A stretch of 64,000 nt of DNA from the NCBI GenBank assembly GCA_030706745.1, contig JAUZNX010000005.1, positions 62,001 through 126,000 of the forward strand, written 5' to 3'. The stretch is from Bacteroidota bacterium (GTDB lineage: Bacteria > Bacteroidota > Ignavibacteria > Palsa-1295). The translations under genes were made by a program, and so were the position numbers. Positions 1 to 64,000 of the stretch are shown one piece after another (positions within the stretch are counted from its first letter, which is position 1; every line of letters starts with the position of its first letter). Below the pieces are notes generated by a model that saw only the letters and a list, made by a program, of their open reading frames with translations, was not told where the DNA came from and ran no database searches.

Positions 1-184
1 CATATAGCGCGTTATCGTTATTGAAGGGATAGGTGAGCGTGACGGAAAAGATTATCCCGCAGAGAATCAGCGACAGCGCGAATTGGCGGGAACGGGTGGC
101 GGGCAAGGTCTTTTGATTGGTGGCCCCAGTGCTAAGTCCGAAATTGCCAAAAGTGTTTCTTGGAGTCCGTCCACTTGAGGTCAC
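1..184 (-). CDS. Partial hypothetical protein, N-terminal part with one membrane segment
   Basis: This frame is open on the minus strand to the window edge. Its first candidate start is a GTG just downstream of the terC stop. It encodes a polar stretch (TSSGRTPRNTFGNFG), a basic patch (TRSR) and then one hydrophobic segment (ALSLILCGIIFSVTLTY), as in a signal anchor or the first helix of a membrane protein. It would be co-directional with terC and only about 20 nt behind it. No strong ribosome binding site is visible and the start is uncertain. The family cannot be named from this fragment. Confidence 0.35.
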   Translation of the reverse strand, partial: MTSSGRTPRNTFGNFGLSTGATNQKTLPATRSRQFALSLILCGIIFSVTLTYPFNNDNALY

Positions 185-206
185 CCGGTGCAGTCTGAAT
201 ACTGCC

Positions 207-1088
207 TTATTGTTTTTCGCGTATAGTTACCGATAGCAGGATCGAAGTCAGCAGGACCGCAGTGACCACCGCAAGCGCCAGGGTATTCGTGATGAGTAGA
301 TTAGGCCATACCGCCGGCAAGAGCATCTTGATCCCGATGAACCAGAGTATCACTCCAACGCCCTGCTTAACAAAACGAAACGCTTCATGGACACGGACGA
401 GTAAGAAATACATCGAACGGAGCCCAAGCACCGCGAGCATATTCGAAGCATAGATAATGAACGGATCGCGGGTCACCGAAAAAATCGCCGGGATGCTATC
501 GACAGCAAAGATGATGTCCATCACTTCGATCACGGCTAAGACCAGGAACAAGGGCGTGGCGATCAGACGCGTACGATGGCGAATCTCCGCGCGAACAAAG
601 AAGCGGGTCCCGTGAAAATCCGGAGCGATCTTGATCATCTTTGAGACGAGCCGGATCGTCCGGCTCGTCGCTGGATCGAACTCGTGCGAGGAACCGCGGA
701 GCATCACAAACCCGCTGTACAAAACGATAGCGCCAAAGGCGTACATCAGCCAGTCGAATTCATCGACAAGAGCCACGCCGACGAAGATGAGCACGCCTCG
801 CAGGACGAGCACTCCGATTATTCCATAATTCAGCGCGCGCCGCTGGGCCGATGCGCTCACGCCGAAATGCGTGAAGAGCATCAAGAAGATGAAGAGGTTA
901 TCGAACGAAAGCGACTTTTCGAGTAAATAACCGGTGACGAATGCTTCAGCTTGGTTCGGACCGGCATAATAATAGATGCCGATGGCGACAAGCAGAGAAA
1001 GGCCGATCCAGAACAGACTCCATGCGAGTGCTTTTTGGAAGCTCATGGTGCGCTTCAACAGAAGCACATGAGGATTGGTAGCAACCAT
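207..1088 (-). CDS. TerC family integral membrane protein
   Basis: A 293-residue polytopic inner-membrane protein of the TerC/Alx family, whose members are linked to tellurite resistance and manganese export. Seven to nine hydrophobic segments cover most of its length. The two acidic signatures of the family are present: E57 with SFDN (61-64), and E188-x2-D191 leading into FAVDSIPAIF with D197. Met15 (MSFQK) is an alternative start and would remove a short polar leader; neither start has a clear ribosome binding site. No yybP-ykoY riboswitch, which often precedes such genes, was recognised upstream. Family assignment is secure; the transported ion is not known. Confidence 0.9.
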   Translation of the reverse strand: MVATNPHVLLLKRTMSFQKALAWSLFWIGLSLLVAIGIYYYAGPNQAEAFVTGYLLEKSLSFDNLFIFLMLFTHFGVSASAQRRALNYGIIGVLVLRGVLIFVGVALVDEFDWLMYAFGAIVLYSGFVMLRGSSHEFDPATSRTIRLVSKMIKIAPDFHGTRFFVRAEIRHRTRLIATPLFLVLAVIEVMDIIFAVDSIPAIFSVTRDPFIIYASNMLAVLGLRSMYFLLVRVHEAFRFVKQGVGVILWFIGIKMLLPAVWPNLLITNTLALAVVTAVLLTSILLSVTIREKQ

Positions 1089-1238
1089 TTTTCGGTGCGC
1101 GTCCAGATTCCACTCTGCGCCACCATTCTTGATTGTAGCAGCAATGATCCGATCGTGTGAAGATTACTCGCACCATGTGTTACAACTCGAATTGGCTATC
1201 CGGCACGCAATTTTTTTGGCCGAAAAATCCCCAATTTC
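1089..1238. other. Divergent intergenic region, left part
   Basis: Together with 1270-1591 this makes a gap of about 500 bases between terC and the giant secreted protein. Short open frames here have no coding character and are judged spurious. Apart from the promoter candidate at 1239-1269, nothing recognisable was found. The long leader (about 320 nt from promoter to start) could hold regulatory RNA, but I see no known class. Confidence 0.4.
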
Positions 1239-1269
1239 TTGCGTATTGGATTTAAATGTCCTATATTCG
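1239..1269 (+). promoter_or_regulatory. Bacteroidota-type promoter candidate for the giant repeat protein
   Basis: TTG at 1239-1241 and TATATTCG at 1262-1269 are separated by 20 nt. This resembles the Bacteroidota housekeeping promoter (TTTG about 20 nt before TAnnTTTG). The same spacing recurs at other candidate promoters in this window. It implies a leader of about 315 nt before the 1592 start. Confidence 0.5.
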
Positions 1270-1591
1270 TAGGCATGGATTCGAGCAGGAATCCCATTGG
1301 CCGCACGGCCGGATCTTCCCGAAAGAGAAGAATCTGGTCAATTCGGTTGAAATTCGCCGATTTCTGCACTTTTCTATACGGCATCAGGTCTATTCTTGAT
1401 GCCGATCGGGTGGATCAATCCGCCCACAAGTTTTTCTTTTACTGCTATTGCGCGGCTTGCGAGCGCAATAGTAAACCACCCTGCAGTTTGGGGGCCGAGA
1501 CGGTTCGTATTCGGACTTCGCGCTGCAGGATTGGTTGAAGTTTATCAACCGCTTGCGATTGCAATTTTTTTAATTTCAAGGAGACGTTAGT

Positions 1592-4500
1592 ATGAAATCA
1601 CGCCGTTCGTGGTTAATGGGCTTAGCTCTTGGAGTAGCTCTCAGCTTTGGGGCGCCCTCGCTCTATGCACAGACTTCAGTTTTGGGAAGTGGCCCTCGAC
1701 TCATCTCGTATCAGGGCCTGATGGTGAATACCGCCGATGGACAGGCTGTAACAGGACAGCACGTGGTAAAAGTAGATTACTACGATGCTTCATCTGCAGG
1801 CAATTTGCTCGGTTCAGAGACTTTTAAGTCTGTGACGTTTACTGCGGGAGTTTTCGATCTAACACTAGGCTCGGGATTCGTGCCACCGCAGTTTCCTGCG
1901 TCCATGAGATTCAATGCCCCATACTGGATTCAGATAACCTATGATCCAGGTGCGACCGACGAGAAGGTGTTTGATAGACAGGAGATGCTTTCCGCTCCAT
2001 ACGCTTTGAATGCAGAGCGCGCGAACGGTCTTGATGTCTTCGATCATCCAGTTGCTGGTGCCTTGTGGCCCGTGCCGTTGGATGCCTCTGGCCGTATCGA
2101 TACGTCGATCCTGCCGGTACCGACTGCCGCAATTCAGACGCTGAATAGTGTCGGACCGGATGCCGGTGGAAATGTTCTGTTGACCGCGGGTCAGGGAATT
2201 TCGCTTACGCCGGACGCAAGCACTCATTCAATCATGATCTCCGGCCCGAACTCGGGTGGTATTGATACCATCACCGCAGGACCAGGCATCACCACGATTC
2301 CTGGCAACGGTATTGGAACGAACGTTACTGTCGAGATTGGCCCTGGCCAGATCACGAACCAGATGTTTGGACCGGGCGCAATCACCGGTAACAAAATTTC
2401 GCAGATCGCTGGTCTCGGACTCATCCAAGACAATGCCGGGCTGCTGGACGTAAACGTCGATAACTCGACGCTGACCATTTCGAACAATCAGGTTATGATT
2501 GCTCCTGGTGGCGTTGGCACGGCTCAGATCGCGAACGGCGCGGTCAACTTGAACAACCCGAACAGCAAAGTCAACGGCATCCTGCCGGTTCCGAATGGCG
2601 GTACGGGCGTTGGCGCGCTTGCGGCGAACGCACTCGTCCTCGGCAATGGCACCAGCGCTGTCAGCACACTGGCGGCTGGCGCGAACGGGACGGTTCTGAC
2701 TTCGAATGGCACAACTCCAAGCTATGCGTTACTCACAACGGGTGTGACGTTACTTGGCAATGGTACGACCACGCCATTCAACATTAACCTTGCGAACGCC
2801 AATACATGGACGGCTTCGCAGACCTTCGCGCAAGGCTTTGCGCTCGGCTCTGTCAACACCGGTCCATTCATTAGCTTCACGGCTGCTCCTTCCGCGAACC
2901 GGCTCTATACATTCCCGGATGCCGGTGCGAATTCGAGCGTTATCCTGAACATGTCCACCGGCGGTCAGTCGATCGGAACGACTGGCGCTGCATCGAGTCT
3001 GACGATCAACTCGAATGGCAACAGCCAGACGAATCCGGCTCTGACGGTTACCGGCACAACGACGCATAACGGCGCCGTGAACCTGGCTGGTACGACGAGC
3101 CCCCTCATGCTGAACGGGGCTTCCAGTGCTGTTGGTCAACTTATGGTTGGCAATGGTGCGAACACACCGACGTGGCTCGCTCAGGGCGCTGCCGGTCAGG
3201 TACTGGTCAGTGCGGGTGCGGGCGTTGCTCCGACCTGGACGGGTTTGACCTTCAACAATATTCTCAGTGGTGTGAATACCGGTCAGTTGCTTCAGGTGGG
3301 CAATGGCTCCGTGCTGACACCAATTGGGACGGGCATCATCAATGCCAATCAGGTGAGCGGCGTCAGCTTCGGCTCGCTGACCCCAGCGAGCGGCAACATC
3401 ATCGTTGCCAACGGCACATCCTGGAATTCTGTCGTTCTCTCCGGCGATGCAACGATTGCATCGAATGGCGTTCTGACTTTGGCGAACACTGCGCAGGCCC
3501 GTACCGACATCGGACTTGGCTCAGCTAATACGCCGACATTCGCAGGCTTGACGCTTACAGCTCCGCTGACCGTCGGCAATGGCGGCACGGGCGTAAATAC
3601 CTTCGCGGCGGGAGTCATCCACTCCACTGGTGGTACAAACGCTCTTACTTCCAGTCAGGTTAATCTGACGACGGAAGTAACCGGAACACTCCCAGCGGCG
3701 AATGGCGGTACCGGAAATAACGCGTACAACGTTGGTGATGTACTTTACGCGAACGGTGCCACGTCGCTAACCCGCCTGGCAATCGGTGGGAACAACACGA
3801 TCCTGATGTCCAACGGCACCGCGCCATCATGGACCACAGCGAGCGGCCTGTTTATCCAAAACCAATCGACAACACCTGGCACGCAGCAAGTCGGTAACTT
3901 CAATGTTTCCGGTGCAGGCATCATTGGCGGTGCATTGACCGCTGGCAGTATCATCGATAACGGCACTCTCAATCTGGCAGGTGCGGCAAGCTCGCTGCAA
4001 GTTGCCGGAAATGCTGGATTGGCCAACCAAGCCCTCTTCAGTCAGGGTCCTGGTCTGCCGCCAGTGTGGCAGAGCTTGGCGACGAACATTCTTCCGCCAA
4101 CCTCGGTCAATCAGACGCTTCGCGCCACGACAATGTCGCCGCCCACCTGGGGACCGGCCACGAACTTCACGAATGATGGCACGAACCTGACTTCGACGGG
4201 TAACCTTAACTTTACCGGTTCGGGCTCTGTCGCAGTCAATGGCACGGGCAGTGTCAGCACGCTCTCGGGTAATATCTCGACAGCCACTGGCGCACTTGCT
4301 ACCGGCAACAGCACTGCGGCTGGTCGCGTCATATTCGGTGATGGTGCCTCGGCAAACCTTGGAAACGTTACGATCAACCCATTGGCTGCTAATCGGTCAT
4401 ATACATTGATCGACCCGGGTGCCAATGCCAACTTTATCCTTAGCACATCGCCGGCTGGTCAGACAATCGGCAACGGCCTGACCGTCAATGGTGGATTCGC

Positions 4501-7500
4501 TGCCAACGGCGGATCGACGCTCAGTGGTGGTGCTACGGTAAACGGATTGCTGACTGCTAATAACGGCGCGTCTGTTTTCACGGGCATCAACAATAACGGC
4601 GGCGGCATGACCAACGCTGGCGCGATTTCCGGTGCGACGACGATCACGGCATCGGGCCTGATCAACGGCGGGTCGTTCCAGAACACAGGAGGGACATTCA
4701 CCGCGAGCGGCACAGGCGCGATCACTGCGACGAGCCTCAACGCGGGTGCGGGCCTCATCACGACGAGCGGTAACATTACGACCACCGGCACGGGGACGAT
4801 CACGGCCGCCAATGGTCTGACCGTCTCTGCGGGCGGAGCAAACATTACGGGACCGCTGACACTCAGCAGCACAAGTCCGGTTGTATTGCCAGTCGCAAAT
4901 GGCGGTCCGGGAACGGCCGGTCAGGTGTTTGTCAGCAACGCGGCCGGTGTGGCCCCGAGTTGGACAACAGCCCTGACGGTGGCGACTATACCGTTTAGCA
5001 ACATCACAAGTGGCATCAATACTGGCCAGACATTGCAGGTTGGTACTGGTTCAACCTTGAACTTCACCGGCACTGGCACGATCAACGCTTCGACATTGCT
5101 CGGCAATACCTGGGCAAGTCCACAAGCGATTGGTACTGGTACAGCCGCTGCTGGTACGTTCACCAACTTGACCACGACGACGGGTGGGCTTAATCTAAAC
5201 AATAACGGTATCACCAATACCGGTTCGATTGCTGGTGCGACCACGATCACGGCAAATGGTCTGATCACGACGAGTGGTAACATCACGACGACCGGTACGG
5301 GCACGATCACATCGGCTGGTCTGCTGACGGCGAGTAACGGCTTGAGCGTCACCACAGGAGGCGCCACGATCAATGGTGCACTCATCGCCAATTCAGGTGC
5401 GACCATCTCTGGCGGCCTCAGCATGAACGGCAGCGCGATCACAAACGCGTCGTCGATCACGGCAACCGGCCTCATCAATGGCGGCTCGTTCCAGAATACG
5501 GGCGCGAGCTTTACGGCAAGCGGTGCTGGTGCGGTGACTGCCACGAGCCTTAATGCGGGTTCCGGCACGATTGTAACAACGGGCCTTGTCAATGGCGGTT
5601 CGTTCCAGAATGCCGGCAACAGCTTTAATGTGACCGGTGCTGGCGCAATCACTGCTGCGAGCCTGAACGCGGGTTCTGGTTCGATAACGACAACCGGCAA
5701 CGTGAGCGGCGGTTCGCTCACTGCGACTACGGGTGGTGCGAATATTACCGGTGGCCTGACACTGACGGGTACCGGCGCACTCAATACATCTGGCAGCGCT
5801 GGCAGTGCGGGTCAGGTTCTGATCAGCAACGGTGGCGGTGCGGCTCCGAGTTGGACCAGCACGCTCACTGTAGCGACAATCCCCTGGAATAACGTGACCT
5901 CCGGCACGAATGCAAACGCACTCCTAGTGAGTGGGTCATTGGCGCCGACAGGTGCGGGTACGATCACGGCGAACCAATTTGTCGGCACCGGCTCCACGAC
6001 CAACGCAGTCGATCTCGGCACTGGTGAAGTTGCGGGTACGCTTGCTGTCGGCAACGGCGGTACGGGTGCGACGACTCTCACGACGAACGGCGTATTGCTT
6101 GGCAATGGCACGAGCCCTGTCACAGCGACGGCGGCTGGCGTGCAGTATAACGTGCTTTCGGTAAATGCCTCGGGTGTTCCGACCTTCACGCAGGTTGCCT
6201 TGAATCAGAGTGCTGCCGTGACGGGTGCACTTGGAGTCACCAACGGTGGTACGGGCTTGAGTGTTGCACCGGCAAATGGTGCATTGCTTTATGGCTCGGG
6301 TGTCAACCCGATCAACACGCTGCCAATCGGAGCAAATGGTACATTCCTGACTTCTAATGGCACGGCACCTTCCTGGACAAGTGGCGCGGCGAACTTCATC
6401 GTCAATGGCACTTCGCTGCAATCTCCGGCAAACTTCAATATCAGCGGCAATGGCACAGCTGGCACGTTTACCACAACTGCTGCAGGTTCGAGCTTCGCGG
6501 GCAATTCGGTTGGAACACCGACGCTTTCGCTCTCGAATAGTGCGGTCGGTGGTAGTGCGTTGACAGTAACGGCTGGCACAGCAAGCTTGCTAAACACGAC
6601 GATTCTTGGTGCGGCGAACATCAATACGTCGGGTAATGCGGCTACGAACATCGGTACTGGTACCTACACTGGAACCACATCGATCGGCAATTCGGGTTCG
6701 ACGAACACGATTGCTGGCTCGACGGGGATCACAGGACCGACGACCATCAACACGACGGGAGCCAATACCACCCAGATTGGGAATACCGGCGGCGGCACCA
6801 CGCTGATGGCTGGAACGGTTACGCATAATTCTGGCAACGTCCAGTTTGCAACGACATCCGGCAACTTCAGTGCAGGTAACAATGGCGGTTCGACCACCTT
6901 GTCTGGAAACAGTGTGACCGTTAATGGCAACACGAGCTTTACAAACAATGTGGGGGTTGGTGGTACGTTCACAGCATCGACGACTGCTGACGTTACCAGC
7001 ACCTTGCATGCTCATGCTGCCTTCACAGCCGATGGCAATTCGAGCCTTGGCACCGGTGGTGGCGCAACGACTAACACCATTGGAAGCTCCAGTTCAACGA
7101 ACACCTTGAATGGTGCGACAACGGCCGTCACGACGGCGACAACGGCTGCATTGACGGTGCAAAACGCACAGTCAACTGTATCGCCGTATACCGCAGACAA
7201 TGGCAAGTATGCGCTTAGCGTCCTTGGTGGTATGGAAGCGGCCTCAACCCAGGCTGATGGTAACGGCCAGGCCGCTGCAACGTCACAGCGTTTCTGGGCT
7301 GATACTTACACGCTGACGGGCCCTAATCAAGCGGCTTCTTCCTTCACGATCTACAATAGCCTGGTCTCCTCGACCAGCACTGTTTTGATTACCGTGGAAG
7401 GCAGTACCGCCACGACACAGGGACTTGTGACAATCAACGGTCTCGCCGGTGGACAGTTTACTGTCAACACCACTGCTGCGACGTTCGGCAGCGTGACAAA

Positions 7501-7528
7501 GGTCCACTACTGCGTAATCAACCATTAA
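1592..7528 (+). CDS. Giant secreted beta-strand repeat protein (1978 aa)
   Basis: A very large exported protein, probably a surface or extracellular fibre. The ATG follows a good ribosome binding site (AAGGAG, 8 nt upstream) and a Sec signal peptide ending near LYAQ. Residues 35-150 form a module (RLISYQG ... LSAPYALNAERANGLD) that I associate with tail-fibre-like proteins of Bacteroidota. The remaining 1700 or so residues are rich in Gly, Thr, Asn, Ser and Ala, almost free of Lys and charge, with degenerate repeats such as NGGTG, GLINGGSFQNTG and TASGxGAxTATSLNAG, consistent with a beta-solenoid or fibre. The C-terminus (ITVEGSTATTQG ... VHYCVINH) looks like a compact end domain; no peptidase S74 chaperone or typical T9SS sorting domain is evident. 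It stands alone between its own promoter and terminator. Function unknown. Confidence 0.85.
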   Translation: MKSRRSWLMGLALGVALSFGAPSLYAQTSVLGSGPRLISYQGLMVNTADGQAVTGQHVVKVDYYDASSAGNLLGSETFKSVTFTAGVFDLTLGSGFVPPQFPASMRFNAPYWIQITYDPGATDEKVFDRQEMLSAPYALNAERANGLDVFDHPVAGALWPVPLDASGRIDTSILPVPTAAIQTLNSVGPDAGGNVLLTAGQGISLTPDASTHSIMISGPNSGGIDTITAGPGITTIPGNGIGTNVTVEIGPGQITNQMFGPGAITGNKISQIAGLGLIQDNAGLLDVNVDNSTLTISNNQVMIAPGGVGTAQIANGAVNLNNPNSKVNGILPVPNGGTGVGALAANALVLGNGTSAVSTLAAGANGTVLTSNGTTPSYALLTTGVTLLGNGTTTPFNINLANANTWTASQTFAQGFALGSVNTGPFISFTAAPSANRLYTFPDAGANSSVILNMSTGGQSIGTTGAASSLTINSNGNSQTNPALTVTGTTTHNGAVNLAGTTSPLMLNGASSAVGQLMVGNGANTPTWLAQGAAGQVLVSAGAGVAPTWTGLTFNNILSGVNTGQLLQVGNGSVLTPIGTGIINANQVSGVSFGSLTPASGNIIVANGTSWNSVVLSGDATIASNGVLTLANTAQARTDIGLGSANTPTFAGLTLTAPLTVGNGGTGVNTFAAGVIHSTGGTNALTSSQVNLTTEVTGTLPAANGGTGNNAYNVGDVLYANGATSLTRLAIGGNNTILMSNGTAPSWTTASGLFIQNQSTTPGTQQVGNFNVSGAGIIGGALTAGSIIDNGTLNLAGAASSLQVAGNAGLANQALFSQGPGLPPVWQSLATNILPPTSVNQTLRATTMSPPTWGPATNFTNDGTNLTSTGNLNFTGSGSVAVNGTGSVSTLSGNISTATGALATGNSTAAGRVIFGDGASANLGNVTINPLAANRSYTLIDPGANANFILSTSPAGQTIGNGLTVNGGFAANGGSTLSGGATVNGLLTANNGASVFTGINNNGGGMTNAGAISGATTITASGLINGGSFQNTGGTFTASGTGAITATSLNAGAGLITTSGNITTTGTGTITAANGLTVSAGGANITGPLTLSSTSPVVLPVANGGPGTAGQVFVSNAAGVAPSWTTALTVATIPFSNITSGINTGQTLQVGTGSTLNFTGTGTINASTLLGNTWASPQAIGTGTAAAGTFTNLTTTTGGLNLNNNGITNTGSIAGATTITANGLITTSGNITTTGTGTITSAGLLTASNGLSVTTGGATINGALIANSGATISGGLSMNGSAITNASSITATGLINGGSFQNTGASFTASGAGAVTATSLNAGSGTIVTTGLVNGGSFQNAGNSFNVTGAGAITAASLNAGSGSITTTGNVSGGSLTATTGGANITGGLTLTGTGALNTSGSAGSAGQVLISNGGGAAPSWTSTLTVATIPWNNVTSGTNANALLVSGSLAPTGAGTITANQFVGTGSTTNAVDLGTGEVAGTLAVGNGGTGATTLTTNGVLLGNGTSPVTATAAGVQYNVLSVNASGVPTFTQVALNQSAAVTGALGVTNGGTGLSVAPANGALLYGSGVNPINTLPIGANGTFLTSNGTAPSWTSGAANFIVNGTSLQSPANFNISGNGTAGTFTTTAAGSSFAGNSVGTPTLSLSNSAVGGSALTVTAGTASLLNTTILGAANINTSGNAATNIGTGTYTGTTSIGNSGSTNTIAGSTGITGPTTINTTGANTTQIGNTGGGTTLMAGTVTHNSGNVQFATTSGNFSAGNNGGSTTLSGNSVTVNGNTSFTNNVGVGGTFTASTTADVTSTLHAHAAFTADGNSSLGTGGGATTNTIGSSSSTNTLNGATTAVTTATTAALTVQNAQSTVSPYTADNGKYALSVLGGMEAASTQADGNGQAAATSQRFWADTYTLTGPNQAASSFTIYNSLVSSTSTVLITVEGSTATTQGLVTINGLAGGQFTVNTTAATFGSVTKVHYCVINH

Positions 7529-7537
7529 TTCCGCAAA

Positions 7538-7576
7538 GGGGTCTGCCACACGCTGGATAGACCCCACAATTTTTTC
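7538..7576 (+). terminator. Rho-independent terminator of the giant repeat gene
   Basis: GGGGTCT (7538-7544) pairs with AGACCCC (7559-7565), followed by a run of T. It lies ten bases after the stop codon of the 1592 gene. Confidence 0.85.
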
Positions 7577-7601
7577 ACTCCGTCAGGGAGAGTTCACAGG
7601 G

Positions 7602-7630
7602 ATCCCCGCTGCATCACTTGCGGCGGGGAT
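7602..7630. repeat. GC-rich hairpin between convergent genes
   Basis: ATCCCCGC and GCGGGGAT form a perfect stem around a loop of about 12 nt. It lies between two convergent genes and about 50 nt after the stop of the minus-strand flavin reductase, so it may stop that transcript. Neither strand has a clear T-run after it. Confidence 0.5.
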
Positions 7631-7676
7631 TCGTGTTTCTAGGATAGGAATATTACCGATGTCTCCGATGACCAAC

Positions 7677-8507
7677 TTACTGCTGAACCAAAACCTTCCA
7701 CGCCTCTTCGACATCTCCTGCTTCCAGCAGAGTTCGCGCGGTCTCATGCCGCGTAGCAAGTGTCGTTGCATTGCTCGAAGAACTAATCGGAATCGTCTCC
7801 ACACTTGCCAATTGAGCGAGATGCTTGCCAGTGAGAATTGGACTATTACGGATTTCTTCTGGCAGCCGATCGATCCCAGGCAGGATCTTGCCTGGTTGGG
7901 GCAGAACAAATATTCCATCACGCGCTCTGGTGTAGTAAGGGCCGCCGAGCCGTGCGACCTGATCGATGAGGTGGGGATCGATGCTACCCTGTTCCGTCAA
8001 GACGGATTCGCTAACGTGTAGCATGACGATTTCGCAGATCATCATATTCGCGCTCCCGGGTTTTTGGCCAAAATCGACATGATGCAGAAGACGCGCCTCG
8101 ATGACAAACGGACTTTCCGCGACACCCGGTGGTATGACCTTCACGCTGTCGAGTTTGGCCAGACCGGCTTTCACGAACTCGTCCACCCCACGTTCATAGG
8201 GTGCCGAGGCAAGGCTGATCTGGTGGACAATATCGTATGATACTATGGAGACCGTGCATTCTCGTGTCTCCAGCACGTTTAGCATCGTATCCTTGGGCTT
8301 GCCAGTCCTGCCTGAGTATGCCGGACTAAAGCAAACGACGGCTGGATTCACCCCAAAGACATTGAAGAAGCTAAATGGTGAAAGGTTGACTCGCCCCTCC
8401 TTATCCATGGACGCAACAAGGGCAATTGGGCGAGGAGCGACACCGCCAACAAGTAGACGGTGAATTTCGCTGTGCGATGCAATATCAGGGTCGAAAGTGA
8501 GCTTCAC
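7677..8507 (-). CDS. Flavin reductase family protein (FMN-binding split barrel)
   Basis: A 276-residue cytoplasmic protein whose first 200 residues match the flavin reductase-like, FMN-binding split-barrel family. The typical opening is present (GGVAPRPIALVASMDKEG, with LSPFSFFNVFG), followed by NPAVVCFSP, a TMLNVLETRECTVSIVS stretch and an FVIEARL strand. The C-terminal 70 residues (after DQVARLGGPYYTRA) are an extension with no recognised domain. Members reduce or bind FMN, often for a partner monooxygenase; no partner is adjacent. It lies 64 nt from the upstream alpha/beta hydrolase on the same strand, so co-transcription is likely. Substrate unknown. Confidence 0.85.
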   Translation of the reverse strand: MKLTFDPDIASHSEIHRLLVGGVAPRPIALVASMDKEGRVNLSPFSFFNVFGVNPAVVCFSPAYSGRTGKPKDTMLNVLETRECTVSIVSYDIVHQISLASAPYERGVDEFVKAGLAKLDSVKVIPPGVAESPFVIEARLLHHVDFGQKPGSANMMICEIVMLHVSESVLTEQGSIDPHLIDQVARLGGPYYTRARDGIFVLPQPGKILPGIDRLPEEIRNSPILTGKHLAQLASVETIPISSSSNATTLATRHETARTLLEAGDVEEAWKVLVQQ

Positions 8508-8571
8508 GCAGTTATTAACGCGATTCGTGAACTCGCGTTCAATGGTTAAGCACGAATCGTCAAAGATACAA

Positions 8572-9366
8572 TTAGGCCTTCAAGAACTCATAGACCAACC
8601 GATTGAATTCTTCAGGTTGATCGAGGTTCGAAAGGTGATTGGCGCCCTCAATCATATGATACACCGAGCCGGATATGAGGCCTGCAATCTCCTCGCCCAG
8701 CACCGGTGGTGTGATTTTGTCCATCGATCCGGTAAGAACGAGCGTGGGAATCTTCACGCGCGACAACGTTTCGCGATAATCATATCCCCATGTTTCGCGC
8801 CATGAAGCAAGATAGGTTTCGACATCCTTTGTCGCCATTGCCAGTATGGACTCATTTAAGATCTTCGGGTCGATATCGGGTTTGTGCGCGAATGGAATCC
8901 GTTCGTGAGCAAATGCGACGAGAGATTTCTCACGAAGGGCGCGTGCAGGCCGCGGCAAGATCGATGAGCTCTCGGGATGCATAGCGAACGTATTGGCAAG
9001 CACGGCCTTTTCTACCGTCGAATATCCCGCATGGAATGCTTCCATGATTATTACGCCGCCCATTGAATTGCCAACCCAATGCGCGCGCTCGAATCCGAGT
9101 TCTCGAATAAGCGCGTCCACGTCGGCAGCGAAATCCGGCATGGAGATTGGGACAGCACGGCCATTGGGCGTGCGGGCTTGTGAATCGCCGGATCCGCGTA
9201 TGTCAATTGCGGCAACTCCATAACCAAGCTGGCTGAAAAAACTCATTTGCGGTGCCCATGCCCGTCGGTCGGCGCCAACACCATGTAAGAACACGATTAA
9301 CTCCTTGCCGGAGTCTACCCATTCAAATGCAACACGTACACCATGGACAGTTCGGAATTCAAGCAT
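8572..9366 (-). CDS. Alpha/beta hydrolase
   Basis: A 264-residue alpha/beta hydrolase fold enzyme with a complete catalytic triad: nucleophile Ser101 in GNSMGG, acid Asp216 in GSMDKITPP, and His244 in GANHLSNLDQPEEF. The oxyanion-hole motif HGVG is at 28-31. No signal peptide is seen, so it should act in the cytoplasm, probably on a small ester, lactone or C-C bond substrate. The flavin reductase follows 64 nt downstream on the same strand, and the pair could act in one degradative step, but this is inference. The start is the first ATG of a well-defined N-terminal strand. Confidence 0.88.
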   Translation of the reverse strand: MLEFRTVHGVRVAFEWVDSGKELIVFLHGVGADRRAWAPQMSFFSQLGYGVAAIDIRGSGDSQARTPNGRAVPISMPDFAADVDALIRELGFERAHWVGNSMGGVIIMEAFHAGYSTVEKAVLANTFAMHPESSSILPRPARALREKSLVAFAHERIPFAHKPDIDPKILNESILAMATKDVETYLASWRETWGYDYRETLSRVKIPTLVLTGSMDKITPPVLGEEIAGLISGSVYHMIEGANHLSNLDQPEEFNRLVYEFLKA

Positions 9367-9480
9367 TTCGACGGCGATTGGCGAACGGCAATGAGTAACG
9401 AAAGGGCCTCAATAAATCTGGAAACTCGATATTCCTCTCGCGTTGGCGCTGAACGGCAAGCGATCTAAAAGCAGTGCCCG

Positions 9481-10104
9481 TTATTCGTTATCGGGCCACT
9501 CGTTGCTGCCGTCATCGGCTAATTCAAGCAACGCGCGCACCTTCATGAGGTAATGTGTATCGTGAGCGACCATAAGTTGCACCACTCGAAGTAACGTCAA
9601 CTCTCCATAAGCTGGATGGTATCCGGGGCGATCGAAAACTTCTGCTGGGAGCGTGTTCAGCCGCATCGCGTGGTTCCAACGAATCCGCATTAGTTGCGAG
9701 AGAACATCATCGAGTGGTAGCGCCTGCCAATTATGTTTGCGGACCAACGCCATTGGATCGATGTCGGTAAAGTACGGGTAATGCTCCACGAGAATGGCTT
9801 CTATTCGCGGCCACCAAATCTCATTATCAGTATCGATCATGTGGCCGAAGATTTCCGTAATGGACCAATCTTCGCCCTCGGGCCGACGGTGTAAATCGGT
9901 GCGTATCAGACTGGGCCGAATTCGATCGAGCTGAATAATTAGATTCGCATACTGATGTCTCAGTTCATCGAGGAAAGCTGATGGAGTTTGCTCCGAGAGG
10001 GCTTCTCGAGCGATGTCGGAGAACACCGCCGTGGATTTGATCTGGTCCGTGGTTGTACGGTTCACACTAAGATCCGAATTTTCAATTTCAGCAATAGGCC
10101 GCAT
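9481..10104 (-). CDS. DinB family protein
   Basis: A 207-residue four-helix-bundle protein of the DinB/YfiT type. The likely metal-binding histidines are in FGHMIDTD and in MVAHDTHYLMKV near the C-terminus. I chose the ATG at 10104 because GGAGG lies 11 nt upstream; an in-frame start at 10251 would add 49 residues with no family support and no ribosome binding site. DinB proteins are often stress-induced and some are thiol-dependent transferases; the reaction here is unknown. A second DinB protein lies at 35465-36001. Confidence 0.85.
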   Translation of the reverse strand: MRPIAEIENSDLSVNRTTTDQIKSTAVFSDIAREALSEQTPSAFLDELRHQYANLIIQLDRIRPSLIRTDLHRRPEGEDWSITEIFGHMIDTDNEIWWPRIEAILVEHYPYFTDIDPMALVRKHNWQALPLDDVLSQLMRIRWNHAMRLNTLPAEVFDRPGYHPAYGELTLLRVVQLMVAHDTHYLMKVRALLELADDGSNEWPDNE

Positions 10105-10374
10105 AAAACAATAGCCTCCAGTAATAACCGAATGCCTTCCATCTCGCCTATTCAAGGTGCTTCCCTCTGGAAAAACCTTCTTTTCATCGAATGACAATCC
10201 AAAAATGATCATCGATCCGAAGGCGCCAGTCGCGCGATGTATGGATGGCAATGGTGAACGCGGCCCATTATGCGACCGGAATTCACATCAACAAGAACAG
10301 CAAATGATGGTCATCCGTATGAGTCATTCGCATGGGGCGTGGGGAATCCCCATTCTTCTACCATGCAAAGATAA
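10105..10374. other. Intergenic region with no recognised feature
   Basis: This stretch of 270 bases lies between the DinB gene and the DUF92 gene, both on the minus strand. Short open frames are present on both strands but none has coding character. No hairpin with a T-run was found. Confidence 0.4.
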
Positions 10375-11175
10375 TCAAATCAACTGCCCAAAGTCAAGTA
10401 TGACGATCGAAAATATTGCTCCGATTGTCGTTGCAGCGAAATTTACGACATTATTTGTTACGAATGTATTCCCAGCGACAAGTAAAGTGTGGCTTGTACA
10501 GTGGATCGGTGTTTCTACCGAAGAATTGCAGACCGGGCAGAGATACCGTGCCTGAATCAAACTTCCGATAATGCTATCGCCGACCGCTCCGAGAAATCCG
10601 CCTACCGTAACCGCTAGAATATCCCAAGCCTGGGCATGGCCGACCGAGAATAATCCGACAAACGCTATAACGAATGCCCCAATTAGCGAGGCTCCTATGC
10701 CGCGCACACTGATCCCCCCGGAAGCTCCTGGTGGTGACGGTCGGTGAGTGAGGATGTCGCGGGCCGGGCCACCATATCGTGTACCAAGTTCGGTTGCCCA
10801 CGAATCTGCGGTTCCAGCCGCAATGCCACCCAGCGCGATGATCGTCGCTGGATGTGCGATTGCTGGAATAGTCCAACTCGTCAGGATGGCCAGAACAGGA
10901 ATGAGTCCATTGGCTGTGACCTGCTTCCACGACCGTCCAGAGGTCTCATCCCCGGTTGGCATTCGAATACCGCCCGGAAGCGCTGAAAATATAGATCCGG
11001 TCAAAAAGAATGTGATCAGTGCGACGCTCGGCGCCAGCCCACCAAATCCAAAAACGATTGTTCCCATCAGCAAAGCAGCAATCGCTCCCGAACGATCCAA
11101 GGCGCGAAATCGCCATGCTCCGAATGAAATCGAGCCGGCTAAACAAAACCCCAAGAGCAGATTGGCTTCAGTCAC
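10375..11175 (-). CDS. DUF92 family integral membrane protein
   Basis: A 266-residue polytopic membrane protein. The order of motifs fits DUF92: an N-terminal helix pair with RFRALDRSGAIAA, GTIVFGFGG, GGIRMPTGDETSGRSWKQVTANG, then GTADSWATELGTRYGG, RPSPPGASGGIS and a C-terminal GAVGDSIIGSLIQARY. In plants and cyanobacteria a relative (VTE6) is a phytyl-phosphate kinase, so the bacterial members may act on prenyl phosphates. A CPVC pair near residue 220 is preserved. The gene stands between unrelated neighbours and its substrate here cannot be inferred. Confidence 0.85.
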   Translation of the reverse strand: MTEANLLLGFCLAGSISFGAWRFRALDRSGAIAALLMGTIVFGFGGLAPSVALITFFLTGSIFSALPGGIRMPTGDETSGRSWKQVTANGLIPVLAILTSWTIPAIAHPATIIALGGIAAGTADSWATELGTRYGGPARDILTHRPSPPGASGGISVRGIGASLIGAFVIAFVGLFSVGHAQAWDILAVTVGGFLGAVGDSIIGSLIQARYLCPVCNSSVETPIHCTSHTLLVAGNTFVTNNVVNFAATTIGAIFSIVILDFGQLI

Positions 11176-11179
11176 CGGG

Positions 11180-11229
11180 AATTATGAGTCATCAATTACG
11201 AATTACGGTTGACGAATGGCGAATGACAA
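11180..11229. repeat. Short direct-repeat words before the 737-residue gene
   Basis: The sequence reuses the words AATTACG (twice in tandem) and GACGAATGGCGAATGAC, and overlaps the proposed start of the 11216 gene. Similar word-built stretches occur at 19131-19225, 27115-27187 and 42321-42398. Confidence 0.45.
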
Positions 11230-13429
11230 GTCCCGAAGAGACCTCGTGCGGAAGAACATCATCGTTCTGATGGCATGGGTTGTCTGCGATTTGTCCCTGC
11301 TCGCTCCTTCGGTTCACGCCCAAATGCCCGATACAGTTCGTGTGCCGCTTACAAGTGACACACTCTTCGGTATCCATCAACCGCAGGGCATTGCGTTTGG
11401 CTTCAATCATGTTCTTTCGATTTACGAATGGAATGGCGCGTTCGATTATTCCGACGGCACGCAATCCATTAGAAGTGCTGCGATCATGAGCACCGCTTCG
11501 GAAGTACATTTGAATGCCAATTCGCGATTTCTGCCCCAGGATTCCCTTGCCACAACCGAAGCGACTGGGAGTCTCACAGTGGTTCAACCGCTCATGCAGT
11601 ATCAGCCCGGCACGACGACGCTCGCGCCATTCATTCTTCTCGCCGCAAGTTCGTACGCAACAAGTCCGCGGCTCGGCACTCTGGCTGCACTGCTCATCAC
11701 AAAACAGATCAGCGGCATTGGGATCGGCGGTTTGAAGCTTCAAATGCCGGATCATAGCCTCATCTCTTTCGGCGTAGGTCTTGCGCATAAAACACAATCC
11801 GCTTTTGGTGAATCCACGGTTCTCTCATCCGCTGCTCCAACGGCCGGACTCAGTGCCACCGGGCTCATGCTTTCTAGCGAAGATTCCGCCGCAGCGTGGC
11901 TCATTACCGATGGTGCGGCGGGCTCGGCAGCCGCGCATCTGGACGAACGCTTTTTTCGCGAACGAGCTGAGCGATTCTCTAATGATTCGATTCGCATCCA
12001 GCTCATCTCAGGGCTGAATGATCCTCTGGCTGCGCAGAATGCTGCCTACCTACAGCTCGGGTTGCTCAGGCGAGATTTCTTTTTCAACCCTGATACCGCG
12101 ACGGAGGCCATCAAGCAGGAGCGCACCGAATATGCATTTGCACTCACCGATTCACTTTCCTATCCCATTCTTGACGATCGCGTCCGCGCACATTTGGCGT
12201 TGGAACTCGAGCCACGTGATGTCACACGCCGCAGCGATGTCTCGAGTGGCGAGTTCGGATCGAATACCTTCTCGGCATTCTCGACCCTAATGGCGCCAAG
12301 TGAAATCTCCTCGATGCGCCTCGCGACGGAAGGCCGGTTGACCTTTGGCAATGAAGCCATGCTGTACCGTCCTGCTATCCCCGATTCCACGATCTCCCCA
12401 TGGAGCAGCGAAATGCGGCTGCGATACGAAGAGCGGAGCGAAACAATCCGATTGCTCGCTACCGAGATCACGGGTCTCGACGAAGCTTCGATCAAGAAGC
12501 TCTCCGAGACGCTCGATCAAGCCAGCTATTCCGCTCGCACAACGACTACCAACGCAGTACTCCGGTACCAGCCCAGCGCACGCGATGAAGCTGAGATCGA
12601 CGCCACCGCGCGTATCCTCTCTTACGACACCCCCAGCACTTTTAACGATGACGATCACGACGATCTGCTCACAGGACTTCGTGCGGGCTACCGCCGGATT
12701 ATCTCCGACAACCTGAATTGGCAGGCCTCGCTCCGCGTGTCTCGCGATCACCTCGTCTATCTCCAAAGCGATCGAAGCGCGCAAAATGCGATCACGCGCT
12801 CGATTATTTTCAACTCGCTGGCAACCCTTGCTACGCCGCAGATCTTCGCCAGCGCCGGCGGTGAAGTCTTCGCCAACTACACCATCTTCGATTACATCAA
12901 TTCGCTGCCGCTGCTTTCCAACATCGGCAACTACTTGCTGCGCGGCATGACGGTCACCGATACCCTCGCGATTCCCATCGCATGGAGGATGCCCTCGTCC
13001 TCGCTCACGCTCGAGCAAGCCGTCTCGCTACGCATCAGCGAGCGGGGCGGATTCAGCGATCAGGCATTCACGGAGCGGCGCGATGCCAGCGTAACCGAAC
13101 TCAGCGCATCGCTCTTGCTCGGACTCGCCTCCAAGCTCACGGAGCCCCGCTGGAGCATCCGCATGGGCGCACGAGGATTCTTCCTCAGCCGATCCGGACG
13201 CGGCACGGGAGCGCTCTCCGCCTCGCTCGCGCCATTTTCCGAACTCGAACGCCAGTCGCGCATCGGACCCGAGATCATCCTGACGCTCGGGCAACCAGCC
13301 TGGCTGCGCGGACCCTCGCTCACCGGCTCGCTCTGGTATGCAATCCTCACCAGCCAGCACTTCGATGTCCCGTCTTACACCCGCTCGACACAACTTGAAA
13401 GCCACCTCATGGCTGCCTGGACATTCTGA
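11216..13429 (+). CDS. Outer-membrane-like protein of unknown family (737 aa)
   Basis: A secreted protein with a basic start and a hydrophobic signal segment (NIIVLMAWVVCDLSLLAPSVHA) cleaved near AQ. The mature part is rich in Ser, Leu, Arg and alternating polar/hydrophobic strands, and ends in the C-terminal aromatic typical of outer-membrane barrels (LMAAWTF). Repeated ERxET/RLLATE-like segments around residues 410-440 are charged. The 3' third of the gene is clearly richer in GC than the 5' third. I do not recognise the family. The start at 11216 has no ribosome binding site and the upstream DNA is repetitive, so the first few codons are uncertain. Confidence 0.75.
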   Translation: MANDKSRRDLVRKNIIVLMAWVVCDLSLLAPSVHAQMPDTVRVPLTSDTLFGIHQPQGIAFGFNHVLSIYEWNGAFDYSDGTQSIRSAAIMSTASEVHLNANSRFLPQDSLATTEATGSLTVVQPLMQYQPGTTTLAPFILLAASSYATSPRLGTLAALLITKQISGIGIGGLKLQMPDHSLISFGVGLAHKTQSAFGESTVLSSAAPTAGLSATGLMLSSEDSAAAWLITDGAAGSAAAHLDERFFRERAERFSNDSIRIQLISGLNDPLAAQNAAYLQLGLLRRDFFFNPDTATEAIKQERTEYAFALTDSLSYPILDDRVRAHLALELEPRDVTRRSDVSSGEFGSNTFSAFSTLMAPSEISSMRLATEGRLTFGNEAMLYRPAIPDSTISPWSSEMRLRYEERSETIRLLATEITGLDEASIKKLSETLDQASYSARTTTTNAVLRYQPSARDEAEIDATARILSYDTPSTFNDDDHDDLLTGLRAGYRRIISDNLNWQASLRVSRDHLVYLQSDRSAQNAITRSIIFNSLATLATPQIFASAGGEVFANYTIFDYINSLPLLSNIGNYLLRGMTVTDTLAIPIAWRMPSSSLTLEQAVSLRISERGGFSDQAFTERRDASVTELSASLLLGLASKLTEPRWSIRMGARGFFLSRSGRGTGALSASLAPFSELERQSRIGPEIILTLGQPAWLRGPSLTGSLWYAILTSQHFDVPSYTRSTQLESHLMAAWTF

Positions 13430-13510
13430 CTGCGGCGGAGTGCCGTTTCCGAGCCACGTTCGCGATTTGCTTCCTGAAATGGGTGCTCGAAGTTAAAGTA
13501 ATACTTTAGC

Positions 13511-13717
13511 TCTCTCTTTTGAGTTGTCATTTAATGAACGCCTTCTCCCCATCATCCTTGATTCCGTAAGCTTTCATCCCTCATCCCCTCAGCCTTCATC
13601 CCCTCAGCCTTCATCCTTTCTTCTTGCAATTGGTGCCCCTGAAGGCAGAAGCAATATACGTCACCGAAACCGCGAGTACAAGAAAAATCTTTCCGTGGCA
13701 GAAGAATTCATGGAAGC
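13511..13717. repeat. Dispersed repeat, copy 1 (pairs with 19774-19939)
   Basis: The left 28 bases (13511-13538) are identical to 19774-19801. The right 90 bases (13628-13717) match 19848-19939 at roughly 85 percent. The middle differs and here contains CTTCATCC/CTCAGC words in tandem. Both copies sit directly 3' of a minus-strand T9SS cargo gene. The conserved right part contains a promoter-like motif on the minus strand. An AT palindrome (TAAAGTAATACTTTA) lies just outside the left end. Confidence 0.7.
13652..13681 (-). promoter_or_regulatory. Promoter-like motif inside dispersed repeat copy 1
   Basis: On the minus strand TTG (13681-13679) precedes TATATTG (13658-13652) by 20 nt. The motif and its spacing are conserved in the second copy of the repeat. 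No gene follows it on this strand, because the neighbouring 11216 gene converges on it. Confidence 0.35.
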
Positions 13718-13775
13718 ATTCTGATTTTCAGTCTAAGCAAGATCCGCACCTTGCACTGCTTAGTGAGCAGACCCA

Positions 13776-14723
13776 CTATCGTAGAATCTCGAAGTGTCCC
13801 GTCAAAGATTCCTGACCAGCGGACAACTGATAGTGAAAGGCGCCCGTCTGAAGAGAGGAAGTCGAAACGACGAACTTATGGTCGCCTGCAGATTGAAAGC
13901 CCTTATCGTCATTGAGTACAAGATGGCCAGCATCATCAAAGACGCGAAGGACAACAGCGATCGACGCTGGCAACGAGTAGTCCAGCGTCACCTCGTCGCG
14001 CGCAGGATTTGGAAACGATGAAGTGAGCCGGAAACCGGATGATGTCATGGAGGCTACGCCGGCGGACGCATTACTCACGTAAGCAACGTACATCGGATTT
14101 GAGTACCACCGCGTCACTGTGTCTGAGCCATAGGTAAGTCCTGCCATGTAAAACGATTTGTTGACGCCGATTTCGCGGCCACGGTCGCGATTCTCATCCC
14201 GAGCTTGCAGTTCTGGATATGTGAGACTGTCCACTCGAATTCCCATTCGAATATCGGCGCTACTGGTGTCGGTGACGAGCAGCGCAACGAAGAACGCGGT
14301 ATCCATTTGAATATGTGGCAAATGGATAATAATGTGCGTGCCATTATTGAGTCCGTTTGGATGATAGGTCTTCTCAAAAAAGCGGTTGCTCCAGTCTGGA
14401 TAATAGCCTGAACCGGACGCGTGGGAGCCAGTGACAGCAACTTCGTAATTGTTATTTGGCAGATCGAGATAATTGGGCAAATCCCAATCGAAGTCGAGGC
14501 TATCCAGATACGTTGGCGCGAATGGCGACGTAAACTTTTCCGCCAAGCCTCGAATGCGCTCAGTTGTGTCATTGCCAGTCGCGCTGGAATGATAGGTATG
14601 AGTTGATGGGAATGGCCGAAACAGATGATGGCCGGTCTTAACGTAATAGGAGAGCGTGTCCTCCGTTTGCGCGATCGCACTGGTGCCTAAAAGAAGCACG
14701 ACGATAGAAAGGCAGTATTTCAT
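13776..14723 (-). CDS. Secreted protein with T9SS sorting-like domain (315 aa)
   Basis: An exported protein with signal peptide MKYCLSIVVLLLGTSAIAQ. The central 200 residues are rich in Tyr, Asp and Thr and match no family I recognise. The C-terminal 80 residues (SSFPNPARDEVTLDYSLP ... GHLVL ... GAFHYQLSAG) have the layout of a type A T9SS sorting domain: FPNP, a central strand pair with D-x-x-G, and a final strand. The protein is therefore expected on the cell surface or outside the cell. Dispersed repeat copy 1 follows the stop codon within 60 bases. Confidence 0.8.
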   Translation of the reverse strand: MKYCLSIVVLLLGTSAIAQTEDTLSYYVKTGHHLFRPFPSTHTYHSSATGNDTTERIRGLAEKFTSPFAPTYLDSLDFDWDLPNYLDLPNNNYEVAVTGSHASGSGYYPDWSNRFFEKTYHPNGLNNGTHIIIHLPHIQMDTAFFVALLVTDTSSADIRMGIRVDSLTYPELQARDENRDRGREIGVNKSFYMAGLTYGSDTVTRWYSNPMYVAYVSNASAGVASMTSSGFRLTSSFPNPARDEVTLDYSLPASIAVVLRVFDDAGHLVLNDDKGFQSAGDHKFVVSTSSLQTGAFHYQLSAGQESLTGHFEILR

Positions 14724-14808
14724 AAACGAATATGTCCGTTAATCCACATTTTTGAAAATAGTTAACAGTCCAGACGGCAGAGAATTCGGCGCTCTACTAC
14801 TGATAAAG

Positions 14809-16545
14809 CTACGTACTAACGATGTTACCAAGAAACCTCGGAAGAGTTATTGCTTCCGGGATTTTAAGCTTCCGTCTGATTCTCAGGCGGTGTGTCTCGA
14901 CCGTACGAACGGATGAAAAAAGAGCACCCGCAATTTCTTTTGAATTCAAGCCCAATCGCATAAGAATACAGACGCGCCGCTCGGCTGTCGTGAGTTCTGG
15001 ACACTGTTTTGAAAGCGCGATTACAAAATCTGGCTGTAATGACTTCGCACGATCTTCGAGCCGTTCGTATTCTTGATCTTTGAAGCGCATACTCTCGATC
15101 AGTCGGATCACATCATCCAGCACCCTACGCTCCGCGGGCGGACGACCGTGCTTCATAGCTTTCAACTCGTCGGCAAAAGACGACAAGAATGAGCTCTTCT
15201 TCGAAAGCTGCACCAAGAGGAGTTCGGATTCGATGTTTTTGGATCGGATTTGATTTTCTGCCTCGGCGAGTTTGAGATCGCTCAGTTCTTTTTCTTTCGC
15301 AAGACGCTCGATCTCCTGTTTTGCCTCTATGCCCAAGAGCGCATTCGTTTCTTCCACTTTCGCTTGTTCGATGTCATGGCCATGTATGGCCTTATTCCAT
15401 TGTAGGGCATCAGCATGAAGCCCTAATTCCTCTGCGATCCTCGCAATCTCACGAGCAATTTCATGGCGCTGATCACTTCCCTTTTTCGATGCTCGTTCAT
15501 GTAGCTGCACGAGTTTTGAGAGCACACCGGCAGAAGGCGCCATGGCATGTTCAGTCACCAATTGCTGAAAACATACTGTGAGAAACATCTCGCCCTCTTC
15601 ATTTCCTTTCAGCCACTCCAGTGCTTGGCGATTGAGTTGGCTTGCTCGCTGGATCGAACCATATTGTCGCTCAAATTCAGAGTGCACCAGTGCTGTCTGT
15701 GCGGCACCGCTTTTGAGACCGGCTGTGAGGAAGGTTTGAATCGCCCGAGCCGCATGCCGTCTTCCACTTTCCATCCTACGGGTCGCAAATTCGAGATAGG
15801 CCATATTCAGCAAGCAGAACGCAACGCCGCGTTGATTGCCGATCTGCCTCGATAATTGGAGTGCTCGGGCATTCGATCGCGCTGATAAGGCGCGGTCGCC
15901 CCGTTCAAGATACAGCCCACCCAAATTACCAAGTGTTACCACAATGCCTCGGACATTCTTTCGTTGCTGCTCTAATTTAAGACTAAGTTGCAGGTACTTG
16001 ATTGCCTTATTTCGCTCTCCAAACGCGCGGTAGCAAAGCCCGATCTCGTTATAGAGTAGAGCAAGACCTTTCCGGTAATTCTGGAGGCTTTCCGAATTGG
16101 TCGGCGTGCGATCCATATAACGGTCGCGCCAAAGCGTTACTGGATATGGAGGATTTTTAGGAGGGTGCAATCCATAGATGCTTCCGGTCCACATTTCCAA
16201 CAGTTGATGAAATATGATAGAAGCTTCCTTCACTTGCCCATCCGCACTGAGCGCGACTCCGAGTTCATAGCGAGCATGTAACAACCATTCAAGATGACCG
16301 GATGACTCATACAACGCGATTGCCTTCTTAGAATAGCGTATTGAACGTTCGTACTCTCCATGCAAATGAAGGACCGCTCCTGCCAGTTCATAACAAACTG
16401 CGAGCGCTTGTTTATCTTTTCTGCGCTGGGATACACTAACTGCCTCAAGGCAGAGTTTGACACTACGAGCACAATCGGATTCTTGAAGAGCCTCTGCCTC
16501 TTCAAGTAACGAGAACGCTCGATCACGGGCTCCAAGGGCGTTCAT
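14809..16545 (-). CDS. TPR-repeat regulator with C-terminal LuxR-type HTH
   Basis: A 578-residue cytoplasmic regulator. Residues 1-390 form about eight TPR units (for example NEIGLCYRAFGERNKAIKYLQLSLKL and GNLGGLYLERGDRALSARSNARAL). A coiled coil follows (EAKQEIERLAKEKELSDLKLAEAENQIRS region). The C-terminus is a LuxR/GerE helix-turn-helix: LTTAERRVCILMRLG, NSKEIAGAL and VRTVETHRLRIRRKL. I placed the start at the ATG overlapping the TGA of the serine hydrolase gene (ATGA), which implies translational coupling; a longer in-frame extension would run back inside that gene. There is no receiver or kinase domain. This layout is common for TPR regulators of Bacteroidota. Its target is unknown. Confidence 0.85.
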   Translation of the reverse strand: MNALGARDRAFSLLEEAEALQESDCARSVKLCLEAVSVSQRRKDKQALAVCYELAGAVLHLHGEYERSIRYSKKAIALYESSGHLEWLLHARYELGVALSADGQVKEASIIFHQLLEMWTGSIYGLHPPKNPPYPVTLWRDRYMDRTPTNSESLQNYRKGLALLYNEIGLCYRAFGERNKAIKYLQLSLKLEQQRKNVRGIVVTLGNLGGLYLERGDRALSARSNARALQLSRQIGNQRGVAFCLLNMAYLEFATRRMESGRRHAARAIQTFLTAGLKSGAAQTALVHSEFERQYGSIQRASQLNRQALEWLKGNEEGEMFLTVCFQQLVTEHAMAPSAGVLSKLVQLHERASKKGSDQRHEIAREIARIAEELGLHADALQWNKAIHGHDIEQAKVEETNALLGIEAKQEIERLAKEKELSDLKLAEAENQIRSKNIESELLLVQLSKKSSFLSSFADELKAMKHGRPPAERRVLDDVIRLIESMRFKDQEYERLEDRAKSLQPDFVIALSKQCPELTTAERRVCILMRLGLNSKEIAGALFSSVRTVETHRLRIRRKLKIPEAITLPRFLGNIVST

Positions 16546-18347
16546 GGTCCAATCAGTAAGGTGCCGCACACACGCCCGCCGCACGCCTCGACGCGATAGA
16601 AGTACATACCGCGCGGCCACGACTGGACGTTAATAGGCGCGGAATACGTCCCGGCAGCCTCGACATCGACAAGGGTTGCATATACGACTGTGCCAAGCTG
16701 GTCTACAACTTCGATTCGGACGGATGATACCGCGGGTAACTCGTATGAAATATGTGCGAAACTGTTCGTCGGATTAGGGTATTGTCTGACACTCAATTGT
16801 GATACATTCGATTTCGCCACATCCGAAGTAGGAACTACAAATTTAGAAACGGGTGACCAGCTATCCCCGATGCCGGCCGAATCTTGGGCTTTTACACGCC
16901 AATACTTAGCTCCCGAAAGTAAGTTCAATTGGTAGCTGGGCACACCCCCATTGATCGTACTATCGTCGAGTATGAGCGACGAAAACGCGCTGTCGTTTGC
17001 GACTTGTAAATGATATCCATTCGTGCGATCGGGATAATACCATTGCAGAGTCACAGATCCATTCGTAATGGCATTGTTCGCGGGACTTTGAGGCAGTGGA
17101 CGAAACAGATCATAGGCGGGAATTGAGGTTACCCCACGATGTGCATTCCAGAGTGTTGCCTGGACAGCACTGTCGAAAGCATTATCGTTTTGCGGTCGCG
17201 AATTGAAGAAGGCAACCCAGCAATACTTCCCGTCCTGTGCATCGCGTTCGTCAAATGTGTTCGTACCCGGAAGGCTGCCAGTATGGGACCAGTTCGCATC
17301 GCCATTGGCAAGACGAGTGACACCCCACCCCATGCCATAGTAGTACTGGTCAGTTGGCTTCGCAACCGGTTGAAACGGTCGAGAGACCATCGTATCGATT
17401 GTCGCAAGTTTCAGAATATCGGGTCGCGATGCTCTGCCATCATCCGCCGTCATAAAACGCAGATAGTCGATTGCGCTCGAAATCCAACCGCCATTGGCGT
17501 CGTGGTCTTCGAGATAGAATCCACCATATGGCCACGGAACAGCATTCGGAACCCCCGTGAACACGTCTGTTGCAAGCCCATGGCCGGGATAGTCATAGTA
17601 ATGGACTTCGTCCGGTTGAGCGTCGCCAGGTAACGTACGGCCTTGCACTATACGGGTAATGCCGGCCTGTGCCAGTAATTGTTTGACGTACACATCGTAA
17701 TCCTGGCCCGTTAGTTTCTCGATAACGCGCCCCAGGAGCATGTATCCAAAATTGGAATACGCATAGACGGTCCCTGGATCGTGATCGAGCGGCTGTCCCA
17801 TCATGTACCGGATCGTGGTTGTCTTGTCGGCTGGTGGTGTAGTGTTTGTCGCCTCGGCGATTGCGAGCGATTCGAACATCGGGTCGCCACTCAGATCCCG
17901 GTCCCAGCCGCCAGTGTGCTGCAGCAACTCGCGTATGGTAATGTCATAGATACGCTTGTCGACATTCGTCGTGTCGAACGGCGCGAATTGATTAAGAATG
18001 GAAAAGACCTTATCGTCGAGGTGTAGCTTGCCCTCTTCATATAACTTAAGAATCGTCATCGACGTGATCGCCTTTGAGAGACTTGCGACGCGCATGCGAG
18101 AATAAGGCTGTGGCATCAGGCCAAGTGACGAATCGGCGGTGCCGTATCCATGAACGAATATCAAACTGCCATCCTTCACTACAGCCACTACACCTCCAGG
18201 GACATTCCACTGCCGCATGAGATGAGGGATGAGGGAATCATAGACACGCATGCCTGGCGTATCAATACCCGTGAACTGACTTAGCGCTTGCTCAGAAGGT
18301 AAAATGGCAAAGGTCGATGCGATAAGGAAAAGGATGTGGTTTCTCAT
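16542..18347 (-). CDS. Secreted serine hydrolase (beta-lactamase class C fold) with T9SS domain
   Basis: A 601-residue exported enzyme. After a signal peptide ending near EQALSQ, residues 30-400 form a class C beta-lactamase/penicillin-binding-protein fold with all three active-site motifs: S89-L-S-K92, Y198-S-N200 and H356-T-G358. Residues 410-500 look like a fibronectin-type domain (LQWYYPDRTNGYHLQVANDS). The end is a T9SS sorting-like domain (QYPNPTNSFAHISYELP ... PRGMYFYRV). It should be a cell-surface or released peptidase or esterase rather than a true beta-lactamase. Its stop codon overlaps the start of the TPR-LuxR gene by ATGA, so the two are probably made together. Confidence 0.87.
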   Translation of the reverse strand: MRNHILFLIASTFAILPSEQALSQFTGIDTPGMRVYDSLIPHLMRQWNVPGGVVAVVKDGSLIFVHGYGTADSSLGLMPQPYSRMRVASLSKAITSMTILKLYEEGKLHLDDKVFSILNQFAPFDTTNVDKRIYDITIRELLQHTGGWDRDLSGDPMFESLAIAEATNTTPPADKTTTIRYMMGQPLDHDPGTVYAYSNFGYMLLGRVIEKLTGQDYDVYVKQLLAQAGITRIVQGRTLPGDAQPDEVHYYDYPGHGLATDVFTGVPNAVPWPYGGFYLEDHDANGGWISSAIDYLRFMTADDGRASRPDILKLATIDTMVSRPFQPVAKPTDQYYYGMGWGVTRLANGDANWSHTGSLPGTNTFDERDAQDGKYCWVAFFNSRPQNDNAFDSAVQATLWNAHRGVTSIPAYDLFRPLPQSPANNAITNGSVTLQWYYPDRTNGYHLQVANDSAFSSLILDDSTINGGVPSYQLNLLSGAKYWRVKAQDSAGIGDSWSPVSKFVVPTSDVAKSNVSQLSVRQYPNPTNSFAHISYELPAVSSVRIEVVDQLGTVVYATLVDVEAAGTYSAPINVQSWPRGMYFYRVEACGGRVCGTLLIGP

Positions 18348-18437
18348 GCTGGCGACAAATTACATGATTCAAGTAACCTCCTTCGACTACGAAATTTCTC
18401 CCCTTCACCCTACGTAAATTACTACGTAGAAGAAGAA

Positions 18438-18548
18438 AGGATGCTGAACAAACTTGAGTTGCATCCTCCCATTGGGTCCAGGTTTGAGTTAAAGTACAAC
18501 TCGAACTTTACAATATTAGAAGTGGAGGTCTTAAAAACGGAACGCTAA
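18438..18548 (+). CDS. Possible small protein (36 aa)
   Basis: A short frame starting at an ATG preceded by AGAAAGG, encoding a Leu/Glu-rich peptide that ends EVEVLKTER. A palindrome, TACGTAAATTACTACGTA, lies just upstream and could be an operator or part of a divergent promoter. It converges on the merR-type gene. No family is recognised and there is no independent support, so this is weak. Confidence 0.22.
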   Translation, partial: RMLNKLELHPPIGSRFELKYNSNFTILEVEVLKTER

Positions 18549-19120
18549 CTGGCTCTCAGCATCCCGCGCAGTTCTTCGAGAGCGGATTTCATCGAACGGA
18601 TTTCGTCGAGCGTGAGCGGAGTCTGCGCGGGTTTTGGAGCGTCGGAGGGGAGTGTCATCTGCGCGGGATCGGGCGGAAGTTCGCTGGCGGCATCGTGGGC
18701 GCCGGCATCGGCTTTTGCATCGCCAATGCGCTCCGAGCGCAGAATATGCTTTGCGCCTTCAATCGTGTAACGCTTCTCGCGGAGCAACTCCTTGATGCGG
18801 AGGATAAACTTGATGTCGCGGTTGGAGTAGATCCGATTGCCCGCGCGATTCTTTTGCGGCCGCAACTCGAACTCCGATTCCCAATAGCGCAGCACATACG
18901 CTTCAAGGCCGGTCAGCCGACTGACTTCCGAGATGGAATAGTACAGCTTGGGAATGGAGAGGTCCTTCATCATGCGCCGCGCGCCGGATGATCCGGAATG
19001 GTGGTCGGAACTGGGTCCGGTAGCAACACTGCCAGCGGCCGCTGCGTCACTCTCCTCCATGTTCATAGTGGGACTCTCTGCCGGCGTCCGCCGCTCGAAA
19101 AACTCTCCTTGAATACCCAT
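18545..19120 (-). CDS. MerR family transcriptional regulator
   Basis: A DNA-binding regulator with one MerR-type winged helix: YYSISEVSRLTGLEAYVLRYWESEF, then RNRAGNRIYSNRDIKFILRIKELL and a third helix EKRYTIEGAKHIL. The N-terminal 45 residues are low in complexity and unlike MerR proteins. The C-terminal tail is Ala/Pro-rich with a final helix (LDEIRSMKSALEELRGML) and has no metal-binding cysteines, so it is not a classical metal sensor; it resembles the short MerR proteins that accompany core genes in this phylum. I used the ATG at 19120. Later starts (NMEESD or MKDLSIP) remain possible. Confidence 0.8.
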   Translation of the reverse strand: MGIQGEFFERRTPAESPTMNMEESDAAAAGSVATGPSSDHHSGSSGARRMMKDLSIPKLYYSISEVSRLTGLEAYVLRYWESEFELRPQKNRAGNRIYSNRDIKFILRIKELLREKRYTIEGAKHILRSERIGDAKADAGAHDAASELPPDPAQMTLPSDAPKPAQTPLTLDEIRSMKSALEELRGMLRAS

Positions 19121-19130
19121 CCTTCGCAAA

Positions 19131-19225
19131 ATATGAAATATGAAAGATGAAAGATGAAACGGGGTTCCATCTCAGCAATAGGAACCACGGGTCTTCCTCT
19201 TTCATCTCTCAACTTTCATCTTTTT
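19131..19225. repeat. Word-built inverted repeat after acpS, likely terminator
   Basis: The left arm repeats GATGAAA three times; the right arm carries TTTCATC twice, so the arms pair imperfectly over about 30 bases. Inside, GGTTCC (19164-19169) pairs with GGAACC (19181-19186). The right arm overlaps the acpS stop codon. It probably ends the acpS transcript before merR. Confidence 0.55.
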
Positions 19226-19601
19226 CTATCGTGACGATCGCCTCCGCCATGTCCCGAGTATGCGTGAGCGAAAGCCGGACGCGGAAGTCGCTCCCGATGA
19301 TTCTTCGGGCGCGTTCTGCCATTTCGTCGCGAAGCGTGATGTAAGGCTGGCCGGACATCTCGTTTTGGACCACGACGTTCCGCCACGTGAACTTGCGCCG
19401 GACTCCGGTGCCGATGGCTTTCGCGTAGGCTTCTTTCGCCGCAAAACGGGCAGCATAATGCTCGTAAAGCCGCGGCTTTCGCGAGCAATATCGGATTTCC
19501 TCCTTAGAATAAATCCTATTCAGAAACTGATCGCCATACGTCTCAATGGCCCGCTGAATGCGCGCGACCTCGATCGCGTCAATGCCAATGCCGAAGATCA
19601 T
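19209..19601 (-). CDS. acpS: Holo-[acyl-carrier-protein] synthase
   Basis: A 130-residue phosphopantetheinyl transferase of the AcpS type. It moves 4'-phosphopantetheine from CoA to acyl carrier protein, activating fatty-acid synthesis in the cytoplasm. The diagnostic motifs are present: GIGIDAIEVARI at the N-terminus (Mg-binding Asp8), RFAAKEAYAKA in the middle and VRLSLTHTRDMAEA near the end. Length is normal for the family (about 120-130). The ATG at 19601 directly precedes the GIGID motif. A repeat-borne promoter (19874-19903) points toward this gene from about 270 nt upstream. Confidence 0.95.
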   Translation of the reverse strand: MIFGIGIDAIEVARIQRAIETYGDQFLNRIYSKEEIRYCSRKPRLYEHYAARFAAKEAYAKAIGTGVRRKFTWRNVVVQNEMSGQPYITLRDEMAERARRIIGSDFRVRLSLTHTRDMAEAIVTIEKDES

Positions 19602-19773
19602 GCGCGGGCCACAACAGGCTTAAGTCCTGCTTTGTTTATACATCGAGGCATGAATCCCAGTCCTTTCATCCCATAAATCCCAGTCGGATTTTGTTTTTTG
19701 AATTTCATATTCATAATCGCTGCCGAAATTGAACTAATTTCGCCAATTGCTCCGATTCCGTTCATGAATGAAT

Positions 19774-19939
19774 TCTCTCTTTTGAGTTGTCATTTAATGA
19801 ATGACCAGCCCGCACTCGAAGATCGTATCTCTCCTTTTTCAATGAGCAAATAGGTGCTCCTATAGAGCAGAATCAATATACGACGCCGAAACCGCGAATG
19901 CAAGAAAAATCTTTGCGCGGCAGAAGAATTCATGGAAGC
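19774..19939. repeat. Dispersed repeat, copy 2 (pairs with 13511-13717)
   Basis: It shares the identical 28-base left block and the right block with copy 1; the internal spacer is 46 bases here and 89 in copy 1. It begins 6 bases after the stop codon of the 19946 cargo gene. Confidence 0.7.
19874..19903 (-). promoter_or_regulatory. Promoter candidate for acpS inside dispersed repeat copy 2
   Basis: On the minus strand TTG (19903-19901) lies 20 nt before TATATTG (19880-19874), and the direction is toward acpS. Spacing and sequence are conserved with repeat copy 1. Confidence 0.42.
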
Positions 19940-19945
19940 CCTAAT

Positions 19946-21202
19946 TTAGCGTGCGATTTCGACTTTCGAAGACTCCGCGCCCAAGCGGACGAAATACATT
20001 CCGGCCTCCAGTTGGGAAACATCCAGCGTCGCGCCCGAAGTATCCATTGTGGCGTGTGTGCGTTCGCGGCCAAGGAGATCGTAGAGATGCACCATCCCCG
20101 ATGCGCCACCCATAACATGCAGCTCACCCGCAGCCGGATTCGGGAACACGTGAAGGCCGCTGACCGAATTTGCAGACGCGCACACCGCAACACCCGCCTC
20201 CGGCCAATCCTCTTCCCAAAGGCTGCCGTAGTTATCACCTCCAGCGTTCAAAGCGGCAAGTGTTCTCCCTCTTCCACTGAAGAGTAGGTCACCCGATGGG
20301 CCACCATCGAAGTTCCATGTAATGCCCTCGTCTGTGGAGACGTATAAACCAGTATCGGACTGAATGTAAAGTCTGGATAAATCGCCTGCAATATAGCTTG
20401 CGAACATTGGACCGATGCGATTGAACTGAGAATCCTGAAATGGGCCAAAATCTTTTAGAAGCCTCCACGTCTGGCCGTAATCATCGCTTCGGTAAATCTG
20501 TTGACCAGCATTCGCGAAGCAAATCGGTGTTCTGGCAATAGCAAGCGGCCGCCAACATCCAAACCGAGCGTCAGTTATGGACCAAGTGATTCCCGCATCG
20601 GTGGTGCGAAGTATTCCATTCGGCGAATCTTGTGAGGTGTCGATGTTATAAGCGGATAAAATCCCCATCGAATCCGAAGAAAAAGAAAAATAGCCGGTTT
20701 GAAGAGTGTCAACACTCTTCCAGGTATCGCCCAGATCGGTGGAGACGCGCAAACTATCACCCTGACTAAGTAACAATCTTTTGGTCGCTGCACAATAATA
20801 CATTCCCCACAGAGAACCTTCGGATCTTACTGATCCGGAAAGCAACTTCCAGGAAGCCCCGCCGTCTTCAGTTCTATAGACCTCGCTGTTAATGCTCAAA
20901 TAAGTAAACCAACCGATCAAACTATCTTTGAAGACAATATCTGTGATGCCGCCCGACCCATACCCAAAAGCATGAGACCACGATATTTTCCAGGTGGCTC
21001 CGCCATCCGTTGTTTTCCATAACTCGGGTGTGGTCCCTAAGTATCCGGTTCCCGATGAGCCGAGTTGATTCAAAAAGTAGATACAACTGACCGCTTCCTT
21101 TTGACCATCGATACTGTTGACAAAGTCGTTGATCTTGCGCCACTGCGCGCAGGCTATATTCACGAAGAGCGTCATAAGCAATGCTATACCAAGCTTAATC
21201 AT
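19946..21202 (-). CDS. Secreted YCF48/sortilin-like beta-propeller with T9SS domain
   Basis: A 418-residue exported protein with signal peptide MIKLGIALLMTLFVNIACAQ. The body has at least five Asp-box-type blade motifs: KTTDGGATWK, RTEDGGASWK, STDLGDTWK, RTTDAGITW, RSDDYGQTWR and STDEGITWN. This repeat is typical of YCF48/BNR propellers. The last 75 residues (VFPNPAAGELHV ... GMYFVRLG) form a T9SS sorting-like domain. Most likely it is displayed on the cell surface; ligand unknown. No enzyme active site is seen. Confidence 0.85.
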   Translation of the reverse strand: MIKLGIALLMTLFVNIACAQWRKINDFVNSIDGQKEAVSCIYFLNQLGSSGTGYLGTTPELWKTTDGGATWKISWSHAFGYGSGGITDIVFKDSLIGWFTYLSINSEVYRTEDGGASWKLLSGSVRSEGSLWGMYYCAATKRLLLSQGDSLRVSTDLGDTWKSVDTLQTGYFSFSSDSMGILSAYNIDTSQDSPNGILRTTDAGITWSITDARFGCWRPLAIARTPICFANAGQQIYRSDDYGQTWRLLKDFGPFQDSQFNRIGPMFASYIAGDLSRLYIQSDTGLYVSTDEGITWNFDGGPSGDLLFSGRGRTLAALNAGGDNYGSLWEEDWPEAGVAVCASANSVSGLHVFPNPAAGELHVMGGASGMVHLYDLLGRERTHATMDTSGATLDVSQLEAGMYFVRLGAESSKVEIAR

Positions 21203-21216
21203 ATCGCATTCCTAAC

Positions 21217-21248
21217 CTGTAGAGACGCGCCTTGACGCGTCTCTACAG
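21217..21248. repeat. Perfect GTAGAGACGCG palindrome
   Basis: CTGTAGAGACGCG (21217-21229) and CGCGTCTCTACAG (21236-21248) form 13-bp perfect arms around a 6-base loop. It lies between two co-directional cargo genes and may act as a terminator. From memory, very similar palindromes are dispersed in unrelated bacterial genomes, which suggests a mobile or REP-like origin. Confidence 0.7.
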
Positions 21249-21260
21249 CGCGTGAGTTAG

Positions 21261-24200
21261 TTAATAGACGACGTATCCTAATGTTCCAGAGTAGCTTCCG
21301 ACAGTCACCACTATATAATACGTGCCGGAGACTAATGGGGAATTGATTGGAAGACGGTCCCATACCTGAGCGTCCGACGTAAACGTCGAGGCAGAGCCGA
21401 CGGAATAGCCAAGATAATCGTAGACCTGAGCCGAGATCGTCGAACCACTCGCGCAGTAATGCACGAGGATTGAGACGTCGTTCTCACTCGGGTACGATGG
21501 GTTCGCATACGGACCATCGACAGCGAAGCACGTGTCCGGCGGCGGCAAAATACCGCCTCCAGTCGCAATCGCTATCGTTGTGTCGCCCCAACTGGGATAC
21601 GTATCGAGCATGGTCTCCCGCTCGAAACCGACCAGCGAATCGTAGTCTGGAATGCCGGTCAATTGACCGCGAACACGGAGCATGACTGTGTCGGCGGCAT
21701 CGCTACTGTGCGCGATATGCACAGTGCGAGGCCAGATGTAAACGCTGTCATACGGATCGTATCTGAGTTGTTCGACAGTATCGATGTGCCCGTTCTGATG
21801 AACGAGTTCGACGGTGTACTTCATTGATACTACCGGCGAGATGAAGCATGAATCGGTCCGTTGTATTGTATCGGTCGTGAATGTACTCGGTACGGTATCA
21901 AACACCAGCACCGAGTCACCGAGTGTGTCATAAGCCACGGACGTGTCAATATTGAAATAAAGCGTGCCGGCTTGCGGAAATAGCATGAGCCGATCGTATT
22001 TGATCTCGGCACTCACCGGCCAGTTGAACCACTCGGTCGCGAATATCGAATCGCGGATCGCATCGTGCGATGCAAATGTGGAATCGGGAATGCCGTTGTG
22101 CAGCATCACCTCTCGGATCGGAATACCGAACACGGTGTCCTCGACCCAGACCTTCCCCCACTTGAACGTAACCATTGATGAATCTTTCACGCGGGTCTCA
22201 GATCTATAGAACTCAACGCCAAGCGCGGTATCGAACGTGCCCAACTTAAAGGCTCCGACATCGGGGATAGGATTGCATAGTGTCGGTTGGGGCAAGCCAC
22301 TCGTGACCGCGTTACCGATGCCATAGCTCAGTCCACGGGCATAGGGGTTACCGTCTCGATCCTTCAGGGTATTGCCTAGAAGCTGCGAGCCATAAGGCGG
22401 GGGTGCAGTCGGCCATTGCGGCCCATTATTATAGATCCCGAATGACCTCTGAGAATTCGCACCCGAATATCCGCTCGGATATGGACTGCCCCATCCTGCC
22501 GGATCGGGATTATCATTCGCATACCACTGGCCGAGCCACCATGCGCCTTGTGTCTGTTGCCAGAACCGCCGCTCGTGTAAAGCATTTGGCGTCGTCTGCG
22601 TCACGAGGCATCCGTTGGTCTTAATCATGTTCTGTTGCCAGAAGAGTAGCTCCGCAGCGCCAGGATCATACACGGAGCTATTATGTGGCGCATCCGGCGT
22701 CTTCGGAAACGCTGTGACGCTTGGATTACGGAGCCATGTCCAAAGAGGAGCATTACCGGGACCGGTAAATACGTTCTGAGCGGAACCTGAAATCACATCT
22801 TGCATAGTCGGCCATGTTCCATTATTTTGGGTCTGCCGAATACGAATGGATGTATAGGTATTGAGCAATGCCGAGGGACATTCTACGAGCCGCCCGCCAC
22901 CGACTGCGGCCTGAAGCGAGACTACGGGGACAAGACCGAAGGGACCCTCCAAATGCTCCCAGGCAGCAATTCTTTGCCCCGTGCTTGTGATTGTAATGGA
23001 TGGGTCGCGATCGAACGCATTCTGTACCGGGTATGCAGTTCCTAAGTGGATACCGCTGATTGTCACGATTTTGGGCGGTACCGGCGCACCGACCGAAATG
23101 AGGGGTGGGTTGCATGGATTCGCAGGGACCTGTATGTTGCTTGCCTGCCCGAGGCCCGCTAACTCGCCAAGCGTACTGCTTGCCACTGTGTTATACCATG
23201 CCGTCAGGTTCCATACACCCACGTTTGGCATTAAGCCGTCGCCAGTGAAGACAACGTCCTGCGATGCCATAGTCGGTGCCGAGGTAGGATGGAGATCGCT
23301 TTTCGCACCATCCCGGAGTCCGTAGCCATTGCTCTCGTTCGATGTAACACTGATGAAGCTTCCATTTAATGAACCTCCTGCGGCTTCGAGACGAGGTGGG
23401 TACCGGGGCAGGACTCCCGGACACGCGTCATCCACAAGCTTGCTGACTTCAGCGGTCCATGTCCCGACATGCGGACCCCAGTTTTCATTCGCTACCCAGC
23501 CGCTGGCGCTCTGCGGCCCGCGAAGATAGGTCACCGATTGGAGAAGTTCGGCATGGGCGAAGGTCACGACCCACCCGATGAGATACCGGTTGCTTGTACC
23601 CGTCACGGCCGCGGTAAGCGGAGCTACCACGGGTGCGAATGATCCATACTCCGCTAAGGTCGTAACTGCAATCGAATCTACCGGAGACCAATCGCCAATA
23701 TCACCGGATGCACAAGGAGATTCCTTCACCCTAATATAGAGAATCGCTTGGTTGTTGAGATATCCAGTGGCCGTCGGAGGTTGTGCGGCCCAAACCACTG
23801 CTACTGCCCGTTGGTCGTTCGGATCGCTGCTCCGTTGATAAACCGCAATGCAAGGCGCGGTGCCATTTGACGCTTTGCGAGAGAATGGGAAAGTAGTATT
23901 TGTAAAGGTGTCGAAATCGTGATAATCCAGTTGGATAGGCCCGGTCCAGTCTTTGGTAATTTCGTTTTGCTCACTGTACCAAATCGCGTGATCCTTGTTA
24001 ACGGTAGGGCTGTGTGTCAACTCGCCAGTACCAACCATGTGAGGGGTATTACCGGTCATGACAATCTTTCGCTGGTTACTAAATCCGAGATCGCCAATCA
24101 AGGCGTTCGTGCTAGGTCCGGTATTGCTAACCCTGGTTGCGTAGATTTCCATATCCGTTGCGCTGGTATTGTATTCCGTCCAGACAGCATGCGCGACCAG

Positions 24201-25562
24201 CAGGATTGGATTCCAAACGATCCCGACGTAATCGAAAACAGTGGTCTTATAGGCGATGCTTATTCCGGGGTATGCTGTCAACGCGTTCCGAGGGCCAGTC
24301 GGACCACTTTCGTAGATCACCGCGCATGGAAGATGCGTTGCGCCCGAATGTTGGGCGGAGTAATATAGCAGGAAGACTCCCCCGATTCCGTCGGGTGCAA
24401 GCTCCGGCTCGTATTGAAAATCCCAAGCGTATGTGTTGCCGTCAGAGGGATAAGCTGTGGCTGGTTTAGAAGGATCGGTCTCTACATTGAGAGGAGTGCT
24501 CCAGCTTGTGAGCGCTAGCGACGCGGAAGTCAGCTTGAGGACCGACGGCGGTGGTGTCGTCCCGCTCCCTTGCTCGGTATAGGCAACGAATGCGGACTCG
24601 GTCCCGCTACACCCATGTTGAGAGATAGTAAGAGCGGGGTAGTCATGATAGTTAAGAGTGATACTCGGTTCGATCGATGTGCCCGTGCCCACCGCATGGG
24701 CACCCCACGTCGATCCTCCGTCTGTCGATTTGGAGATTATGAGATCACGCAAGGTGCTACCGATATAGACCTTCCGCCACAGCACATAGACGTTGGACTC
24801 CGCATCGATCCCGATATCGCATGCTTCGACATTGTAGCAGGCGGATGTGCATGGATATGGACTCTCGGCAATCTGCACCTCGGTTCCGGCGGCGTGCGAA
24901 GTGCTCACCGTCTTAACATAGACGAAGGTCTGATTCGTCGTTCTGTCGGAGTCCCTCCACACCACATACGCAGTGTTCCTTAAAGTGCTACCATTGTTGT
25001 TGTTATCCGTGGCGATTATTGGTCGTGATGTTTTTTGGGATCCGTCCGATTGCAGTGAAAGTGTTGTCGATTCCCAACTGTTGCCATTGTTGGAAGAAAA
25101 AGCTACGAGAACATTGTCAACCGTAGTACCAGTGTAAGTCCGGTATGCGGCCACCAGCTCCGGTTTGTTACTCCCGTCCAGTCGATACGCGATCTTTTGA
25201 TCTTCAATTTCATCAGCAGCTGGATATGAATTTGGCAGAGCAGCTTGGTCGCCGCTCCATGTCATTCCTCCGTTCGTGCTAACGCTTGAGGTGACCGTTC
25301 CCGTGCTAGCTCCTCCGGTACCTTCCAAAATATAGGCGGCGGCGATGGTCTCGCCGTCATCATGGGTTGTTAAATCCTTCCATACACGGACTGCGACGGC
25401 CGGCTCCCGTTTAACGCCAGTGCCATTAGTACTGACCTGATTTTTCAGTTGTGCATTTGCTGCGGGAGGAAGAAGTACAAGAACGAGGATCGCAGTGCTT
25501 AGAAATCGGAATTGCTTTGAACAGAGTACAGTGTGTACTCGTGTCAAGTGAAGTGTTTTCAT
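21261..25562 (-). CDS. Giant secreted sialidase-like repeat protein (1433 aa)
   Basis: An exported protein; I chose the ATG at 25562 because it starts a standard signal peptide (hydrophobic STAILVLVLLPPAANAQ). The in-frame start at 25733 would bury that signal. The first 450 residues contain Asp-box motifs of the sialidase/BNR type (STNGGMTWSG, SSNNGNSWES, SKSTDGGSTWG), so a beta-propeller is likely, without visible catalytic residues. The middle is unassigned. The C-terminus (SAQVYDYLGYSVGS ... SGTYYIVVTVG) resembles a degenerate T9SS sorting domain without a clear PNP motif. It is followed by the cargo gene at 19946 on the same strand. Function unknown, probably surface-exposed. Confidence 0.8.
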   Translation of the reverse strand: MKTLHLTRVHTVLCSKQFRFLSTAILVLVLLPPAANAQLKNQVSTNGTGVKREPAVAVRVWKDLTTHDDGETIAAAYILEGTGGASTGTVTSSVSTNGGMTWSGDQAALPNSYPAADEIEDQKIAYRLDGSNKPELVAAYRTYTGTTVDNVLVAFSSNNGNSWESTTLSLQSDGSQKTSRPIIATDNNNNGSTLRNTAYVVWRDSDRTTNQTFVYVKTVSTSHAAGTEVQIAESPYPCTSACYNVEACDIGIDAESNVYVLWRKVYIGSTLRDLIISKSTDGGSTWGAHAVGTGTSIEPSITLNYHDYPALTISQHGCSGTESAFVAYTEQGSGTTPPPSVLKLTSASLALTSWSTPLNVETDPSKPATAYPSDGNTYAWDFQYEPELAPDGIGGVFLLYYSAQHSGATHLPCAVIYESGPTGPRNALTAYPGISIAYKTTVFDYVGIVWNPILLVAHAVWTEYNTSATDMEIYATRVSNTGPSTNALIGDLGFSNQRKIVMTGNTPHMVGTGELTHSPTVNKDHAIWYSEQNEITKDWTGPIQLDYHDFDTFTNTTFPFSRKASNGTAPCIAVYQRSSDPNDQRAVAVVWAAQPPTATGYLNNQAILYIRVKESPCASGDIGDWSPVDSIAVTTLAEYGSFAPVVAPLTAAVTGTSNRYLIGWVVTFAHAELLQSVTYLRGPQSASGWVANENWGPHVGTWTAEVSKLVDDACPGVLPRYPPRLEAAGGSLNGSFISVTSNESNGYGLRDGAKSDLHPTSAPTMASQDVVFTGDGLMPNVGVWNLTAWYNTVASSTLGELAGLGQASNIQVPANPCNPPLISVGAPVPPKIVTISGIHLGTAYPVQNAFDRDPSITITSTGQRIAAWEHLEGPFGLVPVVSLQAAVGGGRLVECPSALLNTYTSIRIRQTQNNGTWPTMQDVISGSAQNVFTGPGNAPLWTWLRNPSVTAFPKTPDAPHNSSVYDPGAAELLFWQQNMIKTNGCLVTQTTPNALHERRFWQQTQGAWWLGQWYANDNPDPAGWGSPYPSGYSGANSQRSFGIYNNGPQWPTAPPPYGSQLLGNTLKDRDGNPYARGLSYGIGNAVTSGLPQPTLCNPIPDVGAFKLGTFDTALGVEFYRSETRVKDSSMVTFKWGKVWVEDTVFGIPIREVMLHNGIPDSTFASHDAIRDSIFATEWFNWPVSAEIKYDRLMLFPQAGTLYFNIDTSVAYDTLGDSVLVFDTVPSTFTTDTIQRTDSCFISPVVSMKYTVELVHQNGHIDTVEQLRYDPYDSVYIWPRTVHIAHSSDAADTVMLRVRGQLTGIPDYDSLVGFERETMLDTYPSWGDTTIAIATGGGILPPPDTCFAVDGPYANPSYPSENDVSILVHYCASGSTISAQVYDYLGYSVGSASTFTSDAQVWDRLPINSPLVSGTYYIVVTVGSYSGTLGYVVY

Positions 25563-25719
25563 ACTTCGTTGAATTGTTAACAACGTGGAGATTGTGCCGG
25601 GTGACCGAATGTTTGCCCGGTGTTTATGGGAGCGCCTTGAGAGGATCGTCGCCTCGGTATGGGGACCGGCGTGGCGGTTCGGACGGTGTGCTTCCGAGAA
25701 ATTGGGATTCTTTCCTGCA

Positions 25720-25727
25720 CAAAGATA
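25720..25727 (-). promoter_or_regulatory. -7 promoter element candidate for the sialidase-like gene
   Basis: TATCTTTG on the minus strand matches the Bacteroidota -7 consensus TAnnTTTG exactly. It lies about 160 nt upstream of the 25562 start, in the gap between two divergent genes. A TTTG occurs 23 nt further upstream, which is longer than usual. Confidence 0.4.
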
Positions 25728-25853
25728 CGACAATAGTTCGAGGAGGGGTCCAAATCGGGAACAGGCTCCGTTATGTTTTTTTCACCGGCTTCCTCGCTCA
25801 TCCATGCCCGGTCGTGGCAATGGTTATGGCCCGTCCTGGGTTCTGAATAGACG

Positions 25854-27119
25854 ATGTTAAAAACGGTCATCCTTTCGCTTCTTCTTGTCGCCGCCACTGT
25901 AACGAGTGTTTTGGCGCAGTCCAAGATCTTCATTCCGATGGATCTGGACCAGAACGACCACCTGAAAGCCTACGGCATTACATTCTGGGCGCTGACGCAC
26001 GGCATGTCGGTCGATTGGCTGTTGAACTATCGCGGCGGCAGCTTCATGGCCGATGCCTCGGACTTGCTCTCGGCCGAGTGCCGAATTCGTGGCGTGACAT
26101 TCGAGACGCTCGATGCCAACGCGGCGGCATCGATCTATAACTTAGTGCAATCGGCGGATAAGAACATGGATGTGGTGAAGCTGGAAAAGGCGCCGAAGAT
26201 CGCGGTGTATCTGCCACCGACGTTCAATCCCTGGGACGATGCTGTGACGCTTGCGCTGGAATACGCCGAGGTGCCCTACGAGCGGATTTGGGATGACGAA
26301 GTGCTCGCCGGGAAGCTAAAGCAATATGACTGGTTGCACTTGCACCATGAGGACTTCACGGGTCAATATGGTAAATTCTACGGCAGTTATAGCGGCGCTC
26401 CATGGTATCAGGCGCAAGTGCGCATGCTGGAGACCGAAGCGAAAAAGCTTGGGTATTCCAAAGTGAGTGATGAAAAGAAAGCCGTGGCCCAGAAGATCAA
26501 GGAATTTGTCGGCAATGGTGGATACATGTTCGCGATGTGCTCGGCCACCGACACATACGACATTGCATTAGCGGCAGAGAACGACGACATTTGCGACGCC
26601 ACGTTCGATGGCGATCCGGTGGACCCGAATTGTCAGCAGAAGCTGGATTATTCTAAGACATTCGCATTCGAAAATTTCAAGGTCGATCCCAATCCGTTTG
26701 TCTATTCCTTCAGTGATATCGACGTGCAGCCGCAGGATGTCGGCAGCAAAGAGAGCGACTACTTTACGCTGTTCGATTTTTCGGCGAAGTACGATCCCGT
26801 GCCGACGATGCTCACGCAGGACCATACGAATGTGATCAAGGGCTTTATGGGTCAGACGACGGCATTCCACAAGCGCTTCATCAAGAAGAGCGTAACGATC
26901 TTGGGTGAGCGCGAGGGGACCGATCAGGTGAAGTATCTTTTTTCAACTTATGGTCGTGGCTTCTTCACGTTTTATGCCGGTCACGATCCTGAGGACTACC
27001 AGCACCAGGTCGGCGATCCGGCGACGGATTTGAAGCTACACAAGAATTCACCGGGTTATCGGTTGATACTCAATAACGTGCTTTTCCCGGCGGCGAAAAA
27101 GAAGAAGCTCAAAACGTAA
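25854..27119 (+). CDS. Periplasmic protein of the family named 'asparagine synthetase B' in Bacteroidota
   Basis: A 421-residue exported protein with signal peptide MLKTVILSLLLVAATVTSVLAQ. It matches from memory a conserved Bacteroidota family with blocks KIFIPMD-x-DQNDHLKAYGITFW, VDWLLNYRGGSF, KAPKIAVYLPP, YDWLHLHHEDFTGQYGKFYG, FAMCSATDTYDIALAA and TFAFENF. Public names call it asparagine synthetase B, but it has neither the N-terminal Cys glutaminase domain nor the AMP-forming synthetase loop, so that name is almost certainly wrong. The MCSATD and HHEDF blocks suggest a glutamine-amidotransferase-like or other enzyme-derived fold. Role unknown. The gene is single, divergent from the sialidase-like gene. 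Confidence 0.85.
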   Translation: MLKTVILSLLLVAATVTSVLAQSKIFIPMDLDQNDHLKAYGITFWALTHGMSVDWLLNYRGGSFMADASDLLSAECRIRGVTFETLDANAAASIYNLVQSADKNMDVVKLEKAPKIAVYLPPTFNPWDDAVTLALEYAEVPYERIWDDEVLAGKLKQYDWLHLHHEDFTGQYGKFYGSYSGAPWYQAQVRMLETEAKKLGYSKVSDEKKAVAQKIKEFVGNGGYMFAMCSATDTYDIALAAENDDICDATFDGDPVDPNCQQKLDYSKTFAFENFKVDPNPFVYSFSDIDVQPQDVGSKESDYFTLFDFSAKYDPVPTMLTQDHTNVIKGFMGQTTAFHKRFIKKSVTILGEREGTDQVKYLFSTYGRGFFTFYAGHDPEDYQHQVGDPATDLKLHKNSPGYRLILNNVLFPAAKKKKLKT

Positions 27120-27187
27120 CGCGTGATGCATAACGAGTAACGCGTGGAGTTACTCATTATGCATTACGTTTCGCGTTACTCGTTACG
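27115..27187. repeat. Long word-built inverted repeat between convergent genes
   Basis: The left arm (GTAACGCG, ATGCATAACGAGTAAC) pairs with the right arm (GTTACTCATTATGCAT, CGCGTTAC) over about 25 bases with one small bulge. It overlaps the stop codon of the 25854 gene and almost reaches the stop of the zinc-finger gene. It can serve both convergent transcripts as a terminator. Confidence 0.65.
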
Positions 27188-27368
27188 AAAGGGGTGAGGT
27201 CGGCATACCCGCCGCCCCAATGTCTCGGTGAATGGTCTGCTGGTCTTCCTCTTCGGTTCTGGCGATTCGAGCATGCTCATGCTTATGTCGCTCGAGATCG
27301 GTGATGGAATCGTACTCGGCTCCGCAAATATCGCATTGAAATTCGGCTGTCTCGGTTTGTTGTGCCAT
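27183..27368 (-). CDS. C2H2 zinc-finger miniprotein (61 aa)
   Basis: A small protein starting MAQQTETAEF, with the start chosen at the ATG 8 nt after a GAGGG ribosome binding site. It contains one canonical C2H2 finger: F-Q-C-x2-C-x12-H-x3-H (CDIC ... HKHEH), including the aromatic and hydrophobic positions expected in the core. The tail is acidic (EEEDQQ) and then disordered. The frame upstream of the ATG stays open only across the rpsT gene and is not coding. C2H2 fingers of the eukaryotic spacing are rare in bacteria. It is divergent from rpsT with a 115-bp gap. DNA, RNA or protein binding cannot be told apart. Confidence 0.65.
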   Translation of the reverse strand: MAQQTETAEFQCDICGAEYDSITDLERHKHEHARIARTEEEDQQTIHRDIGAAGMPTSPLS

Positions 27369-27483
27369 GCTTTCCCTCGCTGCCAGAACCATGCCGCGCC
27401 AGCCTCGGCCTACGGTTCTGCGAACTAAGCCGCGTTCGGGGGCGTTTGGCGGCTCCAATTCCATAGATTTATTAGATTTTTTA

Positions 27484-27738
27484 ATGGCACAACATAAAGG
27501 AGCCGAGCGCCGCGAGCGCCTCTCACAGAAACGCAAAGTCGCGAATAAAGGCCAGAAGGTCGCTTTGCGCAAGATGGTCAAGGAGCTGGATGCCAGCGCT
27601 ACCAAGTCGCCGGAGGCTGTCAAGGCACTTCAGAGCCGACTCGATAAACTTGCCTCGAAGGGGCTTGTCCATAAGAACTTCGCCGCAAACAAGAAGTCGA
27701 AGCTCGCAAAATCGCTGAAGAAGGCGAGCGCGGCATAA
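27484..27738 (+). CDS. rpsT: 30S ribosomal protein S20
   Basis: An 84-residue basic protein matching bS20: MAQHKGAERRERLSQKRKVANKGQKVALRK at the start and a C-terminal helix with HKNFAANKKSKLAKSLKKA. It binds 16S rRNA in the body of the small subunit. The ATG at 27484 gives the normal length; an in-frame extension to 27367 would cross the divergent promoter region. An AT-rich stretch (ATAGATTTATTAGATTTTTTA) lies directly upstream and probably carries the promoter. The zinc-finger miniprotein is divergent. Confidence 0.93.
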   Translation: MAQHKGAERRERLSQKRKVANKGQKVALRKMVKELDASATKSPEAVKALQSRLDKLASKGLVHKNFAANKKSKLAKSLKKASAA

Positions 27739-27915
27739 CCGAAATTCGTTTGGACGCGCGCCCCGCGTCCTCTGATTGTGTTGTTGGATGGCCTGGGATA
27801 AAGTCCGCACATTCGCTCGGTCTCTCACCAAGGTAGAGGACAACTACGTTTAAGCCCGCAAGCAACAAGCGGTAAGTGAGCGAAATTTTCTAGTGGCGAG
27901 GCAATGGTTGCCCGT

Positions 27916-29631
27916 CTATACTTCCTGGGCACCCAGTCGTTCCATCAGGGCGATCTCCATCTCGGTCCGAGCGCCATCTGGCTTTGTTGCCTCCGTCGTG
28001 GTAGTAGCTGGCGATTGCTGGAGTATTGGTGTCCCGGCTTTAGCCTGCATCTCGCTTTTCGGGCCTGCTTCGAAAATTAGCGGCGCACCGAAGAACTCAC
28101 GCAATGCCAACGTCATCTCGTCCTTCATCGTAGCAAGCATATCCCGCTCGATGCGCCCAGATGTTCCAATGTAGATCGTCGATCGCCGGATTCCGCAGAG
28201 TTCTAAGTCAGGCAGGATCGAGTGGAGCGTTCGCGACTTTGTTTTGAGAAAATCGCCAAACGTGCTCCATCGGTTGGCAATCTCATCTGGCAGCGGGAAT
28301 TGGGTATCTGATGCCGTTGGGGTGGCTTGGGACTTCTGGGACATACGCGACCGATGCGGCTCATTGGTCGCATGTGTCACATGGGTTCCATGTGTCCCAT
28401 GAGCCTCATGCGTCACATGGCCGTTACTTTTTTTTTCTGGTATCGGGGCGGGTTGGGCCATCGTGGGAGATGGCACGTTACCCGCCGAGCGCAGCGCCCG
28501 CACTTCATCGAGCAACTGCGCGATCTCGATTGCACGCTCGAGCATCATCATCTCGACCATCGCGACTTCAAGCACGATGCGTGGCTGCTGGGCAACGCGA
28601 AGCTTTTCGAGCGCCTGCTGTGCGAGCCGCACGAGGCGAACGATGTCGCCTTCGGAAAAATCTTTCGGAAGGGTGAGGTATCGCTCGGCATGTGACCGTG
28701 ACACTTCGAGCAACTTCGTCTCCTTCGTTATGGAGACCGTCAAGATATTACGGAAATGCTCGAGCAATCCCCCCAGAAATTCCTCGATGTCATACCCGCG
28801 AGAAATCACATCCGCAGCGAGTTCAAATGCCCGCTTCGCCTCACGCGATGCAATTGCGGTAGTTACTTCGAAATAAAAATCAAGATCGATCAGGGCCAGT
28901 GCATCACGAAGATGCTCGGTCTGAACGGTCATCCCGCAAAATGCGACCGCCTGATCGAAGATAGACTCAGCGTCGCGTGCCGAGCCGTCGGCCTTCTTCG
29001 CGATCATGAGCAGTGCATCGTCATCGATGGTAATCCCATCGGCCAATGCGATCTTCCGAAGCAGTCCCGTGATCTCTTCGATCTGAATGCGGCGGAAATC
29101 ATACCGTTGCGTCCTGGAGAGGATCGTCGGAAGCACCTTCTGGACTTCGGTCGTCGCGAAGATGAAGATGAGATATTTCGGCGGCTCTTCGAGTGTCTTC
29201 AGCAGTGCGTTGAACGCCGCCGAAGAAAGCATGTGGACTTCATCGATGATAATGACTTTGTATGCGCCCTGCAATGGCGGATACTTGACATTTTCCCGAA
29301 GCCCGCGCACATCATCGACGCCATTGTTCGAAGCGCCATCGATCTCGGCCACGTCCATCGAACGGCCATCGGTGATAGAAAGGCAATTGTCGCAGGTGTT
29401 ACATGGCTCGTAGCCATTGGCAGCGGCATTCGGGCAGTTAATCGCCTTCGCCAATAATCGTGCAACGGTTGTTTTGCCACATCCCCGCTGACCGGTAAAA
29501 AGAAAGGCATGGGCCAGCCGGCCTTCGCGAATTGCGTTTTTCAGCGTGCGGGTAACATGTTCCTGACCGACGACGTCTTCAAAACGCATCGGCCGCCATT
29601 TACGCGCGGTTACCTGGAAAATTTCAGACAT
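27916..29631 (-). CDS. dnaX: DNA polymerase III subunit gamma/tau
   Basis: A 571-residue clamp-loader ATPase that loads the beta clamp and links the replicative polymerases. Motifs: VVGQEHVTRTLKNAI at 20-34, Walker A GQRGCGKTT (47-55), a zinc site with Cys66 and CNTCDNC (77-83), Walker B IIIDEVH (127-133) and sensor SRTQRYDFRR. After the AAA+ and domain III region (about residue 370) comes a disordered linker. It contains a His/Thr-rich stretch (HVTHEAHGTHGTHVTH) encoded by a CATG-type microsatellite at 28338-28428. The start is MSEIF; an ATG three codons earlier is less likely. DUF4199 follows upstream on the same strand. Confidence 0.95.
   Translation of the reverse strand: MSEIFQVTARKWRPMRFEDVVGQEHVTRTLKNAIREGRLAHAFLFTGQRGCGKTTVARLLAKAINCPNAAANGYEPCNTCDNCLSITDGRSMDVAEIDGASNNGVDDVRGLRENVKYPPLQGAYKVIIIDEVHMLSSAAFNALLKTLEEPPKYLIFIFATTEVQKVLPTILSRTQRYDFRRIQIEEITGLLRKIALADGITIDDDALLMIAKKADGSARDAESIFDQAVAFCGMTVQTEHLRDALALIDLDFYFEVTTAIASREAKRAFELAADVISRGYDIEEFLGGLLEHFRNILTVSITKETKLLEVSRSHAERYLTLPKDFSEGDIVRLVRLAQQALEKLRVAQQPRIVLEVAMVEMMMLERAIEIAQLLDEVRALRSAGNVPSPTMAQPAPIPEKKSNGHVTHEAHGTHGTHVTHATNEPHRSRMSQKSQATPTASDTQFPLPDEIANRWSTFGDFLKTKSRTLHSILPDLELCGIRRSTIYIGTSGRIERDMLATMKDEMTLALREFFGAPLIFEAGPKSEMQAKAGTPILQQSPATTTTEATKPDGARTEMEIALMERLGAQEV
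28338..28428. repeat. CATG-word microsatellite inside dnaX
   Basis: Degenerate tandem words of the type CATGTGTCACATGGGTTCC, CATGTGTCCCATGAG and CATGCGTCACATGG. They encode the His/Thr-rich linker of the gamma/tau protein. The same words occur at 39771-39807 in an intergenic region. Confidence 0.7.
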
Positions 29632-29688
29632 GCGGAGCAATCTACATATCGCAAATGGCGATAGTTTCGAATTCTCGAGCGAAACAGA

Positions 29689-30219
29689 TTATTCGATAGG
29701 TGCGGCCGGCGTGACGATCACATCGTTCTCTTTAGTCCGCGTGAAGATCGCGACAATAAGCGAGACCAGCGTCGCAAAGAAGACATTCCAGAGAAGCGTC
29801 CCGCCGATGGCAAATGGAATGAAGAGCTTGCGCATCCAGTCGAGTCCCTTCTGCACACTTGCTTCGTCCATATTCTTCGATGCCCGCATCGCAACTTCCT
29901 GTTTGTTCGCCATGAAGTCGATGAATTCGGGATTGATGTTCGTTAGATAGACCCACATGAAGATTGCCATGAGCAATCCCGAAAAAAGTCCAACAAGCAC
30001 GCCCGTGCCGACGCCTTGGCCGTAGGTCATGGTGCCACCATAGTCCTCACGCTTGCGCTCTTGAGCCGCAAGATAAATAAAGAGAATCATAAATGGCAAT
30101 GCAAGGTAGCTGAGCCAGGTGTTCGAGTCGGCCTTCCAAATACCGGTGAAGTATGCCAGCAACGTCAACGCGATGGAGACCGCACCAGCATAAAGCCCGT
30201 AGAGCAGCGATGTTACCAT
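29689..30219 (-). CDS. DUF4199 domain membrane protein
   Basis: A 176-residue inner-membrane protein with about four hydrophobic segments. Motifs fit DUF4199: AGAVSIALTLLAYFTG at the start, AAQERKREDYGGTMTYGQGVGTGVLVGLFSGLLMAIFMWVY in the middle, and a C-terminal helix pair FAIGGTLLWNVFFATLVSLIVAIFTRT. The family is widespread in Bacteroidota and has no known function; it is often near core genes. It lies 57 nt upstream of dnaX and 41 nt downstream of the metzincin gene on the same strand. Confidence 0.85.
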   Translation of the reverse strand: MVTSLLYGLYAGAVSIALTLLAYFTGIWKADSNTWLSYLALPFMILFIYLAAQERKREDYGGTMTYGQGVGTGVLVGLFSGLLMAIFMWVYLTNINPEFIDFMANKQEVAMRASKNMDEASVQKGLDWMRKLFIPFAIGGTLLWNVFFATLVSLIVAIFTRTKENDVIVTPAAPIE

Positions 30220-30260
30220 GGGATTGCGGGAAAGTTAGTGATTGCGATGGTTCAACGTCC

Positions 30261-32312
30261 TTACCATTTCTGGAATGACGAAATCGTGATCGTCGCGGCA
30301 GCGTCGCGGACGATCCAATATGCCCCTGCAGGAACGGTGGAAAGATCAAAATCAATCTGTTCGCCATCCGAGATTGAGTTGGAAAGCGAGCTCCGGGCCT
30401 GCGCCGCATTCATGCGCCGGCCAAGCACATCTTCAATCCAGAACCTGCTTCCATCGGCTGGAACGAGCGCCGTGATGTGGTCGTGCGCCGGATTCGGATA
30501 GATACGGAATTGAATCATCGTTCGATCGGCCACGCCGCGAGCAGGAATCTGCCGGGCATTGACTGTCACAGTATCATACGCAATGCATACTCCGGAAGTC
30601 GCTTTTGCCCGATACTTGGTGGCTACATCCAATCGCGGCAGGGTAATATTCCAGCCACTGCCAATCGTTCGCCCGGCGGTGGTCGGAAGGATGGACCAGA
30701 CGCATGTTGCTCCGGTAGTATCTGTCGGAGTCGCAGTAAGTATCACAGAATCCCGGCCTGCCGGAAGTGAATCCTCGGTGACACTTACGCCATAGCCACT
30801 CGGTACGAATACCACAGAGTCATAAGCCCGAATGCCATTCGCATCGGTAATTCGAATATACACGGCTCCCTGTTTCGGTTTGAGTGTTAGTGTACAGGCG
30901 TTGCCATTGATGGTGCTTGACAAGGGAGTGGAATTTATTCCAAACGTGTATGGCGCAGCACCATTCGTAGCGGTTACGGTAAATGTCACGGTCGGTGCAC
31001 ACGTTTGAATGCGCCTGGTCGGCGTGATCGTGGTCGTCACGATTGGCTGCAGGGTCTTGCAGGAAATTTGTTCGACTTGCTGGTCCATCCATGTGCTGCA
31101 ACGGGGATGAAATTTCAAGATTGCACCGGCGGGAGTTGTATGGCAGTAGCTCATGATGGTGCCTTTACTCGCGACCGGATTTGCATAGCAATCGCCTTCC
31201 GCCGGGACACAGGAGTCGAGCGGGGGATTCCACCAGCAATTATGCGTATGCGGGCACGCGACCAGATGACCCATTTCATGAGCGCTGACCATGGCATCCC
31301 AGGTCCAGGTCGAGTATGGGTAATTCCAGCCATTCCGGCTCAGCGTGTTCTTGATTCCGCAGATACACTTTGCATCCGTTGCGCTGCAGAGCACTCCGAT
31401 TCCAGCCGCAAGACCGCCACACCAATCCGTATTACGGCCACTGAACAGGACCCGCATGGAGGGATTGCTCGGCGGAAGATTGCTGCCATCAAAATAGTCG
31501 AGTATCCAACATGCTGCAGTATCAGGATATGGGTCGGGCGTCGTCCATTCATAATGTGCGGAACAGACAAGCGAAATCGAGACGTCGCGCATGTAGAGAT
31601 CATCCGCCGCGGCAAGAACGGAAAGTCCATATTTGAATGCCGCAGTATCAGAGCCGCCACCTACTTGTTGGACACACGGATAATCCATTTCCAATGCGAC
31701 CGTTAGCTGCATGATTGTTGAACCCAGGGGAAATTCCAGCGGTGAATTGTTGCGATTCGGTGACGCGATAACCTGCGGTGGAAGTTTTGTGGTTTTCCAA
31801 TCCTCGACCCCGCAATTGAAACTCGCTGCAGGGACTGTGTCCTCCACAACTCCGAGAATAAGGTTGCCCGATTCGGCGCGTCCCGCAGCCGTAATCGTAT
31901 ATGTCTTGCCGTTCGCATTGATGTATCCCCAGGCGCGATCTTCGAAGAGCGTGAGGCACACGTGCGACCCGGCAATGCCATCAACCGAGCCCCGTAAGAA
32001 CACATGCGCCGGAACGGGGAATCGACCTTTTATATCTGGTGCGACCGCCTCGAATTGTGCCACTCGAAGATCATGCGCACCGTTCTGAGCCAAGGGGAAG
32101 TCAGGGATGACACAAATAAAATCTCTCCAGGATGCGAGCGTGGCAAAGGTCGTCCGGTCCATCTCGAGAAAGGCCGCCTCGCCACGAGCATTCGCAGGTA
32201 CGGGGATTTGGCTCGCGACGCGAAAGAGCATGCCCTCACTCGTGCTCGAGTAGCTCAGGATTGGAAAAAGCAGAACACCGACAACAAGGAACGCGAGGAG
32301 GGGAAATCTCAT
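30261..32312 (-). CDS. Secreted metzincin-type zinc metalloprotease with T9SS domain
   Basis: A 683-residue exported protease. I used the ATG at 32312, which starts the signal peptide MRFPLLAFLVVGVLLFPILS; the longer frame runs through a terminator hairpin. The active site is H345-E-M-G-H349-x5-H355, an HExxH-x5-H zinc motif of metzincins in which the usual Gly is replaced, plus a Met-turn GTIMSYC (Met387). Many cysteines around residues 270-375 suggest disulfides. Residues 460-600 look like Ig/PKD-type domains. The end (FRIYPNPAHDHITALVP ... PAGAYWIV) is a T9SS sorting domain. It probably degrades external protein. Confidence 0.87.
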   Translation of the reverse strand: MRFPLLAFLVVGVLLFPILSYSSTSEGMLFRVASQIPVPANARGEAAFLEMDRTTFATLASWRDFICVIPDFPLAQNGAHDLRVAQFEAVAPDIKGRFPVPAHVFLRGSVDGIAGSHVCLTLFEDRAWGYINANGKTYTITAAGRAESGNLILGVVEDTVPAASFNCGVEDWKTTKLPPQVIASPNRNNSPLEFPLGSTIMQLTVALEMDYPCVQQVGGGSDTAAFKYGLSVLAAADDLYMRDVSISLVCSAHYEWTTPDPYPDTAACWILDYFDGSNLPPSNPSMRVLFSGRNTDWCGGLAAGIGVLCSATDAKCICGIKNTLSRNGWNYPYSTWTWDAMVSAHEMGHLVACPHTHNCWWNPPLDSCVPAEGDCYANPVASKGTIMSYCHTTPAGAILKFHPRCSTWMDQQVEQISCKTLQPIVTTTITPTRRIQTCAPTVTFTVTATNGAAPYTFGINSTPLSSTINGNACTLTLKPKQGAVYIRITDANGIRAYDSVVFVPSGYGVSVTEDSLPAGRDSVILTATPTDTTGATCVWSILPTTAGRTIGSGWNITLPRLDVATKYRAKATSGVCIAYDTVTVNARQIPARGVADRTMIQFRIYPNPAHDHITALVPADGSRFWIEDVLGRRMNAAQARSSLSNSISDGEQIDFDLSTVPAGAYWIVRDAAATITISSFQKW

Positions 32313-32351
32313 GGCGGCAAAACCAGAGATTCTGAAAGGCGGTGCCCAATT

Positions 32352-32381
32352 GTGAGCCCCTCTTCTCGAAGAGGGGCTCAC
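32352..32381. terminator. Hairpin terminator after pckA
   Basis: GTGAGCCCCTCTT (32352-32364) pairs with AAGAGGGGCTCAC (32369-32381) around a CTCG tetraloop. It lies 10 bases beyond the pckA stop and before the protease gene. There is no long T-run. Confidence 0.7.
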
Positions 32382-32390
32382 TCGGAGCAT

Positions 32391-34016
32391 TTAGACTTTT
32401 GGTCCGGCGTTCAAGATGGCCTGACTGGTGCCATCCGCGTATTTTTTGAAGTTCTCCGTGAAGCGCTTCGCCAAGTCTTTCGCCTGCGCATCGTACGCCG
32501 CCTTATCGGTCCAGGTCGCACGTGGGTTCAGGACCTCATCCGGTACACCGGGCACATGCTGCGGAATCGCAACGCCGAATGTGGGATCGTTCACAGTCTC
32601 GACATTGTCCAGCGCGCCCGCGAGCGCCTGCTCGACCATCGCTCTGGTGTATGGCAGGTGCATGCGCTTGCCCACACCATACGGCCCGCCGGTCCAGCCG
32701 GTGTTCACGAGCCAGCAGCGAACCCCATGCTCCTCGATCTTCTTGCCAAGCAGATCGGCATAAACGTGAGGATGATGTACCATGAACGGCGCACCGAAGC
32801 AGGTCGAAAAATTCGGCTCGGGCTCGGTCACGCCACGCTCGGTGCCAGCGACCTTCGCCGTGTAGCCCGAGATGAAGTGATACATCGCCTGCTCTTTCGT
32901 CAGACGTGAAATCGGAGGGAGCACACCAAAGGCATCAGCAGTCAGAAATACGATATTCTTCGGATGTCCGCCAAGCGAGGGCTCGACAGCATTCTCAATA
33001 AAATTTAGCGGATACGCTGTTCGCGTGTTTTCCGTCTTTGAGGTATTGTTATAATCCGGTACGCCATTATCGTCGAGCACGACGTTTTCAAGCACCGCGC
33101 CGCGCCGAATTGCATTCCAGATTTGCGGCTCATGTTCCTGCGAAAGCTTGATGCACTTGGCGTAGCAGCCGCCCTCGAAATTAAATACGCCACGATCCGA
33201 CCAGCCGTGTTCGTCATCGCCGATCAGTCCGCGTTTCGGATCGGCCGACAGTGTCGTCTTGCCAGTTCCCGAGAGTCCGAAGAAGACCGCCGTGTCGCCC
33301 TTCTCGCCGATATTGGCCGAGCAATGCATCGGCATCACGCCCTTGAGCGGCAGCACATAATTGAGCGTCGTGAAGATCGACTTTTTGATCTCGCCGGCAT
33401 ATTCCGTTCCGCCGACCAGCAGGATGCCACGTTCGAGATTCAGCACGATAAAGGTCTCGGATGCCGTCCCATCCGTCTTCGGATCGGCTTTCACGGATGG
33501 CATGTCGATTACCGTAAACTGCGGACGGTGTTCGGCAAGCTCGGCCTGCGTGGGACGAATAAACAGGTTGTGCGCAAACAGGTTATGCCATGCCAGCTCA
33601 TTGATCACGCGCAGCGGAAGCTGATACTCTTTGTCCGCACCGGCAAAGAGATCGGCGACGAACAACTCCTTCTCGTTCATTGCGGCGACCATCTTCTGAT
33701 ACAGCCGCTCGAAATTCTCCGGACTGATCTCGCGGTTCACAGTGCCCCACCACACATGACCATGACTCGCCGGATTCGAAACGATAAACTTATCCTTTGG
33801 CGAGCGACCGGTAAACTTGCCGGTCGAAACCACGAGCGCCTCGTTCGCCGCCAGCACCCCTTCACCGCGCGATAGTGCCTCGGCGTAGAGTTCTTCTGGA
33901 CTCAGGTTGAAGTAGATCTGGCTGTGCGAGATACCATGATCGGCGAGGCTCGCCTTGGCATTCGCCGTCGCATGATCGAGAATTTGGTGGGCTGCGTTCA
34001 CTTCGGAGTTGCTCAT
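32391..34016 (-). CDS. pckA: Phosphoenolpyruvate carboxykinase (ATP)
   Basis: A 541-residue cytoplasmic enzyme that converts oxaloacetate and ATP to phosphoenolpyruvate and CO2, the first committed step of gluconeogenesis. Signatures of the ATP-dependent class: [14 protein letters not shown] (64-77), the PEPCK Walker A-like kinase loop GLSGTGKTT (247-255), the metal/nucleotide motif GDDEHGW (266-272) and [17 protein letters not shown]. Length is normal. A hairpin terminator follows the stop. The start at 34016 has no strong ribosome binding site, in line with weak Shine-Dalgarno use in this phylum. Confidence 0.97.
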
Positions 34017-34127
34017 GATCAGAATGGATTGTCAATAAGGAGGAAGGCCCGGAATTCATCTCATCGATCCCGGATCACTACGCGCGCACTTTTATCGGAT
34101 TTTTACGGCATAAGATTCCTTGCCTGG
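34017..34127. other. pckA upstream region
   Basis: This is the first part of a gap of about 380 bases between pckA and the small membrane protein at 34396. I see no confident pckA promoter. A plus-strand promoter candidate and a doubtful 37-residue frame follow. Confidence 0.35.
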
Positions 34128-34159
34128 TTTGCTCAGTGCCAAGATTTCGCCATAATTTG
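34128..34159 (+). promoter_or_regulatory. Bacteroidota-type promoter candidate
   Basis: TTTG (34128-34131) and TAATTTG (34153-34159) are separated by 21 nt. It points toward the doubtful small frame at 34171 and the membrane protein at 34396. Confidence 0.4.
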
Positions 34160-34170
34160 AATAATTGAGG

Positions 34171-34284
34171 ATGTTTTTCATGAAGATCGGCGATTTCAGC
34201 TTCTCTATTGCTACAATGATTTCTGTGGGCCACGAAATAACTTCAATCGGAGTAGCCGCCGATTCGAGACTTCATGCGAATTGA
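34171..34284 (+). CDS. Doubtful small protein (37 aa)
   Basis: A short frame starting 12 nt after the -7 promoter element at 34153-34159, encoding MFFMKIGDFSFSIATM and a polar tail. The start is preceded by GAGG with no spacing. It has no recognised family; it could equally be an untranslated leader. Confidence 0.2.
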   Translation: MFFMKIGDFSFSIATMISVGHEITSIGVAADSRLHAN

Positions 34285-34395
34285 AAAGAAAGCACGAAGG
34301 TTTTAGAATTGGTACTCTATGCAGAACGACGGTTTTGGGTGTAGATTTTCCTCACCGAATTCAAACACCATCCCGATCTTAGACAACAAACAAAT

Positions 34396-34578
34396 ATGAA
34401 CTATCTCTGGACTCTTACCTTGAGCACTTTATGCTTTGTTGGAATCGCGATTGGAATCTCTTCCGCTCACCTGGCTGGAATTGGTGGCGTCCTCGTCTGG
34501 ACGGCATGCGGGCTCTTCTATGCGGGGATTCTCTTTGGGACGATCCGTAGTCGCCGGAGAATAAAGGAAGTCCGATGA
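34396..34578 (+). CDS. Small two-helix membrane protein (60 aa)
   Basis: A short protein made almost entirely of two hydrophobic helices (TLSTLCFVGIAIGIS and GGVLVWTACGLFYAGILFG) and a basic cytoplasmic tail RSRRRIKEVR, which obeys the positive-inside rule. No ribosome binding site is visible. It converges on the LysE gene. The composition supports a real gene, but no family is recognised. Confidence 0.5.
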   Translation: MNYLWTLTLSTLCFVGIAIGISSAHLAGIGGVLVWTACGLFYAGILFGTIRSRRRIKEVR

Positions 34579-34612
34579 GCCCACTGGAATGGATCCAAGC
34601 ATCTAGTAGCAC

Positions 34613-35344
34613 TTATGGCATAACCCCTCTGGTATCCTCCTTCGCGTGCGACTCGACGGAGCTCCAGTGGGTCTCGAAAATGATCGCGTAGGCGAAATAT
34701 GCGCTGAAGACAAGCATGGCGATGCCCATGCCGAGATTGATTCGTTTCATGGTCGAAATCTTGAAGCCACGATGACGCCGAGAAATCCAACCGATGAGCA
34801 GAATGAACCAACCTGCGGTTCCAAGCCCCGCGCCAACTGCGAACGCAGCATTAATATCTACGCCGGTGCCCAAGATTCCCCAGCCGCGCCACAATCCGGC
34901 AATGATGATCCATTCGGGAATTGCCATGACATTGGTCGCATACAGCAGGACTCCCAGAACAAACGGTCCGGCAATGCTTCGTGAACCGATGTGCATCTTC
35001 TTCATGGCGACGTTTTCAAGAGCCTCGCCAAGCTTCGGGTCATCTTGCGGACTTGCAGCAGATTGGTGCTTCTGCAATAATTGCCGAAGTCCGAGCCATA
35101 ACAGCGCCGCAAATCCAACGAGCTGGAAAACAAGATTGATGATCGGGGACTCGACCAGAAATTGATTGATCTGTGCCGCGCCACCGCAATAGATCACATC
35201 CATCAGGGCCGCGCCGATCCCGACAGCAAGTCCATACCGATAGCTGTACCGTAATGTACGCGAGATAGCGGCCGCATTGACGGGGCCGATTGGCATTGAA
35301 AGCAACCAGCCGGTTATTGCACCGACGATAACTGCGAGAATCAA
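34613..35344 (-). CDS. LysE family amino-acid exporter
   Basis: A 243-residue inner-membrane transporter with six hydrophobic segments. The N-terminal GAITGWLLSMPIGPVNAAAISRTLRYSYRYGLAVGIGAALMD matches the LysE/RhtB signature. A cytoplasmic loop (KHQSAASPQDDPKLGE) separates the two halves, and LGVLLYATNVMAIPEWI begins the second half. Members export amino acids or other small metabolites; the substrate is not predictable. The start is a TTG at 35344, because no ATG occurs before the PIGP motif. The gene ends facing the small membrane protein gene. Confidence 0.87.
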   Translation of the reverse strand: MILAVIVGAITGWLLSMPIGPVNAAAISRTLRYSYRYGLAVGIGAALMDVIYCGGAAQINQFLVESPIINLVFQLVGFAALLWLGLRQLLQKHQSAASPQDDPKLGEALENVAMKKMHIGSRSIAGPFVLGVLLYATNVMAIPEWIIIAGLWRGWGILGTGVDINAAFAVGAGLGTAGWFILLIGWISRRHRGFKISTMKRINLGMGIAMLVFSAYFAYAIIFETHWSSVESHAKEDTRGVMP

Positions 35345-35464
35345 AAGGTTACTGTGCTAAGTGGAATCCGCTCGAATCGGTGTACAAAGTGCAACAGAGC
35401 GCAGATTAGTGTCTGTTCTGCCGGAGGAATCCTCCAAACTCGTCTGTTCACGACGGCGAGCCCA

Positions 35465-36001
35465 TCAACACCCGGTACCCGCAGTCGCTGTCGTGGTACT
35501 CGCAACCAGCGCAAGCGTTTTCTCCAACTGGGCTGCATGCTGGCGATCGTGGGCTTCCATGGTCTCGAGGATTTTGAGGGTATTCATCGGGCCGAACTTA
35601 GGATGTAGCGCCGTGCGGGCCAGTTCAGCCGGTGACAGTTGTAGTATCTGCGCGGCAGTTTGGGCGCGGGATTGCGCAAGTTCTCGGAGGCCGCGTTCGT
35701 ACTGTTTCGAGTTATAGCGTTTGAGGGCCGCCTCTTTGTCGGGGTTCATTTGCTGAAATTTATCGATTGTTCCATCGACCATTCCGTGAATGCGTTGCTG
35801 CCAGAGCTGCTCGACATCGAGCATGTGATACAAGACCTCGCACGCGCTGAAGGCGTTCCGGTTAGGTTTTTCCCGCACGAGCGGCCGTGGGTAGGATTCT
35901 GCGATTGCGAGAAAATTCTGAATGCTTTTACTGAATGCCGCCAGTAGGGCGGTGCGCCGGTCGTTTTGGTCGTTCGACCGGGCGGGAATATTCGATGTCA
36001 C
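35465..36001 (-). CDS. DinB family protein, overlapping the DUF547 gene
   Basis: A 178-residue DinB-like four-helix protein: CEVLYHMLDVEQLWQQRI with a conserved His, and a C-terminal LETMEAHDRQHAAQLEK helix with further metal-ligand histidines. The only start candidate is a GTG at 36001, 74 nt inside the 3' end of the DUF547 gene, since no ATG, GTG or TTG is available between that gene's stop and the first conserved helix. Overlap suggests coupled translation. Function unknown. The C-terminus ends in a Thr/Ala-rich tail. Confidence 0.75.
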   Translation of the reverse strand: MTSNIPARSNDQNDRRTALLAAFSKSIQNFLAIAESYPRPLVREKPNRNAFSACEVLYHMLDVEQLWQQRIHGMVDGTIDKFQQMNPDKEAALKRYNSKQYERGLRELAQSRAQTAAQILQLSPAELARTALHPKFGPMNTLKILETMEAHDRQHAAQLEKTLALVASTTTATAGTGC

Positions 36002-36782
36002 TGGAGTTGATGGTATGATCGTAGGTGAGATAGGAAATCCGAACGGCAGGATGTCCGTCGATCCACGACGCCATGGCTGGCGGCGCGAACGCGCGAACGA
36101 ACGCCGTTACGCTGCCGGAGATCCGTTCGAAATCATCCAAATACGTGCGGAAAATCTCGGAGAGATACAACGTATTGGTGTGGCGGTCGAGGACGTTTCG
36201 AGTTGAATCGGCGAGGAAGTGCTTGAGTTGATCATCGAGTTGTTCGCTTAAGTGCTGCTCGGAGTATGGCTCCGTACGCAGCGTCGGAGAGGACCGGGTG
36301 CCATCGCAGAGGGCGAAAAATCCGCGTGGCTCCGCAAATTGTTTCACCAGCACCGAATGCTCGATATCATCGAGCGAATAGCGCTGGTTACCACTGTAGA
36401 ACACTCGTGCATATCGGAATCCGCTAATATCATCGGTGCTTTTCGCACCCGGATTCGAGCGAAGGAGATCGAGGACCCAGGCGTTGTGCGCGTTGATCCA
36501 GAAGGCCAATGCCGCCTGCCGCGAGACGAAGACGTCCGTTCGCATTCGGGAAATTTCATCCAGATACTCGGTCAAATTGCTATCCCCACGCAATTCCGCG
36601 AGGCTGATGGCCCCGCTCGCATTCACTGCACGCGCAAGCACGTTGGCATAGAGTGAATCATCGACGCGTGCTAGCTGCTCGCCGGAGGAAACCGCCGTCA
36701 CGCTGGTATTCGGCACGGTGCCGCAAGCCATGAGGTAGCCCATCGCGAAAAGAAGGAGGATGCGCAGGTGAGTGGGGTGCAT
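35928..36782 (-). CDS. DUF547 domain lipoprotein
   Basis: A 284-residue protein with a lipoprotein signal peptide and lipobox LMACG (Cys20), so it is likely anchored to a membrane facing the periplasm. The body fits DUF547: AALAFWINAHNAWVLDLL, DDIEHSVLVKQFAEPRGFFALCDGTRSSPTLRTEPYSEQ, and a C-terminal DFERISGSVTAFVRAFAPP. In other members a conserved Cys/His pair suggests an enzyme related to the transglutaminase/papain fold; here the Cys in ALCDGTRSSP is present. Its 3' end overlaps the DinB gene by 74 nt. It is divergent from the TlpA-like lipoprotein. Confidence 0.85.
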   Translation of the reverse strand: MHPTHLRILLLFAMGYLMACGTVPNTSVTAVSSGEQLARVDDSLYANVLARAVNASGAISLAELRGDSNLTEYLDEISRMRTDVFVSRQAALAFWINAHNAWVLDLLRSNPGAKSTDDISGFRYARVFYSGNQRYSLDDIEHSVLVKQFAEPRGFFALCDGTRSSPTLRTEPYSEQHLSEQLDDQLKHFLADSTRNVLDRHTNTLYLSEIFRTYLDDFERISGSVTAFVRAFAPPAMASWIDGHPAVRISYLTYDHTINSSDIEYSRPVERPKRPAHRPTGGIQ

Positions 36783-36864
36783 CTGGATTGCTGTAACAAT
36801 TTACCGTTTGACGGGTTTCTTTACTCAGCGCTTTGTTAGCATTGTGTTCCGAATTTCCCAAATC

Positions 36865-37560
36865 ATGATGTCCAACCGTTTCATCGCATTTGTAGTATCG
36901 TCGGCGCTTGCGATGGTGCTCTCAATTCAGTCCTGTTCCAGTTCAACGAATCCAGGTAGTGGCAGTACCGGCAAGACCGACACCACGGTCAAGACCGATA
37001 CCACCATAAAGAAAGACACCACCATCAAAAAAGATACTTCGGGCAGTAGCTCGGGTGGGTTCGTGGATATTCTTGCATCAATGTCCGCTGATGGAGGAAA
37101 GGTCGCATCCGGCTCAGCGCATCCGATGGCGAGCAATATCTACTGGCTCGATGCGGCGGGCAAGCAACAGTCCCTCCTCAACGATGCACACGGTAAGCTC
37201 GCGTTTTTATGCTTCGGCGGTCTGTGGGAACCGCAGTATTCCGATCAGGCATACGACATCGTCGAATCCCTTCAGAACCATTATGGACGCGACAGCATCG
37301 TGACGCTTCGCGTATTCACTGCGGATCCGGCTGTTCGCCCACTCACAGACTACGCCGACACGATTGCCGCACATCAATGGAAGGGCCGGTTCGTCGTCGA
37401 TAAGGGGAGAACGTGCTTTGATGATTATTCTCCAATTGGCGCGTACGGTGTGCCGTTCAACGTACTCATTGGACGAGATGGACGCATCCTCACTTCCTGG
37501 GTCGGCGCCTATCAGGATGGCGGCGCCACGTTCCGCAGGTCGATTGATTCGGTTAAGTAG
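36865..37560 (+). CDS. TlpA-like thioredoxin-fold lipoprotein lacking CxxC
   Basis: A 231-residue lipoprotein: start MMSNRF at 36865, hydrophobic segment and lipobox SIQSC. A linker of KTDTT/KKDTT repeats (residues 40-60) follows, as in many surface lipoproteins of this group. The rest has a thioredoxin/TlpA layout (GKLAFLCFGGLWEPQYSDQAYDIVESL, then GVPFNVLIGRDGRILTSWVGA with the cis-Pro region), but the CxxC active site is replaced by FGGLWEP. It therefore cannot act as a normal disulfide reductase. An upstream in-frame start at 36772 would lie in the divergent DUF547 promoter region and was rejected. Confidence 0.8.
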   Translation: MMSNRFIAFVVSSALAMVLSIQSCSSSTNPGSGSTGKTDTTVKTDTTIKKDTTIKKDTSGSSSGGFVDILASMSADGGKVASGSAHPMASNIYWLDAAGKQQSLLNDAHGKLAFLCFGGLWEPQYSDQAYDIVESLQNHYGRDSIVTLRVFTADPAVRPLTDYADTIAAHQWKGRFVVDKGRTCFDDYSPIGAYGVPFNVLIGRDGRILTSWVGAYQDGGATFRRSIDSVK

Positions 37561-37564
37561 GCTC

Positions 37565-38767
37565 TTAATGCGTCACTAATATTCTGCGCACTTCACGCGC
37601 CTCGCCTGCTTGCACGATGGCGAAGTAAATGCCGGCGGGAATTGGGGTGAGATCGACGTTGAGCGCATTTTCACCCCGCACTGCAAGAATCTCTGAGCCA
37701 AGCAGATCAAAGAAACGCACGCTGACGGAGACTCCGTCTGATTCCACCAAAAGCTGCTCGGCAGATTGTGAAATGTGCGTTGATGAGTGAGGATTCTGCT
37801 CAACAATTCGTGGCAGAAGCGAATAGTCAAAGGTAAGGTCTGCACAAGAGAGCGTATCGACATCATTATACGAATCCCATGAAATCCGGTCCCCTCCACT
37901 GAGAACTACCGTTGCGCAACCCTGTCCGTTACTTGAGATAAAGGAAGATCCTGACCTCAGATAATATAGACCTTCCGTTCTAAACTCTGCTCGCACAAAA
38001 GCACCAGGCTCGGCAAAAACGACGCGATTGCTGAATTCCCCGCTGGTGGTGTAATTTCCTCCCGGTAATACCCAGACCACAGGATCGGAGCCGGTCTCGG
38101 TGCCCGTTACGACGTGGACGTTCTTGGGAATCACTGGTGAACAATTCAGCACGCGGAATGTAAATGTGTTTGTTGTGCTGCACCCGGCAGCGTTCGTCAC
38201 GGTCAACTTGCCCGTCTTGATTCCGTCAGTCGCATAGACTACCTTAGGTGCTGGCTGTGTAGAAGAACTCACGCTAGCATCTTGATCGAATAGCCACAAG
38301 AATGTGGAACCTGCCGACTCGGACGAGCGATCGACAAGACCAATCGAATCCCCAATGAAGCCGGCATCGATATAGACGCAGCCTCCACCTACAGATGGCC
38401 TTGGTAAGGGTGACGGATACGCGACAACATGAATGTTTGTACTGCTAGTATCTGAAATTCGATAGGGGTTAGTAGAGATAGCGCGCACCCGATAACCGTA
38501 ACCCGGATTCATCAATGGCAAGGGGATAGAATCGCTCGCATTGCCACTCTGGCCGAGGCTCGGAGACCCTGCGAATGATCCGCTCGCGTCGGAGAGTTGC
38601 ACCTTGAAGACATTGCCAGGGTTAAACGACCCCTGAGACGCGTATGGGACGAACATCGTATCACCAACACAATACACTGTTTTCGCAATCGGCCCGATCG
38701 TTATCGTCTGAGCAATCGCGGTGAGAGGAAGCGTCAGGAAGAGAATGGAGATCGGGAGTCGTTTCAT
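37565..38767 (-). CDS. Secreted protein with PKD-like and T9SS domains (400 aa)
   Basis: An exported protein with signal peptide MKRLPISILFLTLPLTAIAQ and an AGGATGG region before the start. Residues 20-110 look like a beta-sandwich (VYCVGDTMFVPYASQG). Residues 130-210 resemble a PKD domain (GDSIGLVDRSSESAGSTFLWLF ... TGKLTVTNAAGC). The T9SS sorting-like domain covers the end (SVSVRFFDLLGSEILAV ... PAGIYFAIVQAGEAREVRRILV). It converges on the thioredoxin-fold lipoprotein with only 4 nt between stops. Probably a surface adhesin-like protein; no catalytic motif. Confidence 0.8.
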   Translation of the reverse strand: MKRLPISILFLTLPLTAIAQTITIGPIAKTVYCVGDTMFVPYASQGSFNPGNVFKVQLSDASGSFAGSPSLGQSGNASDSIPLPLMNPGYGYRVRAISTNPYRISDTSSTNIHVVAYPSPLPRPSVGGGCVYIDAGFIGDSIGLVDRSSESAGSTFLWLFDQDASVSSSTQPAPKVVYATDGIKTGKLTVTNAAGCSTTNTFTFRVLNCSPVIPKNVHVVTGTETGSDPVVWVLPGGNYTTSGEFSNRVVFAEPGAFVRAEFRTEGLYYLRSGSSFISSNGQGCATVVLSGGDRISWDSYNDVDTLSCADLTFDYSLLPRIVEQNPHSSTHISQSAEQLLVESDGVSVSVRFFDLLGSEILAVRGENALNVDLTPIPAGIYFAIVQAGEAREVRRILVTH

Positions 38768-38922
38768 CGGACCATCCTATTTTTAGAGTTGCGCTTGTTG
38801 GTGGGTTCAAAACGAACGTCACTTCGCTAGGAGCTAACAACTTCACGAAACGGAATTTGTTACACCTGAGTGAAGGTCTATATCATCAGACCCTGCCATA
38901 TTTAAAACGCGCGAGATCGCCA

Positions 38923-38948
38923 CGGTTACAAATTTATTTTTGCAACCG
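38923..38948. terminator. Hairpin terminator after clpP
   Basis: CGGTTACAAA (38923-38932) pairs with TTTGCAACCG (38939-38948), with one mismatch, around an AT loop. It follows the clpP stop by about 35 nt on the minus strand. Confidence 0.6.
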
Positions 38949-38981
38949 TCCAAATCAGCCTGAATTAGAGAAAAAAGACTC

Positions 38982-39752
38982 TTACCGTCCGCCGTTTCCG
39001 GCGCCTTGCTGGGCGGGCGCCGGTGATGGTCCGCCGCTGGCTTCCTTCGAGGCTTCCTCATCGACCTTTTCATTGATCCGCTGGACTGCGCCAGTGAGTG
39101 GCATCTGCACGCCACCGCCGAGCGCCTTCATCGCAGACTTATCCATGATGTTATCGATCAGGTGATAGTCCTTCGCTTGTTGTGGCGACATATAATTATC
39201 ACGCTCGGCATCCTTGGCGATTTGCTCGATGTCTTTGCCCGTATGCAGCGAGTAAATCCCATAAAGGTCCTGCCGAATGCGGAGCATTTCGCGCGTGTAG
39301 ATCTCGATGTCGGTCGCCTGACCTTGTGTGCCGCCGAGCGGCTGGTGGATCATGATGCGGGAATGCGGCAGCGCGGTACGCTTGCCGGCAGCACCGCCGG
39401 CCAGAAGCAGGGAAGCCATCGAGGCCGCCATGCCAAGGCAGATCGTCGCGCAATCCGGCTTGATGTACTGCATTGTATCGTACACTGCGAGTCCGGCGGA
39501 GACGGAACCTCCAGGAGAATTAATGTAAATATTGATGTCACGGTCCGGGTCTTCGCTTTCGAGAAAAAGAAGCTGCGCGATCAGAAGGGACGCAACGGTG
39601 TCATCGATGGGCGTGCCGATAAATACGATGCGCTCTTTGAGAAGCCGTGAGTAGATATCGAAGGCACGTTCGCCGCGGGCCGTCTGCTCGACGACCATCG
39701 GCACTAATGCGGCCTGGATCGGAGTGGTCAGGTGAAGATCAGAAAAATTCAT
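38982..39752 (-). CDS. clpP: ATP-dependent Clp protease proteolytic subunit
   Basis: A 256-residue serine protease subunit that forms the ClpP barrel and degrades proteins fed by ClpX or ClpA. The triad is complete: Ser111 in GMAASMAS, His136 in [11 protein letters not shown] and Asp185 in AERDNYMSP. The N-terminal part ([15 protein letters not shown]) and the hydrophobic axial region are typical. The last 50 residues, rich in Pro, Ala, Gly and Glu, extend beyond the usual end (about 195-210 residues) and are probably disordered. No clpX or trigger factor gene is adjacent, which is unusual. A CATG microsatellite lies in the upstream region. Confidence 0.95.
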
Positions 39753-39770
39753 TATGATAGTCGCTATTGT

Positions 39771-39807
39771 CTAATGAGTCATATGGGTCCATGTGGCCCA
39801 TGCGTCC
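39771..39807. repeat. CATG-word microsatellite upstream of clpP
   Basis: Words of the type GAGTCATATGGGTCC, CATGTGGCCCATGCG start 18 bases before the clpP start codon. They match the repeat inside dnaX (28338-28428). Confidence 0.65.
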
Positions 39808-39887
39808 ATCAACATTCTGCCGGGCGGATTCGTGGCTGTTGCTCGGTCCCGGAAACCGGATTTTATGCACAACCTATTTTTGCGTCG

Positions 39888-39895
39888 TATATTTG
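39888..39895 (+). promoter_or_regulatory. -7 promoter element (TATATTTG), upstream of candidate RNA
   Basis: A perfect TAnnTTTG element in the clpP-to-lipoprotein gap. The -33 region is poor (TTTT 23 nt upstream). It would start a transcript at about 39902. Confidence 0.45.
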
Positions 39896-39896
39896 T

Positions 39897-40015
39897 AGTT
39901 AGATATAGGACTGTGCATCCGCCGGGAGGCGGCGCGCGGCGAGCAGAAGGCTCAGTCACTGCATCCGGCGAATGGCTTCGGCGATTGCTGAGAGCAGGAC
40001 TTAGCACATGCGAGG
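39897..40015 (+). ncRNA. Candidate structured RNA of unknown class
   Basis: A GC-rich segment between two TATATTTG promoter elements. Visible helices: CCGCC-GGGA-GGCGG with a tetraloop, GCTCAG pairing with CTGAGaGC about 35 bases on, an inner CGAA/TTCG stem, and TGTGC near the start pairing with GCACA near the end, which would close a multibranched fold. No known family (SRP, RNase P, tmRNA, 6S) was recognised. A 98-residue open frame crosses it, but its translation has no coding character. Confidence 0.3.
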
Positions 40016-40031
40016 TTTTACGGGAAGTTAG

Positions 40032-40061
40032 TTGTTTTCCGCCGGGGACTTCGTATATTTG
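40032..40061 (+). promoter_or_regulatory. Promoter of the small lipoprotein gene
   Basis: TTG (40032-40034) and TATATTTG (40054-40061) are 19 nt apart, a full match to the Bacteroidota consensus. It gives a leader of about 115 nt before 40184. Confidence 0.65.
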
Positions 40062-40183
40062 TTCCAAAGTTCTTTTTGACAAACGATAGAATCACCCTCG
40101 TTCTTTGTCTGGTAGAATAGCATACCTGTTCTGAGGGCAAGGGGTGAGACGTCTTTCATTCACTAATCTGAGAGGTAATTGCC

Positions 40184-40441
40184 ATGGGGCTTCGTAAACT
40201 CATTGTGCTTGGTGCTTTAGTAGCGTTCGTGGGCGGCATGACGGCCTGCTCGAAGAAGACCGATAATGCGACGACGGATACCGCCGCGGCCCCACCGGCC
40301 GCTGCGCCGACGACCGCACCGCCACCGCCGCCACCGCCGGCTCCGGCGATGTCAGCTGCTGATTCTGCTCATATGGCCGACTCGATCAAGAAAGCCAACG
40401 AGCCGAAGAAGGAAGAGAAGAAAGAGATGAAGAAGAAGTAA
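40184..40441 (+). CDS. Small Pro/Ala-rich lipoprotein (85 aa)
   Basis: A lipoprotein with signal MGLRKLIVLGALVAFVGG and lipobox MTAC (Cys22), then a Pro/Ala/Thr-rich linker with seven consecutive prolines and a Lys/Glu-rich C-terminus (KKEEKKEMKKK). GAGAGG lies about 10 nt upstream of the ATG. It has a consensus promoter and a strong terminator, so it is an independent and probably well-expressed gene. Proteins of this shape are often abundant outer-membrane spacer proteins, but no family is recognised. Confidence 0.8.
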   Translation: MGLRKLIVLGALVAFVGGMTACSKKTDNATTDTAAAPPAAAPTTAPPPPPPPAPAMSAADSAHMADSIKKANEPKKEEKKEMKKK

Positions 40442-40486
40442 TTCTTCTCCATTTTGTCCGTCCTCGAATTCTTCGAATCGGATTTG

Positions 40487-40537
40487 AATGCGCTCTGGCA
40501 AGGCACTTCGGTGCTCAAAGCCGGAGCGCATTTTTTC
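40487..40537 (+). terminator. Rho-independent terminator of the small lipoprotein gene
   Basis: AATGCGCTCTGGC (40487-40499) pairs with GCCGGAGCGCATT (40520-40532), followed by a T-run. It separates the lipoprotein from the Omp28-like gene. Confidence 0.88.
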
Positions 40538-40618
40538 TTGCCTATTCGGATTTCACTGGCGCACCATTCTTCCCGGAACGTGTTTATTTTCGACGGAAAA
40601 ATTAATCTCGATTTAGCT

Positions 40619-42316
40619 ATGCGATTTCAACGCTTCCTTTCTGCTTCCTTCGCTGTCCTCGCGATCTCGATTTTTGCTTTGGGCGCTCATGCTCAACAAC
40701 ATCTCGTGCTCTTTGAGTCTTTCACAAACACGTGCGATCCATGTCCAGATGGGCTCAGGCCACCGTTTGATGATGCCGTGAACTCCGTTCTTTCCAGCAA
40801 GCGAAACAAGATCATCCATTTTAGCGAGCATATTGGTAATATCTGCGATCCATGTGCCCAATCCGCCGTGGGCGCGAACCCAACAGATGCCAGGCTCACA
40901 GGCAATCCTAATGGGAATATAATAGACGCTTCCGCCGTCGATCGCAAGGATTTCGGCGGTGGGCGAGTCTCCGGAACCGGGACGGACTGGGGTTCTCAAA
41001 TCGATCAGGAAGCTGCCCTTCCAGCGGTTGCCAGCATTGCTCTCGATCATGTCACACTGGACAAAACTTCAAGCGGGACCTACTTCATCGCCCATGCATT
41101 TGTCAAAGTCACACTGAATCAGAGCATCCCGGATAATCTTAAGTTGTATTTTGCTGTGCTCCAGGATGGCGTGGTGCTACCATCATCAGATGCGTGCTCA
41201 CCGGAGCCCACGACGCAAAATGACGTTGTCCGCTACGTGACGTCATCGAGTCCAATACCAGTTTTGACGGGCGGTGGGGCCGCGGGCGCAAGCGTGATCG
41301 TCAATGGATCGTTCAATATTCACTCGCCCAGCAGTGATGCATTGTACGATTTCTCCAAGATGCGGCTCATTGCATTCGTCGAGGAGTCATCGAACAGCTC
41401 TGACTATCATGTGGTCAATGCCGCTAATTTACGGACCGATCTCGATACGCTTGCTCCGCCGCCGCCGACGCTCGTTCTCGACAGTTCTGGTCTTGACGAT
41501 TCCACGTTCTTCGCCGGAGAGCAAGTGGGCATCAGTTACAGCGGGACCTTTCTCGTACACGGCGTTCGCATCTTTTATTCGCCCGATGCCGGCACCAACT
41601 GGGAGATGATTGCCGATAGCATTACAGATAATTACTTCTTGTGGACGGTCCCTGACACTGTGACCACGCAAGGAAAAATTAAGGTTGTATCGGTCGATAA
41701 CGCGAATCTGGTATCAATTCAGGACGGGACTTTTTCCATCCGATTTAAACCCTACATTCGCTTTACCCATCCGGCAACAACAAAAGATACTGCGACACAG
41801 GGCGTACCCTATACGATCAGTTGGACCAAGTACCAGGTGTCGACGGTTTCCTTGCAGTATCAAGTAGCGGCACTCGTGAATCCAAAATGGATTTGGCTCG
41901 TGCAGAACTCCACCGATACATCGTTTACGTGGACTCCCGATACCTTTGCGGTTGTTCTGGTGCAGGCAATACCTTCCGGCAACGAGGCGAGCGCAATCTT
42001 GGATACCCTGGTCGTGAAACGATCGTTTGGAAGAGGAGTCGCTTCTTCTGAAACCTCTGGTTTCGCAATTAAAGATGTGTACCCGAACCCAGTGACCGGC
42101 AAGGAAGTCTTCGTTCGGTACAGCGTACCGAAACCGTGCGATCTAACATTTGAAATAATCGACTTGCTGGGACATCAAGTATATCTCGACCGCGTCTCGG
42201 TTGTCGAGCCCGGACAGTATCCGCTCAAGACGAGTGGCCTGCTTCCCGGCACGTATGTCATTCGAATCTCCGATGGCGAACACGCCGCGTCAAAGCGAGT
42301 GGAAGTCACGCGCTAG
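40619..42316 (+). CDS. Omp28-related secreted protein with T9SS domain
   Basis: A 565-residue exported protein. The ATG at 40619 begins the signal peptide MRFQRFLSASFAVLAISIFALGAHAQ; the longer frame crosses the preceding terminator. The mature start HLVLFESFTNTCDPCPDG matches the Omp28 family, in which a thioredoxin-like CxxC (CDPC) follows VLFEEFT. A second CDPC follows at residue 78. The rest is beta-rich, with an Ig-like repeat (FSPDAGTNWEMIADS) and a terminal T9SS domain (VYPNPVTGKEVFVRYSVP ... PGTYVIRISDG). It is probably surface-attached; role unknown. The two CDPC motifs could form disulfides. Confidence 0.85.
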   Translation: MRFQRFLSASFAVLAISIFALGAHAQQHLVLFESFTNTCDPCPDGLRPPFDDAVNSVLSSKRNKIIHFSEHIGNICDPCAQSAVGANPTDARLTGNPNGNIIDASAVDRKDFGGGRVSGTGTDWGSQIDQEAALPAVASIALDHVTLDKTSSGTYFIAHAFVKVTLNQSIPDNLKLYFAVLQDGVVLPSSDACSPEPTTQNDVVRYVTSSSPIPVLTGGGAAGASVIVNGSFNIHSPSSDALYDFSKMRLIAFVEESSNSSDYHVVNAANLRTDLDTLAPPPPTLVLDSSGLDDSTFFAGEQVGISYSGTFLVHGVRIFYSPDAGTNWEMIADSITDNYFLWTVPDTVTTQGKIKVVSVDNANLVSIQDGTFSIRFKPYIRFTHPATTKDTATQGVPYTISWTKYQVSTVSLQYQVAALVNPKWIWLVQNSTDTSFTWTPDTFAVVLVQAIPSGNEASAILDTLVVKRSFGRGVASSETSGFAIKDVYPNPVTGKEVFVRYSVPKPCDLTFEIIDLLGHQVYLDRVSVVEPGQYPLKTSGLLPGTYVIRISDGEHAASKRVEVTR

Positions 42317-42320
42317 CGAT

Positions 42321-42398
42321 TAGTTGATAGTGAATAGTTGATAGTGGAGAACGGAGAGTGGCTGCCCGCTCATCGTTCTCCACTTTCAGTTTTTCAAC
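42321..42398. terminator. Word-built hairpin after the Omp28-like gene
   Basis: GTGGAGAACG (42344-42353) and CGTTCTCCAC (42374-42383) form a perfect 10-bp stem, with TTTCAGTTTTTC after it. The left flank repeats GTTGATAGTG and the outer GTTGA/TCAAC can extend the fold. Likely terminator of the 40619 gene. Confidence 0.7.
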
Positions 42399-42432
42399 GT
42401 TTCCATCTTTAAGTATTCCGTTCTTCATTACT

Positions 42433-42717
42433 ATGAACGATCGTCTTCTCGCCATTCTCGCTGAGCGTCCGGACTTCCACGTTACTGACGATGAGAAGAA
42501 GGCGCTCGATTTCTTTGTCGAGTATCTCGACCGAGGTTCGCTCTTTATGTCGGGCTATGAGCCGGGTCTCGATCCGGTCTTCCTGTTTACCAACGATGCG
42601 CAGATTTATCGTTTCCTATTGTCGGAAATCCTCTTGTATGTCATGCAAATGAAGCGTGGGGAAGCGATGGATTGGGAGCGCGTGCCGTTCGAATATAAGA
42701 GCAAGGTCTTAGGGTGA
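42433..42717 (+). CDS. Conserved-looking hypothetical protein (94 aa)
   Basis: A small acidic soluble protein: MNDRLLAILAERPDFHVTDDEKKALDFFVEYLDRGS, then a region rich in aromatics (FLFTNDAQIYRFLLSEILLYVMQM). The start is placed at the ATG after the terminator-like hairpin, because the longer frame would begin inside it. No signal peptide, helix-turn-helix or metal site is seen. It lies 58 nt upstream of the MntA gene on the same strand. I do not recognise the family. Confidence 0.6.
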   Translation: MNDRLLAILAERPDFHVTDDEKKALDFFVEYLDRGSLFMSGYEPGLDPVFLFTNDAQIYRFLLSEILLYVMQMKRGEAMDWERVPFEYKSKVLG

Positions 42718-42775
42718 ACTCCAGCCCAACACAAAACCGGCGAAACCTCATATTCTCCTATGCCGTTGTGGGAGC

Positions 42776-43069
42776 ATGATGACGCTCTCCGCCCGAATTC
42801 TGGAACACCGTGATGAGATTCTCGCCCTTGCTGCAAAGCATGGAGCCGAGAACGTTCGCATTTTCGGCTCCGTAGCAAGGGGGAATGAGTCCGACGCGAG
42901 CGATCTGGATCTTTTGGTGCGATACGGCGCGAAACGATCGCCGTTCTTCCCCGGAGGGCTTAAAGCCGATCTCGAAAAACTCCTTGCCTGTGAAATCGAC
43001 ATTGTCACGGAGAATGCGTTGCACCATTTGATCCGCGATCAGATTCTCGCCGAGTCGAGACCGTTATGA
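42776..43069 (+). CDS. mntA: MntA-type minimal nucleotidyltransferase antitoxin
   Basis: A 97-residue protein with the minimal nucleotidyltransferase fold: GSVARG (31-36) followed by SDLDLLV, giving catalytic Asp43 and Asp45 and a third acidic residue in CEIDIVTE. In MntA-HepT systems the antitoxin adenylylates the HepT toxin and silences it. Its stop codon overlaps the hepT start by ATGA. Two ATG codons in tandem (MM) begin the frame. The pair is typical of mobile accessory modules. Confidence 0.85.
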   Translation: MMTLSARILEHRDEILALAAKHGAENVRIFGSVARGNESDASDLDLLVRYGAKRSPFFPGGLKADLEKLLACEIDIVTENALHHLIRDQILAESRPL

Positions 43070-43401
43070 AGAAAGATAAGCTCTATATTGCACATGTTAT
43101 CGAGTGCATTGAAAAGATAGAGCAGTATACCTCTCGGGGCAAGGAGGATTTCTTTGTCGATGGTATGAAGCAAGATGCCGTACTGAGAAATCTGCATACG
43201 CTTGCCGAATCATCGACACGAATCTCGACAGAATTGAAACAACATTTTCCGGATGTTCCTTGGACTGAAATGGCGGCCTTTCGCAATGTCGTTGTCCACG
43301 ATTATCTCGGTCTGGAGTTGGCCCAAATCTGGGACATCGTCGCAATCGATCTTCCTCCATTGAAAGCGTCCTTTCGATCGATTGTCCAAGAAAGTGATTA
43401 G
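43066..43401 (+). CDS. hepT: HepT-type HEPN ribonuclease toxin
   Basis: A 111-residue DUF86/HEPN protein with the ribonuclease motif R73-N-V-V-V-H78-D-Y80 (RX4HXY) in AAFRNVVVHDYLGL. HepT toxins cleave RNA, including tRNA, when not neutralised by MntA. The start overlaps the mntA stop (ATGA), so translation is coupled. Its 3' end overlaps the 3' end of the convergent 43398 gene by 4 bases. Confidence 0.87.
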   Translation: MKKDKLYIAHVIECIEKIEQYTSRGKEDFFVDGMKQDAVLRNLHTLAESSTRISTELKQHFPDVPWTEMAAFRNVVVHDYLGLELAQIWDIVAIDLPPLKASFRSIVQESD

Positions 43402-45158
43402 AACCTTATGTATGCTTTGGCGCTAAAATCCATTACAGGCGACTGCCCCTGTTGTCCCAATCCGTACGCGGGACCGTAGGCGACGCTAAAGCCAAGACCG
43501 TTCAGTTCGCCGAGTGGTTCGCACGCGATTCCAAGTTGAGGTGAGATAAGGGATGCCGTGCCGACACCGCCAACCGCCACAGCGTCCTTGGTCCATGCGC
43601 CATAAAATGCAGCGGAGATCAGCGGTTCGATGAGACCATCGAAAAATTTGACCGGGATCCAGGTCAACTGCAATCCGAGCGATCGCGGCGATGACCCAAT
43701 TTGTGAGACGATGCTCGGTGCCTGATAGCCTTGAAGATACGGAGCAGAAGCATACTGGAGTCCAAACGAAATATCGAAGGCCAGCGAAGGCTTGCTCGAT
43801 TCGATTCCGATAAAGATGTTGTCACCGGCACTGGCGCCCATGCCGAGTCCGACGCGGCCGTGAATATCGGCGATCGTGCGTTTCTTGTTCGCATCGACGA
43901 TCACTTTCAGATCGTGCTTCTCAGCCTCGTCACGTTTGAGCGTCTCATTGATCCGATCATTCACGACGCGTTCGCGGGATAACTCCTGCATGAGTTCGGA
44001 AGTACGCGCCGCCCAGTCGACCTTTTTGCCGCCGACCTTGAGAGTGTCGCCCGGTGCGAGATGATTTGTCTGTGCGATGATTAATGGCGTCAGCTTATGG
44101 AATTGTGCGATTGTATCGTAGACGATCGCACTCGTATTGATGTCGCGTGCGGTGTACCGGTAGCGGTAGGGGCCATCCGCGAATGGACTCATATCCAGTT
44201 CGGCAAGATAATCCGCCGGTTGTCGCAGGGTATCCACAATCGTCATCGCATTCGTGGTATCGACGACGCTCAGGAGCTGAACTGTGACCTTGCAGGTCCG
44301 TGCGACGGAGTATGGAATAGAAAGTCGCGATGAGATATCGGAGATGGTCTGTTTGCCGAGCGCGAAGCGTAGCCGCTCACTGCTGATGACAATATGCTCT
44401 TCGATAAAGCGTGCAAAGTCATCGTAGAAATCGAGCATCTGACCGTTCTCGAGTTGCACGATGTAAACTCCCTTGGCCAGCGTACCGCCGGCCAGACGTA
44501 GCGGCACAGTCTCGTCGGCCTTTGCCGTGAAATCTTTATGGAATCGCTCGAAGCGAATTGGGGGAACATCCGAGTGGTTGGATTCAACGGCACGCTCGAT
44601 CACCACATAATATCGGACGGAATCCGGATGCCCTGGATACGGAAGCGGCAGAATTCCAAGGTTGATCGTATACGAGGCTTCGTTGCCGGAGAGAGCCGTT
44701 GTCAGATTACTGACGACCGGCAATGCGAGTGGCGTGCGCGCCGAACCGACATAATACATGACCGATTGTCCGCGCTCGACGTTGCGTGATGTGTCCGGTC
44801 CGGTTGCAAGGTGGTTATAGTAATGCGGCTGAAGATGGAAGCTCGCTTCATAGAGCAGGTCATGCGATTCCGAGCCGAGCCGAGCGTAATCCGCAGTCGT
44901 CTTCAATATCTCCGGGCGCGCCTGTGGACCGTACGATTTCCATTCCTGATCGATCCGTTGCTGAATCAGTTCATCGATCGTTTCACCATCGGTGGCATCG
45001 TTTTGCCGATCGAATCTTTCGAGTTTCTCCGGAAGCGTCGCCACCACGTGGGCTTGCTGCGCGGAGGAGACCGAAGGAATAAAAATCACGGTGAGGGCGA
45101 ACGGAATGAGGTGGGATACAACCCGCCGAAGACTACCCATCACTCTGAATCGTTTCAC
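43398..45158 (-). CDS. Secreted outer-membrane-like protein of unknown family (586 aa)
   Basis: An exported protein with a signal peptide (HLIPFALTVIFIPSVSSAQ). Residues 40-260 are mixed, and 260-370 contain Ig-like strands (SSRLSIPYSVARTCKVTVQLLSV). A charged coiled segment follows (LMQELSRERVVNDRINETLKRDEAEKHDLK). The C-terminal 150 residues alternate polar and hydrophobic residues and end in Phe (SAKAYIRF), as in a small outer-membrane barrel (GRVGLGMGASAGDNIFIGI ...). It lies 35 nt downstream of the anti-sigma-like gene and reads in the same direction, so it may be an output of that sigma module. Family not recognised. Confidence 0.75.
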   Translation of the reverse strand: MKRFRVMGSLRRVVSHLIPFALTVIFIPSVSSAQQAHVVATLPEKLERFDRQNDATDGETIDELIQQRIDQEWKSYGPQARPEILKTTADYARLGSESHDLLYEASFHLQPHYYNHLATGPDTSRNVERGQSVMYYVGSARTPLALPVVSNLTTALSGNEASYTINLGILPLPYPGHPDSVRYYVVIERAVESNHSDVPPIRFERFHKDFTAKADETVPLRLAGGTLAKGVYIVQLENGQMLDFYDDFARFIEEHIVISSERLRFALGKQTISDISSRLSIPYSVARTCKVTVQLLSVVDTTNAMTIVDTLRQPADYLAELDMSPFADGPYRYRYTARDINTSAIVYDTIAQFHKLTPLIIAQTNHLAPGDTLKVGGKKVDWAARTSELMQELSRERVVNDRINETLKRDEAEKHDLKVIVDANKKRTIADIHGRVGLGMGASAGDNIFIGIESSKPSLAFDISFGLQYASAPYLQGYQAPSIVSQIGSSPRSLGLQLTWIPVKFFDGLIEPLISAAFYGAWTKDAVAVGGVGTASLISPQLGIACEPLGELNGLGFSVAYGPAYGLGQQGQSPVMDFSAKAYIRF

Positions 45159-45193
45159 GCTATCCGTTTGCCCTTCCAGTTGGCCGTGAACCC

Positions 45194-45991
45194 TTAGAGT
45201 CTATCGTGACTCGTGACTACGACTTCCCGTTTCTCCGAGGCGTTCAGAATTTTCGCAAAGCGCTTCGAAGGGTTCAGCTCGTCCATCGTTGGCTCTCCAG
45301 GTCTGGTCTCGGTCTTTGGCTCAAAGCTTCCATTTGATGCGAGCTGCTGCTGATTCGCAACGGACATAGAGGACTTTGTAGCTGAAGTCGAACGCATCGC
45401 GGCACGGTGCGAGGCTTCCGCATGCTGCACCGGCAATGCGGCCATCGGTTGTTGCACAGCAGATTGTGGTGCAATCTGCTGTGCCGGAGCAGTTGGTACC
45501 GGAGCCGTTACTGTCGGAGTTTGTGCGGGCTGATTCGTTGCGATGCGAGTATCAGTCGTGCGGGTAACGAACCACGTCGTCCCGATCGCGAGAAGCAAGA
45601 CCAGCACTGCAAGACTCGGGCGAAGTGCCCAGCGGTTCAGCCTGCGCGATATAAGATTGGTACGGACGGCAGGAGCATCCCCAGCATAGCTGAGCTGCTG
45701 TTCGGGTGTCATGACCTGGAGGACCTGTTCGATCCGTGACCGCGTCTTTCGGTCCAGACTCTCGGAAAGTTGGAACAGCTCATGATCGGCCGATGCCCGA
45801 ATGGCACCGCGAACGATCAAATGCTCGCGCATGAGCGTACGTGCATCCTCGCTCTGGGCCAATCGGCCAAAGAGGACGGACTCGAGCTCCTTTCGGTGCA
45901 GCTCGCCATCAAGATACTGCACGATGAGTTCTTCGGTGGTCGTTGCCGAGTACTCGTTCAAGTTCGGTTGTTCCGTTCGGGGCTTATTCAT
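45194..45991 (-). CDS. Putative membrane-bound anti-sigma factor
   Basis: A 265-residue single-pass protein. The N-terminal cytoplasmic part contains TTTEELIVQYLDGELHRKELESVLFGRLAQSEDAR, whose YLDGEL motif and helices fit the anti-sigma domain partnered with ECF factors, but without the zinc-binding His-Cys residues. One transmembrane helix (LAVLVLLLAIGTTWFV, residues about 130-146) is followed by a Pro/Gln/Ala-rich periplasmic tail. The sigma factor gene ends 19 nt upstream, so the two are co-transcribed. I chose ATG 45991; a GTG at 46024 that overlaps the sigma stop is also possible. Role inferred from context. Confidence 0.72.
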   Translation of the reverse strand: MNKPRTEQPNLNEYSATTTEELIVQYLDGELHRKELESVLFGRLAQSEDARTLMREHLIVRGAIRASADHELFQLSESLDRKTRSRIEQVLQVMTPEQQLSYAGDAPAVRTNLISRRLNRWALRPSLAVLVLLLAIGTTWFVTRTTDTRIATNQPAQTPTVTAPVPTAPAQQIAPQSAVQQPMAALPVQHAEASHRAAMRSTSATKSSMSVANQQQLASNGSFEPKTETRPGEPTMDELNPSKRFAKILNASEKREVVVTSHDRL

Positions 45992-46010
45992 ATCGATTGT
46001 CAGAAAAAAA

Positions 46011-46859
46011 TCAGTCACTCTCACCGAGCAGGTCTGCTGCCTGATCGCCCAGGATCGGCAGCAACATCTTCCGCAAGCGCGATTTCGCGCGATAAATTCG
46101 AATACGGATCGTCGAAAGCGATGTTCCCGTAATGCGGCCGATCTCGTCGTAGGTCAGCCCATCGTACTCACTCATGATGAGTGCTTCACGAAATTCCTCG
46201 GGCAGCCGCGCAATTGCCTGTTGCAGCAATGTCGCTTGTTCCGCACGTGACATCCGTTCGAGGGGATCGTCATTGTGCGAAAATGCCAGACGCACTTCGA
46301 CTGACGCATCATCATCGAAGTTTTCCGAGTTGCCGACATATTCGGTCGAGGCCCGCTGACGAAACGCCAACTTCTTGGCCGTCAGGCACGAATGCCGCGT
46401 GACCGTGAAGATCCACGCCTTGAACTCGCCGCCTGTAAAGGTCTGCCGGTACTGCGCCAATCGAAGAAACACATCCTGGAATGTGTCTTCGGCTACGTCT
46501 CGTGAGATACCTTCGCTCATGAGCACACGGGCGCAATACGCGAAGATGCTCGTCTTATACCGCTCGTAGAGCATAAGAAACGCAGCTTCATCTCCAGCTT
46601 GATAGCGTTTGAAGAGCGCCTCGTCTGACTCGTGTCCCGGGGCAGCATGTCGATCGGTCGCTGTGTCAATGAACTCATGTTTCCGGCTTCGCTGCCTGGC
46701 GGATTCCTGCATTGCCTCCTGCAAGAGTACCGCCTCGCCGGAGTTCGCAATCGGATCGTCTAATGGCTCACCCTTGCCAAACGAGTGGTCGTCTGGCATT
46801 GGCGGATCGTCTCCTGCGAAGCGTTCTTCGTGCATTTGGTTCGAAGCAGGCACTGGCAT
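46011..46859 (-). CDS. ECF-type RNA polymerase sigma factor
   Basis: A 282-residue sigma-70 family factor. Region 2: DEALFKRYQAGDEAAFLMLYERYKTSIFAYCARVL, then DVAEDTFQDVFLRLAQYR and FKAWIFTVTRHSCLTAKK (DNA melting and -10 recognition). Region 4: LPEEFREALIMSEYDGLTYDEIGRITGTSLSTIRIRIYRAKSRLRKML with the HTH. Regions 2 and 4 are joined by an acidic linker (NSENFDDDASVEV). An unusual N-terminal extension of 75-80 residues, acidic and His-rich, precedes region 2. I used the first ATG (46859); later ATGs or a TTG at 46949 are possible. It directly precedes the anti-sigma-like gene. Confidence 0.87.
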   Translation of the reverse strand: MPVPASNQMHEERFAGDDPPMPDDHSFGKGEPLDDPIANSGEAVLLQEAMQESARQRSRKHEFIDTATDRHAAPGHESDEALFKRYQAGDEAAFLMLYERYKTSIFAYCARVLMSEGISRDVAEDTFQDVFLRLAQYRQTFTGGEFKAWIFTVTRHSCLTAKKLAFRQRASTEYVGNSENFDDDASVEVRLAFSHNDDPLERMSRAEQATLLQQAIARLPEEFREALIMSEYDGLTYDEIGRITGTSLSTIRIRIYRAKSRLRKMLLPILGDQAADLLGESD

Positions 46860-47245
46860 AGCTGTGTAGTGCGCGTCTATGCCATAAGGCCGATGCGTAG
46901 GGAAAAAGTTACAACGTCTCGCGTCCGGGCTGATCAACGAGGATGCCAAAGAACGGCATATTCGTCAGTCAGAAGCTTCGGATCCAAATGCTTTGAAGCG
47001 CACCGGGAAGCAAGCTGCGAAAGCGCGCACTGGCATCCCGATACATGCAAAGAACTTCGCTCGAAGTGAAAAATTACACCTGCATGGCAATTTTTAATCC
47101 ACTTGGCGAATTTCGCCCAGAATAAGCAAGTTTTTGACGGAGTTCCGAAGCGAGAAGCAAGAAGGTCGCAATATAGAAGACGGATTAGCCAGTGGGCGTT
47201 CCCATTTTTCGAGAGCGAAGGTTTCTGGCAGAAATTAATCCATCA
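46860..47245. other. Intergenic region between sigma factor and ogt genes
   Basis: This gap of almost 390 bases has no supported gene. On the minus strand TATATTGC (around 47174-47181) resembles a -7 element and would give the sigma gene a leader of about 310 nt. No terminator-type hairpin was recognised. Confidence 0.35.
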
Positions 47246-47719
47246 TCAGAATAACACAGTCCTCGCTATCCTTGCCTCGTGGTCGAGAAGCCAGCGCTTC
47301 CGCCAGAGTCCGCCGGAATAGCCTGCCAGTCTCCCATCACTGCCAATGACCCGGTGGCAAGGGATAATGATCGCAATCGGATTCGCCCCGTTAGCCCGGC
47401 CAACGGCACGGATGGCTTTCGCGTTATCCAACCGCTTCGCAATGTCGAGATACGAACAGGTTTCGCCGAACGGAATACGTTCCAATTCTTCCCAAACCTG
47501 CTTTTCGAACTCAGTTCCATCCGGCGCGAGTGGAAGATCGAACTTTGTGCGCGTACCGGAGAAGTATTCAGTCAATTGCGCAATGCACCGCTCTACGATT
47601 GGTGAGGGATCATAAGCTTCAATTGATTTATCTTCCTCGACAAAAACCATCGAGCGAATTCCATTCTCATCGGCACGGATGGCGATGAGGCCGATGGGGG
47701 AATTGAAAGTGCCGATCAT
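47246..47719 (-). CDS. ogt: Methylated-DNA-protein-cysteine methyltransferase
   Basis: A 157-residue suicide repair protein that moves alkyl groups from O6-methylguanine to its own cysteine. The active site is PCHRV with Cys121, followed by IGSDGRLAGYSGGLWRKRWLLDHE, the conserved C-terminal block. The helix-turn-helix region with YLDIAKRLDNAKAIRAVGRANGANP is also complete. The N-terminal beta domain is short, as in Ogt. A perfect -7 element lies only 5 nt before the ATG, which predicts a leaderless or nearly leaderless mRNA. Confidence 0.93.
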   Translation of the reverse strand: MIGTFNSPIGLIAIRADENGIRSMVFVEEDKSIEAYDPSPIVERCIAQLTEYFSGTRTKFDLPLAPDGTEFEKQVWEELERIPFGETCSYLDIAKRLDNAKAIRAVGRANGANPIAIIIPCHRVIGSDGRLAGYSGGLWRKRWLLDHEARIARTVLF

Positions 47720-47724
47720 TGACG

Positions 47725-47732
47725 CAAAGATA
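47725..47732 (-). promoter_or_regulatory. -7 promoter element of ogt (TATCTTTG)
   Basis: A perfect TAnnTTTG on the minus strand, with its 3' end 5 nt before the ogt ATG. No good -33 TTG is seen at 19-21 nt. Transcription would start at or next to the start codon. Confidence 0.5.
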
Positions 47733-47837
47733 CATAAACAGAGCTGCTGTGGTCACTGTGCCTGCAATTGAGCGCTAAAGCCCGCGACCACGATTGGCGA
47801 CACCCTGAAACCAATTTTCATCACTTGCGTTACTACC

Positions 47838-47890
47838 TATGTCGTGCTTTGACCAACAGCTTGCTGCGACATAAAATAATAGCTAAAGCG
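47838..47890 (+). promoter_or_regulatory. SAM-II-like riboswitch upstream of the methionine-synthase-like gene
   Basis: TATGTCG (47838-47844) pairs perfectly with CGACATA (47867-47873) as P1. The loop holds TTTGACC and CAGCTTGCTG. The 3' tail AAATAATAGCTAAAGCG carries the AGCTAAAG word, and GCTTT in the loop (47846-47850) can pair with AAAGC (47885-47889) to make an H-type pseudoknot. CTTGC before P1 3', an A-rich joiner and GCTAAAG are features I recall from SAM-II (metA/metX) riboswitches. The gene that follows makes methionine, which fits. Not tested against a covariance model. Confidence 0.62.
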
Positions 47891-47920
47891 TAATTGTAGA
47901 TAACTTCACACTACTTGCAT

Positions 47921-47958
47921 CACCCCGTTGGTCTTTGACGAACGGGGTGTTTTATTTG
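47921..47958 (+). terminator. Attenuator hairpin directly before the methionine-synthase-like gene
   Basis: CACCCCGTT (47921-47929) pairs with AACGGGGTG (47941-47949), followed by TTTTATTTG and then the ATG at 47960. The 3' arm holds GGGGTG, the only Shine-Dalgarno-like sequence, 10 nt before the start. The hairpin could therefore act by early termination, by hiding the ribosome binding site, or both, under control of the riboswitch just upstream. Confidence 0.75.
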
Positions 47959-47959
47959 T

Positions 47960-49783
47960 ATGGACCTGAGCACACTCACCCGCGAGCGCCCGCTCGTTTT
48001 CGATGGTGCCACCGGCACGAACCTGCAGACTCAAGACCTCACGCCGGACGATTTCGGCGGCGAGCATCTGGCCGGCTGCAACGAGTACCTTGTGCGCTCG
48101 AAGCCTTCGGCGGTCGAAAATGTCCATCGTGATTATCTCGAAGCTGGCGCCGACGTGATCGAGACCGATACGTTCGGCTCGGCATCCATCGTGCTCGCCG
48201 AGTACGGACTGGAGTCGCTCGCCTACGAACTCTCCAAAGAAGGCGCGGCGATTGCCAAGCGGATGGCACTTCAGTTTTCGACGAAGGCGAAGCCGCGCTT
48301 CGTCGCTGGTTCGATTGGTCCTACCACCAAGCTTCCATCGCTTGGACATATCCAGTTCGATGTAATGCGCGATTCGTTTTACGAACAGATGGCCGGCCTG
48401 CTCGATGGTGGCGCCGATCTCTTCATCATCGAGACCTGTCAGGACTTGCTCCAGATGAAGTGCGCGCTTGCTGCCGCGCAAGATCTCTTTCGCGATAAAA
48501 AGGCACGCCTGCCGATCATCGCATCGGTCACGATCGAAACGATGGGCACGATGCTCATGGGCACCGAGATCGCCGCGGCGCTGACGGCGCTCGAACCCTA
48601 CGACATCATCTCGGCCATCGGCATGAACTGCGCGACCGGACCGAAAGAGATGGAGGAGAACGTGCGATTCCTTACGCAGACATCTCCCAAGCCGATCTTC
48701 ATTATGCCGAATGCCGGACTGCCTGAGAACATCGGCGGGCATGCGCACTATCATCTTACGCCCGAAGAACTCGAGAAGTACATGACCCACTTCGTCGGCG
48801 ATCTCGGCGTCTCGATCATCGGTGGCTGCTGCGGCACAACAAAGGAGCACATCAAGCATCTTTCGATGCTCGCTGAGCGCATCACGCCGCACGCGCGCAC
48901 GATCGATTGGACGCCTTCGGCTTCCTCGATTTATTCTTCGGTGCCGATGCATGTCGATCCAGCGCCGGTCATCGTTGGCGAGCGGTGCAATACCAACGGC
49001 TCGAAGAAATTTCGCGATCTGTTGCTCAACGAAGATTGGGATGCTGCTGTCTCGATGGCCAAAGAACAGATCAAAGAAGGCTCGCACATGCTCGATCTTT
49101 GCGTCGCGTATGTCGGCCGAGATGAAGTCCGCGACATGCGCGAAGTCATCTCTCGCATGAACACTGCCGTCACCGTGCCGCTCGTCATCGATTCTACCGA
49201 GTACCCTGTCATCGAGGTGGCGCTGAAGCATTATGCGGGCCGCGCCATCGTCAACTCCATCAACATGGAGGATGGCGAAGAGCGGATGGCGCACGTCCTG
49301 CCGCTCTGCAAAAAGTACGGCGCGGCGGTCATCGCACTCACCATCGATGAAGATGGGATGGCCAAGACCCGCGAGAAGAAATTCGAAATCGCCGAGCGCA
49401 TTATCGATCTCTCGGTCAATAAATACGGCATGCGCGAAGAAGATCTCATATTCGACACGCTCACCTTTACGCTTGGCTCGGGCGATAACGAATTCCGCAA
49501 AGCCGGAATTGAAACCGTCGAAGCCATCCGCATGATCAAAGCCGCGCATCCGCAGTGCCGGACGATCCTCGGTGTCTCGAATATCTCGTTCGGACTCAAC
49601 CCGCACTCGCGCCACGTCCTGAACTCCGTCTTCCTGCACCATGCGATCGAAGCAGGACTCGACATGGCGATCGTCCACGCGGCGAAGATCATGCCGCTGC
49701 ACAAGATAGACGAGCGCGGACGCGAACTGGCCAACGAGATCGTCTTCGATGCACGCCGCTTCGAACTCCTGGAAGCGGCGTAA
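47960..49783 (+). CDS. Methionine-synthase-like protein with homocysteine and folate domains only
   Basis: A 607-residue protein that covers the first half of cobalamin-dependent methionine synthase (MetH). Residues 1-310 are the homocysteine S-methyltransferase domain with zinc ligands Cys224 (GMNCATGP), Cys290 and Cys291 (GGCCGTT). Residues 340-600 are the pterin-binding barrel (VIVGERCNTNGSKKFRDLL, DLCVAYVGRDEV, PLVIDSTEYPVIEVAL, IVNSINMEDGEER, GVSNISFGLNPHSRHVLNSVFLHHAIEAGLDMAIVH). It ends in HKIDERGRELANEIVFDARRFELLEAA and stops where the cap and B12-binding domains would follow; these are missing and no remnant lies downstream. A separate cobalamin protein must exist if it is active. 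A SAM-II-like riboswitch and attenuator control it. Confidence 0.88.
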   Translation: MDLSTLTRERPLVFDGATGTNLQTQDLTPDDFGGEHLAGCNEYLVRSKPSAVENVHRDYLEAGADVIETDTFGSASIVLAEYGLESLAYELSKEGAAIAKRMALQFSTKAKPRFVAGSIGPTTKLPSLGHIQFDVMRDSFYEQMAGLLDGGADLFIIETCQDLLQMKCALAAAQDLFRDKKARLPIIASVTIETMGTMLMGTEIAAALTALEPYDIISAIGMNCATGPKEMEENVRFLTQTSPKPIFIMPNAGLPENIGGHAHYHLTPEELEKYMTHFVGDLGVSIIGGCCGTTKEHIKHLSMLAERITPHARTIDWTPSASSIYSSVPMHVDPAPVIVGERCNTNGSKKFRDLLLNEDWDAAVSMAKEQIKEGSHMLDLCVAYVGRDEVRDMREVISRMNTAVTVPLVIDSTEYPVIEVALKHYAGRAIVNSINMEDGEERMAHVLPLCKKYGAAVIALTIDEDGMAKTREKKFEIAERIIDLSVNKYGMREEDLIFDTLTFTLGSGDNEFRKAGIETVEAIRMIKAAHPQCRTILGVSNISFGLNPHSRHVLNSVFLHHAIEAGLDMAIVHAAKIMPLHKIDERGRELANEIVFDARRFELLEAA

Positions 49784-50112
49784 CCGTCACTCTCTGTCAG
49801 CTCTGCACAGGGCGTAACTCTCGATTCTGGCCAGTATTCGCCGGTGCCTTCTGGTAATGCCGAATTATTTTGTATTTGATTTTCGGAAAATATTCATGAA
49901 TGGCCGCATCCTGCCCTTTGGATAAATAGCCATAATTTTCTGAAATGAGAAAAATGGGACCTGATTCAAATTCCATACTTCGTATCGGAAGAAGAGGAAC
50001 CCCTCCCCCTATTATAACAGGGTTCGCGACCCCCGGCATCGCAGCTTCCGGATGAATTTTGAAAGATTGTGGTGGCGGGATGGGGGCCGTTGTCATACCC
50101 GCGAAAGCGATC
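49784..50112. other. AT-richer insertion between two copies of the metH-like 3' end
   Basis: This segment separates the metH-like gene from a second copy of its last 53 bases. It is richer in A/T than its flanks. A 99-residue minus-strand frame (49797-50096) encodes a segment ending in SENYGYLSKGQDAAIHEYF-type sequence that may be a gene fragment. The right end contains GTCATACCCGCGAAAGCG, half of a common REP-type palindrome. No terminal inverted repeats were found. Confidence 0.45.
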
Positions 50113-50165
50113 CCAACGAGATCGTCGTCGATTCACGCCGCTTCGAGTATATGGAAGCATCATAG
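50113..50165 (+). pseudogene. Remnant duplicate of the 3' end of the metH-like gene
   Basis: These 53 bases match 49731-49783 at 42 of 53 positions, keep the reading frame (NEIVVDSRRFEYMEAS, stop) and end in a TAG at the same codon. Nothing of the upstream part of a second gene copy remains. It is a relic of a tandem duplication, recombination or insertion. Confidence 0.7.
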
Positions 50166-50198
50166 GAATTATCTGTGCTCACAGGCTCTTCTTCAGGT

Positions 50199-50396
50199 AT
50201 GGAGCAAATCTTTGGTCGCATCACAATTGACCCAGCGGTTCTTGGTGGCAAGCCGACGTTTCGCCACAAGCGGATTGCGGTCGAGACCATCCTCGAGTTT
50301 CTCGCTGCTGGTGAAAGCACGGAAGAGATACTGAAGCAATTTCCTTCACTCGAAGATGCGGACATTCGAGCGGCTCAATTGGCCCGCTTACCTTAA
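50199..50396 (+). CDS. DUF433 domain protein (antitoxin-like)
   Basis: A 65-residue helical protein fitting DUF433: ITIDPAVLGGKPTFRHKRIAVETILEFLAAGESTEEILKQFPSLEDADIRAA. The GKPTFRHKRI segment is the hallmark and the rest forms a helix-turn-helix. DUF433 proteins often pair with a PIN-like DUF5615 toxin located immediately downstream. Here the next gene is on the other strand and is a membrane protein, so this copy is an orphan. The start at 50199 is the first ATG of the domain; a GTG 8 codons upstream is possible. Confidence 0.83.
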   Translation: MEQIFGRITIDPAVLGGKPTFRHKRIAVETILEFLAAGESTEEILKQFPSLEDADIRAAQLARLP

Positions 50397-50412
50397 GTCA
50401 TCACAAAGATTG

Positions 50413-50465
50413 TGGTTGTATCCCTAAGATGAATCACCGCGGGTGCAGCGTTGTGGTCTTTATGC
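50413..50465. repeat. Island junction repeat, copy C (partial)
   Basis: It resembles the right half of copies A and B (ATCC-TAA-TGAATC-CCGC-GTTGTGG-CTTTTAT pattern). It lies at the convergent junction between the DUF433 gene and the 50460 gene. Confidence 0.5.
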
Positions 50466-50951
50466 TTTAGGGTTTTTGAATGCGGCTTTCACGTTCTTTC
50501 GCTCACGAGCTTCGGTCCGCGCTTTTAGTTTGCGATCCTTGAAGCGTTGAACTTTCCAATACCAGAGCCAGAAGCCCCCTAACGTGAGAATCCATCCAAT
50601 CCACCACATCCAAAGGTCGATGACCCTTGTTTCGAGCGCCAACTTCCACGGCCACCACTCATTCAAGTGCTCGTTAAGAATTGAGTCCGATCTATGCACA
50701 GCCAAATCCCATGCTGGCTTTTGGGCGAGCATTGCACTGTCCGCTTTCGCTGTATCTCTATTGTAAGTGTCGCTCATCGCCTTGACTTCATTCGCAAGGA
50801 TCTGTGTTTTTGATGTGATGTCCCGTTCCCACCGATCCTCCACTATCCCTGCTTGAATTTGGAGATAGCCAGAGACAAGAACTAAGGCTACGCCCGCAAG
50901 GGCGAGAAACTTATAGAGATTGTCAGTCGGTAATTGCGGTAATGGTGCCAT
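50460..50951 (-). CDS. Two-helix membrane protein of the accessory island (163 aa)
   Basis: An inner-membrane protein with a helix near the N-terminus (FLALAGVALVLVSGYLQI) and one near the C-terminus (WMWWIGWILTLGGFWLWYW). Between them lies an 80-residue soluble segment (ITSKTQILANEVKAMSDTYNRDTAKADSAM) predicted as coiled helix, probably outside. A basic C-terminal tail follows. Family not recognised. It is convergent with the DUF433 gene at repeat C and divergent from the 41-residue frame at 50996 across a conserved 45-bp spacer. Confidence 0.7.
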   Translation of the reverse strand: MAPLPQLPTDNLYKFLALAGVALVLVSGYLQIQAGIVEDRWERDITSKTQILANEVKAMSDTYNRDTAKADSAMLAQKPAWDLAVHRSDSILNEHLNEWWPWKLALETRVIDLWMWWIGWILTLGGFWLWYWKVQRFKDRKLKARTEARERKNVKAAFKNPKA

Positions 50952-50998
50952 GCCCCACGGAACGGCTCAGATTCGTGGTGGGTTCGATCATCGCTATG
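50949..50998. promoter_or_regulatory. Conserved divergent spacer, copy 1
   Basis: From the minus-strand start codon (50951) to the plus-strand ATG (50996) the DNA reads CATGC-CACGGAACGGCT-AGATT-GG-TTCG-AT-GC-ATG. The same layout with one base difference in length recurs at 51751-51801. It probably holds a bidirectional control region. Confidence 0.5.
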
Positions 50999-51121
50999 GA
51001 AAAGATAGAAGTCGTATGGCTTGTTTACTCTCTCGGAGCGAGTGCTGGGCAGGTCGTACCGAGTCACCTTACGGCAGTCGCCGCATCAGCACTGAGAGAC
51101 GTGCTTCTGTGTATTCAATGA
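50996..51121 (+). CDS. Possible small hydrophobic protein (41 aa)
   Basis: A short frame starting at the position equivalent to the start of the 51799 gene in the next unit. It encodes MEKIEVVWLVYSLGAS, a Val/Ala-rich centre and ends DVLLCIQ. It could be one membrane helix. Support is the conserved upstream spacer only. The sequence itself is unlike the 51799 protein. Confidence 0.35.
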   Translation: MEKIEVVWLVYSLGASAGQVVPSHLTAVAASALRDVLLCIQ

Positions 51122-51140
51122 GGATTGCTCTATAACAAGA

Positions 51141-51230
51141 ACCCGACTGACGTTCCCGCATCGTGAGGTTCTGGGATTGGGTGGTGTCCTAAATTGAATC
51201 CCCGCACTCGCAGGGGTTGTGGCTTTTATA
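51141..51230. repeat. Island junction repeat, copy A
   Basis: Ninety bases that align with copy B (52114-52202) at about 70 percent, best in TTCCCGC-TCGTGAG-TTCT and in TCCTAA-TTGAATCC-CGC-GGGTTGTGG. It sits at the 3' ends of converging frames and its right end overlaps the stop of the 51226 gene. Confidence 0.65.
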
Positions 51231-51753
51231 TTTTGTAAAACATTGGAAGGATTGACCATTGTCCGTCAGGTACTCGATCCGCCTTGTACTCGATCTTGTT
51301 TCCCGGCTTATCGACATCATCGAAAGTTATTGTTAGCCGCAAGGAGAGGTAGTAATGGTCTAACACGCCCGCCAATGATCTACCTGGCACCTGCACGATA
51401 AATCTCTCACCCCTCCCAATGAAGGCCTCGTAGTAGTCTCCGTCTGCTTGCATCATTGGTGTCGCACCGATGACCGTTGCTGTACTCAGAACATGAACAT
51501 TCCATGCCGCACCCCCACCCGCGTTGTAAAGCCGGAAGACAATTCCGTAATTATTGCCTGTCACCGTATCGAACCATTTTGCATCCAAATCTTCTATTCT
51601 TAGAAAGGGCTTATTCAGAAGAGAGGTAGCGCGCTTTTGCTCCTTCAATTGGTTTTGAGCTTCAGTCCATAGGCCCTTAGTTACCCAGACGAGGAGCAGA
51701 GTCGCGCCGAAGAGAAGGAAGGTCCCAAATGCAGTCCAATCGAGAGTACACAT
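51226..51753 (-). CDS. Membrane-anchored beta-domain protein of the accessory island (175 aa)
   Basis: One N-terminal transmembrane helix (FGTFLLFGATLLLVWVTKGLW) is followed by a short basic linker (LKEQKRATSLLNKP) and a soluble beta-rich domain: FRLYNAGGGAAWNVHVLS, GERFIVQVPG, YYLSLRLTITFDD and a C-terminal DGQWSILPMFY. The shape is similar to the 52214 and 52845 proteins but sequence similarity is weak. No catalytic motif is seen. Flanked by repeat A at its 3' end and by the second conserved divergent spacer at its 5' end. Family unknown. Confidence 0.7.
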   Translation of the reverse strand: MCTLDWTAFGTFLLFGATLLLVWVTKGLWTEAQNQLKEQKRATSLLNKPFLRIEDLDAKWFDTVTGNNYGIVFRLYNAGGGAAWNVHVLSTATVIGATPMMQADGDYYEAFIGRGERFIVQVPGRSLAGVLDHYYLSLRLTITFDDVDKPGNKIEYKADRVPDGQWSILPMFYKI

Positions 51754-51801
51754 GCTGCACGGAACGGCTGAGATTGGCGGCTCGTTCGCTATTGCGCAAT
51801 G
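51751..51801. promoter_or_regulatory. Conserved divergent spacer, copy 2
   Basis: It repeats the layout of 50949-50998 (CATGC-GCACGGAACGGCT-AGATT-GG-TTCG-AT-GC-ATG) between the 51226 gene and the 51799 gene, with about 70 percent identity over 48 bases. Confidence 0.55.
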
Positions 51802-52107
51802 GACTCATACAAATCGGGGAAAGAATTCCAAATAAAGTTTTACAATGACGGTGGCGGAGCCTATCTTTACAGTATTGATGATTCCGAAACGACGCATTCA
51901 CTTCTTCGGGCGAACGCATGGACCGAAGACGAGTTTTTGCATCTTCTGAGGAGTGTCATATCGTTGCCGTATCAAGAGAACGAAATCAAGGAGATGCGCC
52001 AGGTTTCAGCAACGAGCGACTTAGTGCATTTTTTTGAAGATGTGAACCAGCTTTTTCACAATACGTGGTCGCGGCAATACGTGATTAAGACGTTCGTTAA
52101 GACCTAA
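51799..52107 (+). CDS. Small soluble protein of the accessory island (102 aa)
   Basis: A soluble protein beginning MDSYKSGKEFQIKFYNDGGGAYLYSIDDSE, then helices (TEDEFLHLLRSVISLPY, SDLVHFFEDVNQLFHNTW). It has no signal peptide or known motif. It is divergent from the 51226 gene with a 45-bp spacer and ends at repeat B. The conserved spacer and normal amino-acid use support it as real. Family unknown. Confidence 0.6.
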   Translation: MDSYKSGKEFQIKFYNDGGGAYLYSIDDSETTHSLLRANAWTEDEFLHLLRSVISLPYQENEIKEMRQVSATSDLVHFFEDVNQLFHNTWSRQYVIKTFVKT

Positions 52108-52113
52108 AGAAAA

Positions 52114-52202
52114 CCCACCGATCTTCCCGCGTCGTGAGATTCTAAGATCGAGCGGTATCCTAATTTGAATCCCGCGGGGGGCAAGGGTTGTGGTTTTCAT
52201 AC
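52114..52202. repeat. Island junction repeat, copy B
   Basis: Partner of copy A in direct orientation 973 bp away. It sits between the convergent 51799 and 52214 genes and contains CCCGCGGGGGGC in its centre where A has CCCCGCACTCGCAGGGG. Confidence 0.65.
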
Positions 52203-52213
52203 TTGGCAGCTTC

Positions 52214-52774
52214 TTATAATGGTGCATCGATGTCGGTGCCTGAGGGTGCGACCTTTCTGTCCATGAGTATGGTCTCATCAACGCTTCTAAGTCTCGCGAA
52301 GCCAATGTAACCGCTCCGCCTCGGTCGCTTATGCCCGTTGTAGGTTACTTCGGCTCGTACTTTCTTAGTTTCACCTTTCCAGAGCTGTATGTTCTCGAAG
52401 CGGATGGGATAGGACCGTTCCTCCTTGCTGAATGTCCAATCGCGCTCCCAATCATACGTTGCCGATATTTCGCGTCCGCGCTGATCTCTCAATGAAACGC
52501 CGTCTACACTAATTAGCTTATCCCCTCGAACGATGATGTACAGAAGCAGCATATCCTCGTGTACGTTTTCGCCCCTGGGATCGCGCTCCTTATGATAGTA
52601 ATTCACCACATCTAAGCGGATCGAGAAGCCATAATTTTGCCTCCACTCGATAAGCTTCACAATTGAGAGGGCCAAAGCAGCAATGAAGGCTACATGCTTT
52701 TCCCAGTCAACGTCGGCAAGGAATGAGAGGGAAAACAGCAGGAATGTCAGTACCATGACTGCAAATTTACGCAC
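52214..52774 (-). CDS. Membrane-anchored beta-domain protein, paralogue of 52845 (186 aa)
   Basis: The protein has two short N-terminal hydrophobic helices (VMVLTFLLFSLSFLADV and HVAFIAALALSIVKLIEW) and a soluble domain with LISVDGVSLRDQRGREISATYDWERDW, IRFENIQLWKGETKKVRAEVTY and a C-terminal tail. I placed the start at the GTG at 52774 because the resulting MRKFAVMVL matches MRKFAPMIL of the next gene; an ATG 5 codons upstream is less consistent. A terminator-type hairpin lies in its short leader. Family unknown. Confidence 0.72.
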   Translation of the reverse strand: MRKFAVMVLTFLLFSLSFLADVDWEKHVAFIAALALSIVKLIEWRQNYGFSIRLDVVNYYHKERDPRGENVHEDMLLLYIIVRGDKLISVDGVSLRDQRGREISATYDWERDWTFSKEERSYPIRFENIQLWKGETKKVRAEVTYNGHKRPRRSGYIGFARLRSVDETILMDRKVAPSGTDIDAPL

Positions 52775-52786
52775 AGCCCGTTTCCA

Positions 52787-52813
52787 CAAATAAAAGAGGG
52801 GCTTTCGGCCCCT
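52787..52813 (-). terminator. Terminator-type hairpin between the two paralogues
   Basis: AGGGGC (52797-52802) and GCCCCT (52808-52813), with TTTTATTT following on the minus strand. It ends the 52845 transcript and lies 13 nt before the start of the 52214 gene. Confidence 0.75.
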
Positions 52814-52844
52814 AAGATTAACATAACATCGTTTGCCACCTAAG

Positions 52845-53420
52845 TCAATCTACTCCAAATGCGGCAGCCATCTCCTCTTCGACCGACCCTTCTCCGGGCT
52901 TCTTACGACTTACACCGTCGGCTCGCGCCCTTAACAGGTCTTCACATCGAATCGTATTTGTGCGTACGACGAGCCGCTTTTCATCAAATCGGCAAATGGC
53001 CCGGATCGTTCTGCTATCGTGTTCCAGATTCAGATAGTCAAGGTGAATTGTCACGGGCGATTCGTCCTTATCGAACGAGGCATTCCAATCCTCTGGATCA
53101 ACCGGCGACCACCGAAGAGATCTGCCTTTATCATCTCGGAATTCAGGTGTGCTCTTGAATGAAATGAACTCAGAGCCGAAGCTTAAGCGCAGACAAAGAA
53201 TGTTTATTCTTGGCGGGCCCATCTCTGGAAACCGACGATTGTCATAATTCCGTATTACAAGGCGAACGACCGGCTTCATGGCCTTCCGCCAAACCATAAT
53301 GTTCCATCCCAAAGAGAAGGCCGCGATTACAATCGCCGCGACGGAAACCCACACATCTTCTCCGGCGAGGACTACGGCGAGCGTGAGTAATGGAAGGATC
53401 ATGGGTGCAAACTTACGCAT
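52845..53420 (-). CDS. Membrane-anchored beta-domain protein, paralogue of 52214 (191 aa)
   Basis: Starts MRKFAPMILPLLTLAVVLAG at an ATG with GGAGGGG 7 nt upstream, so this start is well supported. Two N-terminal hydrophobic segments are followed by a soluble beta-domain with FISFKSTPEFRDDKGRSLRWSP, EDWNASFDKDESPVTIHLDYLNL and TIRAICRFDEKRLVV, which aligns with the 52214 protein (DQRGR/DDKGR, DW, then F-KxE/DES-x-I and L-strand). The tail is charged (SRKKPGEGSVEEEMAAAFGVD). A terminator-type hairpin precedes its Shine-Dalgarno. No enzymatic motif. Family unknown. Confidence 0.75.
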   Translation of the reverse strand: MRKFAPMILPLLTLAVVLAGEDVWVSVAAIVIAAFSLGWNIMVWRKAMKPVVRLVIRNYDNRRFPEMGPPRINILCLRLSFGSEFISFKSTPEFRDDKGRSLRWSPVDPEDWNASFDKDESPVTIHLDYLNLEHDSRTIRAICRFDEKRLVVRTNTIRCEDLLRARADGVSRKKPGEGSVEEEMAAAFGVD

Positions 53421-53437
53421 AGGAATCCCCTCCAATG

Positions 53438-53456
53438 AAAAAAGGGCCGAAGCCCT
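53438..53456 (-). terminator. Attenuator-like hairpin in the leader of the 52845 gene
   Basis: On the minus strand AGGGC-TTCG-GCCCT is followed by TTTTT, then GGAGGGG and the ATG at 53420. No other minus-strand gene lies upstream for it to terminate, so it is more likely a leader element. Confidence 0.6.
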
Positions 53457-53605
53457 CAGATTACATTAGTATCGGCTCCCATCCCCACCGTTCCCGTTGG
53501 TAATCCCTGCCGCGAAAGCAGGAGTCACTTCCCCCTTCAGGCACGGCAATTGCCCGCAATGGATGTGCTGTGGTTTAGTAGTCCAATTTATTTATTCTTT
53601 GTAAT
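53457..53605. other. Right boundary of the accessory island
   Basis: This stretch contains CCCTGC-CGCGAAA-GCAGG, a REP-type palindrome, and a GTGCTGTGGTTTAGTAG word that weakly recalls the junction repeats. No gene is supported. Confidence 0.4.
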
Positions 53606-54193
53606 ATGGAAGAGCCAACAAAGCCCAAGAGCCTTCTTCTGCGCGATACCGAAAAAGTCCTCGAAGTAATATCCAAGATACTCATGCCTGTGTTGCTTCT
53701 GGTGCTCGGCACCTGGTTCAACTATGCAATGAACAGCAATCAGGAGAAGCAGCGCGTGCAAGAACAAAAGCAGGCCGATGAGCAGCGAAAAAGCGCGCTC
53801 GTTGAGTCGTATATCAAGCACCTGACCAGCGAGAATCCGATGGAGCGCAATCTGGCGCTGCGCATCATCACGCTCGAGTCGGACCAGTTCGATGTGCGGC
53901 TCGTGAACCTTGTCTCCGCGTATGCCTCGGTAGCGACACCATCCGATCGGATTACGGCGCTGGAGGTGCTAAGCCATGCATCGCGTTCGAACAATCCTGC
54001 CGTCCGGGAAGCGGCGACGAAGAATATCAGCACGGTGCCGACGATTCCGGTTAGCGAGACCGACACGAAAGACGTGCAACAAAAAGCCGCGATCATCAAT
54101 CAAGCGCTCGGAACGGCCAAGCTAAATCCGAACGTCGTGAGTAAGGCCAACGACCTGAGCAAAGCTCTCGGCCAATTTAATATCCTCAAGTAA
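53606..54193 (+). CDS. Membrane-anchored helical protein (195 aa)
   Basis: A protein with one N-terminal membrane helix (ILMPVLLLVLGTWFNYAM) followed by a charged coiled coil (EKQRVQEQKQADEQRKSALVESYIKHL). A region with HEAT-like helices follows (ENPMERNLALRIITLES, SDRITALEVLSHASRSNNPAVREAATKNI). The last 50 residues are helical and polar. The helical repeats suggest protein-protein contact on the cytoplasmic side or periplasmic side, depending on topology. The start follows a short AT-rich leader. Family not recognised. Confidence 0.72.
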   Translation: MEEPTKPKSLLLRDTEKVLEVISKILMPVLLLVLGTWFNYAMNSNQEKQRVQEQKQADEQRKSALVESYIKHLTSENPMERNLALRIITLESDQFDVRLVNLVSAYASVATPSDRITALEVLSHASRSNNPAVREAATKNISTVPTIPVSETDTKDVQQKAAIINQALGTAKLNPNVVSKANDLSKALGQFNILK

Positions 54194-54481
54194 GGGGAGA
54201 GGCCGATGTAGCGCGAGATTCCATTTGCCCGAGACCCTGGATCGAGAATTAACCGCGTCATGATCCGGGGTCGCGGGATGCCGATCGATATTTTGTTGCG
54301 GACCTGAGATGGTTGGTCTTATTATTGTTGAGTTTTTCCTGCGGCGGAGGTTTCGGACAATTGTTTGAGTTTCCATCCGAACTCACCGCGCATGGGAGTG
54401 GTTATCTTCTGAGTCTCTTTTGTCTAGTTCGACTGCCACCAAGGCCCGTTCTATAAAGGGCGCCTGGATTCATTCGCTTGC

Positions 54482-57400
54482 ATGAATTCCCTATGTCATA
54501 AGTATTTGAATCAGAATATCCTGCCCTTTGTGGGTCGGGAAGGGGAGTTGCGTCGTCTTTCGGGGCTATTTCGTGAATTTCTGGAAGAAGGCGAGTCGAA
54601 GTATGCGTTGATTACTGGGGAGTCCGGCGGCGGAAAATCGCGATTGGTGCGCGAATTCGAAGATTATCTGACTCGGGAGTATGGGGAGTCGTGTACGATT
54701 GTGCATGCCCGCTATCTCGAAGGGAATGCCGCCGCCCTGCAGCCGATTGTCAATGCATTCGGCGCAACATTAGCACACCAGGAGCACCTCGCGCAGTTAT
54801 TACGCAGCCTTCGTATCTTGAAGGGCGAAACCGCGACGGCTAATTCCTCCGGGTCTGGTCTGCTGCTCGAAACCGAGTCCGGTCCTCCCGCACTCCAGAT
54901 ACTGCTCGACTCGATGACCGAACTGGCGCGGCGATATCCGCTCGTCATCATTCTGGAGGATGTCCATAATATTGAAGACCTTCCGCTTTTCGATCAGTTC
55001 TTTCTTGGTCTGTCGTCAGCATCGAAATTTGTAATTCTTACGGAGCGCACCCATATCAGCTCCGGCACCGGACGAAATTCGGATGGCCGCACTTCCGGAA
55101 GGAGCGAGCATCCGCGCGGCTACGGCTCCGAGCATCTGATGCGGGAGATCGCGCTACGCGAAGAACGCGCAAGTGAAATCCTGAATCTCACAGACTTGCC
55201 ACCGAGTGACGTCGGGCGGATGTTCCAGATGTTGTTTGAAATCGCACCGAGTGAACGGCTGATCGAGACCATTCGCGACCGGACATCGGGCCGGCCGCTT
55301 CGGCTGCGCACGATGCTGCGGCAACTCGTTTCTGCCGGCGTTGTCCAGTACGATCAGGGTCATTGGATGGAGGACGAGCACGCGGAGTTGGAAGCAGCGA
55401 CGCAGGATGCCGGTGAAACCGAAGCCCTCGTCCGATTCCAGCGGGAGCTCGAACGATTGAACGAGCACGAGCAAATCGTGATCGCCCATGCCGCGCTGCT
55501 CGGCGAGCAGTTCGATCTCCATTTGCTCCGGAAAGTACTGACGTATCGTCTTGGCGCGCAAGATCTTTCGGACGAAATTTTTCAGCGGTCGATCGATCTG
55601 CTAACCTTCAAATCGATTATTCGCCGGGCCACGCCCTCGATCGTATTGTCCGCCGAGCCGATCGAGGACCGGTCATCCCCACTCGATGATCGATCGTCGA
55701 ACGGATGCTATGAATTTTCGCACCAGCATTTCTGGAATACGGTGCTCGATCAGGCGCGGGGCAGTGTAGTGCGCGAGCATGATTTGGTGCTGGCGATCGT
55801 CTGGATAGCCGGGCGCGACCGGCTGCCGCTCTATAGCAGCGCATTCCTGACGGTCACCGGACTTCCATTCACGCTTTCGAAGCTGGGCGCCGCGGGTGAT
55901 GGATCGTCCACGATGCCGGAGCGGGCCGAGTATTTTCTCCATTGGTCGACCGGTGTCGTCAAATCGCTTTGGTCGCAGGAGCCGCAACAATGCTTGCGTC
56001 TGCTGATGGCCCTGCGTCCGATTCGAGATGAGATCACCTGGCGCTTCGGCCCGGATCTGAGCGAAGCGGCCATGAGTGACTTGTTGGAGTTGCACAGTCT
56101 ACTCGTCGAAGCGTTGCGCGCAACGTCCCCCATCGAAGCGGAGCGAGATCTGGAGCACGCGGCGGTCCTCAACAAGTTTATTCAATCGTCCGCCATATAT
56201 TCTCCAATACTAAAAGGGATCGCTAAAGGCAAAGTCGCCTGCATGCGGGCGATCTTGCACCACGGCCGCACATCCTACGCGGAGTTCGAACGGTGGGCCG
56301 CTGAGGCGCGCTCCGCACTTTCCTCAGTGCCGGAAACAAATTTGGAGCGGGCGCGGCTGCTTACACTTTTAGTGCGTACCAAGGGCGAGGCGCTGCTGAA
56401 TTCCGGCCGGCTCCGCGAGGCCGATGCACTCATCGAGGAAGGCATGCCCGTGGCGCAGTTGCTCGCCGAGTCGCGCTTCGATGAGTATTCGCTCTACTAC
56501 CGCGTCGCCGTTAACAGCAAGCTGAAACAGGATCAGAACGCGCAAGCCAGCGAGCTGACCGAACAGATCATGGCGCTCGCCAAGCAGCGGGGCAATACGC
56601 TGGTCGAGACGATGTTCCTGGTACAAGCAGCGCTCGCCGCCTTCGCCACCGGCGATCTCAAATCCGCGGCGCGCTACTGCGATCTCGGACTTCAGAATGG
56701 ACGCCGCTACGGCATTCGCTTTGCCGAAATCATGAGTAATCTCTGGCGCATGATCATCGCCGGTGTTACGCAGGACCCGGAAAAAGTCCGTGAGTGCTCG
56801 CAACAACTTGCGGCCCTGGTCGAAGATGCGCGCGTCGTGGCCCAGTCACCGAATTTACTCCAACGAATATCACTCATCGAAGGCCGCGCGACCGCGATGA
56901 ATTTTTTGGGTCGCTACCACGCGGGACTCGAATTTGCCGAAGAGGCGATCCAGCTCGCACGCAGCCACGACCATGAGTCCTTCGCGGCCTGGGCGCAGAA
57001 TGAAAAGGCACTGGCACTCGTCGGCCTGGGACGCTACGAGGATGCCCTTGCGGTGGCAACCGCCTCGATCGAGTTAGCCGGGGAACAACTCACGGCCAGG
57101 CGCACCGCTCGCACCGCGTTGATCGGTGCCTACGCCGGACTTGGACGGATCGATGAAGCGCGGCGTGAAGTGGAGAACCTTCGGCCGGACTACAAAGAGC
57201 GCAATCCCTATTTTCTCCGCTTTGCGCTGGCCGAGGCCCGATTGCTCCGGCAGGCCCTGGGACAGGCGCGCGATGGGAACGAGCGTCAGAGTATTCGTGC
57301 GCATCTTGCCAATCGTGTTGCCGATATTCGTTCGCTTGCCGAGCAATGGGACGCGCCCGAACTGCGAGAGCGAATCCAGAAAGAGTTTGAAGATTCCATT

Positions 57401-58369
57401 CCGAAGCAAAACGAATGGCGCTCGCCAACCGCGCTTTCCACATCCGCAACGGTGCAGGAGTCGAATGGTGAATCAGAGGATTCGGCCACGATCCGCATTT
57501 GCACATTCGGATCGTTAGCCATCGAGCGGCTCGACACAATGGAGGATAGCTTCCACGAGAACGGTTCGGGCCGCGATGGACGTGAACGCGATGGCCGCGA
57601 TCGCGATGGACGAGAAGGCAGAGAACGAGAGCGTGACCGCGAGACAAAAGTCCGGCAATTGATTGCATTGCTCGTGACAATGCGCGCCGAGGCCGTGGAC
57701 TCTCGGACCTCCTCCAAAGGATTTGCCGGAAGTGGCATCTCACGCGAAACGCTGATCGATCGGCTCTGGCCTGATGGCATTGGCGGACCAGACGGCGCCG
57801 GCGCCGGTAACGCCGTGCATACGACTGTCAAGCGCGCGCGCGCGTTTTTGGGTGGGTCCGAAACCATTATCCTCACCGAAGATGGCTATCAGCTCTCTCC
57901 GACAGTCGAAACCGATTGCGAACTCGTGCTCCGGCATTACGCAGACGCGCGGCAAGCCCGCAAACGCAACGCACTTTTTTCCGTCTCATTTCACTACGAG
58001 CAGATTGTTCGCCTGACGGACGGCGGACCGTTTCTCGAAGGGATTTATGGTCCCTGGATCGATGGCATGCGCTCGCGGCTCGCCACGCTCCGCCGCACGG
58101 CAGCGCTCCGGCTCATCCAGACCGATCTCGAGCGCGGCCTATTCGATCGCGTCGAAGAGATGTGCCACAAACTCCTTGCGCTCGACGAGTTCGATGAAGA
58201 GGCACTCCGTGGATTGCTCATTGTCAGCGCCCGACGCCGGCAGACCGGCAAACTCGCCAAGATATTTTCGGATTACTCGCAAAAACTCAAGCTCGAATTC
58301 AAATCCGAACCCTCCGCGGATTTGCTCGCGCTCTATTCCGATTTGACTACCGGCGTGGCGGTGGAGTGA
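54482..58369 (+). CDS. AAA/TPR signalling ATPase with C-terminal BTAD regulator domain (1295 aa)
   Basis: A large cytoplasmic regulator of the MalT/SARP-like type. Residues 15-330 are a STAND/AAA ATPase: FVGREGELRRL, Walker A GESGGGKS (46-53), Walker B LVIILED (154-160) and a winged segment. Residues 500-980 carry TPR-like repeats (for example GDLKSAARYCDLGLQNG and AGLEFAEEAIQLARSHDHE). The C-terminus holds a SARP-type unit: a winged-helix OmpR-like domain (IRICTFGSLAIERLD ... ISRETLIDRLWPDG) and a BTAD domain (GPFLEGIYGPWIDGMRSRLATLRRTAALRLIQTDLERG). A 27-residue RDGRE repeat interrupts the winged helix after its first strand. Usually the wHTH-BTAD part is N-terminal in SARPs; here the order is inverted. 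Likely a ligand-sensing transcriptional activator. Confidence 0.85.
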   Translation: MNSLCHKYLNQNILPFVGREGELRRLSGLFREFLEEGESKYALITGESGGGKSRLVREFEDYLTREYGESCTIVHARYLEGNAAALQPIVNAFGATLAHQEHLAQLLRSLRILKGETATANSSGSGLLLETESGPPALQILLDSMTELARRYPLVIILEDVHNIEDLPLFDQFFLGLSSASKFVILTERTHISSGTGRNSDGRTSGRSEHPRGYGSEHLMREIALREERASEILNLTDLPPSDVGRMFQMLFEIAPSERLIETIRDRTSGRPLRLRTMLRQLVSAGVVQYDQGHWMEDEHAELEAATQDAGETEALVRFQRELERLNEHEQIVIAHAALLGEQFDLHLLRKVLTYRLGAQDLSDEIFQRSIDLLTFKSIIRRATPSIVLSAEPIEDRSSPLDDRSSNGCYEFSHQHFWNTVLDQARGSVVREHDLVLAIVWIAGRDRLPLYSSAFLTVTGLPFTLSKLGAAGDGSSTMPERAEYFLHWSTGVVKSLWSQEPQQCLRLLMALRPIRDEITWRFGPDLSEAAMSDLLELHSLLVEALRATSPIEAERDLEHAAVLNKFIQSSAIYSPILKGIAKGKVACMRAILHHGRTSYAEFERWAAEARSALSSVPETNLERARLLTLLVRTKGEALLNSGRLREADALIEEGMPVAQLLAESRFDEYSLYYRVAVNSKLKQDQNAQASELTEQIMALAKQRGNTLVETMFLVQAALAAFATGDLKSAARYCDLGLQNGRRYGIRFAEIMSNLWRMIIAGVTQDPEKVRECSQQLAALVEDARVVAQSPNLLQRISLIEGRATAMNFLGRYHAGLEFAEEAIQLARSHDHESFAAWAQNEKALALVGLGRYEDALAVATASIELAGEQLTARRTARTALIGAYAGLGRIDEARREVENLRPDYKERNPYFLRFALAEARLLRQALGQARDGNERQSIRAHLANRVADIRSLAEQWDAPELRERIQKEFEDSIPKQNEWRSPTALSTSATVQESNGESEDSATIRICTFGSLAIERLDTMEDSFHENGSGRDGRERDGRDRDGREGRERERDRETKVRQLIALLVTMRAEAVDSRTSSKGFAGSGISRETLIDRLWPDGIGGPDGAGAGNAVHTTVKRARAFLGGSETIILTEDGYQLSPTVETDCELVLRHYADARQARKRNALFSVSFHYEQIVRLTDGGPFLEGIYGPWIDGMRSRLATLRRTAALRLIQTDLERGLFDRVEEMCHKLLALDEFDEEALRGLLIVSARRRQTGKLAKIFSDYSQKLKLEFKSEPSADLLALYSDLTTGVAVE
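57564..57643 (+). repeat. CGCGATGGACG-type microsatellite inside the BTAD regulator
   Basis: Tandem degenerate words CGCGATGG(A/C)CGNGA encode an Arg/Asp/Gly/Glu stretch (residues about 1028-1054) between two strands of the winged-helix domain. Confidence 0.7.
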
Positions 58370-58827
58370 GCAAAAATGTTCTTGTTCCGGGCGGAATTCG
58401 CGCGTGAATGAGAAATTTTCCGTGTAAGTATAATTATTCTCATCGAGCGAAGTTCTTTGTTCGTGCTCAACGGGCAACTAAATTTGAGAGCCTACCAGCA
58501 GTGTCTACTACCATCGCATCTCGCCACCCGAGAGACGCCGAAGCTGGTTAAGGGGTGATGAATATAAAGCCCCGCCAGTGCGGGCGGTGTGAAGTTCAAA
58601 TCCGTACACCATCTATTCACACCGGAACCGTATGCGGTATGCCATGCAAAAGAGTGGCCACAAGAAATTGCATTATGTACCATAACAGCACATGCGGACG
58701 ACACATGATTCCAAAATGGAATTATGGTGACATTGCTGGGTAGCATAATCGGGCATTTCAGAAAGTAAAAGTGTCGATTGCAGGTTGAATTCAGCACATT
58801 CTGAAATTCATCAAATTTAGGGTCAGG
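58370..58827. other. Intergenic region with possible structured DNA or RNA
   Basis: A gap of almost 460 bases before the first lipoprotein promoter. It has CGGTGTGAA (58585-58593) pairing with TTCACACCG (58616-58624), and CCCCGC/GCGGGC (about 58570-58583), which suggests a folded element. Open frames on both strands (58555-58743 plus, 58492-58869 minus) lack coding character. Confidence 0.4.
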
Positions 58828-58844
58828 TGTCAGCTTTGCTGACA
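58828..58844. promoter_or_regulatory. Dyad operator, lipoprotein copy 1 (TGTCA-N7-TGACA)
   Basis: TGTCAGC-TTT-GCTGACA is a perfect 7-bp inverted repeat with a 3-base centre. It ends 10 nt before the TATATTG element at 58855. The same dyad at the same distance precedes the other two copies. Confidence 0.7.
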
Positions 58845-58854
58845 GACTTGAGAG

Positions 58855-58861
58855 TATATTG
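58855..58861 (+). promoter_or_regulatory. -7 promoter element, lipoprotein copy 1
   Basis: TATATTG. The TTTG in the centre of the operator (58835-58838) is 16 nt upstream, shorter than the usual spacing. The dyad overlaps the -33 region. Confidence 0.5.
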
Positions 58862-58938
58862 TAAAACATAGAAAAACCACGAGGTGAGTTGTTCGCCGAG
58901 TGGAATTTCCACTGACTTCTTTCTCAGTAAAATAGAAT

Positions 58939-60027
58939 ATGTTGAAATCCTGTCCATCCTGTTCGTATATCGGCAATGACGGCGAGCACGTCTGCCCGTT
59001 TTGCAAGGCCGATCTTGCTGCCGGTAAACCGCGGCGTTCCTCCGGCAATCGCGCCTCCGGTCTTAATATGAAGACCCTTACCTTTCTTGCTTTAGTGATT
59101 GGGCTTTTGAGTGTCACAACGACCGGCTGCTCCGTTGATCCGGCTGGTCCGGCCATGTCTGGAGCTGAGCACGGACTCTTAGGCTCCACGAATATGTCGG
59201 ATTACTATTACAAGCGCGATGCGGGCTGGACCTACGTGTACCAGAACGTGGAGAAGATCTACGATACGAACGGATCGGTAGTTCATACGCTCACTGGCGC
59301 GCCGGACACTGTTCGGACCATGGGCTTCGATGGGTTTGCTCCGAACGGAGATTCGCTCTTCCGCATCGAAATCACATACCGGATCCTCAGCACCTATGCA
59401 GGGCTTCCGTATCTTGACGTCTATTACATTCCATCGACCAAGAAGAATTCAACCAACGGCGCGTTCGTCGATGGCGGTGTGACGGGGCTCACCGGTGAAA
59501 CCGTGCTGCTGAAAAAGCCGCGACCGGTCTCGACCGATACCATCCTCGCTGGGCTTGTCGGCCGAGTGCGAACGACGGTTGATGATTTCACAAACAACTC
59601 CGCGAATTCCTATACCTGGCAAAAGGATACCCTGTGGGTCACTTCGCGGCTCGACACGGTCTTCATCTGGGAGTATTTGCCCGGAACGACGACCAAAGTT
59701 CAATCGCGTTGCCTCTTCCTTCGGGATTTCCAGAACAATGATTCTTGGGCGTATGATATCATCAACGCGCCGAACTACGGCACCTACTATTTCGTCGATG
59801 ATAAAGACTGCTCGATGACGACGGCGGCTGGTACATTTTCCCATTGCGTGAATGTTGCCGTCCAGACCACGGAGATCGAAGATAAGGACTTCAATCGCGA
59901 GAACAAATGGTACGCTTGCTTCTATGGGCCCGTATACCAATACGATTGGTGGTATGTGACCACCGATGGCAATAGCTTTAATAAGGAAGATTTTTCACGC
60001 TCGCTGGTGTCGGTGACTCACAACTAA
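58939..60027 (+). CDS. Zinc ribbon fused in frame to a lipoprotein, copy 1 of 3 (362 aa)
   Basis: The frame starts MLKSCPSCSYIGNDGEHVCPFCKADL, a zinc ribbon with C5-x2-C8 and C19-x2-C22. A basic linker follows (KPRRSSGNRA), then at Met44 a complete lipoprotein signal peptide with lipobox TTGC (Cys64). The body, about 300 residues, is Tyr/Asp/Thr-rich: DYYYKRDAGWTYVYQNVEKIYD, APDTVRTMGFDGFAPNGDSLFRIEITYR, KKPRPVSTDTILAGLVGRVRT and DIINAPNYGTYY. A signal peptide cannot normally work behind a 43-residue domain, so either initiation also occurs at ATG 59068 or this is two genes fused. It is the closest relative of copy 2 (about 75 to 80 percent by eye). Function unknown. Confidence 0.8.
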   Translation: MLKSCPSCSYIGNDGEHVCPFCKADLAAGKPRRSSGNRASGLNMKTLTFLALVIGLLSVTTTGCSVDPAGPAMSGAEHGLLGSTNMSDYYYKRDAGWTYVYQNVEKIYDTNGSVVHTLTGAPDTVRTMGFDGFAPNGDSLFRIEITYRILSTYAGLPYLDVYYIPSTKKNSTNGAFVDGGVTGLTGETVLLKKPRPVSTDTILAGLVGRVRTTVDDFTNNSANSYTWQKDTLWVTSRLDTVFIWEYLPGTTTKVQSRCLFLRDFQNNDSWAYDIINAPNYGTYYFVDDKDCSMTTAAGTFSHCVNVAVQTTEIEDKDFNRENKWYACFYGPVYQYDWWYVTTDGNSFNKEDFSRSLVSVTHN

Positions 60028-60092
60028 CTCTTACCATCCCCCCACCAAACATATCGTCTCATCGTAGGCGAGCGTAATTGAGAAAGAGAAGA

Positions 60093-60123
60093 AAAAGTCC
60101 TGACGCGATGCGTCAGGACTTTT
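60093..60123 (+). terminator. Terminator of lipoprotein copy 1
   Basis: AAAAGTCCTGACGC (60093-60106) pairs with GCGTCAGGACTTTT (60110-60123) around GAT. The core GACGC-GAT-GCGTC recurs in the terminators of the other copies. Confidence 0.88.
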
Positions 60124-60308
60124 CTATTTCTGTACAGTCTGTGTCGTTTTGATACAGTCGGCGAAGCGCACATGCAGCCTGTAATGGATATACCGTTCTT
60201 TCGAACGGCTGATTTGTCCTTCCTCCGTCAGGCATTCTTAAGCATTAGTGGCGATTGCAGGCGTTATTAACGTATTATTCAATCCCGTGGCGAACGAGAT
60301 CCATGAGG
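60124..60308. other. Intergenic region between lipoprotein copies 1 and 2
   Basis: About 185 bases without a gene. It holds an AT-rich stretch (TATTAACGTATTATTC) and the palindrome CCGTTCTTTCGAACGG. Nothing else was recognised. Confidence 0.4.
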
Positions 60309-60325
60309 TGTCACGCTCCGTGACA
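60309..60325. promoter_or_regulatory. Dyad operator, lipoprotein copy 2
   Basis: TGTCACG-CTC-CGTGACA, again a perfect 7-bp inverted repeat with a 3-base centre, ending 10 nt before TATATTTA at 60336. Confidence 0.7.
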
Positions 60326-60335
60326 GGCCTGGCAC

Positions 60336-60343
60336 TATATTTA
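60336..60343 (+). promoter_or_regulatory. -7 promoter element, lipoprotein copy 2
   Basis: TATATTTA is followed after two bases by the ATG of the degraded zinc-ribbon frame (60346). Confidence 0.5.
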
Positions 60344-60345
60344 TA

Positions 60346-60486
60346 ATGCTGTTCAACTTGCCATTGAGGAACGATGGTGAGCATGTTCGCATTTTTCTGC
60401 CGAGCCGCCCTTTGCCATGGGCTGGGCTATTGAAGCCAATTCCCCGAAAGCAAAACCGAGTTAATTTCTTCAACTTTTTTCTCAGT
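60346..60486 (+). pseudogene. Decayed zinc-ribbon segment, copy 2
   Basis: At the position where copies 1 and 3 have the zinc ribbon, the frame reads MLFNLPLRNDGEHVRIFLPSRPLPW and continues in frame into the lipoprotein. NDGEHV is retained from NDGEHVCPFC, and the nucleotides ACGATGGTGAGCATGTTCGCATTTT align with the ribbon coding sequence. All four cysteines are gone. The segment may now only be a leader. Confidence 0.65.
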
Positions 60487-61446
60487 ATGAAAACTCTTCA
60501 TTTCATGCTCGTGGCCGTTGCCGGAGCACTTCTCTTGACCGCTAGCGGATGCTCAGTTGACCCGAGCGGTCCGGCCATGTCTGGGGCCGAGCATGGCGCC
60601 CTTGGTTCGACAAATATGTCGGATTATTTTTACAAGCGCGATGCGGGATGGACCTACGTCTACCAAAACGTGGAACACATCTACGATCAGCGCGGAAATC
60701 TTGCTCATACGTATACTGGGGCCCCGGATACCGTGCGGACCATGGGTTTTGATGGCTTTGCGCCGAATGGTGATTCCTTGTTCCGGATGGAAATCACATA
60801 CCGAATTCTCAGTAATTATTCGGGCCGGCCATTCCTTGATATCAACTATATCCCAGCCACAGGGGATGACGATAGTCACGGCGCGTTCGTCGATGGCAAC
60901 GCCGCCCTTCAGGGTGAGGTTACATACTATAAGAAGCCTCGCCCGGTTTCGACGGACACAATCCTGGCCGGCCTCGTGGGTCGCGTCCGCACAATCGTCG
61001 ATGATTTTTCGAATAACTCATCGAATATGTATATGTGGCAGAAGGACACGCTTTGGGTCACATCGCGACTTGATACGGTCTTTATTTGGGAATACCTGCC
61101 CGGATCGACGACCAAAGTGCAGTCCCGACGGGTGTTCCTTCGCGATTTCAAAACAAACGATAGCTGGGGATACGACATCATTAATGCCCCAAATTATGGG
61201 ACCTATTACAGGGTCGCTGATAAAGATTGTTCGAGGACGACTTCTGCCGGCACATTTTCGCATTGTGTGAATATCAGTGTGCAAACGTCCGAAATCGAAG
61301 ATAAGGACTTTAATCGCGAGAATAAGTGGTACGCGGCATTCTATGGTCCCGTCTATGAGTACGACTGGTGGTACGTGACCACAGATGGCAACAGCTTCAA
61401 TAAACAGGATTTTGCCCGGTCGCTGGTATCCATAAGCCACAATTAG
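60487..61446 (+). CDS. Lipoprotein, copy 2 of 3 (319 aa)
   Basis: The ATG at 60487 starts a lipoprotein signal MKTLHFMLVAVAGALLLTASGC (Cys22). The body shares long blocks with copy 1: CSVDPSGPAMSGAEHGALGSTNMSDYFYKRDAGWTYVYQNVEHIYD, APDTVRTMGFDGFAPNGDSLFRMEITYRILS, GRVRTIVDDFSNNSSNMYMWQKDTLWVTSRLDTVFIWEYLPG and IINAPNYGTYYRVADKDC, ending FARSLVSISHN. Two cysteines near the C-terminus are shared. It may be anchored in the outer membrane. An in-frame extension runs back through the decayed ribbon. Confidence 0.82.
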   Translation: MKTLHFMLVAVAGALLLTASGCSVDPSGPAMSGAEHGALGSTNMSDYFYKRDAGWTYVYQNVEHIYDQRGNLAHTYTGAPDTVRTMGFDGFAPNGDSLFRMEITYRILSNYSGRPFLDINYIPATGDDDSHGAFVDGNAALQGEVTYYKKPRPVSTDTILAGLVGRVRTIVDDFSNNSSNMYMWQKDTLWVTSRLDTVFIWEYLPGSTTKVQSRRVFLRDFKTNDSWGYDIINAPNYGTYYRVADKDCSRTTSAGTFSHCVNISVQTSEIEDKDFNRENKWYAAFYGPVYEYDWWYVTTDGNSFNKQDFARSLVSISHN

Positions 61447-61479
61447 CTCCTCCGAACAGCCCCATACCGAGAATTTGAA

Positions 61480-61514
61480 GAACAGCCCCTTGCGCGATGC
61501 GTCAGGGGCTGTTC
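61480..61514 (+). terminator. Terminator of lipoprotein copy 2
   Basis: GAACAGCCCCT (61480-61490) pairs with AGGGGCTGTTC (61504-61514). The loop holds GCGATGCGTC, the core seen in copy 1. ACTTTTG follows. Confidence 0.75.
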
Positions 61515-61702
61515 ACTTTTGAACCGGTTATCTCATTTCCGGACACATGGGACCTCGACGTTTCACTTTGCAATGGAGCACCTAAATGGATCCGAGAAAA
61601 GTTGAGAATTTCCAAATAATTTAGGGGTGGCAATCGCCTGTTTTGACAAAAATTCGTGGCTTCCACGAAATTATCGCATAATAGCAAGCTTTGAGCATGA
61701 GC
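61515..61702. other. Intergenic region between lipoprotein copies 2 and 3
   Basis: About 190 AT-rich bases without a supported gene. No word repeats or hairpins stand out until the operator at 61703. Confidence 0.4.
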
Positions 61703-61719
61703 TGTCAGTCCCGGTGCCA
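61703..61719. promoter_or_regulatory. Dyad operator, lipoprotein copy 3 (one mismatch)
   Basis: TGTCAGTCCCGGTGCCA keeps TGTCA-N7-TG(C)CA with one change in the right half-site and again ends 10 nt before TATATTG at 61730. The spacing is identical in all three copies. Confidence 0.62.
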
Positions 61720-61729
61720 GAACCGACTT

Positions 61730-61736
61730 TATATTG
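61730..61736 (+). promoter_or_regulatory. -7 promoter element, lipoprotein copy 3
   Basis: TATATTG ends 5 nt before the ATG of the zinc-ribbon gene (61742), which predicts a leaderless mRNA. Confidence 0.5.
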
Positions 61737-61741
61737 TAGGC

Positions 61742-62050
61742 ATGTTAAAGTCTTGTCCATCCTGCTCATACATCGGTAACGATGGAGAGTTTATCTGCCC
61801 GTTTTGCAAGGCGGACTTGGCCGTAGGCCGGCCCCGTCGAGCTCAGTCGGGAAAGAATGTTATGCGGAGCCTTGGTGGGACTCGGCGCGCAATCTTGGCG
61901 CGCGATTCGGTGAGTCTTGCTGGTTTGTTTGCCTGTTATAGAATGAATGATGATTGGACTGCCGAGTCCGGACTGCTTGCCCGCAGTCTGGGTTTCGCTC
62001 AGTCCCAAGTTCTTGGACGATTTCCTTATTACAACGAACCTAAGCCATGA
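61742..62050 (+). CDS. Zinc-ribbon protein, coupled to lipoprotein copy 3 (102 aa)
   Basis: A small protein beginning MLKSCPSCSYIGNDGEFICPFCKADLAVGRPRR, with four zinc-ligand cysteines in two CxxC pairs, identical in layout to copy 1. The C-terminal 65 residues (SLGGTRRAILARDSVSLAGLFACYRMNDD) are unlike anything in the other copies. Its TGA overlaps the ATG of the lipoprotein (ATGA). A 17-codon in-frame extension upstream is rejected, because it would overlap the promoter. Such ribbons often mediate protein or nucleic acid contact; role unknown. Confidence 0.75.
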   Translation: MLKSCPSCSYIGNDGEFICPFCKADLAVGRPRRAQSGKNVMRSLGGTRRAILARDSVSLAGLFACYRMNDDWTAESGLLARSLGFAQSQVLGRFPYYNEPKP

Positions 62051-63048
62051 AAGCCCCCAGATCACTATCGTTAGCCAGCGTGGCACTCTGCTGTGCTGGA
62101 TTCGCGCTGAGCCTGACCCTTTGCCTCACTCTCAGCTCATGTTCTGTTACGCCAAACGGACCGGTTGCAACAGGTGCATCCCACGGCTCGCTTGCGTCGG
62201 ATAACATGTGCGATTACTATTATAAGAAGAGTGCGGGCTGGACCTACGCGTTCTCTAATATTGAAAACATTTATAATAGCAACGGGACGATCACGACGCT
62301 CGTCGGTGCGCCGGATACTGTCCGGACACTTGGCTATGGTGGACTCGCACCAAATGGCGATTCACTCTATCGCTTTGCTATTACGTATCGTGTGAGTGCA
62401 GCCTATGCCGGTCGCAACCAAATCGACATGTGGTACATCGCGAACGGCAAGAGCTCGAACGGTGCGTTCGTCGATGGCAATGCGCAGGTCATGGGGATGG
62501 TCAACATGCTCAAGAAGCCGCGTCCGGTTTCGACCGATACCATCCTTGCCGGCGTCGTTGGTCGTGTCCGTACGCTTGCGGATGATTTTACGAACACCAG
62601 CTCATACGTTTGGCAGACTGATACGCTGTTTGCATCATCGCGCAACGATAGCGTTTTTGTCTGGGAATGTTTCCCCGGCTCGACGAAGCTGTCGCAATCG
62701 CGTTGCGTCTTCACAAAGGATTTCCTGAACAATACGAACTCCAACGGGACGGGAGCGAATATCAATTGGGTCTACGATCTGATTTGGGGCCAGACTTCCA
62801 TCAACGTCGATAACGCGAACGTATCGCTCACGGTACCGGCGGGGACCTTCGCATCCACGGCGCAGCTCGATATCAAAACTCCGGATAACTCTGGCGGATA
62901 TAACATGCCGATCACTGAGACCAAGTGGTTCTCGTATGGCGTCGGATTCGCGAAAGAGTACGATGTCTGGAACGTGACGACCGATGGTACCAACTTTACG
63001 AAGGAAGATTTTACGCGCTCGCTGATGACTCTTACCTATCACAATTAA
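62047..63048 (+). CDS. Lipoprotein, copy 3 of 3 (333 aa)
   Basis: The start overlaps the zinc-ribbon stop codon (ATGA). The signal sequence has a long hydrophobic core (ALCCAGFALSLTLCLTLSSC) with lipobox Cys32. Shared blocks with copies 1 and 2: ASHGSLASDNMCDYYYKKSAGWTYAFSNIENIYNS, APDTVRTLGYGGLAPNGDSLYRFAITYR, LKKPRPVSTDTILAGVVGRVRTLADDFTN and SQSRCVFTKDFLNN. It is the most diverged copy, with an insertion near residue 225 (TNSNGTGANINWVYDLIWGQ). Probable outer-membrane lipoprotein of unknown function. Confidence 0.85.
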   Translation: MKAPRSLSLASVALCCAGFALSLTLCLTLSSCSVTPNGPVATGASHGSLASDNMCDYYYKKSAGWTYAFSNIENIYNSNGTITTLVGAPDTVRTLGYGGLAPNGDSLYRFAITYRVSAAYAGRNQIDMWYIANGKSSNGAFVDGNAQVMGMVNMLKKPRPVSTDTILAGVVGRVRTLADDFTNTSSYVWQTDTLFASSRNDSVFVWECFPGSTKLSQSRCVFTKDFLNNTNSNGTGANINWVYDLIWGQTSINVDNANVSLTVPAGTFASTAQLDIKTPDNSGGYNMPITETKWFSYGVGFAKEYDVWNVTTDGTNFTKEDFTRSLMTLTYHN

Positions 63049-63087
63049 TCAGCGGGCTCCTACAGAGAGAAAGAGAGAAGAACAGAG

Positions 63088-63117
63088 ACCTCCGACGCAA
63101 CGCGTCGGAGGTTTTTT
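63088..63117 (+). terminator. Terminator of lipoprotein copy 3
   Basis: ACCTCCGACGC (63088-63098) pairs with GCGTCGGAGGT (63102-63112), with TTTTTTA after it. The core GACGC-AAC-GCGTC is related to the other two terminators. Confidence 0.9.
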
Positions 63118-63171
63118 ATTTTGGAAGAATGGGATCAGCCGTGCGATGCGGAGCGGGGGTTCTGGCAGTCC

Positions 63172-63873
63172 TCATTTCGGATTCGTCGGCCGAATGTCGA
63201 GTTCGGAGATGGTTGCACGCGGCGGCAGATGAATCACAGCGGCAACAGCTTCCGCAATGTCTTCAGCCTGCAGGGGCCGCGTAATCTTCGAAGGTTCGTT
63301 CGAGTGGAAAAACTCGGTTTCGACAGTGCCTGGGAAGATTGTCATCACACGAATGTCGAAGGCTCGCACTTCGAGAAAGAGCGATTGCATGAGGCCACGC
63401 ACGCCGAACTTCGAAGCACAATATGCTGCTCCGCCCGCGAATCCGTTCTTGCTGGCCAGCGATCCGATGGTGACGATCGTACCACTCTTGTGCTGCTTCA
63501 TCTGCGGGAGCACCGCTTGCGTCATCAGGAATACGCCCCGCAGGTTAATGGCAAGGACCTGATCGAACTCGACGGAGGTCATCTCCTGGACAGGGCGGAA
63601 GATACCGATGCCCGCATTATTAACGAGTAAGTCGATAGGGCCGAATGCTTTCTGAGCGTCTTCGGCTAATCGCGCGATATCGCGTTCGCTCGTGACATCG
63701 CAGACGGCGGTGAATACCTTCGACGATGTTCTGGACTCAATCCCGTTGCGAGCGGCCAACAAGTCCGGTTCGCTTCGAGCACACAGCGAAAGCTGTGCTC
63801 CGTGTTGCGTGGCGAGCCGCTCGGCAATGGCAAGACCAATGCCGCGAGAAGCTCCGGTGATGAGTGCATGCAT
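63172..63873 (-). CDS. Short-chain dehydrogenase/reductase (SDR)
   Basis: A 233-residue NAD(P)-dependent oxidoreductase with a Rossmann fold. Cofactor motif TGASRGIG (7-14), structural NNAG in LLVNNAGIGIF, and the catalytic Ser-Tyr-Lys set in IGSLASKNGFAGGAAYCASKFG (Tyr-x3-Lys). The C-terminal PGTVETEFF motif is typical. The basic residue in CARSEPDL following strand beta2 suggests NADP preference. It matches the classical short-chain family with no clear substrate. The gene converges on the terminator of lipoprotein copy 3. Confidence 0.93.
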   Translation of the reverse strand: MHALITGASRGIGLAIAERLATQHGAQLSLCARSEPDLLAARNGIESRTSSKVFTAVCDVTSERDIARLAEDAQKAFGPIDLLVNNAGIGIFRPVQEMTSVEFDQVLAINLRGVFLMTQAVLPQMKQHKSGTIVTIGSLASKNGFAGGAAYCASKFGVRGLMQSLFLEVRAFDIRVMTIFPGTVETEFFHSNEPSKITRPLQAEDIAEAVAAVIHLPPRATISELDIRPTNPK

Positions 63874-63881
63874 GAGAATGA

Positions 63882-64000
63882 CTAAAGGTTGGAGCCGATA
63901 GAAAAATAAAACCGGGGAGTGTTCCAGGCAAGCCGGTGCGAGCCTAGCTGTACAAACCGAAAGTTCTCGCCGATGCCGAAGCGCGCCAGCCCGATCGGTG
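63882..64000 (-). CDS. Partial outer-membrane-like protein, C-terminus only
   Basis: The minus-strand frame running in from the window edge encodes PIGLARFGIGENFRFVQLGS ... RLAWNTPRFYFSIGSNL and ends at the TAG at 63882-63884. The alternating pattern of aromatic and polar residues resembles the last strands of an outer-membrane beta-barrel. It stops 8 nt before the SDR start, so the two may share a transcript. The rest of the gene lies outside the window. Confidence 0.5.
   Translation of the reverse strand, partial: PIGLARFGIGENFRFVQLGSHRLAWNTPRFYFSIGSNL

Follow-up and report, generated by a model that had tools for sequence, protein, structure and literature searches.

The intergenic region 47720–47959 of the window (the whole 64,000-nt stretch of DNA analysed here) lies between a divergent ogt-like gene and a 607-aa open reading frame (ORF), and it carries an aptamer-like element followed by a hairpin that ends just before the start codon. 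This raises the questions of which riboswitch class the element belongs to, and by which pairing the aptamer could govern the hairpin. The original prediction proposed a SAM-II-like riboswitch with joint control of termination and initiation; the main point reached here, a proposed swap of the antiterminator partner, was absent from it.

The locus and its split methionine synthase

The host is an uncultured Kapaibacterium. The protein encoded by the closest named record (L036, Candidatus Kapaibacterium) is 97% identical, and no match came from a blastn search of plasmids. The flanking genes are:

47246–47719, minus strand: ogt-like methylguanine-DNA methyltransferase gene, divergent (Pfam PF01035 and PF02870)
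47960–49783, plus strand: metH-N, the N-terminal half (homocysteine and folate domains) of cobalamin-dependent methionine synthase, 607 aa (PF02574, PF00809, TIGR02082)

The gene downstream of the element, described beforehand as methionine-synthase-like, contains the Pfam domains S-methyl_trans (PF02574) and Pterin_bind (PF00809). Its match to the methionine synthase model TIGR02082 is confined to positions 3–612 of 1182, so that the ORF represents the N-terminal half of a MetH that is split here. Its partner gene, metH-C, is found on another contig (G000:C10:82143); two unlinked genes thus encode the enzyme, with the division at model position 612. Split methionine synthases occur in Kapaibacteria and some other lineages, while the enzyme is full length in others. 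In several relatives, metH-N and metH-C each have their own SAM-II leader.

A SAM-II aptamer upstream of metH-N

The aptamer comprises the following parts:

47831–47907, plus strand: SAM-II aptamer, Rfam SAM_alpha match (covariance-model match, family homologues)
47838–47873, plus strand: P1 hairpin, 7 bp, TATGTCG (47838–47844) with CGACATA (47867–47873) (sequence, predicted fold)
47860–47864, plus strand: conserved CTTGC, 5′ strand of P2a (sequence, Rfam alignment)
47882–47891, plus strand: 3′ strand of the P2 pseudoknot, GCTAAAGCGT (pair counts in leaders)

Rfam model RF00521 (SAM_alpha, SAM-II) matches 47831–47907 over its full length (1–79/79) with 34.1 bits, falling 1.9 bits short of the curated cut-off of 36 bits, and no Rfam family reaches its gathering threshold in the window. 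The covariance-model comparison thus favours SAM-II by E-value (2.9e-6 in 301 nt, 8.4e-6 genome-wide) rather than by the cut-off. SAM-V (RF01826), the other class put forward, was rejected, as its model gave no match at E ≤ 10 in 47720–48020; low-score matches to PyrR and BTnc201 were at chance level and were likewise rejected. The RF00521 element is present in 11 of the 13 family genomes, in 10 of them above the cut-off. Orthologous metH-N leaders have the same element, with scores of 37–45 bits (above the cut-off) in L003, L006, L009 and L013 and of 31–34 bits (below it) in L014 and L015.

The words CTTGC and GCTAAAG (the latter at 47882–47888) are present as originally described, and with them the core of a P2 pseudoknot between the P1 loop and the downstream GCUAAAG strand. 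The P1 stem and the placement before a methionine/SAM metabolism gene also agree with SAM-II. Like the known SAM-II riboswitch (RF00521, metA element), the element combines P1 with pseudoknot P2, has the conserved words UUUGA, CUUGC and GCUAAAG, precedes a methionine gene and is followed by an intrinsic terminator. Unlike that element, it stands before a split metH and not metA, metX or metY/Z, and its P2b is only 2 bp long. From its sequence, we take the element for a genuine SAM-II riboswitch of a known kind, joined to a terminator platform and probably able to bind SAM.

Two further kinds of SAM-II element were observed. Those of L169 (G000:C10, upstream of metH-C), L171 and L158 have L3 insertions of 20–30 nt and are missed by Rfam even at E 0.01; such elements escape the model, and RF00521 counts for this group are therefore underestimates. 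In other class members (L022, L025, L026, L031, L033 and L119), SAM-II-type elements occur in tandem, spaced by about 100 nt.

Upstream of the aptamer lies a conserved element:

47807–47832, plus strand: promoter-like pair GAAACC (47807–47812), 15 nt, CGTTA (47828–47832) (conserved pattern in leaders)

The pattern GAA[AC][CT]-N15-17-[CGT]GTT occurs at a near-fixed place in 16 of 18 Kapaibacterial SAM-II leaders, against 0.06 expected from shuffles (maximum 2 in 2000). If used, the pair would put the transcription start near the first base of P1. Written as GAACT-N16-CGTT, the element, at a near-fixed distance before P1, resembles promoters of extracytoplasmic-function (ECF) sigma factors; the exact pattern is not common in the genome. 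Near the riboswitch, at 46011–46949 on the minus strand, lies the gene of an ECF-like sigma-70 family factor that has only regions 2 and 4. A candidate sigma-70 site at 47849 was rejected, being inside the aptamer and near chance level.

The putative terminator hairpin

Downstream of the aptamer, the leader continues with:

47910–47919, plus strand: linker word ACTACTTGCA, the same in all six of the closest metH-N leaders (alignment)
47921–47949, plus strand: intrinsic-terminator hairpin CACCCCGTTGGTCTTTGACGAACGGGGTG of 9 bp, a G-G mismatch, 3 bp and a UUU loop (predicted fold, equivalents in relatives)
47944–47957, plus strand: GGGGTG, the Shine-Dalgarno-like 3′ arm (47944–47949), and the U-tract TTTTATTT (47950–47957) (sequence)

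The hairpin, CACCCCGTTGGTC-TTT-GACGAACGGGGTG, starts about 30 nt after the aptamer core, is followed by TTTTATTTGT and ATG, and ends 10 nt before the ATG at 47960. Its place and T-run are thus as first reported, while the description of a perfect hairpin has to give way to 9 bp and 3 bp separated by a G-G mismatch. A strict terminator scan did not list 47921–47949, which it misses because of this inner mismatch. The hairpin cannot terminate an upstream gene, since the neighbouring ogt-like gene is divergent, and this candidate role was ruled out. A stable GC-rich hairpin followed by a U-tract is what an attenuator calls for in a leader, and an equivalent hairpin with a T-run precedes the gene in 8/8 metH-N and 10/10 metH-C leaders examined. 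In all eight metH-N leaders it ends at or near the ATG, which supports the attenuator part of the original prediction.

Terminators downstream of SAM-II aptamers are common in published work: Corbino et al. 2005 (PMC1273637) described putative intrinsic ones after many SAM-II elements, and Barrick and Breaker 2007 (PMC2258182) also place them there. The latter authors set up the category of “dual transcription and translation attenuation” for terminators that contain the ribosome binding site (RBS). The supposition that the arrangement is unusual for this class is not supported. As in S. meliloti metZ and metA (PMC9373788), a SAM-II aptamer is followed by a terminator, which there is predicted (metZ) or shown (metA) to limit transcription. 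The S. meliloti metA leader differs in that its Shine-Dalgarno (SD) sequence is in the aptamer, translation starts 74 nt downstream, and no antiterminator is predictable for its terminator.

A proposed different partner for the terminator arm

The pairing between aptamer and terminator was compared in 8 metH-N leaders, 10 metH-C leaders and 35 others from the wider class. In the window leader two strands are concerned:

47851–47857, plus strand: L1 / P2b 5′ strand GACCAAC, complementary to 47927–47933 and proposed to act as antiterminator (helix energy, compensatory changes, partition function)
47927–47933, plus strand: GTTGGTC within the 5′ arm of the terminator, target of L1 (complementarity, conservation)

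L1 GACCAAC and arm GUUGGUC form 7 bp, the alternative aptamer–terminator pairing that an attenuator requires, here found by computation. Over the eight metH-N leaders the L1-arm helix has a mean energy of −10.4 kcal/mol, compared with −1.9 for shuffled arms (0/300 as good); the helix was noticed before being tested, so the choice is post hoc. The 3′ strand of P2 gives no signal with the arm in the same leaders (−2.1 vs −2.6 kcal/mol shuffled; 215/300 shuffles as good), and was rejected as the antiterminator of the window leader, its complementarity not exceeding chance. Elsewhere the picture is reversed. P2-3′ pairs with the arm at a mean of −9.8 kcal/mol in metH-C leaders (n = 10) and −5.6 in the others (n = 35), with 0/300 shuffles as good, and the mean for L1 in those 35 leaders is −1.4 kcal/mol. 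The metH-C and other class leaders (L005, L027, L032 and others) resemble the window leader in their aptamer and in having a terminator upstream of the gene (in metH-C, near the start codon); they differ from it in that the arm is complementary to the P2 3′ strand (e.g. GCGUC with GACGC) and not to L1.

Partition-function calculations on transcripts ending before the 3′ arm agree with the helix energies. The arm pairs with L1 in seven of the eight metH-N leaders, and the mean of all eight is 7.2 arm-L1 pairs vs 1.3 arm-P2-3′ pairs, compared with 0.5 vs 5.4 in metH-C and 0.1 vs 4.9 in the others. These calculations cannot represent P1 and the L1-arm helix in one structure, because the two together form a pseudoknot. 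In the predicted folds of the window leader, the L1-arm helix is present at 108–114 nt and the terminator from 120 nt.

The alignment of the metH-N leaders points the same way. Across the 7-bp helix 95% of cells are paired, against 7–46% for slid partners, and at one pair A-U, G-U, G-C and U-A are all seen. The arm GUUGGUC is constant in six leaders, while its partner strand in the terminator varies, even to G-G mismatches. In L009, from another genus, both strands differ (L1 GACCUU, arm AAGGUC) yet are still complementary (own shuffle p 0.013). The exception is L038, where the L1 helix is weak (p 0.08) and the arm prefers P2-3′; for this reason its share of the compensatory changes may be chance. 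Six of the eight are closely related to one another, so the independent evidence comes mainly from L009 and L014, together with lineage-specific extensions of the helix in L003, L006 and L013.

The aptamer has changed in the same leaders. In the window, P2b is down to the pairs 47857–47890 and 47856–47891, and it measures 2 bp in metH-N leaders of this genus and 3–4 bp in relatives. P2b pairs 8 and 9 (numbering of this analysis) are kept in 8/8 metH-N leaders, and pairs 10 and 11 are broken in 7/8, the exception being L009 of the other genus. P2b pairs are kept in 38/40 cases in metH-C and 59/64 in the other class leaders, where slid-register controls gave 2–9/40 and 8–16/64.

A lineage-specific change of antiterminator partner in Kapaibacterial metH-N leaders is, on this comparative evidence, probable. 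An explanation that we consider unlikely is that the leader is an ordinary SAM-II attenuator in which L1 and the arm are complementary by chance, a coincidence that close relatives have inherited, with switching achieved otherwise, for example through an effect of SAM-bound P2 on hairpin folding or through a linker stem. It is consistent with the nearly identical L1 and arm of six leaders and with the within-group test, in which arms swapped among metH-N leaders gave a p of only 0.038. It does not sit easily with L009, whose different L1 and arm are still complementary, with the loss of the usual P2-3′ partner in the very leaders concerned, or with an arm that is kept while its terminator partner drifts. 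The conserved linker word, just before the terminator, also speaks for it. No convincing pairing partner of ACTACTTGCA was found; a stem with the bases after GCTAAAGC clearly beats shuffles in stability only in L003, L006 and L014, and a local stem of this kind is weakly suggested.

Termination or ribosome binding

The original prediction had one hairpin govern termination and, through concealment of the SD sequence, ribosome binding as well, a model that now appears improbable. GGGGTG is indeed the only SD-like sequence before the ATG. As GGGGUG it pairs with the anti-SD at −8.9 kcal/mol, 10 nt before the AUG, and related leaders keep GGGGUG, AAGGUG or AGGGUG; the category to which such a hairpin would belong exists (PMC2258182). 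However, GGGGUG is also forced by the stem pairing with CACCCC, and the 3′ arms of L038 and L009 are poor SD matches. SD usage was tested directly, with the first ATG taken as the start of each ORF, which blurs the signal. ORF upstream regions in 464 kb of the genome showed no SD enrichment (14% vs 10–13% in control windows), and neither did related loci, whereas the same test on Paenibacillus loci (16 ORFs) gave 62% vs 0–14%. The 16S tail was not found in the assembly. The RBS argument is weak because the genome shows no SD signal, and SD control appears unlikely, no SD usage having been seen. The published dual attenuation platforms resemble the present leader in that the 3′ side of the terminator, owing to its nearness to the ORF, overlies the region of initiation, but they assume a true RBS in the 3′ arm, and the genome studied here shows no SD usage signal. 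A transcription attenuator is thus the better reading, and the hairpin may hinder initiation by mere closeness to the AUG.

It is very improbable that the hairpin is a constitutive, SAM-independent terminator downstream of an otherwise-acting or decayed aptamer: the S. meliloti metA terminator does follow a SAM-II aptamer without a predicted antiterminator (PMC9373788) and the window element falls below the Rfam cut-off, but the core is conserved, homologues score above the cut-off, and most class leaders have a terminator arm that matches the aptamer.

Proposed mechanism

The reading that we prefer, and think likely, is that metH-N is controlled by a SAM-dependent OFF-switch acting through premature transcription termination, in which the antiterminator partner has been swapped. 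When SAM is bound, the pseudoknot would lock in L1 and the P2 5′ strand, the terminator at 47921–47949 would form during transcription, and RNA polymerase would stop in the U-tract before the start codon. Without SAM, P1 would stand and L1 would be exposed, so that GACCAAC could capture the arm GUUGGUC before the 3′ arm is made; termination would then be hindered and metH-N transcribed. In published probing of another SAM-II riboswitch, P1 formed independently of SAM, but P2 and L1 were exposed in its absence (PMC10907184); L1 is thus plausibly free to seize the arm at low SAM and locked when SAM is bound. Such locking at high SAM gives the OFF logic expected for a methionine synthase.

Because the full terminator is the more stable structure, antitermination by L1 would have to be kinetic. 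The L1-arm helix leaves CACCCC and GGGGUG (6 bp) free to pair, and antitermination may therefore be incomplete, as the residual stem could terminate. Termination in vivo, the antiterminator role of the L1-arm helix and the kinetic order are what we infer from the complementarity and the predicted folds. Any extra translational effect would come from the hairpin being close to the AUG and not from a specific SD site.

The difference from other SAM-II riboswitches would then lie in the antiterminator, proposed here to be L1 with the P2 5′ strand and not the P2 3′ strand. On balance, though by a slender measure of confidence, we lean towards a metH-N subtype of SAM-II in which the loop wrapped around SAM in the bound state (L1 with the P2 5′ strand) would directly capture the arm in the free state, the loss of P2b would be a trade-off, and metH-C would keep the ancestral P2-3′ switch.

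Significance

The wiring of one aptamer to different expression platforms is less studied than riboswitch aptamers themselves. Here, terminator-type SAM-II control is extended to split methionine synthase in relatives of the Bacteroidota. In one genome, two copies of one aptamer precede the genes for the two halves of an enzyme and appear to control termination through opposite strands of the same helix of the pseudoknot, and the pair of metH-N and metH-C leaders is a compact natural test of expression-platform evolution.
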